Source of the DNA: Bdellovibrio svalbardensis
GTDB taxonomy: Bacteria > Bdellovibrionota > Bdellovibrionia > Bdellovibrionales > Bdellovibrionaceae
Assembly: GCF_029531655.1 (NCBI RefSeq)
Contig: NZ_JANRMI010000001.1
Coordinates: 496,001-560,000, forward strand
Length of the DNA: 64,000 bases
Direction: 5' to 3'
The notes under the pieces: generated by a model
Database searches by the model: none
Seen by the model: the letters and a program-made list of their open reading frames with translations, nothing else
What the model was told of the DNA's origin: nothing
Part shown: piece by piece, positions 1-64,000 of the stretch
How the letters are laid out: every line of letters begins with the position of its first letter
How positions within the stretch are numbered: position 1 is the first letter of the stretch
Program-made: the position numbers and the translations under genes

Positions 1-139
1 GCTCTCTAGAAAGAGTGCGAATTCTCTCCAGGGAGCGAAGATCGTTTTCTTGGGAGATGAGCAATGATTTCCATGAACGGTACATGTGTCTACTTTAGCA
101 CGAGATCAGTCGATCTCCAGATTCATTTTTTGAATTGTT

Positions 140-1603
140 CTATTCGACAATATTCACGAGTGACGGAATGAACATAAAGCGCTGAAGCGAGTTCTTCTTG
201 ATTCCACCATAGTACTGTTCGGCGACCTCTTTATCTTCAGGCTTATGTGAAGAAAGAAGTTTATAAACCTCAAGCATTCGGAGGCCGATTTTTTTGTTTT
301 GATCCGCCCAAAATGCGAAGCCTCCCGTTGGGCCTGCATAACTACTGCTGTAGGGGGCATCGCCTTCGCGGCAGGCTCCGGTGGAGCTGTAAGCAACTCG
401 GTACCATCCATTTGTTCCATCCATGTAAGTATGGAATAGAGGACGCTGCGGACTCATGACTTTCGCGGCAAATCCGTCGGCGACAGCTTTAAGCAAGCCT
501 TGGGCGCGCAAGGTAGGATCCACGATTTTACCGCCGGCCCGAACAAGCCAAGGTTCATTTCGCTGTAGACTCTCAAACATAGGAACAAGTCGGCGAGCAT
601 GGCTAATATCCATGTTCACAGAGGGAATCACCGAAACTTTGTCCTTGGGAATGCGATATGTTTTGCTGCCAGTAACTTCACAGACAACTGGTTTTTCCAG
701 AGACAAATGCCCCGCATAGGCCATGTCTTCATAACGACTCCAGGCTCCTAAATCAAAGAGGGCCAAGGTCACGGGTTTCTTTTGTTCCAGCACGGTCGCT
801 TTATCAATACGTGAACGAAGGAAGTCGATTCCTTGATTGTACATCTTGGTCATTTTCCAATTCAAAAGCAGTCCCGGTCGGAACGGAGAAGCCAAGCCCA
901 GTTTTAAATCCGCAGTTTTCATTTCGGAAAGAACAGTGAGGAGCCACATGTCTTTGTCATCGAAGGCATTTCTGAAATTACCTGGGACTTCCGTTCGCGG
1001 CAGTTTCGCCAACTTTTCCCAGCGACTTGAATACAGATCAATCCAGTACGGCAAGTGATCTTCAAAAATAACCGGCATAAAGGTCTCTAGGAAATGATGC
1101 ATTTCCGGAGTCACTTCAGAGCGAGGCAAAGCCGCGATCGTGTTGATCGTATTAGAAATAAGTCCGGCAAATTGCACCGACACTAAGAAAACTTCTTTGT
1201 TCAGAAGATGGTTGCTGCGACAGATGTCTCCGCCTTTGCAGATCCATTTTCTTCTTTGGTCTTGGGGGTCCAACGTGAGAACTTTCGCGGACGGTTGCAA
1301 GATGCGAACGATTTCATTCAGCTGGGCGGTTCTTTGGCAGCGAGCCGACATGGTTAAGAAATTCTGCAGGAAAATCTGTACGTCATAAAGAGCATAGACG
1401 TCGCCCTCTTGAAGGAGTCGTCGATTGATGAGGTCCTCTATTTGTGGGCGGGCATCCGTATTCCAGAGGTTGATGGCCTCTTTTTCAAACTTTGGATTTC
1501 TGCAATCGCGAGCCCGCGAATAAGCGGGCAGCTCAAGCGCGAAGCTCATATTTCCAATGATGGAAAGAGCCAGAAAACAAAAGAGTTGAAGGAGTTTAAG
1601 CAT
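140..1603 (-). CDS. Exported protein of unknown function
   Basis: About 487 residues. I place the start at the ATG at 1603 because residues 1-22 then form a clean signal peptide (Lys near the start, hydrophobic core, cleavage after an Ala around 22). The frame stays open to 1840, but that extension is not signal-like and would overlap the next gene. The mature part has several cysteines, including a C-x5-C pair and one in the last quarter, so periplasmic disulfides are plausible. A Tyr/Gly/Ser-rich stretch sits near residues 410-440. I recognise no family motif or catalytic signature. It lies downstream of the ABC exporter genes on the same strand, but 140 bases separate them, so co-transcription is uncertain. 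Confidence 0.75.
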   Translation of the reverse strand: MLKLLQLFCFLALSIIGNMSFALELPAYSRARDCRNPKFEKEAINLWNTDARPQIEDLINRRLLQEGDVYALYDVQIFLQNFLTMSARCQRTAQLNEIVRILQPSAKVLTLDPQDQRRKWICKGGDICRSNHLLNKEVFLVSVQFAGLISNTINTIAALPRSEVTPEMHHFLETFMPVIFEDHLPYWIDLYSSRWEKLAKLPRTEVPGNFRNAFDDKDMWLLTVLSEMKTADLKLGLASPFRPGLLLNWKMTKMYNQGIDFLRSRIDKATVLEQKKPVTLALFDLGAWSRYEDMAYAGHLSLEKPVVCEVTGSKTYRIPKDKVSVIPSVNMDISHARRLVPMFESLQRNEPWLVRAGGKIVDPTLRAQGLLKAVADGFAAKVMSPQRPLFHTYMDGTNGWYRVAYSSTGACREGDAPYSSSYAGPTGGFAFWADQNKKIGLRMLEVYKLLSSHKPEDKEVAEQYYGGIKKNSLQRFMFIPSLVNIVE

Positions 1604-1745
1604 GTAAGTTGGTATTACAAAACTTGCTCCAGGGTGGGGTGCTTTTAGCCGGTCGTGAAGAGGGGCTGAGTGTCTATTCTTTTGACAGGGGTCTCTGATT
1701 GTCACTCTGATGAAGTCTTGAATCGACGTCACCAGAGTCGGTTTT

Positions 1746-2540
1746 TTAAGAACTTGCGCTCGAGTAGAAGCGCAAAGCAAAGCGCCAGAATTTGTTGGTG
1801 ATAAACAGAAGAATTCCCGCAAGGACGATAACCCAAGCAATCAAGCCCCATTGAGGCGGCTCTAAGAGCGCACGCGCAGGAACGCTGGCAATGACTCCGA
1901 CCGGAAGTGCCGTGAGCAAAGTCCACTTCAACCAAGGGACATAGATCGAATCAGGGCGCATGCCCAAACGATAAATTTGATACCAGATAAATTGAAGATT
2001 TTCTGAGCGAGCAAAAATCACGGCCGTGGAGGCCATAACAAAACGCATGGCATACAAGGCGATCAAACCACAAGGAACCAAAATGATTAACCAAAGAAGG
2101 CGAATCCATTCGAAATCTGGCAGCTGCAAAATGCTGTAGATGAACCAGGTGATAGCGATGCAAAGGTTGCCAATCGCGGGAGTTGAAGCTTTTTGCAGAC
2201 TGATCATGAACTGCGAGTTGACGGGTTTCGCAAGCAGCAGATCGAGATCTCCTTTGCGAACCTTTTCAGAAAACTGATCCAGATTTTCAGACAAGATAAT
2301 CATGTAGAGTGCGTCGACCATAAAGACAACGCCCAGGAAAACGCGCATCTGCGGGAGATTCCATCCACCGATTAATTTGGTATGTGTGAAAAGCACCTCG
2401 AAGGTCACGACTTGGGCGATGTACCAGAAAATATCGGTCATCACGCGTGTCACAAAATTTGCGCGATACTCAAGGTCCGCGATGAAGCTGGCGCGGAACA
2501 TGGCTAGGTACAAGCGAAGGTATTTGATGATGTGACTCAC
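1746..2540 (-). CDS. ABC-2 type transporter permease (DUF990-like)
   Basis: 264 residues with about six hydrophobic segments and no nucleotide-binding motifs: an inner-membrane permease. The cytoplasmic G-D-L-D-L-L-L-A-K-P motif near residues 95-104 is the signature seen in ABC-2 permeases of the DUF990 group; the adjacent gene has the equivalent G-S-I-N-S-L-L-T-R-P, so the two are paralogues that probably form a heterodimer. It begins one base after the stop of that permease, and the ATPase lies just upstream, giving a three-gene exporter operon. The substrate cannot be read from sequence; relatives are often linked to drug or lipid export. Confidence 0.9.
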   Translation of the reverse strand: MSHIIKYLRLYLAMFRASFIADLEYRANFVTRVMTDIFWYIAQVVTFEVLFTHTKLIGGWNLPQMRVFLGVVFMVDALYMIILSENLDQFSEKVRKGDLDLLLAKPVNSQFMISLQKASTPAIGNLCIAITWFIYSILQLPDFEWIRLLWLIILVPCGLIALYAMRFVMASTAVIFARSENLQFIWYQIYRLGMRPDSIYVPWLKWTLLTALPVGVIASVPARALLEPPQWGLIAWVIVLAGILLFITNKFWRFALRFYSSASS

Positions 2541-2541
2541 G

Positions 2542-3375
2542 CTACGCTCCCGTTCCTGTATATACGTTCAAACCTTTTTTCCACATCCAAGCGCCAAGAA
2601 GATTCACAACGACGATACCAATCGTCACAGAGATGAAAGATTGGTAGATCGAGGCGATTTCCAGGCGTCCTGTGAGATAGCCCACAGGAACATAAACTCC
2701 GGCGCTGAAGGGCAGAGCGATGACAAAAGATTTAAAAGGCTCTGGCATCAAATCCAAAGGGAAGAGTTCTCCGGTAAGCAGCCACAGCGCCAAGTTTTTT
2801 GCAGCGGTGAAGGAGTAGACTTTGTTCAGATAAAACGCGCAGGAAGCGATAACGAAACTGATCGAATGCACGAGGATCAAATAATAGAATTCCAAGGCAA
2901 ACGCCATTGGCAGCCGTGCGAATTTGGTTGGAAGTTCGAAGATTCCAATGGCCATGAGGGGGATGATCATCGACACGATCGTCGTGATGAATTTATATCC
3001 CATCAACTGTGAGAAATAATATTCATAGTAACTCATGGGCCGGGTCAGCAGACTGTTGATTGAGCCCGAGTCAATTTCTTGAATCATGCGGGATTCATAC
3101 ATCCAGCTGGTGCAGATACGAGCAAAGAATGCGCCCCAAAGTGCATATGACAAATAGTATTCGCGGGTGAAACCTGCAATTTCAGTTGTCTGCGCACCAC
3201 GAAAGACTGCAAACCACAGAAGGATTTCAATCCCCGTAGTCAGCGTCGGTTGCACAACAGCATCGACGAAGTAATTTAGTCTATACTCAAGATTGGAAAC
3301 AATCGCGAGCTTAGCGAACGCGAGATTCCGTTTCCAAAAAACGGTGTATGACCTCTTCAAAATCGACCTCTTCAT
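2542..3375 (-). CDS. ABC-2 type transporter permease, partner subunit
   Basis: 277 residues, about six membrane segments, with the L-E-Y-R motif near residue 29 also present in the neighbouring permease. The only ATG in frame lies 65 bases inside the 3' end of the ATPase gene, an unusually long overlap. Because the N-terminal residues before L-E-Y-R match the length expected from the paralogue (29 against 23), I accept it as a real overlapping start with translational coupling, not a frameshift. It should pair with the downstream permease as the membrane part of one exporter. Confidence 0.9.
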   Translation of the reverse strand: MKRSILKRSYTVFWKRNLAFAKLAIVSNLEYRLNYFVDAVVQPTLTTGIEILLWFAVFRGAQTTEIAGFTREYYLSYALWGAFFARICTSWMYESRMIQEIDSGSINSLLTRPMSYYEYYFSQLMGYKFITTIVSMIIPLMAIGIFELPTKFARLPMAFALEFYYLILVHSISFVIASCAFYLNKVYSFTAAKNLALWLLTGELFPLDLMPEPFKSFVIALPFSAGVYVPVGYLTGRLEIASIYQSFISVTIGIVVVNLLGAWMWKKGLNVYTGTGA

Positions 3376-4141
3376 TTTCAGCCATACCTGTGTTGGCTTT
3401 TTTTACGAATTCTTTCACTGTGCCTTGGTAAACGATATTGCCTTTTGAAATCAGCAAGAGCTTGTTCGCCAGTTTGGCAATGTCGTCCATATAGTGGCTG
3501 GTAAGAATGATAGTGGGACCTTTATCTTTGACGTATTGATCAAGGAACTCACGGATAGTTTCCTGGGCAACGATATCAAGACCGATGGTGGGTTCGTCGA
3601 GGAACAATACTTTTGGCTCATGCAAAAGGGCCCCGATGATTTCCATCTTCATGCGTTCGCCAAGGCTGAGGCGACGCAATTGGGTATTCAAGACATGCGA
3701 GCATTGAAGCATCTCGGCCAGGTAAGCCACGCGCTTTCTGGCTGCTTCAGGCTCAAGGTCATAGATGCGTGCGAGCAAAGCATAAGAGTCCGCCGGGGAG
3801 ATATCCCACCAAAGTTGATTCTTTTGCCCGAGAAGAATGCTGATCTGACTGAGGAATTCATTTTTGCGTTCCCATGGCTTGTAACCCAAAACAGTGGCGT
3901 CACCGCTGGTTGGCGTGACCAAGCCGGAAAGCATTTTCAGCAAAGTGGTTTTGCCTGCGCCATTGGCGCCGACCAGGCCGATGATTTGGCCCGGCTCAAT
4001 AGACAAGGTGGTCTTGTCCAGAGCGACTTTGTTGACGTATTTTCTATTGAAGAATCCACGCAGTGAATTCAAAAAGCCTTCAGGCTTTTGATAAGTCTGA
4101 TAGACGCGGGAAAGATCTTTGGTTTCGATTACGAACGACAT
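3311..4141 (-). CDS. ABC transporter ATP-binding protein
   Basis: 276 residues. Walker A lies at about 55-66 (G-L-V-G-A-N-G-A-G-K-T-T), the signature L-S-L-G-E-R at 158-163 and Walker B V-L-F-L-D-E-P at 178-184, followed by the H-loop in T-S-H-Y. This is a complete single-domain ABC ATPase energising the two downstream permeases. The signature has L-S-L-G-E instead of the usual L-S-G-G-Q, which is common in the ABC-2/DUF990 exporter group. First gene of the three-gene operon; it starts in an otherwise empty 87-base gap facing the next secreted-protein gene. Confidence 0.95.
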   Translation of the reverse strand: MSFVIETKDLSRVYQTYQKPEGFLNSLRGFFNRKYVNKVALDKTTLSIEPGQIIGLVGANGAGKTTLLKMLSGLVTPTSGDATVLGYKPWERKNEFLSQISILLGQKNQLWWDISPADSYALLARIYDLEPEAARKRVAYLAEMLQCSHVLNTQLRRLSLGERMKMEIIGALLHEPKVLFLDEPTIGLDIVAQETIREFLDQYVKDKGPTIILTSHYMDDIAKLANKLLLISKGNIVYQGTVKEFVKKANTGMAENEEVDFEEVIHRFLETESRVR

Positions 4142-4228
4142 GCGGGCGAGTATAGCGAAGTTCTAAGAAAGTCGTAGCTTTTTGTATGGCGCTTTTAGAC
4201 AAGCGCCATGAATTTTAACAGAATAAAA

Positions 4229-4762
4229 TTAGAGAATTTCTTCACTTGCAAAGTCAGCGTGCTTATCTTCATCGGTGAAGAATGTTTTGAGATCCGGGGA
4301 AACATAGCTGACCTCAGAAATACGACCTTCTTGGCAGCCTTTCAGTGTGTCGCGAGTTCCATCGTAATCACACTCACCTGTGTACCAAGCTTTTTCAGAG
4401 TACTGGATGGTGTAGCCCACGAGTTTTTGATCCTTATAAAAAGCAGTTACCAAATCCAAACGAGTGTAGCCAGAAGAAGTGTAGTCACCTTCAAGGATCG
4501 TGTCGCCCCAGATTTGCGCTTGCTCCCATGCGACCTTTTTCAATTGGTCTTTTAGAACAGCCGGCAATTTAGTTGATTTCGTTTTTTGATTATACAGAAC
4601 CGCAAAACTGTAGGGAGCTTTGCAAGTTTTGTCAGAGCAAGCATTTGTGAAGTGAGCAGCCTCTTCATAAAATTTATCCCCTTGAGGACCCATTTTATCG
4701 GCCATGGCAAAAGGAGACACCAAAACGCTCAAAACCACTGCTGCAAAGAATTTCACGCCCAT
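4229..4762 (-). CDS. Small secreted protein of unknown function
   Basis: 177 residues with an N-terminal signal peptide ending near A-M-A (about 22). I choose the ATG at 4762 over one eight codons earlier because an AAGAGGTG ribosome binding site sits just upstream and the hydrophobic core then follows directly. The mature protein has paired cysteines (C-S-D-K-T-C and C-D-Y-D-G-T) and a segment resembling small periplasmic proteins with Asp-rich loops. No family recognised. It stands alone between the ABC exporter operon and the repeat-flanked acetyltransferase. Confidence 0.75.
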   Translation of the reverse strand: MGVKFFAAVVLSVLVSPFAMADKMGPQGDKFYEEAAHFTNACSDKTCKAPYSFAVLYNQKTKSTKLPAVLKDQLKKVAWEQAQIWGDTILEGDYTSSGYTRLDLVTAFYKDQKLVGYTIQYSEKAWYTGECDYDGTRDTLKGCQEGRISEVSYVSPDLKTFFTDEDKHADFASEEIL

Positions 4763-4850
4763 AACACACCTCTTGTTAAGAACCATAGCCCCAAAACAAA
4801 AGATCTTTTAATACATACCCAAGAAGTTAATATACACCCCACGCATACCA

Positions 4851-4919
4851 AAGGGTGCCTGCCGTTTTCTCGGAAAAGGTGCCTGTCATCTTTTTGGGTC
4901 TACACCGCATCAATTTTAA
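4851..4919 (+). repeat. Inverted repeat copy A flanking the GNAT gene
   Basis: About 67 bases nearly identical to the reverse complement of 5500-5566; I count only about four differences plus a one-base length change by eye. Inside is a TTTTCTCGGAAAA core between two GTGCCTG motifs. Immediately after it (4922-4955) comes a related hairpin with arms GCCTGCTTC and GAAGCAGG. The pair brackets the acetyltransferase gene. Confidence 0.85.
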
Positions 4920-4921
4920 GA

Positions 4922-4960
4922 GTGCCTGCTTCATTTTCCGAAAAAGAAGCAGGTACTTTT
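4922..4960 (+). terminator. Hairpin with T-run at the 3' end of the GNAT gene
   Basis: Arms GTGCCTGCTTC and GAAGCAGGTAC around a 13-base loop, followed by CTTTTTAG on the plus strand. It lies directly after the stop of the minus-strand acetyltransferase. The T-run orientation suits plus-strand termination better than minus, so it may be a repeat-family element and not a functional terminator of this gene. Confidence 0.5.
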
Positions 4961-5487
4961 TAGATTTTCTTTTCGAGGATGACGAATTCGAGGTTGTCGA
5001 CTTTGGGTTGGCCGAAGCGTTCGTCGCCATAAGGGAAAGGGCGCTTTTCGCCGGTGTTGCGGAAGCCGAGCTTTTCATACCAGGCGATAAGCTCTTTGCG
5101 AACTGAGATCACGGTCATATAGATTTGAGTGCAATCCCAGAATTGGGCGAAGGCCTCACTCTCTTGAACCAACATGCGGCCGATTCCTTTTTTCTGAAGA
5201 GTAGGATCGACGGTGAGCATGCCTAAGTAGCACTTGTTTTCGTGCTGCTCCAGATGAACGCAGCCAACTAATTTGTCATCGTCGTCCTCATCTTGAGCAA
5301 TTAGAATTGTCGAGTTGTCTCTTGTGAGTGCGGCAATAATACTTTCAGAATCAACACGTTGTCCGCCAAGCAAATCTGCTTCGGTCGTCCAACCTTTTTT
5401 GGAGCTGTCGCCGCGATAAGCGGAATTCACCAACGTAACGATGGCATCAACATGACTCTCATCAGCTTGTGTAAATTCAATATGCAT
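4960..5487 (-). CDS. GNAT family N-acetyltransferase
   Basis: 175 residues with a GNAT fold pattern: the acetyl-CoA pyrophosphate loop Q-K-K-G-I-G-R at about 98-104 preceded by the L-T-V-D-P strand, and the late Y-E-K-L-G-F motif typical of the family. The ATG at 5487 is chosen because AGAGGT stands at good spacing; the open frame runs further upstream only because it reads through repeat copy B. Substrate unknown; relatives acetylate small amines or protein N-termini. The gene is a single cistron bracketed by inverted 67-bp repeats, which raises the possibility that it moved as a unit. Confidence 0.9.
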   Translation of the reverse strand: MHIEFTQADESHVDAIVTLVNSAYRGDSSKKGWTTEADLLGGQRVDSESIIAALTRDNSTILIAQDEDDDDKLVGCVHLEQHENKCYLGMLTVDPTLQKKGIGRMLVQESEAFAQFWDCTQIYMTVISVRKELIAWYEKLGFRNTGEKRPFPYGDERFGQPKVDNLEFVILEKKI

Positions 5488-5499
5488 AGAACCTCTCAA

Positions 5500-5566
5500 T
5501 AAAATGCTGCGCTGTAGACCCAAAAAGATGGCAGGCACCTTTTCCGAGAAAACGGCAGGCACCCTT
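5500..5566 (-). repeat. Inverted repeat copy B flanking the GNAT gene
   Basis: Near-perfect inverse copy of 4851-4919. It occupies the space upstream of the acetyltransferase start and runs into the stop codon of the methyltransferase gene (5565-5567), so its arrival or spread has set the 3' end of that gene. Confidence 0.85.
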
Positions 5567-6599
5567 ATTTTTTAGTGCAGTAGATGAATAACTCTTTGCC
5601 TTGGCGGTTGGGAACTGATTTTTGCCAGCGGCCCCAGAAAATGGGCTGGTAATTGTTTTTGAGGCGTTGGCGGAGTTCCCATTCTGTGCCGCCGAAAGGT
5701 GGGCCCTGGCGTTTTTCGAAGGTGAAGAAGACACCCATGAGGTGGCCGCCGTCGGCAAGAACGCGGTTCCAGACTTTGACCAGATCTTGGCGTAAGCTTG
5801 GGTTGATCGCGCAATAACAAGTGTGTTCGAAGACAACATCGAAAGATTTGTCGAAGCTGCGTGGGAGGTCGAACAAGTCGGCTTCCATAAACTTCAAATT
5901 TTCCATGTGGCCGTATAGTTTTTTGGCGCGCTCAAGTGCCAGAGGAGAAATATCCACGGCCGTCACGACATGACCTGCGGCTGCAAACATCGCAGCGTCG
6001 TGGCCTTCGCCGCAACCCAGAACCAGAATGCGCGAACGTGAGATCTTCAGACGCGGCAACATGTCTTTCAAGGCTTCCGCAGGTTCGCCTAAATTCCAAC
6101 CGGGGTTGTTGTCGTTTTGATAAGACTTGCTCCAGAAAGTTTCTTTTTCAATTTCGGGCGTATCGTCCCAATAGGGAGGAATTTGATAAACTTTGCCATC
6201 GAAAGTGATGCTTTCATCGTCAAACTCTTCAAGCATATTGAAGAACTCGGCCTGGGCTTTTCGCGACATCACGAAAGGAACATTTTTTTCAGTGTAACCG
6301 TGGAAACGATCCCACTCATCTAGGGAAAGTGACTCAAGCTGGAAATTAAATTCAGTGCCGTAGAGGCCATGAATTTGCCAGGTTTTTCCTTCAAGATAAA
6401 TTTGCTGGGCAATCAAAGGCTCGTCGAAGGCTTCGACGATGACGGGGGTTCCGCCGAAAGTACTCAGCAGAGTTCCGCCGGCGTGGACTTGTAGATTTTT
6501 TAGAAGCTCAGATCCCACTCGAGAGTCTTGGATGCGCAGCTCGCGGCTGACTCCGTAACCTTCTTCATCAATTTGAACGAATTGAGTGGGAATTGCCAT
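5565..6599 (-). CDS. SAM-dependent methyltransferase (TPMT-like) with N-terminal extension
   Basis: 344 residues. The C-terminal half is a class I methyltransferase: motif I I-L-V-L-G-C-G-E-G-H at 191-200, the acidic V-D-I-S of motif II about 20 residues later, and a D-V-V-F-E-H-T-C motif reminiscent of thiopurine methyltransferase-like proteins. The first 130 residues form a separate domain I do not recognise. The ATG overlaps the TAA of the upstream gene (TAATG), so translation is probably coupled. Methyl acceptor unknown; small thiols, selenium or halide compounds are typical for the TPMT group. Confidence 0.85.
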   Translation of the reverse strand: MAIPTQFVQIDEEGYGVSRELRIQDSRVGSELLKNLQVHAGGTLLSTFGGTPVIVEAFDEPLIAQQIYLEGKTWQIHGLYGTEFNFQLESLSLDEWDRFHGYTEKNVPFVMSRKAQAEFFNMLEEFDDESITFDGKVYQIPPYWDDTPEIEKETFWSKSYQNDNNPGWNLGEPAEALKDMLPRLKISRSRILVLGCGEGHDAAMFAAAGHVVTAVDISPLALERAKKLYGHMENLKFMEADLFDLPRSFDKSFDVVFEHTCYCAINPSLRQDLVKVWNRVLADGGHLMGVFFTFEKRQGPPFGGTEWELRQRLKNNYQPIFWGRWQKSVPNRQGKELFIYCTKK

Positions 6600-7093
6600 T
6601 AGTGTTGTTCAGTTCCGTGAGTATCAGCAGGGGCTTCACTTGGAGCCGGTGTTGCTGGGGTTGTTGCTGGAACTTGAGTGTCACCACCAGGAGTGACCGT
6701 GGAGCCCTCAGTGAATGTAACGAAGTCGTTAGTTGTTTTCACGGATTGCAAAGTCCATTTATCAACTTTTGAATCTTCAGAAGGTTCGCGGTGAAGAATA
6801 GCTTCGCCTTCGATCACTTGCTCAAGAGCTTCGCCGCCCTCAGAAAAGTCCACAAATCTGTAAGAAAACACCGCGCGAACTTTGTTGTCCGTCATAGTTT
6901 CAGTCCAAAGTCTTTGGATCGTAAGGTCTTTGGCGTGAGGTTTCTTTGAAGCCAAAGTGTCCTTGATAAGTTCAGCCAATTTAACTTGAATGCCGGAGTG
7001 CGTCTCGAAGCCAATTGCCTCAGTTGTATGAACAACATTCCAAGTCCAAATCAAAGCAGCGATGAAAACAACAAGGCTTACAATTTTCTTCAT
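6599..7093 (-). CDS. Membrane-anchored or secreted protein of unknown function
   Basis: 164 residues beginning with a single hydrophobic helix (about 4-20) flanked by lysines, then a soluble domain, and a low-complexity Thr/Pro/Ala-rich tail in the last 35 residues ending in G-T-E-Q-H. Such a tail suggests a periplasmic spacer. It precedes and overlaps the methyltransferase start, so the two are probably co-expressed. No recognised family. Confidence 0.75.
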   Translation of the reverse strand: MKKIVSLVVFIAALIWTWNVVHTTEAIGFETHSGIQVKLAELIKDTLASKKPHAKDLTIQRLWTETMTDNKVRAVFSYRFVDFSEGGEALEQVIEGEAILHREPSEDSKVDKWTLQSVKTTNDFVTFTEGSTVTPGGDTQVPATTPATPAPSEAPADTHGTEQH

Positions 7094-7194
7094 ACGAAGA
7101 GTCCTCTCTCTATTTACTCAGTGTGATAAAACTGACATCTTAATCCGAGCATGATATTTGGTTTTTTTCAACGCTCGCACAGAGAGGATATCTC

Positions 7195-7818
7195 ATGAAC
7201 CAACAATGGCTGACAATCTTAATGTCAAAGGGGATTGAGCTGGAACAAAATCTGCATCAGCAGCTTCAGCACGCCAAAGATGGCCTAAAAACTCAGCTTG
7301 AAGATCGTGGCATTCGCTTGAGCGCCGCAGATTTGGCGGCTTTGCTCGAGGAAGTCTCCCCGAAGGCTTCGCATGCTGCTTTGAGTTATGCGCTTGATAT
7401 CGTTCGTCCTTTCTCTGCGGGGATGGGGCTGAGAATTTCTCGCTTATCAGACACACAAGTTGAGATGGTTGTGCCGGCGCGCACGCGAAATTTAAATGAC
7501 GCAAATACAATGCATGAAGGTGCGATTACGACCGCGGCCATTGAGGCGGCGAAGCTCTTGTGGATGCGTCATGCTCCATTGGGAAATTTCGAAATCACAG
7601 TGACTCGCATTGAGGCGGACTTCTTTAAAGTTCAAAATACTGAGTGTCGCTTGCGTATGGAACTTCCAGAGACAACTCGCGAAGTTGTTCTGGCAGAGCT
7701 TCGCGATCAGCGCGAGACTTCGGCCGAAGCGGAAGTAAAAGTTTTTGATGAGCATGACCAGGCCGTTGGTGGAATTATTTTTCAATTGAAATTCAAACAC
7801 ACTCCCGCGCTCACATAA
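7195..7818 (+). CDS. Hotdog-fold thioesterase-like protein
   Basis: 207 residues. The central part carries the M-H-E-G-A hotdog helix start (about 105-109) preceded by a strand ending in A-R-T-R-N and followed by A-A-I-E-A-A-K, a pattern of DUF4442/PaaI-like acyl-CoA thioesterases. AGAGGAT gives a good ribosome binding site. It precedes the methylcrotonyl-CoA carboxylase gene by 56 bases on the same strand, so a role in removing CoA from acyl intermediates of branched-chain catabolism is possible but inferred. The first 60 residues look helical and are not part of the hotdog domain. Confidence 0.65.
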   Translation: MNQQWLTILMSKGIELEQNLHQQLQHAKDGLKTQLEDRGIRLSAADLAALLEEVSPKASHAALSYALDIVRPFSAGMGLRISRLSDTQVEMVVPARTRNLNDANTMHEGAITTAAIEAAKLLWMRHAPLGNFEITVTRIEADFFKVQNTECRLRMELPETTREVVLAELRDQRETSAEAEVKVFDEHDQAVGGIIFQLKFKHTPALT

Positions 7819-7874
7819 AAGTTGGTCGGAAGAGTTTGTTTTAGTTATTCGCAAAGTTGATTAGAAAAGGTTTT

Positions 7875-9482
7875 ATGGAAATTTTAGAAAGTCATATCGA
7901 TACAGGTTCTGCGGACTTCAAAGCCAATCAAGAGGCGATGCTTTCAGTTGTTAAAGAATGGCGCGAAAGAGTCGACCTCGTAAAACAAGGTGGCGGGGCA
8001 GATGCTACGAAGAAGCACAAAGCCCGCGGTAAAATGACGGCGCGTGAGCGTATCGAAGCGCTGGTTGACGGCGGAACTGCTTTCTTGGAATTTTCCACTT
8101 TGGCAGCTTGGGATATGTATGAAGGCCAAGCTCCTGGTGCTGGAGTTGTTACGGGAATCGGTGTGGTTCATGGAACAGAATGCGTGATTGTTGCCAACGA
8201 TGCGACTGTCAAGGGTGGAACATACTTCCCAATGACTGTGAAGAAGCATCTTCGCGCTCAAGAGATCGCTTTTGAAAATGGTTTGCCATGTATTTATCTG
8301 GTCGATTCCGGTGGCGCTTTCTTGCCGATGCAAGCGGATGTCTTCCCTGATCGTGATCACTTCGGAAGAATTTTCTACAATCAAGCGCGTATGTCTGCGG
8401 CGAACATTCCGCAAATTGCGGTGGTCATGGGTTCCTGCACAGCCGGCGGAGCTTATGTGCCGGCGATGAGTGATGAAACGGTGATCGTTAAAGAAAATGG
8501 TACGATCTTCTTGGGAGGACCTCCTTTGGTCAAAGCAGCAACCGGTGAAGTGGTTGATGCCCAAGAACTTGGTGGTGCCGCTGTTCACTGTGAGCAATCA
8601 GGGGTGACAGATCATTTCGCAGAAGATGATCAGCATGCGGTTGAGATCACACGTTCAATCGTAGCGCACTTGAATCATAAAAAAGTGGTTCAGTTGAAAA
8701 TGCTTCCTATTGAAGAGCCGTTGTTTGATTCAAAAGAAATTTACGGCGTGATCCCTAAAGACAGCCGTGTTCCCTTTGACGTTCGCGAAATCATTGCACG
8801 TTTGGTGGATGGCTCCAGATTTCATGAGTTCAAAGCTTTGTATGGAAAAACTTTGGTCACTGGCTTTGCTCATATCTGGGGAATGCCTGTGGGAATTATC
8901 GCGAACAACGGTGTGTTGTTCAGCGAAAGCGCGCAGAAGGCGGCTCACTTTATCGAGCTTTGCGAACAGCGTGAAGTGCCATTGATCTTCTTGCAGAACA
9001 TCACCGGCTTCATGGTCGGTAAGAAATATGAAACGGAAGGTATTGCGAAACACGGCGCCAAAATGGTGATGGCTGTTTCGAATGCGCATGTGCCTAAATT
9101 TACGGTGGTCATTGGCGGTTCTTACGGAGCTGGTAACTACGGTATGTGTGGTCGCGCTTACCAACCTCGCCAAATGTGGATGTGGCCGAACGCGAAGATC
9201 AGCGTGATGGGTGGCGAGCAGGCAGCGAATGTTCTTTTGACAGTAAAAATGGATCAGATGGCTGCTAAAGGACAAAATATGGATGCCGCGGCTCAAGCGG
9301 AGTTCAAGCGTCCGACCTTGGAAAAATACGAGCACGAAAGTTCAGCGTATTATTCATCCGCGCGTCTTTGGGATGATGGTATCATTGATCCTGCAGACAC
9401 TCGCAGAGTTTTGGCTTTGGGAATTGCAGCAAGTCTGAACAAGTCTTGGGGAGATAAAACTCAAGGCGTGTTCCGTATGTAG
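7875..9482 (+). CDS. liuB: Methylcrotonyl-CoA carboxylase, carboxyltransferase (beta) subunit
   Basis: 535 residues, the normal length for this subunit. It moves the carboxyl group from carboxybiotin to 3-methylcrotonyl-CoA in leucine degradation. Both crotonase-like lobes are present: the N lobe with K-M-T-A-R-E-R-I and the glycine-rich oxyanion segment [10 protein letters not shown], the C lobe with N-I-T-G-F-M-V-G and [14 protein letters not shown]. These signatures favour methylcrotonyl- over propionyl-CoA carboxylase, as do the hydratase and HMG-CoA lyase neighbours. The ATG at 7875 follows AAAAGG; a TTG at 7857 in frame is less likely. Confidence 0.95.
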
Positions 9483-9527
9483 GCTTGCTTTCGCTCTGGT
9501 TTAAAATAGTTTTTGGATGGGATGTAT

Positions 9528-10304
9528 ATGAGTTTTTTAACTGTGACAGAATTGGATCTTGTGGCCTATGTGAAGCTCAATAGGCCTGATGTGCGTAATG
9601 CCTTCAATCCAGAGATGATTCATGAAATCACTCAGACTTTCCATTCCTTCAATCATCGTCATGATTTGCGTGCAGTGGTTTTGCAAGGTGAAGGCAAATC
9701 CTTCTGTGCCGGTGCGGATCTAAACTGGATGAAGGAGATGGTGAACTTCACTTTCCATCAAAATCGCGAAGACTCTTTGAAGCTTTTTATGATGTTCGAG
9801 GCGATTGCAAAGTGTGCGCTTCCCGTAATTGGAATGGTCCATGGCGCAGCCTTTGGTGGTGCCCTGGGGTTGATCGCAGCTTGCGATGAAGTGGTGGCGG
9901 AAGAAGGCACACAATTTTGTTTTAGTGAAGTGAAGCTGGGAATTGCCCCTGCGGTGATCAGTGCTTTTGTCGCTCGGAAAACAGTTCCGGGAAAAGTTCG
10001 TCCTTTGATGCTTTCAGCAGTGGTGTTCAATCCTCATATCGCCCAGCAAGCGGGCTTGATCAATGAAGTGGTGCCGGCTGGAGAAGGTCACACAGCTGTG
10101 CAAAAGATTATTCATAACTACAAGCAATGCGGTTCTGAAGCCGTTCGTGAAACGAAAAAGCTTCTGAATGATATTGATCGTCTGTCGTGGGAGCAACTTC
10201 GCGATCGCACCTCAACATTGATAGCTGAACGTCGTGCCAGCTCTGAAGGTCAAGAAGGATTAAAGGCTTTCCTTGAAAAGCGTGAGCCTTCGTGGAGAAA
10301 TTAA
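9528..10304 (+). CDS. liuC: Methylglutaconyl-CoA hydratase (enoyl-CoA hydratase family)
   Basis: 258 residues, crotonase fold. Oxyanion-hole segments are R-N-A-F-N at about 23-27 and S-F-C-A-G-A-D-L-N-W-M at about 60-70; the latter with D-L-N-W-M is typical of methylglutaconyl-CoA hydratases. G-A-A-F-G-G-A-L-G follows near 105. It hydrates 3-methylglutaconyl-CoA to HMG-CoA, the step between the carboxylase and the lyase encoded nearby. Three ATGs lie close together (9513, 9522, 9528); I use the last, which begins at the conserved N-terminus. Confidence 0.88.
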   Translation: MSFLTVTELDLVAYVKLNRPDVRNAFNPEMIHEITQTFHSFNHRHDLRAVVLQGEGKSFCAGADLNWMKEMVNFTFHQNREDSLKLFMMFEAIAKCALPVIGMVHGAAFGGALGLIAACDEVVAEEGTQFCFSEVKLGIAPAVISAFVARKTVPGKVRPLMLSAVVFNPHIAQQAGLINEVVPAGEGHTAVQKIIHNYKQCGSEAVRETKKLLNDIDRLSWEQLRDRTSTLIAERRASSEGQEGLKAFLEKREPSWRN

Positions 10305-11152
10305 AGTCCATAATTTGGGTTTTCATTGCGATTCTGTCCATTCAAGGTGGGGCGACTTTTGCCAAGCAGCTGTTTCCCGCGATTGGACCTGAGGCGACAA
10401 CTTTCCTGCGGGTTTGGATCTCTGCCTTGTTATTGCTTGCTGTCTATCGACCGTGGAAACAGGGGCTGTCCAGGAAAGCAATTTTTGCGGTGGTTCTTTA
10501 TGGGATGTCCCTCGGAGCCATGAATCTGCTTTTCTATCTGGCTCTCGAACGCATTCCATTGGGTGTGGCAGTGGCCCTTGAGTTCGTGGGGCCTTTATCT
10601 GTCGCCTTGTTTGCGTCTAGAAAGGCCCGGGATTTCCTTTGGGCTTTGTTGGCGGCTGCAGGAATTATTCTCATTCTTCCTCATACAGATTTTTCACAGA
10701 GTATTGATTTGCTCGGAGTTTTGTTTGCTCTAGCTGCCGGCGTTTGCTGGGGGCTCTATATTATTTTTGCAAAAAAAGTCGGAGAGCATATTATCGGAGG
10801 CAAAGCCACAGCGTTGGGGATGTTCGTTGCGGCTTTAACAGTGACGCCGACATCCTTAAGCCATGTTCATTTTGCTGAGCTTGATGGAAAGATCTGGATG
10901 ATGGCGTTCTTTGTGGCAATTTTGTCCAGTGCACTTCCTTATTCACTTGAGATGATGGCTTTACGAAGCATCCCCGAGAAAACATTTGGTGTTTTGATGA
11001 GTTTGGAGCCGGCGTTTGCAGCTTTGATGGGGCTTCTGTTTTTAAGCGAGAACTTGAATGGGACTCAGTGGCTGGCGATCTTTTGTGTGATGGCGGCTTC
11101 TGCGGGCAGCTCTTTAACAGCTCACAACGTGACTCCGCCACCTCAAACTTGA
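10292..11152 (+). CDS. EamA family inner-membrane exporter (RhtA-like)
   Basis: 286 residues with ten hydrophobic segments arranged as two EamA repeats. Motifs such as A-L-E-F-V-G-P-L near 90 and the late A-F-A-A-L-M-G-L-L-F-L-S-E resemble the threonine/homoserine exporter RhtA. It starts with GTG inside the last 13 bases of the hydratase gene, so it belongs to the same transcript. Placement in a leucine catabolic cluster suggests export of an amino acid or short acid, but the substrate is not readable from sequence. Confidence 0.88.
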   Translation: MEKLKSIIWVFIAILSIQGGATFAKQLFPAIGPEATTFLRVWISALLLLAVYRPWKQGLSRKAIFAVVLYGMSLGAMNLLFYLALERIPLGVAVALEFVGPLSVALFASRKARDFLWALLAAAGIILILPHTDFSQSIDLLGVLFALAAGVCWGLYIIFAKKVGEHIIGGKATALGMFVAALTVTPTSLSHVHFAELDGKIWMMAFFVAILSSALPYSLEMMALRSIPEKTFGVLMSLEPAFAALMGLLFLSENLNGTQWLAIFCVMAASAGSSLTAHNVTPPPQT

Positions 11153-11253
11153 GCTCGTCATATTCCGAGATTTATTTCGTCGCAAGGTGATACTCCGCAA
11201 TTTATTTATGTGAGTATATCAAGAATAAAAAAGCTATTGCCGAGAAGTAATCT

Positions 11254-11436
11254 ATGAACAGGTCAAACATCATACAGATGGATTTGGCCCTGTCTGGTGC
11301 GCTTTCGGTATTGGGCTTTTTTCATAATCAAAAGAAAAAACAATTTGCCGAAGATGCGCATCGCTCGTTGCGCCGTCTTGCCTTTTACATGGAACCTTCG
11401 GTTTTTACCAAAACGGGGTTCGTGTGGAAGGAATAA
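11254..11436 (+). CDS. Small protein of unknown function
   Basis: 60 residues, basic in the middle (K-K-K followed by H-R-S-L-R-R), with a weak GAGAAG ribosome binding site. It ends a few bases inside the following sensor-domain frame. It could be a genuine short protein or the decayed 5' part of the truncated sensor gene; I cannot decide from sequence. Confidence 0.35.
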   Translation: MNRSNIIQMDLALSGALSVLGFFHNQKKKQFAEDAHRSLRRLAFYMEPSVFTKTGFVWKE

Positions 11437-11897
11437 GAGAATTAAGCTCAGTCATTCTGGTAACTTTCAATTCTTCATGCTCAAAGACATTCAAAGAAAC
11501 GGACAATCGCTTTGCGATGTTGATGCTAGGGCAATGGGCCTTGGCGATCATTTGTTCAGTCTTCTTGTCACCTCCGGCTTACAAGGGAATGGAGGCAGTC
11601 CTTCATACCAACATTTGGATGACCTTGTTCTTTGGTGGTGCGTTGACTTTTGTGGCCTCAGCGTTTGCGCTGGTGCACGCGGGGGAAGAGATCACCCGGC
11701 ATGTGGTGGCCATTGCTCAGGTGCTCATGGCGGCCTTGTTGGTCTTTCTTGTGGACGGAAGAATCGAAGGCTCGCTTCTGCTGTTGGCGGCTTTCGCGCT
11801 CTTGGCGTTCTATCGCGATTGGCGAGTACTTGTGACGGCCTCGATTGTAATTGGGGCAAGTTCGCAGTTCATTGCCGCCACGCACCAGTGGTTCTAA
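11424..11897 (+). pseudogene. Truncated membrane sensor domain of a signalling protein
   Basis: Up to 157 residues; homology appears to begin near the K-E-T-D-N-R-F-A-M-L-M segment. About five membrane helices follow, ending with L-A-F-Y-R-D-W-R-V-L-V-T-A. This is the characteristic N-terminal membrane module of certain histidine kinases, GGDEF proteins and chemoreceptors, which normally continue into HAMP, kinase or cyclase domains. Here a stop follows at 11895 and no output domain is found downstream before the carboxylase gene. The usual histidine-containing motif between the helices is replaced by G-S-L-L-L-L. Either a remnant or a stand-alone sensor piece. Confidence 0.6.
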
Positions 11898-11982
11898 AGA
11901 CAGCGTGAAAGGCCCTTGGCAATTGCCTTCCAAGGCATTCAAGTTTATAGGTAAAAGCTCTTAAAATTGGAGCTTTTGCACC

Positions 11983-13473
11983 ATGACAAAAATGCCTGGT
12001 AAATTCAGTCGTATCGCTATTGCAAACCGTGGGGAAGTTGCGGTTCGAATCATCAAAGCTTGTGAAGAGCTGGGGATTGAAACAGTCCTGCTACATTCTG
12101 AAGCCGATATCAACTCTCGCGCATACAGAATGGCGACGAAAACTATTTGCATCGGCCCCGCGCCGACTGCGGAAAGCTATCTGAGCATTCCTGCGAATGT
12201 GAACGGAGCTTTAGCAGCGGGTGCCCAAGCAATTCACCCAGGCTTTGGTTTCTTATCTGAGAATGCTGACTTCGCAGAAGCGGTTGAAAAAGCTGGAATG
12301 ACCTTCATTGGCCCCTCCGCGGAATCTATTCGCTCTTTGGGTGACAAGGTTCACTGTAAAGAGCTTGCGAAAAAAGCAGGACTGCCGTTGGTGCCTGGCT
12401 ATCAAGGTGAGAACCAAGAAGTTGCCCATTTGATTCAACAGGCTGAAAAAATTGGTTACCCTGTCATCGTCAAAGCAGCAGCTGGTGGCGGTGGTCGCGG
12501 TATGAAGTTGATCACAAACTCTGCAGACGCGGCCGAGTTGATTGAATCCGCGCAAAGGGAAGCTCAGTCAGCCTTTGGGTCTCCAAAAGTTTTTCTAGAG
12601 AAATACCTGGATCGTGCCAAGCACATTGAGTTCCAAATCTTCGGCGACAGTTCCGGCCAGGTGATTCATTTCTTTGACCGTGAGTGTTCGGTGCAACGTC
12701 GTCATCAAAAAATTATCGAAGAGGCGACATCGCCTTCATTGACTGATGATTTGCGCCGTCGCATGGGTGAAGCCGCTTGCGCGATTGCCACCGTTGGAAA
12801 GTACAAAGGTGCGGGCACGGTGGAATTCCTGCTTCAAGATGGTGAGTTTTATCTGCTTGAAGTGAATACGCGTTTGCAGGTTGAGCATCCGGTGACTGAA
12901 GAAGTTATGGGCGTTGATTTGGTGAAAATGCAAATCCTGACGGCTCAGGGCGATTTCATACATGATCCAAAACAGGTACGCATTCCACGTGGTCACTCCA
13001 TTGAATGTCGTATCTACGCAGAGAATCCTTTTATGGGTGGCGTGCCTTCGACAGGTTTGTTGGGACATGTTGAATGGCCGGAAGGACCCGGGCGCCGTTA
13101 TGAGTATGGATTTGATCAGGGTGATGTGATCACGCCATTCTACGACCCGATGATCGCGAAAGTGATTGTTTGGGATGAGAATCGTCCGCGTGCGATTCAA
13201 AAAATGATCCGCGTGTTGAAAGACTCCGTGGTTTTCGGTGTGCACACGAATATTCCATATTTGATTGAAATTCTGTCTCACAAAGAATTTGTGATGGGCA
13301 CCATGACGACTCGATTCATTGAGACATATTTTGCTGAAGCTTTGAAAGAACCGGCTTTGTCTGAAACAGAAAAGAAAATTGCTGAAGGAGCTTTATTGCA
13401 ACTTCGCGGTGGTGGAGCTTCTGAGGCGGCGATGGCAACATCTCCATGGTCATCTTTCTGGAGAGGTATCTAA
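11983..13473 (+). CDS. liuD: Methylcrotonyl-CoA carboxylase, biotin carboxylase subunit
   Basis: 496 residues, matching a biotin carboxylase domain alone and lacking the biotin-carrier tail that usual alpha subunits of about 650 residues have. N-terminal I-A-N-R-G-E-V-A-V-R-I (about 13-23), the ATP-grasp glycine loop K-A-A-A-G-G-G-G-R-G-M at 164-174, and the E-V-N-T-R-L-Q-V-E-H catalytic segment are intact. It carboxylates biotin using ATP and bicarbonate. The carrier is encoded immediately downstream with a TAATG overlap, so the enzyme is split. GGAG precedes the ATG. Confidence 0.92.
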   Translation: MTKMPGKFSRIAIANRGEVAVRIIKACEELGIETVLLHSEADINSRAYRMATKTICIGPAPTAESYLSIPANVNGALAAGAQAIHPGFGFLSENADFAEAVEKAGMTFIGPSAESIRSLGDKVHCKELAKKAGLPLVPGYQGENQEVAHLIQQAEKIGYPVIVKAAAGGGGRGMKLITNSADAAELIESAQREAQSAFGSPKVFLEKYLDRAKHIEFQIFGDSSGQVIHFFDRECSVQRRHQKIIEEATSPSLTDDLRRRMGEAACAIATVGKYKGAGTVEFLLQDGEFYLLEVNTRLQVEHPVTEEVMGVDLVKMQILTAQGDFIHDPKQVRIPRGHSIECRIYAENPFMGGVPSTGLLGHVEWPEGPGRRYEYGFDQGDVITPFYDPMIAKVIVWDENRPRAIQKMIRVLKDSVVFGVHTNIPYLIEILSHKEFVMGTMTTRFIETYFAEALKEPALSETEKKIAEGALLQLRGGGASEAAMATSPWSSFWRGI

Positions 13474-13853
13474 TGGAAGTAAAAGTTAGAATCGACGGAG
13501 TTGATCATAAAGCCCAAGCGCAACTCATGAAGGGAACTTTGTGGGTTCATGTAAATGGTCGTACATTTACAATGGATTCAGGCACTGGACAAAAGTCTCG
13601 TAAAAAGGCCGGCGCTGGTGGTTCTTCAGATACGGTTTCTGCTCCGATGCCGGGCAAGGTGACCAAGCTTCTTGTGCAATCTGGCACTGCGGTGAAGGTT
13701 GGTCAGGCGGTCCTGGTGATGGAAGCCATGAAAATGGAGTACACCTTGAAGTGCGAAATCGATGGTACAATTGATTCAATTTCATGCGCGGTTGGTGATC
13801 AGGTGGCTTTGGGAAAAGCCCTTGTGAAAATCAAACCTTCTGCCGAAAAGTAA
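13473..13853 (+). CDS. Biotin carboxyl carrier protein of the split carboxylase
   Basis: 126 residues. The C-terminal 75 residues are a biotinyl domain with the E-A-M-K-M motif and the biotin-accepting Lys at about 87; the S-A-P-M-P-G-K-V strand precedes it. An N-terminal segment of about 50 residues, including a basic linker R-K-K, probably docks on the carboxylase. ATG overlaps the stop of the biotin carboxylase gene. By position and content it supplies the missing carrier of the methylcrotonyl-CoA carboxylase. Confidence 0.9.
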   Translation: MEVKVRIDGVDHKAQAQLMKGTLWVHVNGRTFTMDSGTGQKSRKKAGAGGSSDTVSAPMPGKVTKLLVQSGTAVKVGQAVLVMEAMKMEYTLKCEIDGTIDSISCAVGDQVALGKALVKIKPSAEK

Positions 13854-13857
13854 GCCT

Positions 13858-14790
13858 ATGAAAAAGAGTTCAGTCGTTATTGTGGAAATGGGACTTCGTG
13901 ACGGACTTCAAAACGAGAAAACCGTTTTGGATGCAGACACGCGTGTTGAGTTTGCAAAACGACTGATTGACGCGGGAACAAAGCGAGTCGAAATTGGCTC
14001 ATTTGTTTCTCCAACTTGGGTTCCGCAAATGGCGGGGACTGCTGATGTATTGGCTAAGACTTTTGCTTTGCAAAAGGTGGGAAAGCTTTCCAAGAAGGCC
14101 GAGCTGTCAGTTTTGGTTCCCAATGAGCGTGGGCTGCAAGATGCGATTCAAAGTGGCGTGAAGGAAGTTGCGATCTTCGCGGCTTGTTCTGAATCCTTTT
14201 CTAAAAAGAATATCAATTGTTCTATTGAGGAAAGCTTTCAACGTTTCGCACCGGTAATGGCTTTGGCGAAGAAGCATAAAATCAAAGTGCGTGGTTACTT
14301 GTCGACTTGTTTTGGTTGTCCATTCGAAGGCAAAGTGTCGGAAGCCAAAGTGGTTAAGCTGGCTCAACGCATGCATAAGCTTGGCGTGTATGAGCTTTCA
14401 ATTGGAGACACCATTGGTGTGGCTGATGTTGGCCAAGTTCGTTCTTTATTTAAGAAACTAAAAAAAGTGGTTCCAGCTAAAAAGCTCGCAGGACATTTCC
14501 ATGACACTCGCGGGCAGGCTTTGGCCAATATTCTTGCGGCTTATGATTTAGGTATCACAGTGTTTGATACCAGCCTTGGCGGTCTTGGTGGTTGCCCTTA
14601 TGCTCCGGGTGCGACAGGCAACGTGGCGACAGAAGATGTCGTGTACATGCTTCACGGAATGGGCGTAAAGACAGGCTTGAATCTCGATAAGCTGCTTGAA
14701 ATCAATCCATGGATCGCTGAAAAAATTCAGCATCCTCTTCCTTCCAAAGTCGGTAAAGTCGGCAGACTAAAACCCCTCGGTAAAGTTTAA
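13858..14790 (+). CDS. liuE: Hydroxymethylglutaryl-CoA lyase
   Basis: 310 residues, TIM-barrel of the HMGL-like family. M-G-L-R-D-G-L-Q-N-E-K near the N-terminus is the metal/substrate loop, and the late G-G-L-G-G-C-P-Y-A-P-G-A-T-G-N motif carries the active-site cysteine of HMG-CoA lyases. It splits HMG-CoA into acetyl-CoA and acetoacetate, the final step of leucine degradation. It starts four bases after the carrier gene, closing the operon. A conserved palindrome lies just after its stop. Confidence 0.93.
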   Translation: MKKSSVVIVEMGLRDGLQNEKTVLDADTRVEFAKRLIDAGTKRVEIGSFVSPTWVPQMAGTADVLAKTFALQKVGKLSKKAELSVLVPNERGLQDAIQSGVKEVAIFAACSESFSKKNINCSIEESFQRFAPVMALAKKHKIKVRGYLSTCFGCPFEGKVSEAKVVKLAQRMHKLGVYELSIGDTIGVADVGQVRSLFKKLKKVVPAKKLAGHFHDTRGQALANILAAYDLGITVFDTSLGGLGGCPYAPGATGNVATEDVVYMLHGMGVKTGLNLDKLLEINPWIAEKIQHPLPSKVGKVGRLKPLGKV

Positions 14791-14798
14791 GTACGGTG

Positions 14799-14817
14799 AG
14801 GTACGCCGTACCTTTTT
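14799..14817. repeat. GGTACG palindrome, copy 1 (3' end of the leucine operon)
   Basis: AGGTACG-C-CGTACCT followed by TTTT. Seven-base arms around one central base, with a T-run after it on the plus strand, directly downstream of the HMG-CoA lyase gene. Two further copies occur at 28714 and 52203. It may act as a transcription terminator or be a dispersed repeat. Confidence 0.8.
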
Positions 14818-14849
14818 GAGGCTCACGGCGTTAGTTGGACTACTCTTCT

Positions 14850-15617
14850 CTATTTGATTGCTGATGAAGTCTTGTCTGCTGGTGCGGATTTGGTGCCGGA
14901 CTGTTTTGCTTTTTCTATTTCGAAGATTTTATTCGCTGCCGCTTCAGCCCATTTCTTTCCGTTTGTTCCATCGAAATGCAAGCCATCACTACCTGTTTTG
15001 ATATCGCTTTGCTGAAGGCCAATGCCATTGGCGCTGTCGATGACGGTACAGCGAGGCGAGGCTGTCTTCTTAATAATGTCGATCAGCTTCACAAGTCGCT
15101 CATTGGTTTTTTGATAAGGCTTGCTTCCGGATTTATCTGTCCAAGTGGGAGTCACCCAATAGCAAGTGGCTTTTGAATTTTGCTTTTCCAGTTCTGAAAT
15201 AATCAACTGCACTTGTTTCTTTGCGGAGGCATCTGAGTTTGCAGAAGGGTTGCGGTAGTCCGCGAAGTTGTCACCCAGCTCGATGACGATGCGATTGGGG
15301 TTTGTTTTTGCCAACAAGGGACCTAGCTCTGGAAGTTCAGCTGCGGTTCCACCTTTGATCAGTCTTTCGTTTTCGTTATTGCGATCAGCAAAGCCATAAC
15401 TGAGGGTGCGTTGTTTGGCATTAGCCGCGACAAAATTGCTTGGTGAGGCGCCAGCCAGTCCAAGCGTGCGCGTGTCTTCTTTGGTTTTAGTGCGAAAGAT
15501 TTTATGCATATTTTCGCCGAAGGGACCCACGACATGGGAGTCACCGATGATGAGTGTTTCAACATTGGCGAAGACCGCAGAGCTTATGAAAAAGATGATA
15601 AGTGCCGAATATTTCAT
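14850..15617 (-). CDS. Secreted SGNH/GDSL-type hydrolase-like protein
   Basis: 255 residues. Signal peptide at about 1-18 (K-Y-S-A-L-I-I-F-F-I). Block I of SGNH hydrolases is seen as I-G-D-S-H-V-V just after it, with Ser as the nucleophile; E-L-G-D-N-F near 120 resembles the Gly/Asn block III; D-G-L-H-F-D-G near 210 is block V with the catalytic Asp and His. It probably hydrolyses an ester in periplasm or prey envelope. The ATG at 15617 is taken for the signal peptide; a TTG at 15656 is possible. Confidence 0.72.
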   Translation of the reverse strand: MKYSALIIFFISSAVFANVETLIIGDSHVVGPFGENMHKIFRTKTKEDTRTLGLAGASPSNFVAANAKQRTLSYGFADRNNENERLIKGGTAAELPELGPLLAKTNPNRIVIELGDNFADYRNPSANSDASAKKQVQLIISELEKQNSKATCYWVTPTWTDKSGSKPYQKTNERLVKLIDIIKKTASPRCTVIDSANGIGLQQSDIKTGSDGLHFDGTNGKKWAEAAANKIFEIEKAKQSGTKSAPADKTSSAIK

Positions 15618-15770
15618 AGGTAATTTAAGTGTCTTGTAAACTGCAGCAGACTTCAAGTATACTGAAACAGTCCGGTGCTAAACCAGACGTCTATGAGAAA
15701 ATAATATCCGTCTTACTTCCTATTTTAAGAACCAAATTCTGATCCTTCTGGATCATTGACGGATATATCT

Positions 15771-17321
15771 ATGCATAACAATTTATTTCAAGTGACCGCA
15801 AGGTCCTTGGGCTTTGAGCTTCCGCAGGGAAGAAAGCTCTTTTCTGACATATCATTCACCTTGAATTCATCACGCTATGGCCTTGTAGGTCCTAATGGTG
15901 TTGGCAAGTCCACTCTGGCGAAAATCTTAGCTGGTGAAAACTCTCATTCCGAAGGCGAGCTGCGGATCTCCAACAAGGTCACGTATTTGCGCCAAGACAG
16001 TGAGCGACCTTTAGTGACCGTGGCTGAGTATTTGGCAGACCTTTGGGAGAGCCCATTTGCAGACCCTCAAGTGTGGGGGCCTCTCTTGGAGGGGCTGTCT
16101 TTTGAAAAACCTCTTTCTGTGTTAAGTGGCGGGGAGTGGACCAGAGTTCGCATCGCGCAGGCTCTGATGTTGGATGCAGGTCTTTTAATATTGGATGAAC
16201 CGACCAACAATCTCGATCAGGAAGCTCGAGCTCAGATTCAGGAGTTCGTCCGCGGCTACCAAGGGACTTTGCTGGTGATCAGTCATGATCGTCTTTTGCT
16301 TGAAGAGGTTGAGTGCATTCTGGAGCTTTCCAATCAGGGACTGTCATCGTATGGCGGCAATTATTCGTTCTATCAGCAAGAAAAGTCAGCGGAGCGAGCG
16401 CTGCAGAGTGAAACATTAGATCGACTTCGTCGCGAGAAGAAGAAGCTCGAGCGCGAACACTATCAAAAAGTTTCTTCTCAAGAAAAAAGAATGAGGGCGG
16501 GCGCTGCGAAGGCGGCCAAAGGTGGACTGCCAAGAATTCTTATTGGCGCTTTGAAAAGACAGGCTCAGGAAACGCGCGGGCGCATTCATAGCCATGAGGA
16601 TAAGCGTGTGGAAAATGCGCGAGATGAATTTTCACAATTCTATTCAGGAATGAAGTTAGAAAGCGCTCTGGGTTTGAATCTTCCCGAAACGGCGATTCCT
16701 CTTGGCAAGTTGGTTTTCGCCTTTGAAAAATTCAATTTCCAATTTGTCTCTGTAGCCCATTGTCTATGGAAGGAAGAAATCAACCTGGTGATGAAAGGAC
16801 CAAGGCGGTGGGCTCTGGCGGGGGTGAATGGAGCGGGCAAGTCCACTCTCATCAGTCTTCTGCTCAGTGAGGGGGTAAATCCGTCAGGGAGCTATGTCGG
16901 TTCGATGAAGAGAGGGGACCTTCCCACTGCCTACCTGGATCAGCAGTACTCGGTTTTGGACAAGGACAAGTCGGTGTTGGAAAATGTTTTGAGTTCTACA
17001 CAACGAACACTGACGGAGATTCGCAACGAGCTTGCACGATTTCAGTTTGTTGGGGAGCAAGTTCATCAACAGGTGGATTCCTTAAGTGGGGGAGAAAAGC
17101 TCAAAGCGGCATTGGCTAAAATCTTATTGGCCTCGCCCTCTCCGCAGTTTTTGATCTTAGATGAACCAACCAATAACTTGGATATCGCAAGCCTTGAGGT
17201 CCTTGAGGATGCGCTTCAAGGTTTTCAGGGAGCTTTATTGGTCGTTTCCCATGATGAAGTTTTCTTGAAGAACATTGGGATTGAGGAGGTCTATGTTTTG
17301 CAATCTAAGCCCCTTGTATGA
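15771..17321 (+). CDS. ABC-F family ATPase (two ABC domains)
   Basis: 516 residues, no membrane segments. First Walker A G-P-N-G-V-G-K-S at about 40-47, signature L-S-G-G-E-W and Walker [13 protein letters not shown]; the second half repeats this with [15 protein letters not shown] and [13 protein letters not shown] charged linker of about 100 residues ([10 protein letters not shown]) joins them, as in ribosome-associated ABC-F proteins. Role: translation factor or ribosome protection. ATG 15771 is used; a TTG lies five codons earlier. The next gene overlaps its stop (ATGA). Confidence 0.9.
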
Positions 17322-18874
17322 TTTCACGTTGGCTCACATATCTTAGTTTCGCGTGTTTTGGCCTACTTAGCCTGGTTGTTCTTCAGATGACGAAGAGGCC
17401 GCTTTGTATCGATTCCAAAGTTGTCGAAAGAATTGACAGGCTTGCTGGGAAAACCAGCGAGTCGATTTACCGTTGTGCTTTGAACAAAGATACCGGCTAC
17501 AGCGAGTATTTCGGTCTACAAAGTCGTGACTTGGGTTCGCGCATTCAACAGACCGAGAAGGTCCTGGAGAGCTTGGAGCCTTTCTATAAAAAGATCCAAG
17601 TGACCATCATGGAGGATCATCCATATCTCTATCGTATTCAAGGGCATCAGCTCTTCATCGGCAGCAAACTTCTGGAGGCTCCTGGGCACCTCGAGAAGGG
17701 GTTGGCCAAAATCTGGTACCGTGAACGCAATGAGACTCTTTTCGCGCAGCAAAGCCTCATGGAAGAAGTCGTGACCGACTTCTTGGTTTATCTGCAATCA
17801 GGCGACTTGGATATCGGTGATCCAAATACTCATTTGGCCACGGCTCTTCGTAAGGTCAAATGGCCTTATATATTAAAGTCAGTCGCCGCCTATTGTGATT
17901 CTTCATGGAAGCAATCCGAGCACTTCGCGATCTGTCAGAATCGCACAGATGCCGAGAATGTGTTGAAAGATCAAGTCACCGAGATGAGTCTTCGTCCTTT
18001 GTTGGTGTCGAGCTGGGTGCGCTCTTACAAGCAGTTGAGCATGAAGGACCGCTTTGATTTTGTGAACAACCTCACGCAGTTCTTGCGTTCGGATCACAGC
18101 CTTCATTTGCCAATGGTGAGTGAAACTTTAGGGGTTGTGCCTGCGACGACCTTGGTAAAGGCTGCTGAAGCCATTAAGAATGTAAATCTGTTTGTCTCCA
18201 GCTCTACAGTTGCCAAGGAATCAAATGCGCATCGCAGTTTCGTCGCGAATTTAACAAATGAGCTTCGCACCAGCGGGTTCCAAGACGCTTTCGCGGAAGC
18301 GGCCTTTGACGTCTTATTTGTAAGCCAAGTTCCTTTAACAGATTCTTCAAAAGTCTTCCAAGATTTCGAGAAGATCGCCAAGAACCAACCGAAGTTGCAG
18401 ATGGCATTGAGAGACGGCCAAAACTTGTGGATGCTTCCATCTCGGTATCCGATTCCAGTAGCTTCTTTCGGTCAGATCAAAGCAAACCGTACGATTGTTG
18501 AAAAGTGCGGCGGTTATAATTTTAGCTATGTGATGGACTATGCTGATGTTACTGAAAAGCTTTTAGTTGTGGATCGCTGTGACCTTAAGAAACAAGTGCA
18601 GTATGAGAAGTTTCTGGCTGAAGGCGCAGAAGGATTTGCCATTCAAAATAAAGGCCTGTCCTTTGTTCAATTCCATTTGCCGTCATTGTTGATGAAAAGA
18701 ACAGAGCTTGAGCAGGTTGCCAATGTCTTTGAATTCATCCAAAAGAGGGATCTTGAAAGTCCCTCATTCAAAAGTTTGGGATGGCGTGAAGTTCGCTGGA
18801 GCCAACAAGCCAATGCTTATCAACCAAAAGCCTTTGTCGACGCCATTGAGTGGTTTCGAGTTCCCACCCTCTAA
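17318..18874 (+). CDS. Membrane-anchored or secreted protein of unknown function
   Basis: 518 residues with one hydrophobic segment at about 5-24 followed by a large soluble part, so the bulk is probably periplasmic. Its ATG overlaps the stop of the ABC-F gene, implying translational coupling. I see no HExxH or other catalytic motif. The segment around 145-165 contains [10 protein letters not shown], superficially protease-like, but without a metal site. Coupling of a periplasmic protein to a ribosomal ABC-F is unexpected. Confidence 0.75.
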
Positions 18875-18878
18875 ATTA

Positions 18879-19700
18879 TTACTCTTCTAGTGAGGGCAGT
18901 TCGGCGCGGAAATTCGAAATTTCTGCCGCGAGCTGATCTTGCTGTTTGCGAAGGGCTTCGACCTCGCGATTTTTTGAATTCACAGTATTCTGTTTGATGC
19001 TGATGTCCCCGGACAAAGCATTGATCTGGCCATCAATATATCCTGCTTGAGTGGGGTTTTGTGCGCTCAAGGCGTTGCTTCTTTGCATCTCAAGGAAATT
19101 GCGTCGTCCTTGCAGATTGTTGAGTTCTGCATACACATTGTTGAGCTCAGATTGCTTGGTCAAAAGTGTGAAATTGATTTGTTGGCGCTGATTTTCCTTA
19201 TCGAGAATTTGCGCGTCAACGAAGCGTTTCCGCCCACGGCGATATCCAGGAAGAAAATCTTTTTCTAAATTTGCCGGGCAAACATTTTGGTACTTCTTGC
19301 CGGAGGCACCTGCCGCCACTGAGTTGGCCTTAGAACAGTAATCACGGATTCCTTGTGAATGCTGCGCCAGAATGCTGTTGATTGACGGACCTTCGCAAAG
19401 GCCGCGATAGAACAGATCGCCCGATTTACCGATTTGATAAGCCTTCTGGGGAGTGCAGTATTGCTCCATGCCTGCTTTAAAGCCCTGATCGAGTTGGGTT
19501 TCATTGATGTTCGCTTCAGCCTTGCGACATTCTTGCAAAGTCTTATCAGCATTCAGCCACTCACCACGTAGAGCCACTTTCTGACCATGGTCGAACCAAT
19601 TTATATTTTCACATTCTTGTCTTTTGAAGTAGCTCGAGCAGCCAAGAAGATTGATTGAACAAATGAGAGCGAAAGTGGAAAGCGCCAGATGTCGTTTCAT
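18879..19700 (-). CDS. DUF2799-like lipoprotein with C-terminal coiled coil
   Basis: 273 residues. A lipoprotein signal ends in L-L-G-C with the lipidated Cys at about 21. The mature region has repeated segments with W-F-D-H-G, Y-C-T-P-Q and F-Y-R-G-L-C-E-G motifs, the D-G-x-x-G-x-x-x-x-x-Y-C pattern of DUF2799. Residues from about 165 to the end are a long Gln/Asn/Glu-rich heptad region, a likely coiled coil. The ATG at 19700 follows AAGGAT, and the gene overlaps or abuts the upstream ABC-F gene. Function unknown; envelope location is likely. Confidence 0.82.
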   Translation of the reverse strand: MKRHLALSTFALICSINLLGCSSYFKRQECENINWFDHGQKVALRGEWLNADKTLQECRKAEANINETQLDQGFKAGMEQYCTPQKAYQIGKSGDLFYRGLCEGPSINSILAQHSQGIRDYCSKANSVAAGASGKKYQNVCPANLEKDFLPGYRRGRKRFVDAQILDKENQRQQINFTLLTKQSELNNVYAELNNLQGRRNFLEMQRSNALSAQNPTQAGYIDGQINALSGDISIKQNTVNSKNREVEALRKQQDQLAAEISNFRAELPSLEE

Positions 19701-19713
19701 TTTAGGATGATCC

Positions 19714-21546
19714 TTATCCAATAAGCTGTTTCAACTCTGTTTCTTGAGAGTGCTGGTCTTCCATGGCTTGCAGCATGGTCAACTCCAATTCCTCAATGTG
19801 CGCGCTGGTCTCGTGCAGATCCTTTGCCAAAGAAGCGGCATTGCTGCCTCCACCTGTCGCCAGAGATTCATTTAAAGCGTCTCTTTTTTTGCTCAATTCG
19901 GCAATCTTCTTATCGCAGTCCTCAATCAGCTTCTGCGCTTTTTTTATGAGACCTTCAAGGCGTTTGCGCTCTTCCTTGTAGTTGAACTTTGAGGAATCTG
20001 TGGCAGAGCTGACCGTCGAAGTCGTTTTGGCTTCTGGAAGGTCTAAGTTTCTTTCCGCAAGGAAGCCTTTTTGCAAACTCCAGACATATTCATCATAAGT
20101 GCCAGGGTAAAGAGTGAGCAATCCATGATTCACTTCCAGAATTTTATTCGCGACACGACCGATGAAGCCGCGGTCATGGCTGACCGTGATGATGGTGCCT
20201 TCATATCTTTCAAGCGCCGTCGTAAGAGCTTCGACAGTGTCAAAGTCCAAGTGATTCGTCGGTTCATCCAGCAACAACAGTGGAGATTTTTGCAAAAGTA
20301 TTTGCCCTAAAGCCACGCGGGACTTTTCGCCACCCGAAAGAATTTTTACTTTTTTGTAAACAGCATCGCCACTAAAGAGCAAGCTTCCGGCGATATTCAA
20401 AACTTCTTGCTGAGTCACTTCTTTGTGGGCTGCGGAGGCCATCGCTTCCAGAACTGTGTGCTCTGGATTCAAAGCTTCTGGAGTGTGTTGCGCAAAGTAA
20501 GACAGACTGACTTGGTGACCCCATTTGATGGCACCACTCAATAAAGGAATTTGCTGACCCAAAGATTTTAGCAAAGTCGATTTCCCGGCTCCGTTAAGAC
20601 CCACAATGCCCAGGTGATTGCCACGTTCCAAGCGGAGGTTCACGTTCTTTAGAATAACTTTGTCGCCATATCCGCATTCACCATTCTCAAGTTCAAGAAT
20701 CATTTTGCCGGTAGGGCTTGCTGGCGGAATTTGAATGTGCGAATGAGTGGGCGCGGCCTTCAGTTCGATCATCTCCATCTTCTCGAGAGCTTTCAGGCGA
20801 CTTTGCGCCTGGCGGGCCTTTGTGGCTTTCGCACCAAATCTGGTGACGAAGTCCATGATGGATTTCTTCTTGGCCTGTTGGCTAAGAGCCTGCTTTTGCA
20901 AGAGTTCTGCAAGCATGGCTTTTTGTTCGAAGTAGTCATCGAGATTACCTGCGAACTTTACAATGTCACCGGCTTCCACTTCCAAAATATGATCGGTCAC
21001 GCGACGAAGGAATTCGCGGTCGTGCGAGATCAGCAGGAAGGCGCCTTTAAATTCCTGAAGAAAGCTTTCCAGAACCAGCAAAGTTTCCAAATCCAGAAAG
21101 TTCGTTGGCTCATCCAGCAGAAGCAGGTTGGGCTCTTGGCCGATCAGGAACAATAGCTTTACGCGCATGCGGTAACCACCGCTGAGCTGTTTTAAATGAG
21201 ATTGGAAGTGCTGTTCTGTCAGACCTAGCTTTAAACCGAACTGTTTGAGCTCCCACAAAGGTTTGATGCAGTTCTTTGCCAGGTACTCTTCGACCTTTTC
21301 GTCGACATTCCAGTCAGACTCTTGTTCCAGGTAGCCAAGGCGGAGCTGTTGAGATTTTGTGACGAGGCCCTGATCAAGATGTTCCTGATCAACAAGAATT
21401 TTGAACATAGTCGTCTTGCCGGCGCCATTTGGTCCGATAACACCGACATGCTCGCCTTCATTGATGGCGAAGGTGGCGTCTTCAAATAATACTCTTGAGC
21501 CAAAGCCTTTGTGGCCGCCTTGGACTTGTAACAGCGTGATTCCCAT
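19714..21546 (-). CDS. ABC-F family ATPase (Uup-like) with C-terminal coiled coil
   Basis: 610 residues with two ABC domains: Walker A G-P-N-G-A-G-K-T-T at 38-46, Walker B L-L-L-L-D-E-P-T-N-F-L-D, and in the second half G-L-N-G-A-G-K-S-T with L-L-L-L-D-E-P-T-N-H-L-D. The last 100 residues, rich in K-E-E-R-K-R-L-E and charged heptads, form the C-terminal coiled coil characteristic of Uup-type members that bind DNA or ribosomes. No transmembrane helices. It is a paralogue of the ABC-F at 15771, which lacks this tail. Confidence 0.9.
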   Translation of the reverse strand: MGITLLQVQGGHKGFGSRVLFEDATFAINEGEHVGVIGPNGAGKTTMFKILVDQEHLDQGLVTKSQQLRLGYLEQESDWNVDEKVEEYLAKNCIKPLWELKQFGLKLGLTEQHFQSHLKQLSGGYRMRVKLLFLIGQEPNLLLLDEPTNFLDLETLLVLESFLQEFKGAFLLISHDREFLRRVTDHILEVEAGDIVKFAGNLDDYFEQKAMLAELLQKQALSQQAKKKSIMDFVTRFGAKATKARQAQSRLKALEKMEMIELKAAPTHSHIQIPPASPTGKMILELENGECGYGDKVILKNVNLRLERGNHLGIVGLNGAGKSTLLKSLGQQIPLLSGAIKWGHQVSLSYFAQHTPEALNPEHTVLEAMASAAHKEVTQQEVLNIAGSLLFSGDAVYKKVKILSGGEKSRVALGQILLQKSPLLLLDEPTNHLDFDTVEALTTALERYEGTIITVSHDRGFIGRVANKILEVNHGLLTLYPGTYDEYVWSLQKGFLAERNLDLPEAKTTSTVSSATDSSKFNYKEERKRLEGLIKKAQKLIEDCDKKIAELSKKRDALNESLATGGGSNAASLAKDLHETSAHIEELELTMLQAMEDQHSQETELKQLIG

Positions 21547-21627
21547 AGCAAGAGCACTTTCCTCGAGATCGTTCAGTTGGTCAATCTTTTAGGGGGTGCT
21601 GTCTTGAACCGAGGCTTGAATCTAAGA

Positions 21628-21659
21628 AGAGAGGCATAAGGAATGCCTCTCTGTTTTTT
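21628..21659 (+). terminator. Rho-independent terminator on the plus strand without an annotated gene
   Basis: Perfect ten-base stem AGAGAGGCAT/ATGCCTCTCT around AAGGA, followed by G and six Ts on the plus strand. Both flanking genes are on the minus strand and the minus-strand side lacks a T-run, so it would end a plus-strand transcript that is not otherwise visible. Confidence 0.7.
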
Positions 21660-21765
21660 GGATTGAAGAAACGATGCGACACCGGCGCCGGAAGTAGATT
21701 TCAAATATTGCCTGTGTAGGCGGGATGAATTGTCCCTCTGTCCTTAGTGCGGTGAAGGCAGACGT

Positions 21766-22140
21766 TTATTTATTGTTTTTTCTGCTCTCTGCGCGTTTTT
21801 CTTTTATACGATTTTTGTCATTAACAAACACGACAGTCGGTTTGTGTTTTTGTGCTTCTTCGAAGCTCAATCCGCAATAAGAGCAGATGATCACAAGATC
21901 GCCCTTTTGTACATGGCGAGCCGCCGCTCCGTTGAGGCAGATTTCGCCTTTATTGCCTTTGATCACGTAAGTAGAGAAGCGTGCGCCGTTGTTGCAGTTG
22001 TAGATATCAACACGCTCGTTGATCAAAAGACCTGAAGCCTTGATCAGATCCGGGCAAACGCTCACCGAGCCTTCGTAGTTTAGATCAGCACCCGTTACGG
22101 TCGCGCGATGAATTTTTGTTCTAAGCATTGAGACATTCAT
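21766..22140 (-). CDS. panD: Aspartate 1-decarboxylase
   Basis: 124 residues, pyruvoyl enzyme making beta-alanine from aspartate for pantothenate synthesis. The self-cleavage site is the G24-S25 bond in Y-E-G-S-V-S, which creates the pyruvoyl group. K-I-H-R-A-T-V-T and N-G-A-A-A-R are other conserved segments. The ATG at 22140 follows GAGGTAAT. The tail of about 12 residues is Lys/Arg-rich. Last gene of the CoA operon, 34 bases after coaX. Confidence 0.95.
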   Translation of the reverse strand: MNVSMLRTKIHRATVTGADLNYEGSVSVCPDLIKASGLLINERVDIYNCNNGARFSTYVIKGNKGEICLNGAAARHVQKGDLVIICSYCGLSFEEAQKHKPTVVFVNDKNRIKEKRAESRKNNK

Positions 22141-22174
22141 AATATTACCTCTAAGCGCTTTGCTGCTTAAGCAA

Positions 22175-22945
22175 TTAGTTGTTAAGTTGAAGGGCAATCA
22201 ACATACCTTTTAGGACCAAGTCCGGGATGATCACATCAAAAACTTTTTCTTTTTCAAATAGGGACGAGAAACCGCCCGTGCCGATGACAAAAGGCTTTTC
22301 CCCGTGGAAGCACTCTTTGGTCATGCGTTCGATGATTTCCTTCATCGCGCCGACATGGCTGTAATACAAGCCCGATTGAATGCTTTCAATTGTCGAGCGG
22401 CCCAGGGCCTCGTGCATAGCAACGATTTCCACTGAAGGAAGTTTCGCTGTTTTGCTTTCCAAGGCCTCCATGCACAAACGAAGACCCGCAACGATGGAAC
22501 CGCCAAGATAGTCTTTCTCTTTAGTCAATGCGCAGAAGGTTGTCGCCGTGCCGAGATCCACAATCACTACGTTCTGATTTGGATAAAGGTGAGTGGCTGC
22601 AATGGAGTTGGCAATACGATCCGCGCCCACTTCCAAAGGGTTGCGGTACTTGACCTTCAAACCTGTTTTCACACCGGCTTGCAAGATGAATGGATTGATA
22701 TTGAAGTACTTCATGCAGGCGCCACGAAGAGAGTAAATAACTTCTGGAACAACACTGCAGATGGCGATCTGGCGAATCTTCGTGGGGTCGTAGCCGTTCT
22801 CGCGAATGGCTGTTCTTAAGAAAATACCAGTCTCGTCTGAAGAGGCGCCGCTCTTTGAGTTTTTACGAAATGACAGGACCATTTTGTCTTTATCAAAAAG
22901 TCCTCCGAAAATTTGTGTGTTGCCAACATCCAGGCACAAAATCAT
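22175..22945 (-). CDS. coaX: Type III pantothenate kinase
   Basis: 256 residues of the ASKHA fold. The phosphate loop D-V-G-N-T lies at 6-10, G-A-D-R near 107-110 and V-D-L-G-T-A-T-T near 128-135. Type III kinases phosphorylate pantothenate, need a monovalent cation and are not feedback-inhibited by CoA. It lies 24 bases after coaBC within the pantothenate operon. No other pantothenate kinase is seen in the window. Confidence 0.95.
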
Positions 22946-22969
22946 AAGTTATCCTTAAGTTCTAAAAAA

Positions 22970-24259
22970 TCAAACTTGTGAATTGAGTTTGTCAAAGTCG
23001 TCTTTGGCGATGACTCGAACAAGCTCGCTCGTTAAGCGATCTAAACTTTCACAAGCCACAAAGCCTTCGTGGTTATATAAAGTGAATTTGTGGGTTCTAT
23101 TAACAATATCAATATCCGTCAAATCATTATGAACGACATAGTCCGCATGGGAGCCTTTAAATAGCTTTTCCACGGCGGCCCGTTTTTGTTCTTCATTGGC
23201 ATGACTGGTCAGCTTGAAAGCAATCACCTTGAGATCTTTATTTTTTGAATAGTCTTTCAGGCGATCGACAATTTTGTGATTTCGCTGCAAGTGAATCGTC
23301 ATCGTTTCAGAGTCAGAAGAAACTTTCTTCATTTCCAAAGGACGGTATTTTTGGCCATCAATTTCAATATCAGACACCGAATAGTCGCTGACGGCCGCCG
23401 CATGAATGACATGGCTAAAGCTTTCTGTCGAAAGATAGTGTTTTAGCTTTTCATCCAGGCTTGCAAAGCTGACAAAGACATCGCGATGGCTGATATGTTC
23501 AGCCTTAGGCGACGAGTGGGCTTGCAACAACGTCACATCAAAACCCATTTGAGTCAGATACTCTGCCAAGGCGATTCCGGTCCGCCCGGAGCTCAGATTT
23601 GAGATCACGCGAACAGTATCAATCGGTTCCTGCGTCCCGCCGGCAGTGACTAACACCTTAATTTTAGAAAGCGCTGGTGAGCGAGGGGCGACAGAAGCCG
23701 TTTCGGCTTCCGATACCTTAACCTTTAACTTTTCCAGGACAATTTTCAAAATTAAATCCGGCTCAAGCAGTTTGCCGTAGCCATCTTCACCACAAGCAAG
23801 AATTCCTGAAGCAGAGTCCAGCACCTCAATACCATAAGTCTTTAGGCTCTCCAGGGACTTTTGTGTCACGGGATGCATATACATGCTGGTATTCATCGCG
23901 GGAGCTATTAAGAATGGTTTTTTAAAGTCATGAGCCAGGAAAAGCGTCGAAAGAAGATCGTCGCCAATTCCTTGCGCCGCTTTGTTGATGAAGTTCGCCG
24001 TGGCAGGGGCTACCAGAATCAAATCCGCCCAACGCATAAGGTGAATATGATCCATGACATTGCCACTGGCATACATATCACTGACGACAGGCTTGCCCGT
24101 CAGTCCTTCAAGAGTCGCATTGCCGACGAACTTCAGGGCCGCAGGCGAAGCCACGACTTGAACCTCGCAGCCCGCTTGAACAAGACGAGAGATCACGTGA
24201 CAGGCTTTGTAACAGGCTATCGAGCCCGTCATCATAAAAAGAACTTTAGATTTGGACAT
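22970..24259 (-). CDS. coaBC: Bifunctional phosphopantothenoylcysteine synthetase/decarboxylase
   Basis: 429 residues. The N-terminal half (1-180) is CoaC: G-S-I-A-C-Y-K flavin site at 12-18, active-site His near 72-74, A-P-A-M-N-T-S-M at 119-126 and a conserved Cys near 156. The C-terminal half (200-429) is CoaB with V-T-A-G-G-T-Q-E-P-I-D at 204-214 and the N-L-S-S-G-R loop. It joins cysteine to phosphopantothenate and decarboxylates the product. The ATG overlaps the panC stop by 14 bases. Confidence 0.95.
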   Translation of the reverse strand: MSKSKVLFMMTGSIACYKACHVISRLVQAGCEVQVVASPAALKFVGNATLEGLTGKPVVSDMYASGNVMDHIHLMRWADLILVAPATANFINKAAQGIGDDLLSTLFLAHDFKKPFLIAPAMNTSMYMHPVTQKSLESLKTYGIEVLDSASGILACGEDGYGKLLEPDLILKIVLEKLKVKVSEAETASVAPRSPALSKIKVLVTAGGTQEPIDTVRVISNLSSGRTGIALAEYLTQMGFDVTLLQAHSSPKAEHISHRDVFVSFASLDEKLKHYLSTESFSHVIHAAAVSDYSVSDIEIDGQKYRPLEMKKVSSDSETMTIHLQRNHKIVDRLKDYSKNKDLKVIAFKLTSHANEEQKRAAVEKLFKGSHADYVVHNDLTDIDIVNRTHKFTLYNHEGFVACESLDRLTSELVRVIAKDDFDKLNSQV

Positions 24260-25004
24260 TGTCGATCAACCTTACTTCACCTAAAAATGCCGCCACATAA
24301 CGGCGGTTGTCGATGTCGGTGACATAGTCGACTTTGAAACCCTGCTGATTCAAACTGTTTGCAGCTTCCTCGGCAGATTTGCTTTCGCGGATAGCTTTAT
24401 AGATCGCAGGAGCTTTGGCGCGTTCTTCAGAATTCAGACGAGTATTGCGGGAACTTTTCGCAAGGCCGTCTTCTTCGCGCACGGTTGCAACGGGAACGAT
24501 TTCCAGATCCATAAAGAAGCTTTCAACCATGCCTTTGATCAAAGTCATTTGCTGAAAGTCTTTTTCGCCAAAGTACGCTTTGGTGGGAGCAACGATATTG
24601 AAAAGTTTCATAACCACGGACAGTACGCCATCAAAGTGGCCTGGGCGATGAGCTCCGTCCAAAAGCTTTGAATACTCGCCCTCTGTGACTTTGTAGCGAT
24701 AGTTATCAGGATACATTTCCGGATAGCGTGGATAGAAAATCGCGTCGACTTTATTTGTCTCGGCCATTTTCAAATCCTGATCCCAGGTCAGAGGATATTT
24801 CTCAAAGTCTTTAGGATCATTGAACTGAGTGGGATTAACGAAAATAGACAGAACCACCAAGTCATTTTCCTGGCGTGCACGCTTCAACAACTCTTCGTGG
24901 CCAGAGTGCAAAGCGCCCATCGTGGGTACAAATCCTACGGAGGAACCTTTTTGTTGCCGACGCCATTGCTTGAATTCCTGAGGAGAGCGCAGAACAACTG
25001 TCAT
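24246..25004 (-). CDS. panC: Pantoate-beta-alanine ligase
   Basis: 252 residues, slightly short for the family. P-T-M-G-A-L-H-S-G-H at 27-36 is the nucleotidyl-transferase H-x-G-H site; K-S-S-R-N-T-R near 185 is the family's second signature. It forms pantothenate from pantoate and beta-alanine with ATP. The ATG overlaps the panB stop by four bases. The C-terminal domain is compact. Confidence 0.95.
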   Translation of the reverse strand: MTVVLRSPQEFKQWRRQQKGSSVGFVPTMGALHSGHEELLKRARQENDLVVLSIFVNPTQFNDPKDFEKYPLTWDQDLKMAETNKVDAIFYPRYPEMYPDNYRYKVTEGEYSKLLDGAHRPGHFDGVLSVVMKLFNIVAPTKAYFGEKDFQQMTLIKGMVESFFMDLEIVPVATVREEDGLAKSSRNTRLNSEERAKAPAIYKAIRESKSAEEAANSLNQQGFKVDYVTDIDNRRYVAAFLGEVRLIDNVQI

Positions 25005-25795
25005 GAGTAGCTCTCTTTCTCTGTGGGGAATTCGCTGTGGATAACCTCTTGATGATAGGTATTGAAAGCCTCTTTGAGGTTGTTAAAGCCGTCATAGTAA
25101 GTTTTCAAGAATTTCGGTTTGAACCCTTGATTCATGCCGAGCATATCTTGCAGAACCAGAACCTGTCCGTCAGTGGCAGGGCCCGCGCCGATGCCGATCG
25201 TTGGAATGTCCAAGGCCGCCGTGATTTCTTCTGCCAAATGCGAAGGAACACATTCAAGAACGATGCAGAAGGACCCGGCATCCTGCAGACGTAAAGCTTC
25301 TTCCTTGATGCGTGCTTGTGCTTTCTCATCGCGACCTTGAACTTTAAAGCCGCCAAGTTGATGCACGGATTGAGGAGTTAAACCCAAATGCCCCATCACT
25401 GGAACGCCAGAGCCGATCATGTGTTTGACCAGTTTGTAGTTTCCTTCTCCGCCTTCAAGTTTCACCGCGTGAGCACCGGCACGCATGATGACCTCTGCGG
25501 CTGTCATTGAGGCCGTAACACCTTTGCGATAGCTCATGAAAGGCATGTCACCGACGATGAATTTCTTATCGCCAGCGCCGCGTGCGACTGCACCAGTGTA
25601 AAGAGCCATAATATCAACAGTCGCGCTTAGAGTCGTTTGATGTCCCAGCATGGTGTTGGCGAGAGAATCTCCGACCAGAAGACAATCGACATCACTCTCG
25701 GCAAGAATCTTTGCGAATGTGTAGTCATAGCAAGTCACCATGGTGAATTTTTGCTTTTTAATTTTCTTTTCGTGGAAGTCGAGGATGGATTTCAT
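25001..25795 (-). CDS. panB: 3-methyl-2-oxobutanoate hydroxymethyltransferase
   Basis: 264 residues, TIM-barrel. V-T-C-Y-D-Y-T-F near 20, L-V-G-D-S-L near 40 (metal-binding Asp) and G-H-L-G-L-T-P-Q near 137 are the family signatures. It adds a hydroxymethyl group from methylene-tetrahydrofolate to 2-oxoisovalerate to make ketopantoate. Six bases separate it from the upstream reductase-like gene; it overlaps panC by four. Confidence 0.95.
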   Translation of the reverse strand: MKSILDFHEKKIKKQKFTMVTCYDYTFAKILAESDVDCLLVGDSLANTMLGHQTTLSATVDIMALYTGAVARGAGDKKFIVGDMPFMSYRKGVTASMTAAEVIMRAGAHAVKLEGGEGNYKLVKHMIGSGVPVMGHLGLTPQSVHQLGGFKVQGRDEKAQARIKEEALRLQDAGSFCIVLECVPSHLAEEITAALDIPTIGIGAGPATDGQVLVLQDMLGMNQGFKPKFLKTYYDGFNNLKEAFNTYHQEVIHSEFPTEKESYS

Positions 25796-25801
25796 AAGGC
25801 C

Positions 25802-26518
25802 TCACTTTCTGGGATATTCGGGCCAGTATGTTTTTAAAAACGCTTTGTAGATTTCTGCCGTCGAATCGGAATCCAGTGCCTGCAAATTTGCATTCACTGT
25901 TTCAATATCTTTTCTGACCAAGGGGCCTGTCAGAGCTTTGCCAGGCTCTGCGAAAGTGTTGCCAACCACCTTCTCAATATAAAGCTTTGCTGCTTCAGAG
26001 GGAATTTTCATCTCAGCAAAGCCTTCAAGCATCTTGGCAAGAAGCAAAGTCGTGAAGTTGCCACCGAGCACGCAATAGGCATGGTAAAGAGCTTTTTGTT
26101 CGGCAGGCAAAACACTCGAAGGATTTGTCAGGCCAGGCAGGGCTTCATTTAAAGAAGCACCCGTCATAGTGAAGTGGATCTTTTTATAGAATTCGAGATC
26201 ATACAGATCAGGACCAAACGTCATTAAGGGGTGGGCGGCAATCATAACATCAAAGTTATGCGCCCCTGAGAAGTGCACGACTGTTTTTTCAAGGCCCGCG
26301 AGGTGCAAGCGAAAGAAGCCTTCAATCGCGTTGTCACTGATTGCTAAGAGCACATGGCTGCTTTCATGAATCAATTTCTTTAACGCATGAGGGTCTTGAG
26401 AGCGATCCCAGCTTTTATGTTTTAAATTTAATAAATGGAAATAGTGACCGATATGTCGGGCGACGCGGCCAGAGCCAATAACTAAATAGCTTGTAGAAGA
26501 TAACTTATTCGTCGCCAT
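25802..26518 (-). CDS. panG: DUF2520 Rossmann protein, probable ketopantoate reductase (PanG type)
   Basis: 238 residues. An N-terminal Rossmann segment has L-V-I-G-S-G-R-V-A at 12-20; the following region with S-H-V-L-L-A-I-S-D-N-A-I and V-V-H-F-S-G-A-H matches Rossmann-like/DUF2520 proteins, and the C-terminal half is helical. Classical PanE is absent from the operon, and proteins of this type called PanG act as ketopantoate reductase in Francisella. Being first in an operon with every other pantothenate gene makes that role likely here. The function is inferred from family and context; no catalytic residues were assigned. Confidence 0.7.
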   Translation of the reverse strand: MATNKLSSTSYLVIGSGRVARHIGHYFHLLNLKHKSWDRSQDPHALKKLIHESSHVLLAISDNAIEGFFRLHLAGLEKTVVHFSGAHNFDVMIAAHPLMTFGPDLYDLEFYKKIHFTMTGASLNEALPGLTNPSSVLPAEQKALYHAYCVLGGNFTTLLLAKMLEGFAEMKIPSEAAKLYIEKVVGNTFAEPGKALTGPLVRKDIETVNANLQALDSDSTAEIYKAFLKTYWPEYPRK

Positions 26519-26641
26519 ATATTTTTCGGTACCTGTCTGTTTCTAGATCAAGTCCTCTGTAATGCTCGGAATCTAGCACAATTTTAACAGATTACAATGA
26601 CTCTTGCCATGATGGGTCAGGGGTGGTAGGTCGATAGTCCT

Positions 26642-27364
26642 ATGAAGTATTTTTACTGGCTCGGCGCTGCTGCCGTTATCGCTCTAGGTATCTATTTTTC
26701 CACGCAAATTTCTGTTAAGCCTCAGTCGCTATCGAAGCTTGAGTTGACTCAGGTTGCGGTGCCAGAAGACCTCGGGAAACTCGTCTTTGAGAACCTTCGT
26801 CGCGAGGTGAAAGCCGCTCCAGTTTTGATGTTAGGGGTCACTCCCAATCAGATCGAAGATTTGGAATTGTGGAGAGGTTTTCTTGAAGCGAACCAAGAGC
26901 AGGGCTCAAAGTACGACCTAATCGTCGTGGAGTCGATGCTTCCTTATGTTGAGATCTTCAACAACGGGATGCACCTGCAGGTCAAAGATGAAATGCCTCG
27001 TATGGTCGAGGGGATCAATAAAGCTCTGGCACAGGGTCTGCGTGTTGTGATCATTGTTCCGAGCATCTACGCTTCTCAGTTGATTAAGAGCAATCCCGTT
27101 TCGCGTTTGAAGGAAGAATTCAAAGTGGACGTGACAAGTATGTCAGTCAGCAAATTTCCACTAACGCGAGAACAGGAAGCGAGCTTTGATCCAGCTTGTT
27201 CCGCCGGCGGCGCCGTGGATCCTGCGGGGACAAGTGCTTTGGGTTGCATGGTGCGGGATATCGCGCGTAAGACTTATCGCAAAAAGTTTGAAGCCAACAA
27301 ATACTCTGGACTGTTAGAGCAGACTGGGGCTAAAGATTATTTGATCTTGTTTAATAGGAATTAG
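26642..27364 (+). CDS. Exported or membrane-anchored protein of unknown function
   Basis: 240 residues with one hydrophobic segment at about 4-20, then a soluble alpha/beta-looking domain (strands L-I-V-V-E-S and V-V-I-I-V-P-S-I-Y). A cluster C-S-A-G-G-A-V-D-P and a late C-M-V-R-D suggest a disulfide or metal. It could be an SGNH-like fold without its catalytic motifs, but I cannot support that. Divergent from the pantothenate operon with 123 bases between. Confidence 0.75.
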   Translation: MKYFYWLGAAAVIALGIYFSTQISVKPQSLSKLELTQVAVPEDLGKLVFENLRREVKAAPVLMLGVTPNQIEDLELWRGFLEANQEQGSKYDLIVVESMLPYVEIFNNGMHLQVKDEMPRMVEGINKALAQGLRVVIIVPSIYASQLIKSNPVSRLKEEFKVDVTSMSVSKFPLTREQEASFDPACSAGGAVDPAGTSALGCMVRDIARKTYRKKFEANKYSGLLEQTGAKDYLILFNRN

Positions 27365-27387
27365 CAGAGTCAATGAGCGGAGAAATC

Positions 27388-27972
27388 ATGAAGAAGCTAT
27401 TAGTGTCCGTGATCGCAGTTGTGTTGGCGGTGCCATTGATGGCTTCCGCCCAAAGCAGTCTTGAGGGTCTTTACAGAAATGAAGACAACTCCAAGCAAGT
27501 TCGTTTGGTGCAATTCAATCGTTCTTTGACGATGAATACAGTGAGCTACTATTCCACGGGTGCTGCAGTAAATTGGTTCTTTGAGTTTATTTTGCCAGCA
27601 GGACGCGATGTGAAGGTTGGCGAAACAATCACGGGTCGTGTGCGCAGCCTGGATTCTTATTATAACTGTGTCTTCGATGAAAAAGCCTTTATTCAAAAAG
27701 ATTTCCAAGGAAACTTGAAAATCAATCATCCTCTTTTGACTTATCACCGTGAAACGCGCTCTGTGCGCGATAATAGTGGCGGGGGCTATCAATACGGACG
27801 CCGTGTTGATTGGAATGGCTGGGGTTGGGTGGAGACCGGTTACTACTTCCCTATCGAACGCTGGAGAGTGATTTCTTCTGAGTGCGTGATCGATCAGCGC
27901 AACTGGACAACGGCTTTGTTGATACCTGTCAACGGAGCTCCGCCGCAACCTCTTCCGAATTCAAAAAAGTAA
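27388..27972 (+). CDS. Secreted protein of unknown function
   Basis: 194 residues, signal peptide of about 22 residues ending A-S-A. The mature part is rich in Tyr, Trp and Gly, with a Gly-rich patch G-G-G-Y-Q-Y-G-R-R near 135 and one Cys pair (Y-N-C-V-F and S-E-C-V-I), indicating a beta-rich periplasmic protein with a disulfide. The ATG at 27388 has GGAGAAA upstream; an ATG five codons earlier lacks one. Probably co-transcribed with the preceding exported protein (23-base gap). Confidence 0.75.
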   Translation: MKKLLVSVIAVVLAVPLMASAQSSLEGLYRNEDNSKQVRLVQFNRSLTMNTVSYYSTGAAVNWFFEFILPAGRDVKVGETITGRVRSLDSYYNCVFDEKAFIQKDFQGNLKINHPLLTYHRETRSVRDNSGGGYQYGRRVDWNGWGWVETGYYFPIERWRVISSECVIDQRNWTTALLIPVNGAPPQPLPNSKK

Positions 27973-28004
27973 TCGGCAGTTAAAGCCAATTTAAGGATAG
28001 CGCC

Positions 28005-28715
28005 ATGAAGAAAATTGCAGTTGTCACTGGAGCCAGTCGCGGTCTTGGATATGCAACCAGCGAAGCCCTCGCGCAAAGAGGCTTCAAAGTCGTCATGGCG
28101 ATGAGAGATCCAGAGAAATCTCAAAAGCAAATCAACGCAATGAAAATGAAAGACCTCGATGTCGTTGCAATGAAACTTGATGTGTCTCAAGAAAAGAGCA
28201 TCAACGAATTCGCGGAAGCTTTTCGCCGCGAATACGGTTATCTGGATGTCCTGGTGAACAATGCGGGCATCTTCATTGATGACGAAGACGGTGGAAATAA
28301 ATCCGTATTCAAGACAAAGTCGTCAACGATTCAAAAAACCTTTGCGACAAATACTCTGGGCCCTTTCTTGCTCACCCAAAAACTCTTCCCTTTGATGCAA
28401 CAAGAGGGCAGTGGTCGCATCGTGAACGTTTCCTCTGGTATGGGCCAGCTCAGTGAAATGGACGGCAATTATGCTGCCTATCGCATTTCAAAAACTGCAC
28501 TTAACGTAGTCACGCAAGTCTTCGCCGCCGAAGGCAAAGGCCACGATATTCTAGTCAATTCCATCTGCCCTGGTTGGGTCCGTACCGACATGGGCGGCGC
28601 AGGAGCAAGCCGTGATATCAATCAAGGAATCAAAGGCATTCTTTGGGCAGCCACTCTTCCAAAGGGCGGCCCCACAGGCGGCTTCTTCCGAGACGGCGAC
28701 GCCATCCCTTGGTAA
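28005..28715 (+). CDS. Short-chain dehydrogenase/reductase
   Basis: 236 residues, classical SDR. Cofactor loop T-G-A-S-R-G-L-G at 8-15, N-N-A-G at 84-87, catalytic Ser near 142 and Y158-x3-K162. An Arg directly after the first loop (S-R-G) suggests NADP preference. The short C-terminus and the pattern resemble carbonyl reductases of the human CBR1 type. AAGGAT precedes the ATG. Substrate unknown. A GGTACG palindrome overlaps its stop codon. Confidence 0.92.
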   Translation: MKKIAVVTGASRGLGYATSEALAQRGFKVVMAMRDPEKSQKQINAMKMKDLDVVAMKLDVSQEKSINEFAEAFRREYGYLDVLVNNAGIFIDDEDGGNKSVFKTKSSTIQKTFATNTLGPFLLTQKLFPLMQQEGSGRIVNVSSGMGQLSEMDGNYAAYRISKTALNVVTQVFAAEGKGHDILVNSICPGWVRTDMGGAGASRDINQGIKGILWAATLPKGGPTGGFFRDGDAIPW

Positions 28716-28734
28716 AGGTACGCCGTACCTTTTT
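28714..28734. repeat. GGTACG palindrome, copy 2 (SDR 3' end)
   Basis: AAAGGTACG-C-CGTACCTTT with two more Ts. Nine-base arms around a single C. It begins inside the SDR stop codon and lies between convergent genes, where it could terminate transcription from both sides. Confidence 0.8.
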
Positions 28735-28753
28735 GTAACGTGAAGAGACTTCA

Positions 28754-29680
28754 TTATGGGATGCGGTTGAGGGTGACTTGGCCGACAAAGTTATACTCGC
28801 CAATCTTACTTTTCTCATAGTAGTTCCCGACCCATTGGTCAGTCCCTCCGACTGGGTAGATTTGAATGTATCCATCATCATCGTTAACATTCACGATCAA
28901 GGCTTTGCTGCCGTCAGGGCGAGTGAAGTTTTTCAACATCTGATTACCCCGTGATCGACTGAAGGTTTTGCCGTTGGATTTTTCTGTCAGAGTAATCAAA
29001 GAAGAGCTGCTGGTTCTGCCTTGAGCTGTGATGTCGTTGATTTCCCAGTAAAGAATCCAATCTGACTTGTGCTTTTTTCGGTCGAAGAAATGGATCTCAC
29101 CTTGAAAACGACCTTCGATGATCAAGGCTTCACCACGTGAAATATCATGTGAAGATTTTAATGTGGTAAAAAGATCTTCAATGGGATTTTGTTTCAAAGC
29201 GCGAAGAATGTCTTCTTCGCGGTCCATGTTGGCGATTCGCTTTTCATTTAATATCCAAGCTGGAGTTTTCACGATGGTTGGAGTTGTTGCAGCAGGAGGA
29301 GTCGACATATTACTTTGTTGAGGCGCCGGAGAAGGCGTCGGAGTCACTGCCGGAGCCAGTCCTGGGATCGCACAAGCTCCCTCAAGAAGAGCAGGATTTA
29401 AAGGTTTAAAGCTTAGTTTCAAACCAAGATCGGCAAGGAAGACAGTGACGATCTTGCCGAGGATCTCATCCGCCTTCTTGTAGCGATCTTCCATGGTTTT
29501 GAGATTTTGATATTCTTCGAAATCCTTCTTGGTCAGTTCTACCAAATCAGCTTTCACTTTTTCTTCGATGCTTGCTTCAGATGACAATGTAGACACGGAT
29601 TTTTGCCCCGCCTCATAAGAGGCAAAGCTGACGCCAATCAAAAGGAAAAAACCCAATAATAAAGTGGTCGAATTTTTCAT
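28754..29680 (-). CDS. Exported protein of unknown function with Pro/Thr linker
   Basis: 308 residues. A hydrophobic N-terminus (about 5-20) acts as signal or anchor; residues 25-75 are charged and helical; about 110-140 is a Pro/Thr/Ala-rich linker (T-P-T-P-S-P-A-P); the C-terminal 150 residues form a compact domain containing the R-G-N-Q-M-L-K and G-T-D-Q-W-V-G-N-Y segments. No family recognised. Convergent with the SDR gene. Confidence 0.75.
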   Translation of the reverse strand: MKNSTTLLLGFFLLIGVSFASYEAGQKSVSTLSSEASIEEKVKADLVELTKKDFEEYQNLKTMEDRYKKADEILGKIVTVFLADLGLKLSFKPLNPALLEGACAIPGLAPAVTPTPSPAPQQSNMSTPPAATTPTIVKTPAWILNEKRIANMDREEDILRALKQNPIEDLFTTLKSSHDISRGEALIIEGRFQGEIHFFDRKKHKSDWILYWEINDITAQGRTSSSSLITLTEKSNGKTFSRSRGNQMLKNFTRPDGSKALIVNVNDDDGYIQIYPVGGTDQWVGNYYEKSKIGEYNFVGQVTLNRIP

Positions 29681-29710
29681 ATGTTAAGGCTAGCAGAATT
29701 TAGCGAAGGC

Positions 29711-29744
29711 AAAAAAGAAAAACCCTCGATGTCTCGAGGGTTTT
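29711..29744 (-). terminator. Terminator of the HAD nucleotidase gene
   Basis: Ten-base stem AAACCCTCGA/TCGAGGGTTT with a TGTC loop. On the minus strand it is followed by TTTCTTTTTT, so it fits termination of the gene that ends at 29771. Confidence 0.8.
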
Positions 29745-29770
29745 GACGCAATGTAGACCAAATTTTGGCT

Positions 29771-31144
29771 TTAGAAAATCTCGTGGGCGAGAGGTCTGCG
29801 TGGAGCGCGGAAGTAGGTTCTTGGAGAAAGTTCCAAGAGGCCCGCCAGCTTTTCCATATAGACGCAAGCGTAACGATCTAGTTGGTAAGCGAAGTAGCTT
29901 TCTTCGTTTCCGGCTCTCATCAATTGACCCCAGTTCGAGTTGTACATCGACTGTTGTTTCTTGATGAGCTGACTGATCTGACCATCGATTTCTGAAATGG
30001 TCTTTTGCAGAACTTCGATTTGCGATTCATTAAGATCTGCAGACTTTTCAATCTTCTTGGTCATGATCTCAGTAAGTTCATCTTCAAGAGGTTCTTTTTT
30101 CTTCATCAGAATTTCGATCTCTTGATTGATGGGCTCTGCCTTTTTGTTGTTTTCAACTTCAACATCCAGCTCTTCGATGACCATGGCAGTTCTCCAGTTG
30201 CAATCCTTCTTCAAGCGAAGGATGTCACCGTAGATATGGTCCCCGATGTAAAGAATGTCATCACCTTGAAGATCCAAGTCGGCTGTGAACTTCTTAGCGT
30301 TTCCGCCTTGGTAGATTCCCGGTGTCAACTTGCCTTCCATGTTTGTCATGGTGCCATCTTCAGGGTTTACACGAAGATATCTTTGGCTTTCATAGAAGAA
30401 CTTAGGCTTGGAAGCGAAAGTGATCACGATCTCAAACAGATCCTGCCAAGATTTGTGATCTTTCAGGAAAGGTTGAATCGCATAGTCCAAAAGCAACTTC
30501 GTGTAATGGTAGTCAGAGTTCGTTAGAACGAAGATCTTCTTTCCATGACGGCGGAACTTTTCAAGTCCTGCGACCAAGCTTGGATCTTTAATGATGTAAT
30601 GATCCAAGTTTTGCTTCACGACATCTTTCAAAGAACCATCACGATGCGCTTCATCGACAGCGTCCATAACGTCGTCGGCGATTTGCACGTATTCAGGGTA
30701 CTTATTGGCAGTGTCGGTGTCTTTCAATTCAACGATCTGTGCAATCAAATTTGCAGAAGAGATCGAGAACGAGGTATCGACAGCCAAGTAGTCACTGTTG
30801 CTGAGGTCGATGTATGTCGACTTGTACAATTTCTGATGGCTTTTGAAGTCGAGGGGTTTCAAGCCATGGTAGCTCGCGCGAATCGCCGTGTAGCGATTCA
30901 ATTTCAAAAGATTTCCCATCTTACGGTCGATAACAAGTCCGCGAATGGCGAAGTTGTAGTCAAACGTCAGTTTGCGCAAAGTTTCTGGGTAACCGCGTTT
31001 TACCAGCTTGTCGATCATTGTCGTGTGTGACAAACGCTCGAAGTTTTCGCTGTTGTAGCGAACAAGCGTATGGTCCATGTCGACGCCGACATAGCGGATT
31101 TTTTTCATATTAAGAGTTCTATTAACAAATACTTTTCCAGGCAT
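29771..31144 (-). CDS. HAD superfamily 5'-nucleotidase (cN-II-like)
   Basis: 457 residues. Catalytic HAD motif I D-M-D-H-T at 22-26 in the form D-x-D-x-T, a motif II L-T-N-S-D near 208 and motif III G-D-H-I-Y-G-D near 315, matching the HAD-IG family of purine 5'-nucleotidases that includes cytosolic IMP-GMP nucleotidases. The conserved V-F-V-N-R-T-L-N-M-K-K segment before motif I supports the ATG at 31144 over one 12 codons later. Residues 335-400 are a charged helical insertion (E-E-L-D-V-E, K-K-K-E-P-L). It probably balances purine nucleotide pools released from prey. Confidence 0.9.
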   Translation of the reverse strand: MPGKVFVNRTLNMKKIRYVGVDMDHTLVRYNSENFERLSHTTMIDKLVKRGYPETLRKLTFDYNFAIRGLVIDRKMGNLLKLNRYTAIRASYHGLKPLDFKSHQKLYKSTYIDLSNSDYLAVDTSFSISSANLIAQIVELKDTDTANKYPEYVQIADDVMDAVDEAHRDGSLKDVVKQNLDHYIIKDPSLVAGLEKFRRHGKKIFVLTNSDYHYTKLLLDYAIQPFLKDHKSWQDLFEIVITFASKPKFFYESQRYLRVNPEDGTMTNMEGKLTPGIYQGGNAKKFTADLDLQGDDILYIGDHIYGDILRLKKDCNWRTAMVIEELDVEVENNKKAEPINQEIEILMKKKEPLEDELTEIMTKKIEKSADLNESQIEVLQKTISEIDGQISQLIKKQQSMYNSNWGQLMRAGNEESYFAYQLDRYACVYMEKLAGLLELSPRTYFRAPRRPLAHEIF

Positions 31145-31150
31145 ATTTTC

Positions 31151-31531
31151 TTATCTTTCAACGGGCAGTTGCAATTGATTCCAAAGCAACATTCCGCCTT
31201 TCATGTTGTAAACGTTCGTAAATCCATTCATCAGCGCATAAGCAGTGGCGTTGCCCGAGCGGGCTCCGCTGCGACAGATGAACACAATAGTCTGATCCTT
31301 TGGCAGATTGGCAATTTGACTTGGTAAAGTATCAAGTACGATCAACTCAGCTCCGCCCACATGGCCGAGCTCGCCAGTGAATTCGTCAGGTTGGCGAACG
31401 TCGATCATTTTAACTTGATTCATTTTTTGTTGAAGTTCAGCAGGAGCAATATCGAATACACCCTCGTAGTTCGGGTTTTCCGTTTTTGTTTCGAACTCAA
31501 CTGTTGTGAATGCCATAGGCTTTACTGTCAT
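31151..31531 (-). CDS. Rhodanese-domain protein
   Basis: 126 residues, a single rhodanese domain. I-D-V-R-Q-P-D-E-F at about 43-51 is the family entry motif and F-I-C-R-S-G-A-R-S-G carries the active Cys at about 86. It transfers sulfane sulfur or acts as a sulfur carrier in the cytoplasm. The ATG at 31531 is set by a strong AAGGAGG; the longer frame is not needed. Six bases before the nucleotidase gene, so co-transcribed. Confidence 0.92.
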   Translation of the reverse strand: MTVKPMAFTTVEFETKTENPNYEGVFDIAPAELQQKMNQVKMIDVRQPDEFTGELGHVGGAELIVLDTLPSQIANLPKDQTIVFICRSGARSGNATAYALMNGFTNVYNMKGGMLLWNQLQLPVER

Positions 31532-31672
31532 AACCCCTCCTTGCAATGGAGCCAGAAGGTAAGAATACCAGAATTGGATTTTGTCTTCAATACAGAGCCC
31601 CTCGTATTCACGATTCTCGCCAGTTTTCACCGATTTTCGACGAGGGGCGTAGCGCAATGTCCGCGCTCAAAT

Positions 31673-33679
31673 CTACCAGATTTGAACTCGCTCATTTTCC
31701 GGCAGGGTCATCTTGTCTCCGGCTTTACACTGGAATACTTCCGCGAAGGCCGGTTGTTGCTTCACTTGCTCATTGATGCGAGCCGCGCCCGAAGCATGGG
31801 GATCGGTTTTCCTCATTAACTTCTCAAAATCAGGGCGAGTGACTGAGCACCACAGGCGGCCATAGGCCACAAAAAACTTCTTCTTGTCGTCCACGCTGCC
31901 TTTGCCTTCAGGGAATGCGGCGTTGTAAGCAAAAGTCATCCCGACAAGGTCCGCTGTGTTTTCTCCCAAGGTCAAACGGCCATCATGTTCAGCTTTATTG
32001 AACTGATCGACCAATTTCTTCTGACGAGCGGCAAAGTCGAAGACATCTTTTTGAGTCATCCATTGTTTAAGGCGGCCCTCGGAATCATACTTGGCACCAT
32101 TGTCATCGATGCTATGACCGAGTTCGTGGCCCACAACCGCTCCCACGGCCCCAAGATTTTCAATCAACGAACCGTCCTTGTTGTAGAACGGATATTGAAG
32201 AATCCCGATTGGCAAAACGAATTTGTTTTCGTTCTCACTGTAATAAGCATTCACCGTCAAAGGTCCCATACCCCATGCATCTTGGTTGGCAGGCTCTTGA
32301 AGCTCTTTCATCATTTTGCTGTGAGCCGCTTCACGGTAAAGATGCTTGTTCACCATCAGATCCGTCTTTGTGTATTTACGAATCGGCATGAAGTCCCACT
32401 CTTTATCGGAGTGAGGTTTTACGAGTTGCAAGCGAGCGACTTTGATCTTGGCAATAGCGCCTTTTTTACCCTCGGAAGAAAGCCATTTATTATTTTTAAG
32501 GCCTTCCAAAATGCTGGCACGAATGCTTTCCGCGACATCTTGAACTTTCTTTTCATCAAAGTTCGGGAAGACTTGATCGACCAGTGCCGCATCCAGTTCC
32601 TTCATGAAATATTCCGTAACCATATCTGTACAACGCTCAGCACGAACGGAGCGAGTGTCAGGTCCGCCGAAGTATTTCTTTTCGAAATCGAAGTTTTGTT
32701 GGAAGAATTTTGGATAGGCGTCATCCATTTGGTCGGAAAGATTTTTAACCAAAAGATAGTCTTTCCAAACAGCCAAAGGACGTTTCGGAAGTTCCTCGTT
32801 GAGGAAGGTCGCGGTCTCTGCAATCGGCTGGCTGACTAAAGCGTCTTTCGGTGTCTTTTTAAACAGAATTTCAAACTTTAGATTTGGATACTTTTTGATG
32901 GTGTCTTCCTGAGTGGAAAGAAATCTTTCACTCCAGCGTTGACGGCGTACTGCCGCCACGGGGAAAACTTTAATGAAGTCTTTTTCGAGCTCAACCAAAT
33001 CCGTCGCGCGTTTTTCCGCATCAGCAGCTTTTACCTTGGGATCGATAGCTTTGAAGAAGGACGTCAGCAGTTTTTTATAATCCGCCATCAACTTCGCATC
33101 CTCATAATATTTATGATCAGGAAGGTTCATGAGGCTTCCGCCGATAATAATATTCAGTTTTTTCGGATTATCTAAGTCAGGAGTATTTCCCATCCACACA
33201 AAGGGACCGAAAAGACCTTTCGATGCATGTGTGTTGACGTAAGTAACCAGCTCCTCCGTCGTCTCAATGTCTTTTAAATCTTTCTGAAATTTTTTAACTT
33301 CAGCTTTTTCTGAATTGGCGCGGGCTTTGGGATCCATGCAGGACATGTACATATCGCGCATTTGCTCACTGCGTTCGCTCAAGCCTTTTTTCTGGGGCAA
33401 TTCTGCCATGAACTTCTTTTTGATTTCCAATAGACGTTCGCGAGAGTCGCTGAAGGCAAAGAGATGGTGGCTGCGATCCGGGCGAAGCTTGAATGAAGCC
33501 TCAGCCTCAGAACAAACGTACTTGTGAAAGTCTTCACAGGGATTCGTCGTGGTGCTCAATGGAAATTCACGTTTTTCTGGAATTTCCGAAGAGGGCGCTT
33601 TGGCATATCCGGTCGCAGAGAATAAACAAACAGAAGCAAGCAGAGCCGATAAGGCGACTCTATTTAAAGAATGGTTCAT
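31673..33679 (-). CDS. Secreted M13 family metallopeptidase (PepO/neprilysin-like)
   Basis: 668 residues, full family length, with a signal peptide of about 26 residues. The zinc site is H-E-L-G-H at 518-522 (H-E-x-x-H) with the third ligand Glu at about 573 in G-E-N-T-A-D. N-A-Y-Y near 470 is the substrate-binding N-A-x-Y/F motif, and the late C-K and R-V-Q-I-W tail matches the conserved C-x-x-W-like end. It cleaves short peptides outside the cytoplasm, a sensible activity for a predator. Cys pairs in the first 60 residues match conserved disulfides. Confidence 0.95.
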   Translation of the reverse strand: MNHSLNRVALSALLASVCLFSATGYAKAPSSEIPEKREFPLSTTTNPCEDFHKYVCSEAEASFKLRPDRSHHLFAFSDSRERLLEIKKKFMAELPQKKGLSERSEQMRDMYMSCMDPKARANSEKAEVKKFQKDLKDIETTEELVTYVNTHASKGLFGPFVWMGNTPDLDNPKKLNIIIGGSLMNLPDHKYYEDAKLMADYKKLLTSFFKAIDPKVKAADAEKRATDLVELEKDFIKVFPVAAVRRQRWSERFLSTQEDTIKKYPNLKFEILFKKTPKDALVSQPIAETATFLNEELPKRPLAVWKDYLLVKNLSDQMDDAYPKFFQQNFDFEKKYFGGPDTRSVRAERCTDMVTEYFMKELDAALVDQVFPNFDEKKVQDVAESIRASILEGLKNNKWLSSEGKKGAIAKIKVARLQLVKPHSDKEWDFMPIRKYTKTDLMVNKHLYREAAHSKMMKELQEPANQDAWGMGPLTVNAYYSENENKFVLPIGILQYPFYNKDGSLIENLGAVGAVVGHELGHSIDDNGAKYDSEGRLKQWMTQKDVFDFAARQKKLVDQFNKAEHDGRLTLGENTADLVGMTFAYNAAFPEGKGSVDDKKKFFVAYGRLWCSVTRPDFEKLMRKTDPHASGAARINEQVKQQPAFAEVFQCKAGDKMTLPENERVQIW

Positions 33680-33785
33680 TGTGTCGAATCCTTTCGAAAG
33701 ACCCTCTTATTCCATTCCTGAATAATGTGAATTGCAATAGCCGCCTTGCTAATGGTCTAGGCGAATGGCATGATCAAACGCACTC

Positions 33786-35027
33786 ATGACAAAAGCCGTT
33801 GTAGATTTATCACCCGAGCAAGCCGAAGCTCTGGATCTTTTAAGATCTGGAGAGAATGTCTTTCTGACGGGTGGTGCTGGCAGCGGCAAAAGCTTTCTGA
33901 TCAGACAGTTCATGAGGGAGCTTGATCCCAAAGAGTTTCCGATCCTTGCCAGCACGGGAGCGGCGGCCGTGCTTTTGGGCGGTCGTACTTTCCATAGCTT
34001 TTTTGGATTGGGAATCATGGAAGGCGGAGCGGACGCGGCCTACGAGCGTGCTTCCCGGGATAATAAACTGATGGCGCGTCTTCGCAAAGTTGAGGGCGTG
34101 ATCATTGATGAAATCTCAATGATTCCTGGCCAAGCCTTGATGATTGCCGAAGCCTTGTCACAAAAAGCCCGTGAATCAAAACTTCCCTGGGGCGGTCTAC
34201 GTATTATCGCTGTCGGGGATTTTGCACAGTTACCACCAGTCACCCAAACCGGTGCTCGCGATTGGTGCTTCTTGAATGAAGTTTGGAAAAATTCGGGATT
34301 TCAAACCTCGATGCTTTCGCACAACCAAAGAGTTTCGGACAATCTTTTTTTGGATATCTTAAGTGATGTGCGCCACGGGCTTTCCACTCCACGTGTGCGC
34401 GATTTCCTGAATGAACATATTCAACATCATGATCCTGATCATCCGGGCACGCGACTTTTCCCTCGTAAGATCAATGCTGAAAACTTCAATCAAATGAAGC
34501 TTAAAGAATTGCACGAAGAAGAAGTTACGATTGATTCGATTTACTTTGGCTCTGAGAAGCATATTGAAATTCTGATGAAGACCGCTCCGGTTCCCGTGAA
34601 GCTGGTGTTGAAGCTGGGGTGTCGTGTGATGTTCCTGCAGAATGATCCGCAAAAACGCTGGGTGAACGGAACTCGTGGAGTCGTGACCGATATTGCCGAT
34701 GATAAAATCATCGTTAAAAAAGATGGCGGTCGCGAAGTGCAGGTGGATAAGTCTTCTTTTGCTCTTCAAGATGCCGAAGGAAATGTCATGGCGTCGGTCA
34801 TTCAATTCCCACTGACCTTGGCTTATGCCACGACCATTCATAAAAGCCAGGGGGCGACTCTTGATGATCTATGGTGTGATCTTAGTCATCTGTGGGAACC
34901 CGGTCATGCATACGTCGCTTTAAGTCGTCTAAGAAGTGCTGAAGGCTTGCATTTGATTGGCTGGAATCCTCGATCGATTATTGTCGATCCGAAGGTTTTG
35001 GATTTTTATAAGAAGCTCGAGAAATAG
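33786..35027 (+). CDS. PIF1-like DNA helicase
   Basis: 413 residues. Walker A L-T-G-G-A-G-S-G-K-S at 27-36, Walker B D-E-I-S-M at 108-112, G-D-F-A-Q-L-P-P motif III, and the C-terminal T-I-H-K-S-Q-G-A-T-L-D motif V/VI, which together identify superfamily 1B PIF1 helicases. These unwind DNA 5' to 3', including G-quadruplexes and stalled forks. The length is near minimal and there is no added domain. It starts alone; 106 bases separate it from the divergent M13 gene. Confidence 0.92.
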   Translation: MTKAVVDLSPEQAEALDLLRSGENVFLTGGAGSGKSFLIRQFMRELDPKEFPILASTGAAAVLLGGRTFHSFFGLGIMEGGADAAYERASRDNKLMARLRKVEGVIIDEISMIPGQALMIAEALSQKARESKLPWGGLRIIAVGDFAQLPPVTQTGARDWCFLNEVWKNSGFQTSMLSHNQRVSDNLFLDILSDVRHGLSTPRVRDFLNEHIQHHDPDHPGTRLFPRKINAENFNQMKLKELHEEEVTIDSIYFGSEKHIEILMKTAPVPVKLVLKLGCRVMFLQNDPQKRWVNGTRGVVTDIADDKIIVKKDGGREVQVDKSSFALQDAEGNVMASVIQFPLTLAYATTIHKSQGATLDDLWCDLSHLWEPGHAYVALSRLRSAEGLHLIGWNPRSIIVDPKVLDFYKKLEK

Positions 35028-35035
35028 ATAAAAGC

Positions 35036-35146
35036 TTAGTAGATCCACATGAGGTCTCGGAGCATGCCGATACCTAAAAGAATGAAGATGCACTGAAGCA
35101 ATAGAACAAAATAGAACCATGGCGGATTTTTTTGTTTTTGATCCAT
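35036..35146 (-). CDS. Very small single-helix membrane protein
   Basis: 36 residues: a polar start (D-Q-K-Q-K-N-P-P), one hydrophobic helix from about W10 to I27, then L-R-D-L-M-W-I-Y. TGAGGAGG lies five bases before the ATG, a near-perfect ribosome binding site. The stop is only nine bases from the helicase gene end, convergent. Such proteins often modulate membrane complexes. Evidence is the start site and helix only; conservation would be decisive. Confidence 0.6.
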   Translation of the reverse strand: MDQKQKNPPWFYFVLLLQCIFILLGIGMLRDLMWIY

Positions 35147-35221
35147 GATGCCTCCTCATAATACCTTTCGGCTTAATCCGAAAAAACATCATACTATTTA
35201 GTCACATTACGAACTATTCAT

Positions 35222-35250
35222 GTTCAAACGAACAGGTGTTCTACAAGAAC
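35222..35250. promoter_or_regulatory. Two adjacent GTTC/GAAC dyads, possible operator
   Basis: GTTC-N4-GAAC (35222-35233) and GTTC-N5-GAAC (35238-35250), followed by another GAAC at about 35264, in the space between the divergent small membrane protein and ribD. Looks like a double binding site. No known regulator identified. Confidence 0.35.
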
Positions 35251-35371
35251 AATGTGGTCCCATGAACAGGCCTCTTCCAGCTTGAAATAAGGGGTAAACA
35301 GCGATAGCCTCGTTGTTGCTTAGTTTCCTAATGATTACTGCAACTTACCTCTTAGAACAAGGAGCCCATAG

Positions 35372-36556
35372 ATGGAACAAGTAAGGTCTTTGCCTATTCC
35401 AGCTCGCGGAACGTTGTTGTCCGTTGAACAGGCTATGCAGCTCGCTATCAGCGAAGCCTATAAGGGTGGTCCTCGGGTCAGTCCGAATCCTCTCGTAGGC
35501 TCAGTAGTTCTGGATAGAGAGGGGAGATTCCTGGCTTGTGGCTATCATGAATTTTACGGTGGACCCCACGCGGAAGTGAATGCGCTAAAAAATCTATCTG
35601 ATGAAGAGCTCAAAGATGCTCATGTGATTGTGACCTTGGAACCTTGTGCCCATGAGGGGAAAACTCCTTCGTGTGCGAAGATGATTGCCAAGCTTCCTGT
35701 TAAAAAGGTGACCTTCGGCTTGATCGATCCCAATCCTCTGGTCGCAGGGCAGGGAGCTGCAATTCTTCACAAAGTAGGAATCCAAGCCGACGTATTTACA
35801 AGTGCAGATAAAAAGCTCGAGCAGCAGATCAAGACTCAACTTGAAGAAGTCTGCGAGGCCTTCTTGTGGAACTTCCGCCAAAAGAAAGTTTTTGTCGCTT
35901 TGAAGATGGCGAGCAGCCTCGATGGACAAGTGGCATTGAAATCCGGCGAGAGTCAGTGGATCACCGGGCCTGAGTCACGTGAATTTGTTCATTATATTCG
36001 CTCTTGTTACGACGCCATTTTGGTCGGCAAAGGCACTATTGAATTCGACGATCCTTCTTTGAATATTCGTCATCCACAGATCGAGAAGAAAAATAAAGTC
36101 GTGGTCATTGATGGTGAAGCGGAGCTGTTGGCAAAGTTCCCAGATCTGAAATTGGCCCAAATTCATGATATGCAAGATGTCTTTTGGTGTGTGGCTGCTG
36201 ACTTGAAAGAGGAAGCACAGGCCAAAGTGGCGAAGATGTCGAAAGCACCTCAGATGGTTTTTGTGAAAACCAATGTTGGCGGTGATTTGGATCTTGAGGA
36301 TTTGTTAGCGCAACTTTATCAGCTGGGCTTGCGCTCGGTGCTGGTCGAAGGCGGTGCTATGACGGCAAGTTCATTTGTGGCCCAATGTTTGGTGAATAGA
36401 ATTTGGATGTTTCAGGCTCCCATCATCATGGGGTCCGGGGGCTCGCGCTCTTGGACGGAAACAGTTCGCATTGATCAGATGAAAAATAAAATTCAAATCA
36501 GAAATCCGCGCTATCAAACTTTCGGCGGTGATTTTATGATTACAGGGACTTTGTAG
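35372..36556 (+). CDS. ribD: Bifunctional riboflavin deaminase/reductase
   Basis: 394 residues. The N-terminal deaminase (about 15-160) has the zinc ligands H-A-E at 66-68 and P-C-A-H-E-G-K-T-P-S-C at 91-101. The C-terminal domain (about 165-394) is the NADPH reductase with M-A-S-S-L-D-G and L-V-E-G-G-A signatures. It converts the GTP-derived pyrimidine in two steps of riboflavin synthesis. AAGGAG precedes the ATG. The other rib genes are not nearby and no FMN riboswitch is evident. Confidence 0.95.
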   Translation: MEQVRSLPIPARGTLLSVEQAMQLAISEAYKGGPRVSPNPLVGSVVLDREGRFLACGYHEFYGGPHAEVNALKNLSDEELKDAHVIVTLEPCAHEGKTPSCAKMIAKLPVKKVTFGLIDPNPLVAGQGAAILHKVGIQADVFTSADKKLEQQIKTQLEEVCEAFLWNFRQKKVFVALKMASSLDGQVALKSGESQWITGPESREFVHYIRSCYDAILVGKGTIEFDDPSLNIRHPQIEKKNKVVVIDGEAELLAKFPDLKLAQIHDMQDVFWCVAADLKEEAQAKVAKMSKAPQMVFVKTNVGGDLDLEDLLAQLYQLGLRSVLVEGGAMTASSFVAQCLVNRIWMFQAPIIMGSGGSRSWTETVRIDQMKNKIQIRNPRYQTFGGDFMITGTL

Positions 36557-36570
36557 TAAGGAACTAGAAG

Positions 36571-36981
36571 ATGACTGACGAAACGATGAACGCAGGAAAC
36601 AACTCTGAAAACTCTCAACCCAAGTACCGCTGGGTCCGAGCTAGCGATGGAGCTTTGGCCGGAGTTTGTAAGGGCTTGGGGCAGGCCTTAGGTATTGAAA
36701 CGTGGATGCTTCGCGTTATATGGATTGTAGCTATTTTATGGTTCGGCACTGGAGTCCTCTTATATTTGATCTTGGCGGTATGTCTGCCACGCGTCGATAG
36801 ACTGGACCAAGCTCTAGATAGAAAGCTTCTGGGTGTGTGTGCTAGAATTGCTAAGAGATATCAGCTTGAGGTCGGTATCGTCAGAACAGCCGCTGTGTTG
36901 TTTTTGTTGGTGACCTTTGGAGCTGCGATCTTGGTTTATGGCCTTTGTTACTTCTTAGTACCCACGGCTGAAACCAGATAG
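36571..36981 (+). CDS. Membrane protein with two PspC-like domains
   Basis: 136 residues holding two PspC-type units in tandem: the first has R-A-S-D-G-A-L-A-G-V-C-K-G-L-G followed by a helix, the second R-K-L-L-G-V-C-A-R-I-A-K-R-Y followed by another helix. Each unit has a soluble motif and a membrane span, giving two anchors. PspC proteins respond to envelope stress, in E. coli via PspA; no pspA neighbour is seen. Fifteen bases after ribD. Confidence 0.85.
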   Translation: MTDETMNAGNNSENSQPKYRWVRASDGALAGVCKGLGQALGIETWMLRVIWIVAILWFGTGVLLYLILAVCLPRVDRLDQALDRKLLGVCARIAKRYQLEVGIVRTAAVLFLLVTFGAAILVYGLCYFLVPTAETR

Positions 36982-37019
36982 GTAAGTCGCTTTAATGGCG
37001 CAGGAGTATTTCACTATAT

Positions 37020-37442
37020 ATGGGTGATGACAGTAGTAGGTCGATCGTAAAATCCCTCAAAAAAGAATGGTCCCTTTTCCTCGAAGCCTTTCAAGGCGAG
37101 GAAAATTCTGAAACTGAGAAGTCTAATCAAAAATCAACAGATGCTTTTGATTTCTCTCAGGTTGAAGTCATGAACTTGGATAAGGTCCGCGAGATCACCA
37201 AGGGTCTGACTGAGGATCGTAAAAAGCTAAATCAAAAACTTGAAACATTATCCAAAGAGTTGGATCTGAACTCTGCGAAGCTTGAAAGCTTGCGCTTGGT
37301 TGGTGGCAATGAAGATGAAACCTATCAGCGTATTCAAGAGTTGAATGACTTAGGTCATGCAATGGCGGAAGCGATGGCGAAATTAGATAAAAAGCTGCGC
37401 GAAGCCCGTTCGAAAGAATTGGAAATTCAAGAAGAAGCTTAA
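37020..37442 (+). CDS. Coiled-coil protein of unknown function
   Basis: 140 residues, highly charged. From about 60 onward a heptad-rich region (K-K-L-N-Q-K-L-E-T-L, E-L-D-L-N-S-A-K-L-E-S-L) predicts a coiled coil; the first 50 residues are polar. No signal or membrane segment. The nearest ribosome binding site (GGAG) is 12 bases from the ATG, so the start is not firm. Last gene of the ribD group; an ordered hairpin follows. Confidence 0.75.
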   Translation: MGDDSSRSIVKSLKKEWSLFLEAFQGEENSETEKSNQKSTDAFDFSQVEVMNLDKVREITKGLTEDRKKLNQKLETLSKELDLNSAKLESLRLVGGNEDETYQRIQELNDLGHAMAEAMAKLDKKLREARSKELEIQEEA

Positions 37443-37448
37443 TCCAAA

Positions 37449-37469
37449 GGACGGCCTTGGTCGCCGTCC
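37449..37469 (+). terminator. Hairpin after the coiled-coil gene
   Basis: Stem GGACGGC/GCCGTCC with a CTTGGTC loop, between convergent genes, seven bases after the stop codon. It lacks a good T-run, so it may be a weak terminator. Confidence 0.5.
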
Positions 37470-37481
37470 CATCTTAGATAT

Positions 37482-38039
37482 CTATTTAATAAAGAAAAAA
37501 CTGATAAAGGCAGTCAGACCCACAAGGCCTGAGCCAGCACCCATGTAGAAGAAGAACTTCTTGCGGGTCAAGACACCGATCGCGATCACGGCGATGGCAA
37601 CTTGGAAGAATGTCACAGCCATCGCAAGGCGTTCATGCCAATGCAGGAACTTCTCGCTGGCTTCTTCTTTCTCTTTCGCAGTTTCCTGGATGTGTTCTTG
37701 TTCTTGTTTGTACTTTTCGATCTTCTCTTGAATCTTGGCGATTTTTTCTTCGCCTTGGTTGGTATTCATTTCCAAGCGGAACTCTTGCAAAGCGCTTTTG
37801 ATTCCTTTGGCTTGATAGTAAGACCACTGATCCGAAGATTTGATTTGTTCGATCATGGCTTCGTTTGAATAGTGACCGGCAAGCAAAGCGCAGATCGCCG
37901 CAAAAACCGCGAGGATGGCGGAAAGAACTGCACCCAAATTAATTAAGCTTGGGCCGCTTCCGCTGTGATGATCCTCATGCAAAGAAGCATGTTGAAGATG
38001 TTCTTGTGTTTGCTCGAGGGGAACTTCAATTTCGTCCAT
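37482..38039 (-). CDS. DUF4337 membrane protein
   Basis: 185 residues. A His-rich N-terminus (H-E-D-H-H), a membrane helix near 35-55, the family motif S-D-Q-W-S-Y-Y-Q-A-K near 68-77, a charged coiled coil (K-I-A-K-I-Q-E-K-I-E-K-Y) and two C-terminal helices. This matches the DUF4337 pattern, whose function is unknown. Monocistronic, convergent with the coiled-coil gene. Confidence 0.85.
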   Translation of the reverse strand: MDEIEVPLEQTQEHLQHASLHEDHHSGSGPSLINLGAVLSAILAVFAAICALLAGHYSNEAMIEQIKSSDQWSYYQAKGIKSALQEFRLEMNTNQGEEKIAKIQEKIEKYKQEQEHIQETAKEKEEASEKFLHWHERLAMAVTFFQVAIAVIAIGVLTRKKFFFYMGAGSGLVGLTAFISFFFIK

Positions 38040-38078
38040 AAAACCCTATTAACTCAGTTAAGTGAAAAGTATGCTTAT

Positions 38079-38873
38079 TTAACTTTTGTTAATATCACGT
38101 TTTTGGAACTCTTTCCACTCTCTTAGTTTGCGCGTGGCTTGTTGCAGAACGGTTTCCAGGATCACCAACTCTTTTTTGGTCGGGGTGTTTTGCAGAAGCA
38201 TACGACGAAGTACCGTGAAGGCATTGATCTTCTTTTGCTTGGTCAAATCAAAACCCATTTCCTCGAGCCAGGTTTTCAAGGTCTGTTCGGGATTGATCCC
38301 TTCAATACCTTGAGGTGCACGACGTTCATCTCCTCCGTCTAAAGTGGTGCGGCTTCCGCCCCAAGCTCGACGTAAAGAGAACATTCCCAGTAAGGTGGCT
38401 TGCGCCAAGTTTAAGCTCCAGTTTTCACCCCAAGTGGGAAGGCAGGCGCAGAAGTTTGCGTGCTCAAGATCTTCACCTGAAAGACCCCAGTCCTCGGGAC
38501 CGAAAACCAAGTGCAAAAGATAAGGGGTTTCGCTGGAGTGTTGAAATTGGGGAGCATGATCTTTGATGTCAGCAAGAACTTCATCAATATCCCGAACCTG
38601 CCGGCCTTTGCCATCACGAGCGGTGAAGCAGATTTTGATGCTCTCGGGTTCTTTCTCTAGAAAATCGTCCCAACTTTTGTAGGTGGTTCTATTCTGTAAA
38701 CCCGTCTGCCCGGTAGCCGCTGTTTGTTGAGCTTCGTAAGTGATCTCGCATTGAGGATCAATCAGAATGAGCTTGTCCACCCCCATGTTGCTCATGGCTC
38801 TGGAGGTTGCACCGATATTTCGTTCATAGATTGTGCGCACTAAAACAATGCGCACTTCAAAGGGACGTTTCAT
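38079..38873 (-). CDS. SpoU/TrmJ-like RNA methyltransferase
   Basis: 264 residues with the trefoil-knot (SPOUT) signatures: the N-terminal N-I-G-A-T-S-R-A-M (motif 1, Asn and Arg about 20-27), L-V-F-G-P-E-D-W-G-L near 143-152 and the S-L-N-L-A-Q-A motif near 172-178. This is the order in TrmJ, which methylates the 2'-O of tRNA position 32. Substrate assignment is by resemblance only. It begins immediately after the aromatic hydroxylase stop (no intervening base), as third gene of the operon. Confidence 0.88.
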   Translation of the reverse strand: MKRPFEVRIVLVRTIYERNIGATSRAMSNMGVDKLILIDPQCEITYEAQQTAATGQTGLQNRTTYKSWDDFLEKEPESIKICFTARDGKGRQVRDIDEVLADIKDHAPQFQHSSETPYLLHLVFGPEDWGLSGEDLEHANFCACLPTWGENWSLNLAQATLLGMFSLRRAWGGSRTTLDGGDERRAPQGIEGINPEQTLKTWLEEMGFDLTKQKKINAFTVLRRMLLQNTPTKKELVILETVLQQATRKLREWKEFQKRDINKS

Positions 38874-40613
38874 TTACAGAGTTCCTGCTAGGGCAAGTCC
38901 ATCTTGGATTAAGTTTTTGGTTTTTTCGTCTTTGCCTGCCAAAGCTTGAAGATCCTTCTCAAGTTTTGTTTTCAAAACGGCTTGCGGTGCGCGTGCATTC
39001 AAAAGTTCAATGGCTTCCAGGCGAAGCAGCCAGTCTTCTTTGAAATCGTGATCGTGAGTTGTCAGCAAGGCAGAAAGTTTTTCTTCCAAAGCTGCACCCA
39101 TTACTTTGTTTTCACGAAGTTCCCGCAAGTTTCCGTACTGGCGTTGCAATTTCAATTCTTGCTCGGTGTATATAGGAGCAGGAACACGTTTTGCCACAAA
39201 GTCATCAACTTCACCGTAAGCTTCACGATCTGCAGCGCCACCGAAAACAGAAGTCACTGAAGATCCCACAGCCATATCGAAAGTACCCCATTCGGGCGCA
39301 AATAAAATGCGGCCTTGGAATTCGGCTTTAGCGTTTTTCAAAGACAGCAACAAAGTTTTGCCATCGCGAGTGAGAAGATCTTGAACGTCACCAGTCACAA
39401 CAACCCCAGAATTAAATTCTAGTTTCGTTGTTTTTCCCTGAGTCACATTCAAAGAATCCCACTCGGCAGAAGTCAAAGTCGACGGGCAGCGGCCCGGGAA
39501 AGCTTTGAGAAAGCCAACCGGAGTTCCAAAGCCGTGGGCGTGATACTGTTGCCCGTGCCCGGGAAGTTGCTTGTCTTGATAGTTCAACTGCGAAGGACCT
39601 TGCAGGCGCAAATAAGCCACTTCATTGTTCGCAGTGATCGCTTCAACAATTTGTCCCGAAATCTGAATTCCAGAATTAAGTTCGGCGGTATTCACGGATT
39701 GGGCCTCGATGGCTTTATTCAAACCGGCAAGTCCGCCAATTCGGAAAGCCATTTGTTTGGCCATGTCTTCAAGAACGCTCGTCAAAGATTTAAAATCTGA
39801 GGCGACGAACAACTGAGGCTGAGGCTCGGTGATATCATAACCCATCTTGATGCATTCCACAGACAACGGAATTTTCTTAACTTTGTCGTTCAAGCACCAT
39901 TTCGCTTCGCCAACACTTGAAAGAAGTCCGGCGCCGAAAATTTTTGGATTCTTTAAGTCACCAATCAATCCATACTCAGCGGTCCACCAATTCATGCGGC
40001 CCAACTCTGTTGCTTCTGAGATGTGTTGAATGCTTTTGCTGACTTGCTCCAGTTTGTCTTCAGAAGCTTTGATGTCTTCTTTGGTCGAGCTGGGATTTTC
40101 TTTGATATCGGAAAGCTCACGAATTGCTTCGTAAAGATTAAGATCTTCTTTGCTGATGATCGCCTTCTTCGCAACCTGTGCATACTGGCGAAGGTATTCG
40201 GCGAATTCAGGATGAATCAAAATTGGCGCATGTCCCGCCGCCTCGTGAACGATATCAGGAGCCGGAGTGTAAAGAAGATGATCCAGAGTTCGCATGTCAG
40301 AAGCGATCGGAAGAACACCCAAAGACTGAAGCTCCATGAAGGCTGCTGGTGGAATGAAACCGCTTACTGGGTAAGCGCGCCAGCCAAATTCTTGAAGTTT
40401 TTTGCTGATATCATCAATGCGCGGGATGCGTTCGACATCAATGCCCGTTTTCACAAGGCCATCTAAGTAGCACTCGTGAGCATGGACCGCGAGGAAGGCA
40501 CGCAACTGGCGCAAAACATAGCGCCAGACCGCCTGATCAATCGGAGTGTATTTTTCGTAGTGTTGTTCTACGACGTATTTTCTTAAGTGCGGGGGTAGAA
40601 AGTCAGTCTCCAT
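38874..40613 (-). CDS. phhA: Aromatic amino acid hydroxylase with long C-terminal extension
   Basis: 579 residues, about twice the length of typical bacterial phenylalanine hydroxylases. The catalytic domain occupies roughly 1-300: iron ligands H123 and H128 in H-E-A-A-G-H-A-P and E213 in W-T-A-E-Y-G-L-I-G are present, with no N-terminal ACT domain. Residues from about 300 to the end are an unrecognised region. It oxidises phenylalanine (possibly tyrosine or tryptophan) using pterin and oxygen. It lies between hldD and the TrmJ-like gene on the same strand, twelve bases after hldD. Confidence 0.9.
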   Translation of the reverse strand: METDFLPPHLRKYVVEQHYEKYTPIDQAVWRYVLRQLRAFLAVHAHECYLDGLVKTGIDVERIPRIDDISKKLQEFGWRAYPVSGFIPPAAFMELQSLGVLPIASDMRTLDHLLYTPAPDIVHEAAGHAPILIHPEFAEYLRQYAQVAKKAIISKEDLNLYEAIRELSDIKENPSSTKEDIKASEDKLEQVSKSIQHISEATELGRMNWWTAEYGLIGDLKNPKIFGAGLLSSVGEAKWCLNDKVKKIPLSVECIKMGYDITEPQPQLFVASDFKSLTSVLEDMAKQMAFRIGGLAGLNKAIEAQSVNTAELNSGIQISGQIVEAITANNEVAYLRLQGPSQLNYQDKQLPGHGQQYHAHGFGTPVGFLKAFPGRCPSTLTSAEWDSLNVTQGKTTKLEFNSGVVVTGDVQDLLTRDGKTLLLSLKNAKAEFQGRILFAPEWGTFDMAVGSSVTSVFGGAADREAYGEVDDFVAKRVPAPIYTEQELKLQRQYGNLRELRENKVMGAALEEKLSALLTTHDHDFKEDWLLRLEAIELLNARAPQAVLKTKLEKDLQALAGKDEKTKNLIQDGLALAGTL

Positions 40614-40625
40614 AATTAGTGCTCC

Positions 40626-41594
40626 CTAAAGGGATGGATCCTCTTTTGAGAGATAATTTTGAACATAATCTGGAACTGCTTTTTCCAAAGGCCATTTTGC
40701 CGGACTCATGCCTGCGCCCAACCATTTGTCGGTCTTTGCTTCGGTGTAGTACTGATACTGACCACGAATGTTTTCCGGCATTTCCAGCCAATTGATCTTA
40801 GTTTCTTTGCCCATGGCTTTGAAAGTGGCATTGGCCAAATCCAACCAAGTGCGTGGCTTTCCGAAGCCCATGTTGTAGACGCCATTTTTTGGTTTCTTTT
40901 CCATGAGCTCAGCCATCCAGCCAGTGACATCTTTGACGTAAACGAAGTCACGCATGAATTCGCCGTCTTTGTATTTTGGATTTGCTGATTTGAACAAGCC
41001 CAACGCACCAGATTCTTTGATCTGATTGTAGGCCTTGAAGACGACGCTCGCCATGGCTTCTTTTTTGTGTTCATTGGGACCGAACACGTTGAAGAACTTC
41101 AAGCCATACCAGTTTGGAGGAGTTTGCGTTTGCTTCAAAGCCCAACGATCGAAAAGAACTTTTGAATCACCGTAAAGGTTTAATGGCTTGAGCAATTCTG
41201 GATCGGTTGTGTCATCAAAGCCTAATTCGCCGGCACCATAAGTGGCAGCGCTGGAAGCATAGATCATCGATTTTTGGTGTTTTGTACACCATTCAAAGAT
41301 TCGCTGTGTGTAGTAAGTGTTGTTCTCCCACAGAAACTCTTTGTTTGTTTCGGTCGTGGAAGAGCAGGCGCCCATGTGAATAATCCAAGTCACTTTGGAC
41401 TTTGCTTCTTCGCTTTCGAGGAAGGGCCAAAGTTCATCTTTAAGAAGGAATTTAGAGTATTGGCGTTTCTTCAAGAGATCGCGCTCTTGCAAAGAAACCG
41501 AGTCCACAGCCACGATGTCGGTCACCCCTTTTTGGTTGAGTTCCCAGACCATCACACTTCCAATAAAACCATTCGCGCCAGTTACAATAATCAT
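40626..41594 (-). CDS. hldD: ADP-glyceromanno-heptose 6-epimerase
   Basis: 322 residues of the extended SDR family. NAD loop T-G-A-N-G-F-I-G at 5-12, catalytic Y141-x3-K145 in L-Y-G-D-S-K, plus the substrate-binding F-N-V-F-G-P-N segment near 168. It converts ADP-D-glycero- to ADP-L-glycero-manno-heptose for LPS inner core. First gene of an operon with the aromatic hydroxylase; a G9 tract lies about 20 bases upstream of its start. Confidence 0.93.
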   Translation of the reverse strand: MIIVTGANGFIGSVMVWELNQKGVTDIVAVDSVSLQERDLLKKRQYSKFLLKDELWPFLESEEAKSKVTWIIHMGACSSTTETNKEFLWENNTYYTQRIFEWCTKHQKSMIYASSAATYGAGELGFDDTTDPELLKPLNLYGDSKVLFDRWALKQTQTPPNWYGLKFFNVFGPNEHKKEAMASVVFKAYNQIKESGALGLFKSANPKYKDGEFMRDFVYVKDVTGWMAELMEKKPKNGVYNMGFGKPRTWLDLANATFKAMGKETKINWLEMPENIRGQYQYYTEAKTDKWLGAGMSPAKWPLEKAVPDYVQNYLSKEDPSL

Positions 41595-41614
41595 AGTGGA
41601 TTCACCCTATTACA

Positions 41615-41623
41615 GGGGGGGGG
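41615..41623 (+). repeat. G9 homopolymer tract upstream of hldD
   Basis: Nine consecutive G on the plus strand (C on the coding strand of hldD), 21-29 bases before the hldD ATG, in the divergent space towards the S41 protease. Tracts of this length are slippage-prone in other bacteria. Confidence 0.7.
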
Positions 41624-41738
41624 ATTTCTCAAGAAATAAGCCCTGTGGAAGCTCTGTCCAAACCTGCATTTTCTTCACGAAACCCCTGTCTAGACCGAAC
41701 CAATTCGAGCTGGGGCGGTACGGCCCTTGCTCTCCCAC

Positions 41739-41753
41739 TGACAGAAGCTGTCA
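41739..41753. promoter_or_regulatory. TGACAG/CTGTCA palindrome upstream of the S41 protease
   Basis: TGACAG-AAG-CTGTCA, six-base arms around three bases, 33 bases before the GTG start of the protease gene. Could be an operator or a leader hairpin. No known regulator matched. Confidence 0.3.
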
Positions 41754-41785
41754 CAGTCGGTGTGTCAGATATTGGGAGGCAATGG

Positions 41786-43348
41786 GTGTTACGCTCGCCG
41801 CGATTGACCATCATTTCATTGTTAATTTTCACCATGGGGATCAGCCTTTCGTTGTCGCGTGTAAAAAGCGACTCTTCCAAGGTCAAATCAGTGGACGCCT
41901 ACTGGGCCGAGTCGGGGCTCGGTCCAGCGGCCTTGGAAGACCTTCTTCAAGATAATATCTGCGGCAGTTCTGAACGCTATTTCTTGGCTTGTGCCAGTTC
42001 TATTCTCAATATCGCCAACCGTTTTAATATGACTTTGACCACAGAGGGCAAACTGGTTCCTGTGGACGTGAACATGTCAGCGGACATGAGCTCTGAAAAA
42101 ATGCAGCTCGAAAGTTGGAAGCAATTCTTCAACAACAATACGGCGGCAGCCATGAAGCTTTCCTTCCTGAATGTTTGGAAACTTCTTAAGACAAAATATA
42201 TTTCTGAAAAACAAGAATCCATGATGGTCGGTTTGGGGCTGAATGGTTTCATCTCTGTCTTCCGTGACCCTCACACTTATTTGATTCCGGTTGCGATGTT
42301 CAAAGAGGTGGTTTCCAAGGCCGACAACCAAACGACTTCCTTGGGAATCACTTTGGGGAGAGCCAACGGTCAGTATGTGGTGCGTAAAGTGATGGAAGGC
42401 AGCCCTGCGAAACTTCAAGGAGTTGAAAAAGGGGATGTTCTTGTGGAAATCAACGGGCAGAAGGTTCGTGGATTGATGCAGGGGCGTGTTTCTGAGCTTC
42501 TCAAAGGGGATGTCGGTGCCACTTCGGTGATCAGCGTTCTTCGTAACGGCGAGAAAAAGAAGTTCAAAATGGTTCGTGTTGAAATCACCGTAGCCACGGT
42601 ATCCACACGAGTGATTGACGGCATTAAACCGATCGGTGTGATCGGTATTAATAAATTTGCCAAAGGTGTCTGTGAAAAAACCAAAGAAGCTATCGGCATG
42701 GTTAAGAAAGCTGATGTTCGAGGTTTGTTGTTAGATCTTCGAGACAATCCCGGTGGACAAATGGAAGAAGCTGCCTGTGTGGCGAGCCTCTTTGTCGGTG
42801 CGGATAAAAAGATTTTTGAATTGCGTTACTTGGATCCGGGTAAGAAATCTGAGCAGTACTATGGCGGAGAAGAAAAAATCTTTGATCGTCCGGTTGCGGT
42901 TTTGATGAATGCAGGATCCGCCAGTGCGGCAGAAATCGTGGCGGGGGCTTTGCGTGACTTGAATCGTGCGGTCTTGGTGGGGGAACGTACTTTTGGCAAG
43001 GGCTCGTTCCAAGAAGGTGAGCTATGGACTCAAAACAAACAGATCGCTTTGTTTGAAACCAAAGGATTCTATTATCTTCCCTCAGGACGTTCGCCGCAAA
43101 TGAAGGGCTTGTCTCCGGATGTGGCAGTGAATTTTGATAAGATTGCTGTGGGTCGGGAGGAAGATCAGTTTATGAATCCTCTGCGTGCTCCAGAGAGACA
43201 AGTGAAGGCTTTGGCTGCTTCAATTTCGACCAAAGATTGTTTGGAAATGGAAGACGCTCATTTTTCAGAAGATATTCAACTTACCAAGGCTCGCCAGGTT
43301 TTATTCTGTACGAAAACAGTTGGAAAAACAGTGGCAGGGGTGAACTAA
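41786..43348 (+). CDS. S41 family carboxy-terminal processing protease
   Basis: 520 residues with an N-terminal anchor at about 7-24, so it acts in the periplasm. A PDZ domain lies near 190-280, followed by the protease domain with L-D-L-R-D-N-P-G-G, the catalytic N-A-G-S-A-S-A-A-E-I-V serine and the R-T-F-G-K-G-S lysine. The GTG at 41786 is chosen because GGGAGG stands seven bases before it; the upstream in-frame ATG yields a peptide that is not signal-like. These enzymes trim C-termini of periplasmic or outer-membrane proteins. The esterase gene follows after one base. Confidence 0.93.
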   Translation: MLRSPRLTIISLLIFTMGISLSLSRVKSDSSKVKSVDAYWAESGLGPAALEDLLQDNICGSSERYFLACASSILNIANRFNMTLTTEGKLVPVDVNMSADMSSEKMQLESWKQFFNNNTAAAMKLSFLNVWKLLKTKYISEKQESMMVGLGLNGFISVFRDPHTYLIPVAMFKEVVSKADNQTTSLGITLGRANGQYVVRKVMEGSPAKLQGVEKGDVLVEINGQKVRGLMQGRVSELLKGDVGATSVISVLRNGEKKKFKMVRVEITVATVSTRVIDGIKPIGVIGINKFAKGVCEKTKEAIGMVKKADVRGLLLDLRDNPGGQMEEAACVASLFVGADKKIFELRYLDPGKKSEQYYGGEEKIFDRPVAVLMNAGSASAAEIVAGALRDLNRAVLVGERTFGKGSFQEGELWTQNKQIALFETKGFYYLPSGRSPQMKGLSPDVAVNFDKIAVGREEDQFMNPLRAPERQVKALAASISTKDCLEMEDAHFSEDIQLTKARQVLFCTKTVGKTVAGVN

Positions 43349-43349
43349 A

Positions 43350-43994
43350 ATGATCAGTACTGAGCTCTTTAAACATAAATTTATCGCCGCAAAGAAAAAG
43401 TCCGACTTCTTGATGATTGTATTGCATGGTCGCGGCGACAGCATTCGTCCTTTCTATTCATTCGACGAAGAATTGAATATTCCAGAAATGAACTATCTGC
43501 TTTTGAATGCACCCAGAAAGTTTCTGGATGGTTATACTTGGTACGGGGAGCCTCCTTATCAAGCTCAAGGAGTGATGAAAATCCGCGAAAAGCTTTTTGA
43601 TCTTTTGAATGACCTGGAAAATCAAGGTTGGAAGAGCGAAAACATCTTCCTTTTTGGATTTTCACAGGGCTGCTTAATCAGCGCGGATATCGGATTGAAC
43701 TATCCTAGAAAACTAGGTGGGGTCGTTGGTATCAGTGGCTACTTCAATTTTTATCCTCGTTGGAAAAACAATCTGTCTTCAGATGCGAAACGAACGCCAT
43801 GGTTGTTTACCCATGGACACCAGGACGATATTCTTCCCTTGGAAGAGACGAAGTATGGCGTTGATAAGTTGAAGACAGCCGGTCTGAAGGTCGAATGGGT
43901 CGAGATGGATAAGGATCATACTCTGAAAGATGAAGAGTATCCGATCATACGCAAATGGGTCCGTGAGAAATTGACGGATTTGAGGAAAAATTAA
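43350..43994 (+). CDS. Phospholipase/carboxylesterase family hydrolase
   Basis: 214 residues, alpha/beta hydrolase of the PF02230 type. H-G-R-G-D near 27-31 is the oxyanion loop, G-F-S-Q-G-C near 108-113 carries the nucleophile Ser, H-G-H-Q-D-D near 151-156 the Asp, and D-H-T near 190 the His. No signal peptide, so cytoplasmic. It cleaves short acyl esters or lysophospholipids. Begins two bases after the protease stop, hence co-transcribed. Confidence 0.9.
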   Translation: MISTELFKHKFIAAKKKSDFLMIVLHGRGDSIRPFYSFDEELNIPEMNYLLLNAPRKFLDGYTWYGEPPYQAQGVMKIREKLFDLLNDLENQGWKSENIFLFGFSQGCLISADIGLNYPRKLGGVVGISGYFNFYPRWKNNLSSDAKRTPWLFTHGHQDDILPLEETKYGVDKLKTAGLKVEWVEMDKDHTLKDEEYPIIRKWVREKLTDLRKN

Positions 43995-44017
43995 ATTCCA
44001 GCGCACAGGGGCTGATA

Positions 44018-44049
44018 AAAAAAAGGGATGTATGACATCCCTTTTTTAT
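44018..44049 (+). terminator. Terminator of the protease-esterase operon
   Basis: AAAAAGGGATGT-ATG-ACATCCCTTTTTTATTTT: strong stem with A-rich and T-rich flanks, so it may work in both directions. Confidence 0.85.
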
Positions 44050-44219
44050 TTTTCGGAGCCTTTGCGATCTTCTGCTTTCGTATACTTCTTTAAATCGTAT
44101 CAAAATTAGAAAAGTAAACCCCGGGTTTAATTTTTTTAAGTTCATGATCGGCATCATGTAGCCATCTAAAGGACCTTCCGAAGAGTTGGCTGTAAACGCC
44201 ACAAACGAAGAGGTGCCAA

Positions 44220-44630
44220 ATGGGCGAATCATTCTTTAAATGGGATCAGCAAAAACTTACTACTCATGTCGATGCGATGGATCGTGAACATCAGAAGCTC
44301 ATCGATATCATGAACCGCCTTTATGAGCGCCATGAAGCGAAGGCGACAAAGCCGGAATTACAATCTATTGTGCGTGAACTGGTTTCCTGGACAGTGACTC
44401 ACTTCGAGCACGAGGAGAAATTCTTTGATACCTTGGCTTATTCCCAAGCGTCGGTTCACAAGAAAATTCATAAGGACTTGATCGCAAGGTTGAAAGAGCA
44501 TGGCGGTGAATTTGAAAAGACCGGAGTGTTAACTCCGGCCTTCTTTCAGTTTCTTAAAACTTGGCTAACTGCTCACATCATGGGGATCGACACTAAATAC
44601 GGTCTGATCGCTTCTCAAAAAGCGGGCTAG
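44220..44630 (+). CDS. Bacteriohemerythrin
   Basis: 136 residues, a single four-helix hemerythrin domain. Diiron ligands fall in order as H24, H61 and E65 (H-F-E-H-E), H80 and H84 (H-K-K-I-H), H119 and D124 (H-I-M-G-I-D), all present. It binds oxygen reversibly and may act as an oxygen carrier or sensor in the cytoplasm. AGAGGTG precedes the ATG. Its stop codon lies inside a tandem repeat. Confidence 0.95.
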   Translation: MGESFFKWDQQKLTTHVDAMDREHQKLIDIMNRLYERHEAKATKPELQSIVRELVSWTVTHFEHEEKFFDTLAYSQASVHKKIHKDLIARLKEHGGEFEKTGVLTPAFFQFLKTWLTAHIMGIDTKYGLIASQKAG

Positions 44631-44679
44631 TGAGCCCGACAAAAGCAGGCTAGTTAGCCCGACGAAGGCAGGCTAGTTA
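44622..44679. repeat. 23-bp tandem repeat (about 2.5 units) across two convergent stop codons
   Basis: Units begin GC[G/A]GGCTAGT[G/T]AGCCCGAC with a four-base spacer: 44622-44644, 44645-44667 and a partial at 44668-44679. The first contains the hemerythrin stop, the last contains the stop of the DUF4360 gene on the other strand. Each holds a GGCTA/TAGCC dyad. Confidence 0.85.
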
Positions 44680-45278
44680 CAGCGGCGCCATTGCAAGTGG
44701 TAAACGAGGCCTGATGAAATATCGGCGCTATCCACCGTTGCAAGAGTTTGCTCGCGGCGAGAATTTGTTTGCGCCATCATTGACGTGTTGGCGCGAAGAT
44801 TCACGCTGGCTCCACATGGAGTCCACACCATTGTTGTTGCCAACAAACCATCACTCACAGTGTAGTTGTCATTGTAAGGACCAGCGAATACGCGAGACAC
44901 TCTGAAGCCACGGCTGCCTGCCCAGAAGTATTCAGCATCAAAACGCGCTTGAGCCCCACGAGGAACAGCAGTGAAGCCACGATAGTCCACTTGGAAAACC
45001 GCCACGCTATATCCATTTGGCACTGTCACTGGGATTGAGATGTTACAAGATTTACGGTCAATAGTTTTACCAGTCGTATTTCCCGCTTCTGTCACATAGC
45101 TATCAAATAGAATGCTGAGTGAAGATTGATCCGGACTGACAGTCACGCTAGCACTTCCCGCTGGACAACCAGTACCGCCGTAAGCCGCTTGTCCCAATCT
45201 CAAACTTTCCGCCTGAGCCTGAGTCGTCGCCAACACAGTCAAAGCCGCAACCACTTTCATTACCATTGCTAATTTCAT
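44673..45278 (-). CDS. DUF4360 family secreted protein
   Basis: 201 residues with a signal peptide of about 23 residues. The conserved G-G-T-G-C-P-A-G-S start of the mature domain, the S-P-D-Q-S-S-L-S-I-L-F-D-S-Y segment and the R-K-S-C-N-I pattern match DUF4360. Four cysteines suggest disulfides. AAAGGGGGAAG precedes the ATG. Paralogue of the gene at 45394. Function unknown; a 7-bp repeat array lies upstream. Confidence 0.88.
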   Translation of the reverse strand: MKLAMVMKVVAALTVLATTQAQAESLRLGQAAYGGTGCPAGSASVTVSPDQSSLSILFDSYVTEAGNTTGKTIDRKSCNISIPVTVPNGYSVAVFQVDYRGFTAVPRGAQARFDAEYFWAGSRGFRVSRVFAGPYNDNYTVSDGLLATTMVWTPCGASVNLRANTSMMAQTNSRREQTLATVDSADISSGLVYHLQWRRCN

Positions 45279-45330
45279 ACTTCCCCCTTTAATAGGTTCT
45301 CCCGAACCATTTTTGTTTTTTAAATTAATT

Positions 45331-45379
45331 CAAATCTCAAATCTCAAATCTCAAATCTCAAATCTCAAATCTCAAATTT
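45331..45379. repeat. Seven tandem copies of CAAATCT upstream of a DUF4360 gene
   Basis: Six perfect and one imperfect CAAATCT units (49 bases) about 50-100 bases before the start of the minus-strand DUF4360 gene. The period is 7, so changes in copy number would alter spacing in its promoter region. Confidence 0.95.
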
Positions 45380-45393
45380 CCAATGTCCAATTT

Positions 45394-46149
45394 CTATCTG
45401 CGGCCTGGTTCAGGAAAGCGCGGTGGTCTTCCTGGATTCGGCACCGGTGGTCTCGGATTTTCTTCGCGAGGTGGTGGAGTGTTTGGTGGTGCAGAAGGAC
45501 CACATCTTCTCCATCTTAATTGAAAATTCTGTGACTGAATGGCACCGTCGACGCTGTCTAAGGTGATCTGTGCCTGGATGGATGACGATAGATTGAGATT
45601 TCGCGCCATCAAATAAGTCGTAATAAAGAGAGTTTGTTGGTCAACGGAAGAACAAGGAGCCCAAGGTGCTACACTTGGATTGAGTTCTTGGTGAATCGTG
45701 TAGTTGCCGTTGTAAGGCCCGCGGAATTCTTGAGCTCGGAACGAATATTTTCCGTTGTTTTCATATCCTGGGCGTTCATTGATGGGTTTGCTGCCATCAA
45801 ATGAATAAAGAGCCTGATGGAAAACAGTGGAGCCTTGTTCTGCATAGGCGTAGCCGCGATAGTCTGCGGTGACGACTGTGAAGGTCCAACCGCGTGGCAC
45901 GCGGAAGTTCACTCTTAACTCGCAATTAAGGCGAGAAATAGGATTGTGCAGGTCAGAAGCTGCGACATAATTATCAAGAAGAAGAGAAAAGGCTTGTCCA
46001 TCCGGCGAAATATTCGCTGAATAGGAGCCTTGAGGGCATCCTGTTCCATTAGCTTGTAGTCCTTGAATTGAAATTCCCGCTGGCACTTCTGCGCGAGATG
46101 TTGAAACGAAAAATAACGGTGCGAGCAGAAGAAATAGACTTCTGTGCAT
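45394..46149 (-). CDS. DUF4360 family secreted protein, Pro-rich tail
   Basis: 251 residues. Signal peptide about 1-20. The domain repeats the pattern of the neighbour (G-T-G-C-P-Q-G-S-Y near 35, S-P-D-G-Q-A-F-S-L-L-L-D, R-L-N-C-E-L), then ends in a 40-residue Pro/Arg-rich tail (P-P-P-R-E-E-N-P-R-P-P). The tail resembles a peptidoglycan- or surface-binding extension. The ATG at 46149 follows GGGGGAGGG. The two DUF4360 genes face the same way and differ by this tail. Confidence 0.88.
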   Translation of the reverse strand: MHRSLFLLLAPLFFVSTSRAEVPAGISIQGLQANGTGCPQGSYSANISPDGQAFSLLLDNYVAASDLHNPISRLNCELRVNFRVPRGWTFTVVTADYRGYAYAEQGSTVFHQALYSFDGSKPINERPGYENNGKYSFRAQEFRGPYNGNYTIHQELNPSVAPWAPCSSVDQQTLFITTYLMARNLNLSSSIQAQITLDSVDGAIQSQNFQLRWRRCGPSAPPNTPPPREENPRPPVPNPGRPPRFPEPGRR

Positions 46150-46238
46150 GGTGCCCTCCCCCAAAAAACTTTTTTATCTGCTGGTGATCTTTTGATCACT
46201 GCAAAGGGGTAAAGCAAAGGGCAGGCCAATGGTATTGG

Positions 46239-46256
46239 GGACGAAGTGTCCCTGGT
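46239..46256. other. GGGGAC-GTCCC hairpin in the intergenic region
   Basis: GGGGAC-GAAGT-GTCCCT between the SelO-like and DUF4360 genes, with no T-run. Possibly an RNA hairpin or repeat element. Confidence 0.4.
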
Positions 46257-46314
46257 GCATTAACTAGATGCGTCTATATCAGATCGACTATCGCAGCGAA
46301 GAGTAAACTTTAAT

Positions 46315-46374
46315 ACTCCGACTTCGTCGGAGTGCAAATCAGCTACTCCGACTTCGTCGGAGTGCAAGCCAGCT
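46315..46374. repeat. Two 30-bp direct repeats with ACTCCGAC hairpin
   Basis: ACTCCGACTTCGTCGGAGT followed by GCAA and a seven-base tail, twice in tandem (46315-46344 and 46345-46374). Each holds a hairpin with eight-base arms. The second copy runs into the stop codon of the SelO-like gene. Confidence 0.9.
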
Positions 46375-48229
46375 AGATGGATTCTTTATTTTCTTCGACA
46401 AGACTTAAAAGTTTTGCGAACAGATCCATCTTGACGGCACCCGTGAATTCTTTCTCTTTATAAAAACGACCCACCGGAATTTCCGGCATGCCGTTGTGAT
46501 CAAACACCAAGCGATCAACGATCTTTTGGATTTGTTCAAGAGGAAGGCCGCGTTTCTTTTCGGTGATGATTTCATCCACCATTTCGATCAAGGCATTTCC
46601 GGTGATGCGTTTGTCAGAATTGAGTTTCTCTGCGCGCTCACAGATTCCTTTCAAGATGGTGTCAGGCTTTTGTTTCCCCGCAGCTGTTACCACCAAGTCA
46701 CGGTAAAGCTTCTGGAAAGATTCAATATGCAGGCGTTGCTTTTCGCCCATACGGGCATCACGGCTTTTGGCAAAGCTTGAGAGCACAGTTTTAAAGAAGT
46801 CTTTCTCCAGCATCCAGCGCTTTTCAAACGGAAGAGGGCTTTCTGATAAGAAATGCGGATAAGCTTTTAAAAGGTGGCGCATATTGTATAGAGCCGGATG
46901 ATTGACTCCATCTGCGACCTTTTCTTCGGAGCCGCTGACTTTGGCTCTTTCAAAGAACGAGAACTCTCGGTCAAACTTCTCAAAGAGATCTTTTTTCTCA
47001 AGAATGTTCGCACGCTGTTTTTCGTTAAAGCCCATGCGGTAAAGAAGTCTTTGTGCGCGGAACTCAACGAACTGTGAATTAAATTTCAATACCATAGGGT
47101 GGCGGGCGAAATCACGAAGCGGCTTTTTCTGCTTCGTCTTCAGGTAATCCACCATTTGCGCAAAGACTTGAACAATCAAACGTGCTTTTTGTTTTTGCTC
47201 GTTCAGATTTGTCGAGAATCTTTCCACGTCATCGTATTTGTACTTATCGTGGCGAATGCCGAACTGGCGAATGCTGCCATAGTCAATAATACCGGCATCG
47301 GCGAGGACGTTGTCTCCGTCCCAGTCCAACCAGGCAAAAATATAATCAATATCAAGTAAGGCTGTGAACTCCGCGAAGGATTTGCAAACGGCATCCAGAA
47401 GTTCATCGTACTTAGCAGCGCCTTTGGCTTTGATATCCCAGGCCTTGTTGGCTACCTGACGATCAATAAGATAGTCGGTTGCCGCTTTTAAGGAATCATA
47501 GCGCTCTTGTTTCAAATAGAGGAAGAGATGGGCGGGGCGAACCAAGTTGTGAGCTGCGCGAACGCCGATGCCATAGCCTTTGCCAAGATCAATCACACAG
47601 AGCATGCGCTCAGTGCGAATTCCTTGTAAGTGCATCACTTCTGCCAGAATGGAGGCAGCCAGAAGCTCATCCATCTCTGCCAGTCCGCAGCCGTATCCAA
47701 ACTCAGTGCCGCCTGTTTTCAAAGGCTTTTGCGCAGAGACGGCGCCAGGGGCAAGACACGTGACGCCCGTGCCGCGGCTTGAGACGTCCCAGGTTATTCC
47801 GCGATTATAGACAGTGCCATTCCAAATCCCACGACCATCGCCGGAGGTTTTTCCTTGTTTGTTCGCATGTTGCAACTGTAAGTACCGAGTTGCCATATAC
47901 TTATGAGGACGGATGGTTTCGGGATCGATGCGACGATTGGTAAGCTCATCGTATTCATTTATGATTTGCAGAGAAAATGTTTCGATGAGTTTTTCAGCGA
48001 GTTCATCATTCATCTGATCAGAGTGATCTGCAGGGATGAGTCCCATTTCTTTTGCGAGAGCGAAGTTGAAGTAAGCGATTTTGCCAGTGTTGAGTTGGCG
48101 CACGCGGTAAGCGACAAATCCATCTTTGACTGCTTCCATCCAAGGATGGACGCCGTTGATCTGATCAAATGTCGAATAGAAGTTCGACATTTGCGAAAGC
48201 TTTTTAGCGCCGTTGTGCTTCATCGTCAT
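46373..48229 (-). CDS. Divergent SelO/YdiU-like pseudokinase protein
   Basis: 618 residues. Features that match SelO protein adenylyltransferases: G-D-G-R-G at 130-134, E-L-L-A-A-S-I-L-A-E-V-M-H-L-Q-G-I near 188-204, R-x-x-H-N-L-V-R-P near 224-232, and the metal-binding pair N307 and D316 in D-W-D-G-D-N then I-I-D-Y-G-S. The spacing of nine residues between the pair equals that in canonical SelO. At the position where SelO has its L-K-G lysine I see S-R-G (R152), so activity is uncertain. Start could be the third codon (ATG) with a GGAGCC site. Confidence 0.7.
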   Translation of the reverse strand: MTMKHNGAKKLSQMSNFYSTFDQINGVHPWMEAVKDGFVAYRVRQLNTGKIAYFNFALAKEMGLIPADHSDQMNDELAEKLIETFSLQIINEYDELTNRRIDPETIRPHKYMATRYLQLQHANKQGKTSGDGRGIWNGTVYNRGITWDVSSRGTGVTCLAPGAVSAQKPLKTGGTEFGYGCGLAEMDELLAASILAEVMHLQGIRTERMLCVIDLGKGYGIGVRAAHNLVRPAHLFLYLKQERYDSLKAATDYLIDRQVANKAWDIKAKGAAKYDELLDAVCKSFAEFTALLDIDYIFAWLDWDGDNVLADAGIIDYGSIRQFGIRHDKYKYDDVERFSTNLNEQKQKARLIVQVFAQMVDYLKTKQKKPLRDFARHPMVLKFNSQFVEFRAQRLLYRMGFNEKQRANILEKKDLFEKFDREFSFFERAKVSGSEEKVADGVNHPALYNMRHLLKAYPHFLSESPLPFEKRWMLEKDFFKTVLSSFAKSRDARMGEKQRLHIESFQKLYRDLVVTAAGKQKPDTILKGICERAEKLNSDKRITGNALIEMVDEIITEKKRGLPLEQIQKIVDRLVFDHNGMPEIPVGRFYKEKEFTGAVKMDLFAKLLSLVEENKESI

Positions 48230-48276
48230 GCTGGATCTTGGCTCCTTGTTTAAAAACGAGACACTCTTTATTTCTT

Positions 48277-48300
48277 CCGACTTCGCCGGAATACTTTTTT
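48277..48300 (+). other. Hairpin related to the ACTCCGAC family
   Basis: TTCCGACTTCGCCGGAA followed by TACTTTTTT. Terminator-like on the plus strand although no plus-strand gene ends there; similar in core to the 46315 repeats. Confidence 0.45.
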
Positions 48301-48391
48301 AAAATCCATAAACAAATACTACTCTTTTATATTAAGCCCTAAAAAACTTCCGCCGAATACTAGACTGGACATATTGAGGGGACTTTTTTAA

Positions 48392-49030
48392 ATGAAATCA
48401 TCTTGTTTGGCTTCCGGCTTTCTACTTCTGGCGCTGTTTTCAACGACCTCTTTCGCCGTCAAACAAGAGCCTGCGGGTCGCATGTTGCGCCCGAAATTTC
48501 ACTCTGCGCCTGATTGCCAGGATCGTCCCGAGTTTCTTACTGAGATGAGAAACGACTTCCTTGGCGGCTTGTCTCGCTTGCCAGAGACGGTTTTGGTGGC
48601 CAGAGAAGTTGAGTTTTACGTTGAGGGAAATGAAAACGGCGGTCCGGTGAAGCTTCACGGTTACCAGTCTTTCTTAAGAACAAATGTGGGATCATCCGAG
48701 GTCCTGTGCGCGAACGCCGCACCAGACCTGAAGGAGCGGTTCTCGTTGTACGCGCCAACACTGATCGATACTCGCAAGCAACCGAAGGTGGGGCAAAGCT
48801 TGTGGCAATTTCAAATGATGACAGAGGGAAATAAATATTCTTTCTGGAATTTCAAAACACCGTCGTTTCAGCAGAATGAGGCGCTTGAGGCTTATCTAAA
48901 GAGCACGGGTGCGACTTATAAGATCTATCAAAAGACGCACACCGAGTTTGAATTGTTGCTGGTAAAGCAAACTGAGGGTGTGACTCAGTACCTTTCAATT
49001 ACCTACGATGCCGTCCCCCACCTAAAGTAG
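48392..49030 (+). CDS. Secreted protein of unknown function
   Basis: 212 residues with a signal peptide of about 22 residues ending S-F-A. The mature part carries two cysteines (P-D-C-Q-D, V-L-C-A-N) and a mixed alpha/beta pattern with alternating strands. No family recognised. AGGGGA precedes the ATG. Divergent from the SelO-like gene. Confidence 0.75.
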   Translation: MKSSCLASGFLLLALFSTTSFAVKQEPAGRMLRPKFHSAPDCQDRPEFLTEMRNDFLGGLSRLPETVLVAREVEFYVEGNENGGPVKLHGYQSFLRTNVGSSEVLCANAAPDLKERFSLYAPTLIDTRKQPKVGQSLWQFQMMTEGNKYSFWNFKTPSFQQNEALEAYLKSTGATYKIYQKTHTEFELLLVKQTEGVTQYLSITYDAVPHLK

Positions 49031-49058
49031 GACTTCAGTCCTGTCGTAAAATCTGCAG

Positions 49059-50225
49059 CTATTTAAATAGAACGCAGCCAAAGCCGCCGTAGGGAGTGCG
49101 CAGGTTGGTGACCTGTCCTTGATAGAGGCGGGCCACGATAAGCTGAAGGCGGCCTTGGTAGGCATAGCAGCGCAGATCGTACTTGAAGCTCTGCGGACCT
49201 TCAGGAGTTTCAAAAACCTGCTCGGGAGCGGGAACATACTCTTGCCCGATGATGTCCTCTTTCAAAAGATCATCAAATGTTTTTCTGCTGATGGAGGAGC
49301 CTTTATAAGACTGCTTAGAGCCGAAAGCATTTTTAGGTTTGAAGAACAATTTCTTGCGAAGTGCCCAGATCTCTTCCGCAGTGCCTTTCGTGACATCGTA
49401 AGAACGCGGCACGGCTGTGCGCAAAAGTTTGATATCGGATTCTGAGAGGCCTTGGGCTTCGAAAAATCCCTCTTGGCTCCATTCAATCAAGCGCTGCTTA
49501 TCTGCCAGCAAAAGATATTCATAGGGATTTGGCGAGAGGCAAACATCGCGGCTTAAGAATTTATCAAGCAACAGCTCACTGCTTTCATCACTCAGGAAGA
49601 AATCTGTATAGCGATTGTAAATAAAGTCTGGATCAAAACCTTTGAATAGATCCCGGTAGTCAACAATGCGTGAATCCCAGCCCCAAGACTTAAAGAGTTC
49701 GTTGTACACTAGGAATTCGACAAACAATCTTTGCTCTGAAGGTTTGTCGTCGGTGATAGCCACTTTAAAAGTGCCACCGACATCTTTACCCTGAAGCTTC
49801 ATCTCGGTCAGGATGTTTTGGCGAATTTCGTCGAATGAAAAATCGCTGACAGGAAGAGGAAGTCCCTGGGCCTTGTACATTTCATGACCCAGCGCCAGGA
49901 ATGAGGCATTGGTGTTGATTTCAATCAGTTTCAAATTTTGCTGTTCATCAACGTGAAAGTCGTAACTCATCAAGATGGATTTGTTGCCGGGATCTTTAAG
50001 TCCCTTCATGGCAATTAAATCTTCGTAGTGAGTTTGATAGGATTTTCTTTCGCGCAAATCGAACAGAGCTGAGACCACATCCTGCGCCTGTTGTAAAACG
50101 GCTTTAGGCAATTCGATCGTGAACGGAGAAAGAAGATTGTCGGCAACAGCCGACTCAAGGGGCTCGGTTGCAAGCCCCTTGAAGGAAGACCTGAGTTGTT
50201 GGATGAACTCAGCTTTAAGATTCAT
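49059..50225 (-). CDS. ATP-grasp-like protein of unknown function
   Basis: 388 residues. Segments fitting an ATP-grasp fold: a L-K-L-I-E-I-N-T-N-A-S-F motif near 108-120, F-F-K-P-K-N-A-F-G-S-K-Q-S near 293-305 (nucleotide-binding Lys region), D-L-R-C-Y-A-Y and a final N-L-R-T-P-Y-G-G-F-G motif. It might ligate a carboxylate to an amine. It begins one base after the peroxiredoxin stop, so both are translated from one message. Exact family not certain. Confidence 0.6.
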   Translation of the reverse strand: MNLKAEFIQQLRSSFKGLATEPLESAVADNLLSPFTIELPKAVLQQAQDVVSALFDLRERKSYQTHYEDLIAMKGLKDPGNKSILMSYDFHVDEQQNLKLIEINTNASFLALGHEMYKAQGLPLPVSDFSFDEIRQNILTEMKLQGKDVGGTFKVAITDDKPSEQRLFVEFLVYNELFKSWGWDSRIVDYRDLFKGFDPDFIYNRYTDFFLSDESSELLLDKFLSRDVCLSPNPYEYLLLADKQRLIEWSQEGFFEAQGLSESDIKLLRTAVPRSYDVTKGTAEEIWALRKKLFFKPKNAFGSKQSYKGSSISRKTFDDLLKEDIIGQEYVPAPEQVFETPEGPQSFKYDLRCYAYQGRLQLIVARLYQGQVTNLRTPYGGFGCVLFK

Positions 50226-50226
50226 A

Positions 50227-50760
50227 TTACTTCAAAGGCACGATGTGAACGTCGCCCTTTTTCCATCCCGCTGCGCAAAGCTCGCCAGATTGGCAACCTT
50301 GAAGAACGCGAAGGATTTCCTTGGCATCACGGCCGACAGCCGTGTTGTGAATGCCCATGTATTGAATTTTTTGGTCTGGATCGATAATGAACGTACCACG
50401 AGTTGCAATGCCACGTTCTTCAAAGAGAACGCCGTAATCACGTGCGATGCGTTTTGTAAGATCGGCAAGCAACGGGTAGCCCAAGTTGCCAAGATCATCT
50501 CGCAACCAACGTTTGTGCGAGTGCACTGAGTCTACGCTGCAACCCATAACCACTGCTCCCGCCATAGCGAATTCAGCAAGGTGCTCGCGGAATTGAGTCA
50601 ATTCAGTTGGGCAAACAAAAGTAAAATCTAGAGGATAGAAAAAGAGGATGACCCATTTTCCTTTATAATCGCTCAAGTTCACGTCTCTTACGTCGCCACC
50701 GTCAAACACAGCTTGAGTTGAAAATTGTGGCGCGGGTTGGTTAATCATTGGCATAGACAC
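50227..50760 (-). CDS. Typical 2-Cys peroxiredoxin (AhpC/Prx1-like)
   Basis: 177 residues, thioredoxin fold. Peroxidatic Cys at about 50 in D-F-T-F-V-C-P-T-E; resolving Cys near 162 in G-E-L-C-A-A-G-W, the usual V-C-P-A-G-W of the Prx1 group with Leu and Ala substituted. It reduces peroxides in the cytoplasm. AAGGAGATAG precedes the ATG. Divergent from exonuclease III with only 60 bases between, so the two probably share a promoter region. Confidence 0.95.
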   Translation of the reverse strand: MSMPMINQPAPQFSTQAVFDGGDVRDVNLSDYKGKWVILFFYPLDFTFVCPTELTQFREHLAEFAMAGAVVMGCSVDSVHSHKRWLRDDLGNLGYPLLADLTKRIARDYGVLFEERGIATRGTFIIDPDQKIQYMGIHNTAVGRDAKEILRVLQGCQSGELCAAGWKKGDVHIVPLK

Positions 50761-50820
50761 TATCTCCTTGTATCTGCTATCTATTCATAGCTTTTTAGAT
50801 TCGAAATACAAGGAGAAACT

Positions 50821-51591
50821 GTGAAAATCATCTCTTGGAACGTGAACGGAATTAGGGCTTGTCATAAGAAAGGCCTGGTCGATTTTGTGAACAAAGAAAA
50901 TCCAGATATCTTCTGTGTGCAAGAAACAAAAGCTCATATTGATCAGGTGGAAACTGAAGCTCGCCAGTTGCATCGCAATTATGCTTATTGGTCATCAGGC
51001 GTGCGCAAAGGATACTCCGGTGTTGCGACTTTCGTAAATGAAGAGCCAAAGAATGTGGCGCACGGCATGGGCATTGATGCTTATGATCGTGAGGGAAGAA
51101 TCGTAATTACGGATCATGGTCAGTTTGATCTTTATAATATTTATTTTCCGAACGGTGGGTCGGGAGATGAAAGACACAATTTCAAACAGCAATTCCTGAA
51201 AGATTTGAATCAGCATCTAAAAGAAAAATTAAAAGCGGGCCGGGAAATTGTCGTTGTCGGAGATTACAACGTTGCTCACCAGGCAATGGATGTTTACGAT
51301 CCGATTCGCCTTTCAAAAGTCAGTGGTTTCTTTCCAGAAGAACGCGCGTGGTTTTCGTCATTTTTAGAGTTGGGTTTTATCGACACCTTCCGTTATTTTC
51401 ATCCTAACGCGGCCAATCGCTACTCTTGGTGGTCTTATCGTGAACTGGCCCGCGAAAATAATCGCGGATGGAGAATTGACTACATTAGCGTTTCGAAAGG
51501 TCTTGAGAAATATCTTACTTCCGCGGATATTTTGGACCAAGTTGAAGGTTCGGATCACTGCCCGGTGGTTGCGGAACTGAGTTTTCCGTAA
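50821..51591 (+). CDS. xth: Exodeoxyribonuclease III (AP endonuclease)
   Basis: 256 residues, full-length ExoIII/APE1 fold. S-W-N-V-N-G-I-R near 5-12, Q-E-T-K near 35-38 (metal-binding Glu), G-D-Y-N-V-A-H near 146-152, and the C-terminal S-D-H-C-P-V (catalytic Asp-His). It cuts DNA at abasic sites. The start is a GTG with AAGGAG upstream. Ten bases after its stop the FxsA gene begins. Confidence 0.95.
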   Translation: MKIISWNVNGIRACHKKGLVDFVNKENPDIFCVQETKAHIDQVETEARQLHRNYAYWSSGVRKGYSGVATFVNEEPKNVAHGMGIDAYDREGRIVITDHGQFDLYNIYFPNGGSGDERHNFKQQFLKDLNQHLKEKLKAGREIVVVGDYNVAHQAMDVYDPIRLSKVSGFFPEERAWFSSFLELGFIDTFRYFHPNAANRYSWWSYRELARENNRGWRIDYISVSKGLEKYLTSADILDQVEGSDHCPVVAELSFP

Positions 51592-51600
51592 AGGAGCTAT

Positions 51601-52185
51601 ATGATCATTCCATTTCCCTTTATCATCGCTGAGGTTGTGATTTTCTTTCTTGGCGTGAATCAGTGGGGCTTCTTTAATACTTTGGGGCTTTATCTTTTGC
51701 CCTGCATTTTGGGCTTCATCATTGTCAGCACAGTCGGTCGCATGGCGATCATGACGTTGCAAAGCACGGTGACCCAAGGGCAGCTTCCGGCTAATAAGAT
51801 TTTGCACTCAGGTGCGATCTTTTTGTCCGGTATCTTCTTTTTAATTCCGTCTTTCTTCACTCGCATCATCGGTGTGATTCTGCTTTTGCCGGGTCTTCGC
51901 CATTTGGCGGTGTGGAGATTTAAACTCTTTATGGCCAAGCAAATTAAAAAAGGTGCTGCCAGTTTCAACTTCGGTGGCAACGGCTTTGGCTTTGGTGGTA
52001 TGGGAGGAATGGGCGGCATGGGGCGCGGCGGGCCTCAGGGCTTCCGCTATTATGAATTCCGCAACGACGGTACGGGCTTTCAAGATGTCAGTGAGGTCCG
52101 AGAAGAGCGTGAAATTCAAGCTGAGGTTGTCGATGTAACGCCACTTGAGATCACTCATGAAGAGAAGAAGCCGAAAGAAGACTAA
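51601..52185 (+). CDS. fxsA: FxsA family membrane protein
   Basis: 194 residues. Three hydrophobic segments in the first 110 residues contain the FxsA pattern; the G-R-M-A-I-M-T-L-Q and L-P-G-L-R motifs are typical. After residue 115 follows a Gly/Met-rich run (G-G-M-G-G-M-G-G-M-G) and an acidic tail ending K-K-P-K-E-D. FxsA relieves exclusion of phage T7 by F plasmid in E. coli; its general role is unknown. AAAGGAG precedes the ATG. Confidence 0.88.
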   Translation: MIIPFPFIIAEVVIFFLGVNQWGFFNTLGLYLLPCILGFIIVSTVGRMAIMTLQSTVTQGQLPANKILHSGAIFLSGIFFLIPSFFTRIIGVILLLPGLRHLAVWRFKLFMAKQIKKGAASFNFGGNGFGFGGMGGMGGMGRGGPQGFRYYEFRNDGTGFQDVSEVREEREIQAEVVDVTPLEITHEEKKPKED

Positions 52186-52202
52186 TTGTCGCGCTGAGCC
52201 TC

Positions 52203-52225
52203 AAAAAGGTACGGCGTACCTTTTT
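52203..52225. repeat. GGTACG palindrome, copy 3 (3' end of the exonuclease/fxsA unit)
   Basis: AAAAAGGTACG-G-CGTACCTTTTT: eleven-base arms around one G, 17 bases after the fxsA stop. The longest of the three copies. The T-run suits plus-strand termination. Confidence 0.85.
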
Positions 52226-52277
52226 CTACCGCCTCGAGTTTGGCTTAATTTTTTGCGTTATTCTTTGTTCGTTGGTC

Positions 52278-52303
52278 ACTCCTGAGAGGGTACTCTCAGG
52301 AGT
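52278..52303. other. Strong hairpin between convergent genes
   Basis: ACTCCTGAGAG-GGTA-CTCTCAGGAGT, a perfect eleven-base stem with a four-base loop and no T-run, 25 bases from the transpeptidase stop. Possibly an RNA 3'-end stabiliser or processing site. Confidence 0.5.
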
Positions 52304-52327
52304 CCAAGGTGTGCTTTGGTGTGTACC

Positions 52328-53629
52328 TTAGCGAGATGACACTTTTCTGGAGGCGGCTTTTTGTTGGGCTACGATGGGAGAGAAGTATTTTCTGAACATG
52401 CTTTGGCCCAAGTGAGCTGATTTTACTGTCCAGAATTTTTTGTTCACTGTGATGGCTGCGACTGCAATTTTGCGGTCTTCATCAAGAGCGTAGCCCACGA
52501 ACCAGTCGACGCGGCCGCGAGGGTTGTCGCCGGTTAAGTGGCCTGTTTTTCCGCCCATTTCGATTTCGCGGAATTTACGATCTTTCATGATTGGACGGAA
52601 AGAACGACGAGAGGTTCCGGCAAGAACTGTCTGGCCCATTAATTCACGAAGTTTAGCTGCGGATTCTTTGCTCATCGTTGTGCCATGAGAAAGTGTGCTG
52701 CCTTGATAAAGGGTTTTGCCAGAGTCGTCTTGAACGTTGCTAACAACATAAGGAACAACCACCTGGCCATCGTTCGCAACAGAGGCTGCGATCATCGCGC
52801 CCTGCACAGGGCTCATGCGGTTGGACTTCGTGTAGCCAGAGGCTGCCTCGGCCATTTCAAAGCCTTTGCCCGGAGGAATGTAAGCCACGCCCATCTCAAC
52901 TGGGAAGTCTGCTGGGATCTCTTGGTTGAACATGAAGCGGTTGGAGTATTCGTTCAAATCTTCTGGGTGAAGATTTTCAATGCTCAAACGACCAAACGCC
53001 GTGTTGATGGAGCGAGCAAAGGCATCCTTCAAAGTGATGACATTCGTCCAACGAGTGACGCGTTCTGAAAGAACGTTTTTCTTATAAAGTGTATGCGCGC
53101 CACCGTTGTAGTGGATTTTGTGTGAAGGGTTAACCCCGGCTTTGTCCACAGCCGCCGTTGCCGTTACAACTTTGAAGATGGAAGCAGCTGGAAAGGTCGC
53201 CTGCAAGTTGATGTTCGGCGCGTGAGCGTCGTCACGTTGGAAGCTCGACATTGTCAGAACTTCTCCTGTCGTGGCGTCCATCACGAAAATCGCGCCGTAG
53301 TCCGGTTTGTAAGACTTCAGCAGGCGATCCGCCTCTTTTTGCAGATCTGTGTCGATCGTGTATTTGACTGCAACGTCTTGCTCTTTGCCGTCCCAATTCA
53401 GCTTCATTTTCGCAGGCAAATCATTGGCGCGAACCTGATTGGCGAAGAGCTTCGCAATATGAGCACGCTCCTCAATTTGACTGGTGGCCTTTTTGGCAAC
53501 TTGTTCTGCGGTTGGCGTGGTTGATTGGCCCTCTGAGGCTGTAAATCCCAAAAGGGAATAGAGGGCGATCGCCGAAGCGCTAGAAAATACGAATAGTTTT
53601 AGGAGCTTAGATTTTGTTTTGGATCGCAT
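52328..53629 (-). CDS. Penicillin-binding transpeptidase domain protein
   Basis: 433 residues with a signal/anchor at about 10-30. Transpeptidase motifs in order: S150-I-F-K (S-x-x-K), S207-I-N (S-x-N) and K361-T-G. No glycosyltransferase domain, no PASTA repeats, and a short N-terminal region. It cross-links or modifies peptidoglycan in the periplasm. It could also hydrolyse beta-lactams, but the overall pattern (K-I-H-Y near 171, long C-terminal half) favours a small class B PBP. In a predator it may act on its own or on prey wall. Confidence 0.9.
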   Translation of the reverse strand: MRSKTKSKLLKLFVFSSASAIALYSLLGFTASEGQSTTPTAEQVAKKATSQIEERAHIAKLFANQVRANDLPAKMKLNWDGKEQDVAVKYTIDTDLQKEADRLLKSYKPDYGAIFVMDATTGEVLTMSSFQRDDAHAPNINLQATFPAASIFKVVTATAAVDKAGVNPSHKIHYNGGAHTLYKKNVLSERVTRWTNVITLKDAFARSINTAFGRLSIENLHPEDLNEYSNRFMFNQEIPADFPVEMGVAYIPPGKGFEMAEAASGYTKSNRMSPVQGAMIAASVANDGQVVVPYVVSNVQDDSGKTLYQGSTLSHGTTMSKESAAKLRELMGQTVLAGTSRRSFRPIMKDRKFREIEMGGKTGHLTGDNPRGRVDWFVGYALDEDRKIAVAAITVNKKFWTVKSAHLGQSMFRKYFSPIVAQQKAASRKVSSR

Positions 53630-53767
53630 TCTTAAATGGTAGCATCATAAAATTATCAGTTTCAAGACCATTCTCGAAAGAAGTCGCTTTAATTGGTCCT
53701 CGCAAACTCAATGCGGACGAGCCTTTTAAGCCCATTTAATTTGTCGAGTTGCGACTCTCATGGTGAC

Positions 53768-53778
53768 TCTCAGTGAGA
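53768..53778. promoter_or_regulatory. Palindrome upstream of the TetR gene, possible operator
   Basis: TCTCA-G-TGAGA, and an overlapping direct repeat of GACTCTCA at 53753 and 53765, 22-48 bases before the TetR start. Position suits autoregulation. Partner site not confirmed. Confidence 0.35.
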
Positions 53779-53800
53779 CTTGGACTAAAGACTATAAAGC

Positions 53801-54409
53801 ATGAAGACCAAAGAACGCATTCTCCTAACTTCCGCAGAACTCTTCAACCGCAGTGGTGTGGTATCTATCACCACCAATCACATCGCAAAAGCGATGGAGA
53901 TCAGTCCAGGAAATTTGTATTTCCACTATGACAACAAGGAAGAAATCCTGGAAGAGCTCTTCAAGAGAATGACGAAAGACACCTACGATGTTTGGCGTCC
54001 ACGTCGTACCAAGAAGCTGACTCCTCAAGAATTCATTAACGAGAATTTCGAACTTTACTGGCGCTATCGTTTCTTCCATCGCGAAATGTATGCTCTTCGC
54101 CGCAAAGACCAGCAGTTGGCAAAAATGTGGAGAGCCCATATCCAGAAAATGATGAAGTTGATGGTCATCCTTTATCGCCAATGGGTGAAAGACGGCAAAA
54201 TGGCCAAAATCGACGACGTCAGCGAAATGCAATACATCGCTGAGTCTTTATTGGCGATGGCGACGACCTTCCTTCAGTTCTTTGAGTCTGCAGAAAAGCA
54301 GCCCGGCAAGCGCACCATCGAACGCGGAAAACACCATGTGGCGCGCCTCTTGTTGCCTTACACTGCTGGCGAAACAAAGAACGAGTTTGAAAAATTTCTT
54401 AGGAAGTAG
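53801..54409 (+). CDS. TetR family transcriptional regulator
   Basis: 202 residues. The N-terminal 60 residues are a TetR helix-turn-helix: R-I-L-L-T-S-A-E-L-F at 5-14, T-T-N-H-I-A-K-A-M near 24-32 and G-N-L-Y-F-H-Y near 37-43. The C-terminal ligand domain is divergent, rich in Arg and Trp (residues 60-120). The ligand is unknown. It is divergent from the transpeptidase gene (171-base gap), which is a candidate target. Confidence 0.93.
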   Translation: MKTKERILLTSAELFNRSGVVSITTNHIAKAMEISPGNLYFHYDNKEEILEELFKRMTKDTYDVWRPRRTKKLTPQEFINENFELYWRYRFFHREMYALRRKDQQLAKMWRAHIQKMMKLMVILYRQWVKDGKMAKIDDVSEMQYIAESLLAMATTFLQFFESAEKQPGKRTIERGKHHVARLLLPYTAGETKNEFEKFLRK

Positions 54410-54494
54410 CCTAAAATGTCACCTCTAATGTCGATATAATCGATCTGAGGTGGCAGAGACCTTGCTTTAGTGGTCCTCATCGAATTGAGGTCCA

Positions 54495-54842
54495 ATGATG
54501 AAAGCACTTATCCTATCACTATCTTTGCTTGTTACTTCCTTGGGGGCGAGTGCTTCTACGGATTGTGCTGACCTCAAAAAAGAGCTGGCTTCGATGCAAG
54601 AGGCTCAAGAAAAGATCATGAACAGTTTGGTGAGCAACCACGAAACTTTCGCCTCCACCATGGAGGAGTATTCTCAGGTCGTATCGACTTCAAAATCTGC
54701 ATCTTCTAAATCTATTTCTCAAAGTATGGATCAATCAGCGAAGGCTTTCCGTGCGCGTGGGGTACAAGGTAAGCGCATGACCGGAAGGCTTAATCAAGCG
54801 ACGGGTGATTTGATTGCCCGTGTATCTGCCTGCTTGAAATAG
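54495..54842 (+). CDS. Small secreted helical protein of unknown function
   Basis: 115 residues with a signal peptide (about 1-21, ending A-S-A-S) followed by T-D-C-A-D-L and a single Cys near the C-terminus, so one disulfide is possible. The rest is Ser/Lys/Met-rich and helical. A short ribosome binding site (GAGG) is present before the ATG. No family recognised. A terminator follows. Confidence 0.7.
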   Translation: MMKALILSLSLLVTSLGASASTDCADLKKELASMQEAQEKIMNSLVSNHETFASTMEEYSQVVSTSKSASSKSISQSMDQSAKAFRARGVQGKRMTGRLNQATGDLIARVSACLK

Positions 54843-54899
54843 AGATCCATAAAGGAAAGCGGATGCCTCTCGGGGGAGAGCGTTTCGTGACCGGGCTGA

Positions 54900-54935
54900 A
54901 GGCGACTGAAACTAAGTAGGTCGCCTTTTGTCTTT
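54900..54935 (+). terminator. Rho-independent terminator after the small secreted protein
   Basis: Stem AAGGCGAC/GTCGCCTT with a 13-base loop, then TTGTCTTT. It ends the 54495 transcript or a short RNA starting near 54846 (see findings). Confidence 0.75.
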
Positions 54936-55370
54936 ATATATAGAGAATAAATGCACTTCCTTTCTGTATTTCTTGTCTGTACTTTTTGTCTGTGGCCTTC
55001 ATTCGCGGGCTCTACTCGGTATTAATTAATAAGTCCAAGCCCTCAATAATTGACTCAAAAAGAGAATGTTAAGCCTTGTTTGGCGGGAGCAGTTTGCTTT
55101 TTGCTGACTTAGGTCTAGAATTTAACGCTACGCGTGTTTAGCTAAGAAAGTCATTTTTTAGCTGTTTATAATTGTAAGAAGCTTACTGGAAGTCGATTTT
55201 TAGAGTCTTTAGCCTAATCGCAGCATTGTCCTCAGTCATAAATTCGTTAGGATTTTCATAAGCTTAGTTAATTTTAAGTTAATGTAAGAATAAGTACTTG
55301 CAATATTTACACGCTTGGAACTTAATAGGTCAGTTCCAAATTGGCACTTAAGCAGGAACGAGGGGGCAGT
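54936..55370. other. Long gene-free region, leader of the DksA-like gene
   Basis: About 430 A/T-rich bases without a credible gene on either strand. It contains a GTAAG-AAG-CTTAC dyad near 55172 and a candidate promoter region just before the DksA-like gene. Small open frames here lack ribosome binding sites and biased composition, so I annotate none. Confidence 0.6.
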
Positions 55371-55742
55371 ATGGCTATCTCTGAAAAGCTTGTCACTGAA
55401 TGTAGACAAAGACTTTTGCAAGCGAAGCAAGACATCCTTAATAGAGTTAAGGAAGGTCGTCTAAGCTTGGACCAGAATGAGGAAAAGGGCGGCGACGAAG
55501 GCGATCAAACGATCCGCGTTCTAGCTGAGCAAGAGTTCCTTAGCATGCACGAAAGACTTCGTGGTCAGCTAATGGAAATCGAGAGCGCTTTGGCTCGCAT
55601 CGAAAATGGTTCATTCGGATACTGTGAAGAGACAGAGGAAGAAATTGAACCGGAAAGACTTCGTGCGCTTCCATGGACACGCTTGAGCATTGAGGGTGCG
55701 GAAATCCGCGAATCAATGAATAAGCGCTACGCTCGCGGCTAA
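55371..55742 (+). CDS. DksA/TraR family protein with reduced zinc site
   Basis: 123 residues. The coiled coil with L-L-Q-A-K-Q-D-I near 15 and the acidic D-E-G-D-Q near 40 (coiled-coil tip region), then F-G-Y-C-E-E-T near 85 and R-L-R-A-L-P-W near 100. Of the usual four zinc cysteines only one remains; the second pair is replaced (L-S-I-E-G-A-E). This resembles alphaproteobacterial DksA variants that work without bound zinc. It binds RNA polymerase and responds to ppGpp. The ATG at 55371 follows GAGGGGG. Confidence 0.88.
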   Translation: MAISEKLVTECRQRLLQAKQDILNRVKEGRLSLDQNEEKGGDEGDQTIRVLAEQEFLSMHERLRGQLMEIESALARIENGSFGYCEETEEEIEPERLRALPWTRLSIEGAEIRESMNKRYARG

Positions 55743-55757
55743 TAGCGCCGTTAAAAT

Positions 55758-55904
55758 TAGAATAAGTATTTCTCGAGGGGATTAGAGGGGAATGAGCTGA
55801 AGGGCTTCATTCCCCTTGTTTTTTGCGAACTGTTCATGCGCAAAGAAAATTTCAGCCAAGGCTATCAGACACAGTATCGACATAAAATAAATGAAGATCT
55901 TCAT
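55758..55904 (-). CDS. Very small membrane or secreted protein
   Basis: About 48 residues starting with a hydrophobic stretch of roughly 18 residues (I-F-I-Y-F-M-S-I-L-C-L-I-A-L-A) followed by F-A-H-E-Q-F-A-K-N-K-G. GCAGGAGG lies eight bases before the ATG, a strong ribosome binding site. The 3' part runs through the terminator hairpin of the opposite gene, so the C-terminus may be biologically irrelevant or shorter. Confidence 0.5.
55788..55824 (+). terminator. Terminator of the DksA-like gene
   Basis: Stem GGGGAATGA/TCATTCCCC with a ten-base loop, then TTGTTTTTT. Perfect nine-base stem and T-run on the plus strand. Confidence 0.85.
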
Positions 55905-55998
55905 AAGACATCCCTCCTGCATTTTTTAAATAGCAATGAGAATGCCAGACCAAACCGACACCAGTTTAATTACGAAAAATTTAAATCAGAATTAGAAA

Positions 55999-56739
55999 TT
56001 AAAATTTGCGGATAAGACCAACCACGATCCCGCGGATCTCAACCTCTTCAGGTGAGAACCACATGGATTTCATCGTGGAATTGGATGGGCGAAGTTCTAC
56101 TTTTTTCGACTTGTCGTCTGAATCCGGTTGGGCGCGGAGGTAGAAACGTTTGACCGTTGCTTCGTTGTCGACAGTCGCGACGATAATGTCTCCGTTCGTC
56201 GCAGATTTTTGTTCCTGAATCAGGATAATGTCTTCATCAAAGATTCCGTCTTCGATCATTGATTCCCCTTGAACTTTCAGAGCGAAAGATTTCGAAGGGT
56301 TTCTAACCATAGAAGGTGGAACGTCGACAAACTCGTCATATTTAAGTGCTTCAATAGGTTGTCCCGCTGCAACCTTACCAAGTAAGGGAAGGGACAGGAT
56401 CTCATCACGAGCCTGGAGGAGCTTAGTGCGAGGAGATCCTGTCGTCGTCGAGACTTTTGCTTGGAGATGTTCCTGCACTGCCGACGCAGAGTGGAGCACC
56501 TGTATGGCTCTCTTCTGATTGAGGGGATTTGAAATGTATCCCTTGTTCGTTAACTGTTTCAGATAATTCTGAACCGAGTTGAACGAAGCCAATCCGAAGT
56601 GATCCTTAATTTCTTGATATGACGGAGAAACTCCTGAACTTAAGAGTTGAGCCTCGATGTATTCGAGGACTCCCTTCTCTTTAGGAGTCAGGGGCGCTGT
56701 CGGGGACGCTTGCTTTGGGAGGGGCGATTTCTTTGTCAT
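55999..56739 (-). CDS. lexA: LexA SOS repressor
   Basis: 246 residues, longer than E. coli LexA. The wing helix-turn-helix (about 18-85) includes S-Y-Q-E-I-K-D-H-F; the linker of about 40 residues is extended. Autocleavage occurs at A125-G126 (V-A-A-G-Q-P); the catalytic Ser is near 160 (Q-G-E-S-M-I-E-D-G) and Lys near 197 (A-T-V-K-R-F). It represses DNA-damage genes until RecA triggers cleavage. A TTAC-N3-GTAA box lies 16 bases upstream, so it should control itself. Confidence 0.95.
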   Translation of the reverse strand: MTKKSPLPKQASPTAPLTPKEKGVLEYIEAQLLSSGVSPSYQEIKDHFGLASFNSVQNYLKQLTNKGYISNPLNQKRAIQVLHSASAVQEHLQAKVSTTTGSPRTKLLQARDEILSLPLLGKVAAGQPIEALKYDEFVDVPPSMVRNPSKSFALKVQGESMIEDGIFDEDIILIQEQKSATNGDIIVATVDNEATVKRFYLRAQPDSDDKSKKVELRPSNSTMKSMWFSPEEVEIRGIVVGLIRKF

Positions 56740-56754
56740 AACTTACATATAAAC

Positions 56755-56765
56755 TTACAGTGTAA
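56755..56765. promoter_or_regulatory. LexA operator (TTAC-N3-GTAA)
   Basis: TTAC-AGT-GTAA, exactly the motif TTAC-N3-GTAA described for Bdellovibrio LexA, 16 bases upstream of the lexA ATG, overlapping its promoter. Indicates autoregulation. Confidence 0.85.
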
Positions 56766-56771
56766 ATAATG

Positions 56772-56925
56772 TGTAAGTCAATGCGGAAAATTGCAGGTCT
56801 AGGAAAATAGTCGAGGATATTAGATTGCCGCAGACCGGCTATGGTCCAAGCTCAGCAGGACTCGGAGGAATATCCGAACCCGCACAGGAATTTTCGGCTT
56901 CCATCTAAGGTGGGAAGCCATTCTG
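56772..56925 (+). ncRNA. Candidate structured small RNA between lexA and a small exported protein gene
   Basis: The segment holds a GACC/GGTC hairpin, an extended imperfect hairpin around TCGGA/TCCGA (loop GGAATA), and a terminal GGCTTCC/GGGAAGCC stem. This is compatible with a structured RNA of about 130-150 bases. No known RNA family was recognised and no promoter is clear; the assignment rests on stems alone. Confidence 0.3.
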
Positions 56926-56931
56926 ATTAGA

Positions 56932-57150
56932 TTACTCAGCTGCTGCGCAGTCTTTTTTATTCTCTTCGCAAGCAGGTTTGATCTTTGCAATTACCGGCTT
57001 CGCTTCAGAAGCGACCTGACGAATCGCAATTGGAGGCGGTGAGTTTTTGGCTTGGCTTACTGGCGCCATCGAGCAGTTTTGATAAAAAAGTATCACAACG
57101 GGATTAATTACCAGCATTGCGACAAAGCTAAAACCACCTCTATTGATCAT
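56932..57150 (-). CDS. Small exported protein of unknown function
   Basis: 72 residues. A hydrophobic segment at about 8-24 followed by Q-N-C-S, resembling a lipoprotein box though the residues before Cys are atypical, then a Lys/Ala/Pro-rich acidic tail ending K-D-C-A-A-A-E. The ATG follows GGAGGT. The three late Cys residues suggest disulfides. Probably an envelope peptide; no family. Confidence 0.7.
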   Translation of the reverse strand: MINRGGFSFVAMLVINPVVILFYQNCSMAPVSQAKNSPPPIAIRQVASEAKPVIAKIKPACEENKKDCAAAE

Positions 57151-57305
57151 ACGTACCTCCGTAACTGAGTCTTAAATTGCACACCCTTTCTCTAACGGAC
57201 GAAAGTCATCAAGACTTTAGTCAATTTGTAAGCATTCTCACCTTGGTTCAAAAAAAGGCGTTTTCTCAACTTGAGAGATTGCGCAGACGCGGTGATAATA
57301 GATAA

Positions 57306-58193
57306 GTGATGACGACATTTCGCCACTTAATTACTGGATTGTTTTTTGTCTGTGCTACCGCGACAGCGCAGGCAGAGTTTGCCAATCTTTCTGAAGCTTG
57401 TCTGAATGATCTAAAAAAGTTTCCGGGCGCGACGGATGACAAACTTTTGAAACAAGCTTGTGAGAAGGCCATTGTCGACGCTCAATGTGTGAGCGCGGAA
57501 GGCCGTCCTATTTACCACTATGAAAAACTAGCGACTGAGCCCGATGCCAAAAGAGTTCTGGTGTTCAGTCTTATTCATGGTGACGAAACGCCTGCAGGAA
57601 CTGTGGGACGCTATTGGATGGAAAGACTGGAAGCAATCGCACCAAGAAATTCTTGGCGTGTGATCCCGGTTTTGAATCCTGACGGTGTGAAATATAAAAC
57701 GCGCACCAATGCGAACAAAATTGATGTGAATAGAAACTTCCCAACAAAAGATTGGGATTCAGCAGCGATCTCTAACTGGAAAAGAACGACAGGAGCAAAT
57801 CTTCGTCGCTTCCCAGGTAAAGAAGCGGGCAGCGAGCCTGAGACAAAATGTGCTCTTCATCATATTGAAGAATTCAAACCTGACTTCATCGTTTCAGTTC
57901 ATACACCACTGAAAGTTTTGGATTTCGATGGTCCGCGTGTCGCGCCTCCTCCGAAGTTTGACTATCTGCCATGGAAGAGCTTGGGAAATTATCCCGGGAG
58001 TTTGGGTCGTTACATGTGGATGGAAAGAAACACCCCAGTGTTGACGATGGAATTGAAGGAAAACTTACCGCCGAATTTTGGTCCTTTTGAAAAGTTGCAG
58101 GACATCATCGGTACTCTGGTGAAGCTTGAAGCGAAGAAGACGACGGCTGCGACAAAGTCGAACTTCCTGCCGCTTGCTTTGGATCACAGATAG
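57306..58193 (+). CDS. Secreted M14 family zinc carboxypeptidase/amidase (MpaA-like)
   Basis: About 295 residues with a signal peptide ending A-Q-A near residue 23. Metal ligands H91 and E94 (H-G-D-E), substrate Arg in N-R-N-F near 142-144, third ligand H199 (V-S-V-H-T) and catalytic E249 (L-T-M-E-L). The compact catalytic domain and these motifs match murein-peptide amidases of the M14 subclass. It would cut peptides of peptidoglycan in the periplasm or prey. Start may be GTG 57306 or ATG 57309. Confidence 0.9.
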   Translation: MMTTFRHLITGLFFVCATATAQAEFANLSEACLNDLKKFPGATDDKLLKQACEKAIVDAQCVSAEGRPIYHYEKLATEPDAKRVLVFSLIHGDETPAGTVGRYWMERLEAIAPRNSWRVIPVLNPDGVKYKTRTNANKIDVNRNFPTKDWDSAAISNWKRTTGANLRRFPGKEAGSEPETKCALHHIEEFKPDFIVSVHTPLKVLDFDGPRVAPPPKFDYLPWKSLGNYPGSLGRYMWMERNTPVLTMELKENLPPNFGPFEKLQDIIGTLVKLEAKKTTAATKSNFLPLALDHR

Positions 58194-58217
58194 TACGAAC
58201 ACTGAATATCAGAATCG

Positions 58218-58256
58218 AAAAAGAGCTCTTCAAACTGAAGAGCTCTTTTTGTTTTT
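58218..58256 (+). terminator. Bidirectional terminator between M14 and AKR genes
   Basis: Perfect 15-base stem AAAAAGAGCTCTTCA/TGAAGAGCTCTTTTT with an AAC loop, then GTTTTT. A/T flanks suit both strands, consistent with convergent genes. Confidence 0.9.
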
Positions 58257-58267
58257 AGTATCTAAGT

Positions 58268-59224
58268 TTAATAGGTGAAAATCTTTTTAAGATCCTTGTC
58301 GACTTCAGGTGTGATGGTGATCTTTAAAGCCCCCAAATTTTCCTGAAGCTGTTCAATGCTGGTCGCTCCTAAAATAACACTGGTCATTCCCGGCTGAGCT
58401 GCCAACCAGGCTAAAGCCAATTGCCCACGACTGCACTCCAGTTGGTCGGCAATATTTTTCATGGCACGCACACGCTGCACATTTTGTTCTGTATAAAGAG
58501 TTTCTTTGAGCCAATCAATTTTTGAAAGTCGTCCCTCACTCACGCCATTATCATACTTGCCGGTAAGCAGGCCTGAGGCCAGAGGCGACCAGGTCACGAG
58601 TCCCATGCCGTGATGAGTGGCTTTCGGTTGGACGTCTTTTTCAAACTTTTCGCGCGTGAGTAAATTGTATTGAGGCTGCTCGACTTGAGGTTTGTAGTAG
58701 CCACGCTTTTCGCAGATATCCATAGCCTCTTGAATTTGATCGGCGGTCCATTCGCTGGTTCCCCAGTATAGAATTTTACCGTGATGAATAAGGTCATCCA
58801 TGATACGAATTGTCTCTTCCACCGGAGTTTCCGGGTCGTAGCGATGGCAGAAATAGATATCCAAATACTCGGTACCAATACGTTGTAAACTTCTATTCAC
58901 TGATTCGATCACATGTTTACGTGACAGGCCCTTGTCATTGATGTCTTCACTCATCGGCCAAAAAACTTTTGAAGAGATGACTAGTTCATTGCGTGGAAAA
59001 TCTTTAAGCGCCGCACCCATGATGCGTTCGGATTCTCCTTTGGCATAAACGTCGGCGATGTCGAAGAAGTTGATTCCCGCTTCGAAGGCGACATGCAAAA
59101 TACTTCTAACGGAGGTGAAATCCTTCACTGAACCACCAAAAGTAGTCCAGCCACCTAGAGAGAATTGACTGAGTTTAAGCCCGCAACGGCCGAGGTTGCG
59201 ATAAGGCATATTTGGATTAGACAT
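58268..59224 (-). CDS. Aldo/keto reductase (Kv-beta/YghZ-like)
   Basis: 318 residues, (beta/alpha)8 fold. L-G-G-W-T-T-F-G near 25-32, D-x-A-D-V-Y near 55-60 (catalytic Asp and Tyr), lysine in S-S-K-V-F near 84 and C-H-R-Y-D near 125 (the catalytic His). S-P-L-A-S-G-L-L-T-G-K-Y near 215-226 is characteristic of the Kv-beta/YghZ group. NADPH-dependent carbonyl reduction; substrate unknown. The ATG at 59224 follows AAGGAG. Convergent with the M14 gene. Confidence 0.92.
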   Translation of the reverse strand: MSNPNMPYRNLGRCGLKLSQFSLGGWTTFGGSVKDFTSVRSILHVAFEAGINFFDIADVYAKGESERIMGAALKDFPRNELVISSKVFWPMSEDINDKGLSRKHVIESVNRSLQRIGTEYLDIYFCHRYDPETPVEETIRIMDDLIHHGKILYWGTSEWTADQIQEAMDICEKRGYYKPQVEQPQYNLLTREKFEKDVQPKATHHGMGLVTWSPLASGLLTGKYDNGVSEGRLSKIDWLKETLYTEQNVQRVRAMKNIADQLECSRGQLALAWLAAQPGMTSVILGATSIEQLQENLGALKITITPEVDKDLKKIFTY

Positions 59225-59280
59225 GAGCAACTCCTTAAAGCAGAAGTCTGCTACTCTTCATTGCTCATGTCTAGCTTGCT

Positions 59281-59302
59281 TGCACTCCGACTTGCTCGGA
59301 GT
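59281..59302. repeat. Hairpin of the CTCCGACTT family
   Basis: GCACTCCGA-CTTGC-TCGGAGTGC just after the stop of the small gene at 59309 (minus strand), similar in stem to the repeats at 46315 with a changed loop. Confidence 0.75.
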
Positions 59303-59308
59303 GCGGGA

Positions 59309-59710
59309 CTAATGCAATACAGGATGTTGCAGGTAGTGATTGATCTCAATGATCCTGTCTTGTTGACTGATGACAGAATCTTGGATTTCAACGAGCTGTT
59401 TCAAAAGATTGTCTTTTGCCATCTTAATGGCTTGGTAGATATCTTCATGAACGCCCTCGGCCTCCATTTTTGTATCAGCCTCATTGAGAACAATCGCAAT
59501 GCGGTAGAGCTTTTTGAGATCGCTACGTGAAAACTCCCGTCCTTCTGTTTCATATTGAAGCGCGAGTTTTCTTGGATCTCTGGCGACCACTGCGACTACA
59601 GTTTGTGGGGTGACGAAGCCGTCGAACTCAGCAATTTGCTGGTAAATGAACGACTTAACATCTGGATTCTGTTCGATAAGTTCTATTGTGGGGTTTGGAA
59701 GGGTCTGCAT
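59309..59710 (-). CDS. Cytoplasmic protein of unknown function
   Basis: 133 residues, mostly helical, no signal. Contains V-A-V-V-A-R-D-P-R-K-L near 40-50 and a long charged helix K-M-A-K-D-N-L-L-K-Q-L near 95-105. AAAAGGAGGAG precedes the ATG, so expression is well supported. No family recognised. Confidence 0.75.
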   Translation of the reverse strand: MQTLPNPTIELIEQNPDVKSFIYQQIAEFDGFVTPQTVVAVVARDPRKLALQYETEGREFSRSDLKKLYRIAIVLNEADTKMEAEGVHEDIYQAIKMAKDNLLKQLVEIQDSVISQQDRIIEINHYLQHPVLH

Positions 59711-59843
59711 CGGGCTCCTCCTTTTCCTCTTACACCTAGTTTAACAATGAGGCTGAAATTTGTCTGGTCAAGAACCGCTCGGCATGAAAAATAAATTGAA
59801 AACCAATAGGATTGAAATAGAATCCCACACCTAGACCTTTGTC

Positions 59844-60542
59844 ATGTGTCAGGGTGAGACTAAATTGGAATCTGAACTAAAATTACATTCATCATGGAAA
59901 TCCAAGCTTCAATCTGAGTTCGAGAAGAGCTCAATGAAGAAGCTCACTACTTTTTTGGCTGACGAGTACAAGAAAGGAAAAGTCATCTATCCACAAGAGG
60001 ATGATCTTTTTGCCGCATTGAATTTGACCCCTTTGGATAAAGTGAAGGTCGTCATTGTGGGGCAAGATCCTTATCATGGTCCAGGGCAGGCGCATGGACT
60101 TTGTTTCTCGGTCCAAGATGGCGTGCGTTTTCCTCCCTCTTTGCGCAATATTTTTAAGGAGCTTCAAGAGGATGTGGGTGTTGCGATACCCAAGAGTGGC
60201 TCTTTAAAAAAATGGGCAGAGCATGGTGTGCTTCTGCTCAATGCGGTTTTAACTGTTGAAGATGGCAAGGCCAATGCTCATCAGGGCAAAGGTTGGGAAG
60301 AGTTCACAGATAAGGTGATTCACCTGGTGAATGAAGAACGTGAAAACGTGGTGTTTATCCTTTGGGGTTCTTATGCCCAGAAGAAAGCCGCCTTTGTGGA
60401 TCGAAAAAAGCACTTTGTGATCGAATCGGTGCATCCCTCGCCATTGTCCGCGCATCGCGGCTTCTTTGGGACCAAGCCCTTCTCCCGGGCCAATGCGTAT
60501 CTGAAATCCAAAGGTCTTCCTGAGGTTGACTGGTCGCTTTAG
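59844..60542 (+). CDS. ung: Uracil-DNA glycosylase, family 1
   Basis: 232 residues (or 225 from the TTG at 59865, which has AGGGTGA upstream and an N-terminus of the usual length). G-Q-D-P-Y-H-G is the water-activating motif with the catalytic Asp, L-L-L-N near 123 and H-P-S-P-L-S near 198 (DNA minor-groove loop). It removes uracil from DNA. ATG 59844 has no clear ribosome binding site, so the shorter form may be correct. Located alone on the plus strand. Confidence 0.95.
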   Translation: MCQGETKLESELKLHSSWKSKLQSEFEKSSMKKLTTFLADEYKKGKVIYPQEDDLFAALNLTPLDKVKVVIVGQDPYHGPGQAHGLCFSVQDGVRFPPSLRNIFKELQEDVGVAIPKSGSLKKWAEHGVLLLNAVLTVEDGKANAHQGKGWEEFTDKVIHLVNEERENVVFILWGSYAQKKAAFVDRKKHFVIESVHPSPLSAHRGFFGTKPFSRANAYLKSKGLPEVDWSL

Positions 60543-60610
60543 CTCTCAATATGAGACAGATTAAGAGGAAGCCGTAGATTCCGATAAGAGGTCATTCCAA
60601 GGAGTGACTT

Positions 60611-60931
60611 ATGAACTGGATGCTTTCCTCATTATTTGTAATTTCATCGATTATCGTTGCGCCAGGTTCGTCTGCGAGAGCTTCGGAGACTTCGGTGGGA
60701 CGCAAGCCCGCATCAGCTAGAAGTGCAGTCTATGACGTCGTCAAAAAGGTCCGTGAAGATGACGATGGTGTGGTTATCCTTTTTGAGAAAAACACCGGAT
60801 CTTACTATTTGCGTCGAGATCTTCCTGAGTTCGATGTATGTAAAAAGAAATTGCAAGAAAGTCTCAGTGGCAAAAAGCCTGTAAGCGTCACGGTGGACTC
60901 GTCTCAGCTCAATATTCTTGAAGTAAAATAA
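60611..60931 (+). CDS. Small secreted protein of unknown function
   Basis: 106 residues: signal peptide (about 1-22), then a small domain with D-D-D-G-V-V-I-L-F-E and L-P-E-F-D-V-C, one Cys. AAGGAG precedes the ATG. No family recognised. Probably transcribed with the next secreted protein. Confidence 0.7.
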   Translation: MNWMLSSLFVISSIIVAPGSSARASETSVGRKPASARSAVYDVVKKVREDDDGVVILFEKNTGSYYLRRDLPEFDVCKKKLQESLSGKKPVSVTVDSSQLNILEVK

Positions 60932-60972
60932 TGCTCCGATGTAAACTGGTCTTCTTCTAAAGGAGACCAGCT

Positions 60973-61389
60973 ATGAAAGCTATTTTGATCGCGCTCGTGA
61001 CCCTGTCTTTTTCTTTCTCATCCCTCGCTACCACAAAAGAAGAAGTTCAACAGAAAACCGCTGAAGCGGCTTCTGCGGCTGCTGACTACAGCAAAGAACA
61101 AAAAGAGCAGTTCCAAAAAGATATGGAATCCAAACTTGACGATTTAAAATCTGAGATCGCTGATCTAAAGAAACAAGCGTCCGAAAAAACCGGCGAAGCA
61201 AAAAAAGAAATGAATGAGCAGATCGCCAAGCTTGAGAAAAAACAAACTGAAATGAAAAAAGATCTTTCTAAGCTTGGAAAAAGTTCTGGAAAAGCCTGGG
61301 CTGAATTGAAAGTCGGCATGAGTAAAGCATGGGGTTCTTTGTCTGAATCCTACGCAAAAGCTAAAACCAAATTCCAAGAAGAAAAATAA
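60973..61389 (+). CDS. Secreted coiled-coil protein of unknown function
   Basis: 138 residues: signal peptide (about 1-19), then Lys/Glu/Ala-rich helical repeats with heptad spacing through residue 110. No Cys. Strong AAAGGAG ribosome binding site. Could be a periplasmic alpha-helical linker or chaperone-like protein, but no family is recognised. Its stop overlaps the aroB start (TAATG), so the two are coupled although unrelated by function. Confidence 0.75.
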   Translation: MKAILIALVTLSFSFSSLATTKEEVQQKTAEAASAAADYSKEQKEQFQKDMESKLDDLKSEIADLKKQASEKTGEAKKEMNEQIAKLEKKQTEMKKDLSKLGKSSGKAWAELKVGMSKAWGSLSESYAKAKTKFQEEK

Positions 61390-62441
61390 TGAAACCAAGC
61401 GCAGTTCTTTTTACTCAGAACTTTCCGGCACCTAAGAAACTTGGTGAAGAACTTCTTCTGATTTATGATGAGGTTCTTCCTAAGAAGTCGGAAGAGTTCA
61501 AAAAATGGATGAAACAGATCCCTTTGCGTTACGCTGTTCAGGCGGGCGAGGGGCTGAAGAGTATTGACCTCTTTCCGGATCATATTTCTAAAATCACCAC
61601 ACTTTGTGAAAAGGCCTCTGTGAGCAAGCTGACTATCGTCGTCGTCGGTGGTGGCAGCGTCGGGGACTTTGGTGGATTTGTTGCGAGCATTCTAAAGCGC
61701 GGTGTGCGCTTGATTCATTTGCCCAGCACCTGGCTGGCCGCGATTGATTCTGCTCACGGTGGAAAGACTGCTTTGAATGTTGGCGGTGCAAAAAATCAAA
61801 TCGGAACATTCTATCCAGCCACCGAAGTGGTCTTGGTCAAGTCCTTGTTGTTGTCACAGCCACCATCCCGCACCTTTGAAGGTTTCGGGGAGCTTCTGAA
61901 AATTGCCTTGATTGAAGGGGGAATTTTATGGGCTCAGCTTTCTCGTGAATATGAAGTGAATGCGGAAGTTTTGTGGAAGTATTTGGAAGCGGGTATTAAA
62001 GCGAAATACAAGGTCGTTAAAAAAGACCCTGAAGAAAAAAAAGGTCTGCGCCATGTCCTGAATCTGGGGCATACCGTTGGGCATGTTCTTGAAAGCTATT
62101 ATGAGCTTCCGCACGGCATTTCTATCAACTACGGTTTGGAATTCGCGCTTCGCTGGAGTGTGGAAAAGAAGATCATGGCCAGGGAAGATTTTGATAGATT
62201 GCAGCGTCAGCCAGTGATGGCCTATCTGCTTTCTGCCTCGGCGGATCAGTTGTGGGATGTGAAGGCAAATGTCCTCAAAGAATTCCGACGCTTGCTTTTG
62301 AACGACAAGAAGAAAACAAAATCTGAAACATTGCGCTTCGTCTTTATCAAAAAGGCCGGTCAGACGGTTATTAAAGAAGTTCCTGTCGATGACATTCTGG
62401 TCGAGATTTGTCGTCAAAGAGAAGAAGAGTTGAATGGGTAA
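61389..62441 (+). CDS. aroB: 3-dehydroquinate synthase
   Basis: 350 residues, about the usual length. The NAD-binding V-V-G-G-G-S-V-G-D near 87-95, the I-D-S-A-H-G-G-K-T-A-L-N-V segment near 119-131 and the zinc His residues of H-V-L-N-L-G-H-T-V-G-H near 220-230 are present. It catalyses the second shikimate step from DAHP. The sequence is divergent from E. coli AroB. Overlaps aroA by eight bases. Confidence 0.92.
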   Translation: MKPSAVLFTQNFPAPKKLGEELLLIYDEVLPKKSEEFKKWMKQIPLRYAVQAGEGLKSIDLFPDHISKITTLCEKASVSKLTIVVVGGGSVGDFGGFVASILKRGVRLIHLPSTWLAAIDSAHGGKTALNVGGAKNQIGTFYPATEVVLVKSLLLSQPPSRTFEGFGELLKIALIEGGILWAQLSREYEVNAEVLWKYLEAGIKAKYKVVKKDPEEKKGLRHVLNLGHTVGHVLESYYELPHGISINYGLEFALRWSVEKKIMAREDFDRLQRQPVMAYLLSASADQLWDVKANVLKEFRRLLLNDKKKTKSETLRFVFIKKAGQTVIKEVPVDDILVEICRQREEELNG

Positions 62442-63609
62442 TTTTCGCTTTCGCGGAGACATTCCGGGATCCAAATCTGTATTTAACCGCGCTTTGATTG
62501 TGCAAAGTTATTTCCCTGTTTTGGATCTTCGAGGTTTTTCCGAATGCGATGACGTTCGCCATATGCGTGAAGGTCTTAAAGACATTCGCGATCGCAGCCG
62601 CATCGACTGCGGTGAAGGTGGGACCACTTTTCGCTTTATGGCCCTGCGAGCTTCGAGACATCGAGGCGTGCATATTCTGGAAGCGGCCACGCGCTTGTTG
62701 GAGCGGCCTCAAAAAGGTTTGTTGGATCTTTTAAATCAGTTGGGCGTGCAAACTCATATCAAACGTAATGAGTTGTATGTCATCAGTGAAGGTTGGAAAA
62801 GACCACGCGGCCCCATCTTTGTGGATACTTCCGAGTCCAGTCAGTATGCATCTGCATTGGTTTTGAATGCCTGGCTGTTGGATTTTGATTTGGAGTTCGA
62901 GCTGGTCGGTGATCGTGTTTCAGAATCCTATTTTGATTTGACGATGAAGATGCTTCGCTATTTGGGTATGCGCTATCAAAAGACGCCCAAGGGTTATTTG
63001 ATTCCCGCGGGACAAAGAATTGAAAAGTTGCAGTATGATATTGAAGCGGATTTAAGTTCAGGCTTCACAATGGCCGCGGCAGGGGCCTTGGCTGGTGAGA
63101 GTGTTATTACCAACTTTCCTTTACAGAGTCAGCAACCCGACAAAGTTTTTGTCGATATCTTAAAGCGCATGGGCGCAGAGGTTGAGCTTTCCGAAAATAC
63201 ATTGAGAGTTGTTAAGCCCACGATATTGAAATCTGTTGATTGTGACTTGTATCAGTCACCCGATCTCTTCCCGGTTTTGGCTGTGTTGTGCAGCTGGGCG
63301 GAGGGAACTTCGAAGCTATATAACGCTCCTCATTTGGTGAAGAAAGAATCCAATCGGATTCAGAGAGTCTCGGATCTTTTGTCTCTTGTGGGGGTTCGGC
63401 ATGAAATATTGCCTGATGGCATGATCATTCATGGAGATCCTCAACAAAAGCTGGTGAAAAAAGTATCGTTTAATCCTGATAAAGATCATCGCATGGTGAT
63501 GGCGGCATCTTTGATGAAACTTAAAGGGCACGGCATCACGATCGAGGAGCCTCAGGCCATCAACAAAAGCTTTCCTGAGTTTTGGGAAATGATAGGACTT
63601 CAACCATGA
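62434..63609 (+). CDS. aroA: 3-phosphoshikimate 1-carboxyvinyltransferase (EPSP synthase)
   Basis: 391 residues, a little shorter than the usual 425-430. P-G-S-K-S-V-F-N-R near 11-19 is the substrate loop with its catalytic Lys, G-E-G-G-T-T-F-R near 61-68 the phosphoenolpyruvate loop, and D-K-D-H-R-M near 349-354 the late catalytic region. It makes EPSP for chorismate synthesis. The shorter length may reflect trimmed loops. aroB and aroK overlap it on both sides. Confidence 0.92.
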   Translation: MGNFRFRGDIPGSKSVFNRALIVQSYFPVLDLRGFSECDDVRHMREGLKDIRDRSRIDCGEGGTTFRFMALRASRHRGVHILEAATRLLERPQKGLLDLLNQLGVQTHIKRNELYVISEGWKRPRGPIFVDTSESSQYASALVLNAWLLDFDLEFELVGDRVSESYFDLTMKMLRYLGMRYQKTPKGYLIPAGQRIEKLQYDIEADLSSGFTMAAAGALAGESVITNFPLQSQQPDKVFVDILKRMGAEVELSENTLRVVKPTILKSVDCDLYQSPDLFPVLAVLCSWAEGTSKLYNAPHLVKKESNRIQRVSDLLSLVGVRHEILPDGMIIHGDPQQKLVKKVSFNPDKDHRMVMAASLMKLKGHGITIEEPQAINKSFPEFWEMIGLQP

Positions 63610-64000
63610 TTACGGTCGTGATCGGTCACCGCGGAACTGGAAAAACGGAATTGATGAAGCGCTTGCAGGTTTCCTTGCCAGCGGGCTCCGCTGAGTTCGT
63701 GGATCTCGATCATGAAATAGAAATGAAGATTGGCAAGACGATCATGGAGCTTTTCCTGGAACATGGAGAAGCCTACTTCCGTGAGCTGGAGCGCCAATTG
63801 TTCCTGGAAACTTTGCAGAAGCCTCACAAGGACATGTATCTATTTGTCGGCGCCGGCTTTGACGTCAATGTTTTGCCGGAAACAGTGCGCACACTTTGGG
63901 TGCGTCGTAAAACCGATCTGGATGGACGAATTTTCCTCAATCGTCCCCGGTTGAATCCTGAGATGTCGCCTTTGGAAGAGTTCTTAAAGCGCGCGAAGCA
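63606..64000 (+). CDS. aroK: Shikimate kinase (partial, runs off the window)
   Basis: At least 131 residues, open to the window end. Walker A G-H-R-G-T-G-K-T near 7-14, D-L-D near 34-36 (shikimate-binding Asp) and R-E-L-E near 58-61 identify a shikimate kinase of the nucleoside-kinase fold. It phosphorylates shikimate before aroA's step. The ATG overlaps the aroA stop (ATGA). The 3' end is not in the window. Confidence 0.85.
   Translation, partial: MITVVIGHRGTGKTELMKRLQVSLPAGSAEFVDLDHEIEMKIGKTIMELFLEHGEAYFRELERQLFLETLQKPHKDMYLFVGAGFDVNVLPETVRTLWVRRKTDLDGRIFLNRPRLNPEMSPLEEFLKRAK

Follow-up and report, generated by a model that had tools for sequence, protein, structure and literature searches.

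In the genome of Bdellovibrio svalbardensis, an acetyltransferase gene lies between two near-identical repeats that face each other, which raises the question of whether the repeats brought the gene to this place or landed on either side of a gene that was already there. The locus was analysed in a window of 64,000 nucleotides (NZ_JANRMI010000001.1, positions 496,001–560,000, assembly GCF_029531655.1; the window genome is G000 below). The preliminary description had offered two readings, a small mobile or amplified cassette and a REP-type element flanking one gene. The second is supported and, for this gene, the first is not: the repeats, called copies A and B here (Table 1), are members of a dispersed REP/REPIN-like family that is multi-copy, intergenic and RAYT-linked, and their presence or absence in relatives is independent of the gene.

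Table 1. Features of the acetyltransferase locus, with positions in the window
Feature	Position	Strand	Remarks
185-aa protein	4229..4786	-	In most relatives the conserved gene that follows GNAT downstream
Copy A	4851..4918	+	REP doublet and inner tail; right-arm position relative to GNAT transcription
Third REP hairpin, short	4921..4962	-	Abuts the GNAT stop codon; TAAAAAGTACCTGCTTC..GAAGCAGGCACTC; repeat family D1
GNAT acetyltransferase, 175 aa	4960..5487	-	ATG at 5487, stop at 4960; ancestral, syntenic in the genus
Copy B	5501..5566	-	REP doublet and inner tail; right after the methyltransferase stop, sense orientation
Methyltransferase, TPMT/Methyltransf_25-like, 344 aa	5565..6599	-	Full length; upstream neighbour of GNAT; in 24/24 genomes

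A repeat search of the window finds inverted arms at 4851–4916 and 5501–5566, which are 66 nt long, 94% complementary and 584 nt apart, and thereby bears out the near-identity described earlier; their length and identity exceed chance. Copy A consists of an outer unit (AAGGGTGCCTGCCGTTTTCTCGG), an inner unit (AAAAGGTGCCTGTCATCTTTTT) and an inner tail (GGGTCTACACCGCATCAATTTTA). The gene between the arms is complete and has its own ribosome-binding site, as described: GAGAGG precedes a start codon that is conserved in relatives, and the reading frame matches Pfam Acetyltransf_1 with 56 bits. It is not the only element there, since the short third REP-like hairpin also lies between the arms; the stretch that holds this hairpin (4851–4962) has a folding z-score of -2.3. 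Taken singly, copies A and B score z -0.5 and -0.3 against shuffled sequences, and because neither folds better than shuffles alone, they are regarded as arms or remnants and not as full REPINs. The preliminary description had copy B cutting into the next gene. In fact the first two bases of copy B are the last two of the methyltransferase TAA stop codon (5565–5567); truncation of the methyltransferase is ruled out, since a comparison with 23 orthologues shows its protein to be full length. If started at a GTG, the GNAT reading frame extends to 200 aa (window 5488–5562) and runs through copy B, so that automatic annotation could misplace the GNAT start within the repeat; relatives use the ATG that matches 5487.

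Other copies of the repeat are found throughout the genome. A BLAST search with copy A returns 46 matches in its own genome, about 20 of them at E<1e-4, with copy B at E 5e-23. The family unit combines a hairpin core, AAAAGGTGCCTGCCATCTTTTT (or ...GCTTC...), with the tail GGGTCTACAxCGCRTYAA behind it; an additional outer core is found in some copies, A and B among them. With up to 3 mismatches allowed, the tailed pattern occurs 17 times in the genome versus 0 for a reversed-pattern control, in a census that is based on searches and selected genome stretches. Copies at locus L068 (97% identity) and locus L067 (89–91%) are nearly as close to copy A as copy B is, and A and B are alike because both belong to the same family. 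The copies sit between genes, and many begin at a stop codon or a few tens of bases past it, in sense orientation; REPs in other bacteria lie mostly downstream of genes and sometimes supply their stop codons (PMC3733652). A GTAG is present on the strand on which the tail is read (TTGTAGACCCAAAAAGAT...), set off from the hairpin by ACCC, and is absent from the tails of some species. In classic GTAG-REPs this tetranucleotide stands directly 5' of the hairpin (PMC3733652). The family is not assigned to the GTAG-REPs because its head is not located at the foot of the hairpin.

The RAYT of this genome, a Y1 transposase gene at G000:C3:249771-250606, for which G000:C3:249950-250222 is also given, is likely the mobiliser of the family. 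It is bracketed by near-identical, inward-facing arms of the same family. Its orthologues are found between the same two flagellin genes in five species (G000, G013, G017, G003 and G009). Both flanking arms carry a GGGTCTACA-type tail in four of the five (G000, G013, G003 and G009); G017 has the same bracket, with arms that carry a different, diverged tail. The core of the flanking arms varies with the species: GTGTCTGTCG in G013, GTGCCTGCTTC in G003 and G009, and GTGCCTGCCATC in G000. The protein exceeds the cut-off of Pfam Y1_Tnp and reaches 65 bits with NCBIfam REP_Tyr_transpos, which is under the 80-bit cut-off of that model. The motifs HFH/HYH, RYHR/RFHR and YRNPV are conserved across all five orthologues, giving the protein the HUH motif and conserved Tyr of the RAYT subgroup. 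Another Y1_Tnp gene of the genome (L070:3211-3858) is bracketed, at L070:3175-3987 (G000:C1:607674-608486), by a repeat of a different type, the perfect palindrome AAAAGGTGCCTGGCACCTTTT. This palindrome is found at other places in the genome too, which suggests that there is a second REP-RAYT pair.

The GNAT gene follows the same methyltransferase in 20 of the 20 relatives compared, with or without repeats, at 66–83% identity. An empty site lacking GNAT was sought in these relatives and found in none, and synteny in all 20 rules out GNAT as transposed cargo. Most of them also share a 164-aa gene upstream of the locus and the 185-aa gene and an ABC ATPase downstream. The shorter loci of G005 and G015 have GNAT adjoining the methyltransferase as well, and in G019, where the locus is seen without GNAT, the methyltransferase lies at a contig end. 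G014, G016 and G021 are examples of genomes in which GNAT is syntenic and neither gap contains a repeat. The gap between the methyltransferase and GNAT measures 9–38 bp where it is empty (11 genomes) versus 79–186 bp where it holds a REP or REPIN (12 genomes). According to the preliminary description, an old local structure would show itself by the same gene and both repeats in all relatives and by a lack of copies elsewhere; the gene is indeed in place, the repeats are not in all relatives, and copies exist elsewhere. Downstream, some relatives have another gene between GNAT and the gene for the 185-aa protein, for which a Pfam search gave no match. In about half of the genus, roughly 940–1000 bp with an extra reading frame separate these two genes (loci L120, L125, L126, L128, L130 and others). 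The N-terminus of this frame resembles MIKGLILA..., and the frame is absent from the window species and its sister species.

The sister species (G013, support 98/92) separates the two repeats in time. It has a left arm after the methyltransferase stop, which resembles copy B in its tail and in the inner junction that precedes the ribosome-binding site of GNAT. Its gap downstream of GNAT is 65 bp long and repeat-free, with no copy A. Since the sister has the B arm but lacks A, the two copies arrived separately, and since relatives carry the gene at this place in any case, the repeats and GNAT do not form a mobile cassette. The best reading is that B is the older of the two and that A is private to this lineage among the genomes compared. 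That copy B and the arm of the sister species are one inherited insertion, as opposed to two insertions at a hot spot, is suggested by position and junction only.

Very probably, then, A and B are separate, partly decayed REP/REPIN-like copies, likely mobilised by RAYT, that flank an old GNAT gene by chance. Copy B would be the left arm of an element that was inserted just past the methyltransferase stop before the split from the sister species, and it may since have lost its partner arm. Copy A would be part of a later element, inserted past the GNAT stop codon in this lineage only. RAYT would have moved these repeats, presumably by a single-strand mechanism. The near-identity of A and B reflects descent from one family that was active recently, and their facing orientation reflects the tendency of REPs to form inverted doublets (REPINs) and local clusters. 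GNAT is a long-standing member of the operon and lies between them by coincidence. The ancestry of the gene, the order in which A and B arrived, their family membership and the bracketing of RAYT are the parts of this account that are shown. Such a feature is nothing out of the ordinary for a repeat family linked to a RAYT.

The pairing of the arms nevertheless has a counterpart elsewhere in the genome. The 15 tailed copies other than the RAYT pair contain three inward pairs with arms 0.3–2 kb apart, 0 outward pairs and 0 tandem pairs. Random placement yields a mean of 0.023 inward pairs, and 0 of 20,000 trials reach three, under a model that ignores REP clustering and the after-stop bias. The excess is a lead, not proof, and local clustering accounts for it only loosely. 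The three pairs enclose GNAT, a CNNM gene (L068), and a LysR regulator together with a 114-aa gene (L069). The CNNM gene is ancestral though bracketed, which rules out that every REP-bracketed gene is an insertion. At L069:2758-4370 (G000:C1:760257-761869), the inward REP arms coincide with the ends of an insertion made up of the 114-aa gene and the LysR regulator. In relatives whose contig extends far enough to show it, a DUF1266 gene adjoins a 146-aa gene (the two are further apart in G005), and the flanks of L069, when joined at the outer ends of the REPs, give an intergenic sequence that resembles that of the relatives. The genus contains no LysR orthologue at E 1e-20 beyond one 24%-identical match, and no close relative was found in a collection of 84,980 genomes (one 35% partial match). 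L069 is one real, species-specific, REP-bounded gene insertion; it could equally represent genes inserted inside an older REPIN. Because this pair exactly bounds an insertion that has an empty site, cargo transport by these repeats is conceivable elsewhere. Another inward REP pair, in G003 (L140:2170-3636, G003:C5:367166-368605), encloses an isochorismatase-like gene, seen in G003 and G006 only, and a nuclease that is present in many relatives.

Two broader readings build on these pairs. According to the first, which we regard as doubtful, RAYT-linked REP arms in this genus can pair inward over 0.6–1.6 kb and so bound a non-autonomous element that carries genes; the LysR and 114-aa genes would have been moved in this way, with GNAT and CNNM enclosed and not yet mobilised. 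According to the second, which is unlikely, a REP that has lost its partner (B) is re-paired by RAYT, which would place an inverted arm (A) within about 1–2 kb, so that ancestral genes become enclosed as potential passengers. Such re-pairing agrees with the inward pairs (three among the 15 tailed copies outside the RAYT pair, against a random mean of 0.023 and with none outward or tandem), with the greater age of B, and with the ancestral status of both GNAT and CNNM. However, there are three pairs only, in the CNNM and LysR pairs the arms belong to different subtypes, the random model leaves REP clustering out, and the sense, after-stop placement of many copies is in itself enough to favour inward pairing where genes converge.

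Complete elements do occur at the site of copy B in other species. In G022 the gap between the methyltransferase and GNAT holds a complete REPIN that forms one long hairpin (-34.2 kcal/mol, z -10.6), and the stems in this gap co-vary among species, 6 of 22 pairs having changed on both sides (8 sequences). Between G001, G003, G008, G020 and G022 the full hairpins in the gap differ considerably in their inner tails yet remain self-complementary, which suggests that the element at this one site has been replaced or has changed in concert. The compensatory changes would also fit a role of A and B as a pair of regulatory hairpins or terminators that selection maintains around GNAT. This is very unlikely, as roughly half the relatives lack a repeat in the gap, A and B do not outperform shuffled sequences in folding, and the repeat is found at unrelated loci; an Rfam search for a structured RNA family gave no match. 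The least probable reading, that RAYT moved a mobile cassette in trans, with A and B as its two ends and GNAT as the gene that it brought here, can point to an anatomy that mirrors the bracket of RAYT itself, to the excess of inward pairs and to the pair at L069 with its exact empty site, but as an account of how GNAT reached the window locus it is refuted by the synteny of the gene, with and without repeats, in all relatives compared, and the sister species, with a B arm and no A, indicates that GNAT did not arrive between A and B.

The locus has parallels among known systems. A RAYT bracketed by inverted REPs is the defining arrangement of the REPtron (PMC2817692). Like the REPtron or RAYT-REP system (Nunvar et al. 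2010, PMC2817692), the present genome has a Y1 (HUH) transposase gene flanked on both sides by inverted copies of a palindromic repeat that is dispersed through intergenic regions, and the repeats occur in inverted doublets and clusters. Unlike in that system, copies here also bracket non-transposase genes, their number is in the tens (REPs usually exceed 100 per genome in PMC2817692), and the GT(A/G)G head does not stand right at the foot of the hairpin. The gap of G022 has the two inverted REPs forming one long hairpin that characterise the REPIN (Bertels and Rainey 2011, PMC3116915), whereas the window has single arms only, 584 nt apart and with a gene between them; REP singlets were interpreted as remnants in that work. 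TIRtrons, in which RAYT-like genes (TIRYTs) are flanked by long terminal inverted repeats that form moderately abundant families, are similar as well, but they were described in other species, and the word Bdellovibrio is absent from that paper (PMC3733652).

A literature search for REP or RAYT in Bdellovibrio found nothing relevant, and the present analysis adds a RAYT-linked, long-tailed repeat family in this genus of predatory bacteria. With 24 aligned genomes, the genus offers one locus at which filled sites can be compared with empty ones. If the LysR insertion is indeed bounded by REP arms, gene carriage by domesticated RAYTs would become testable.
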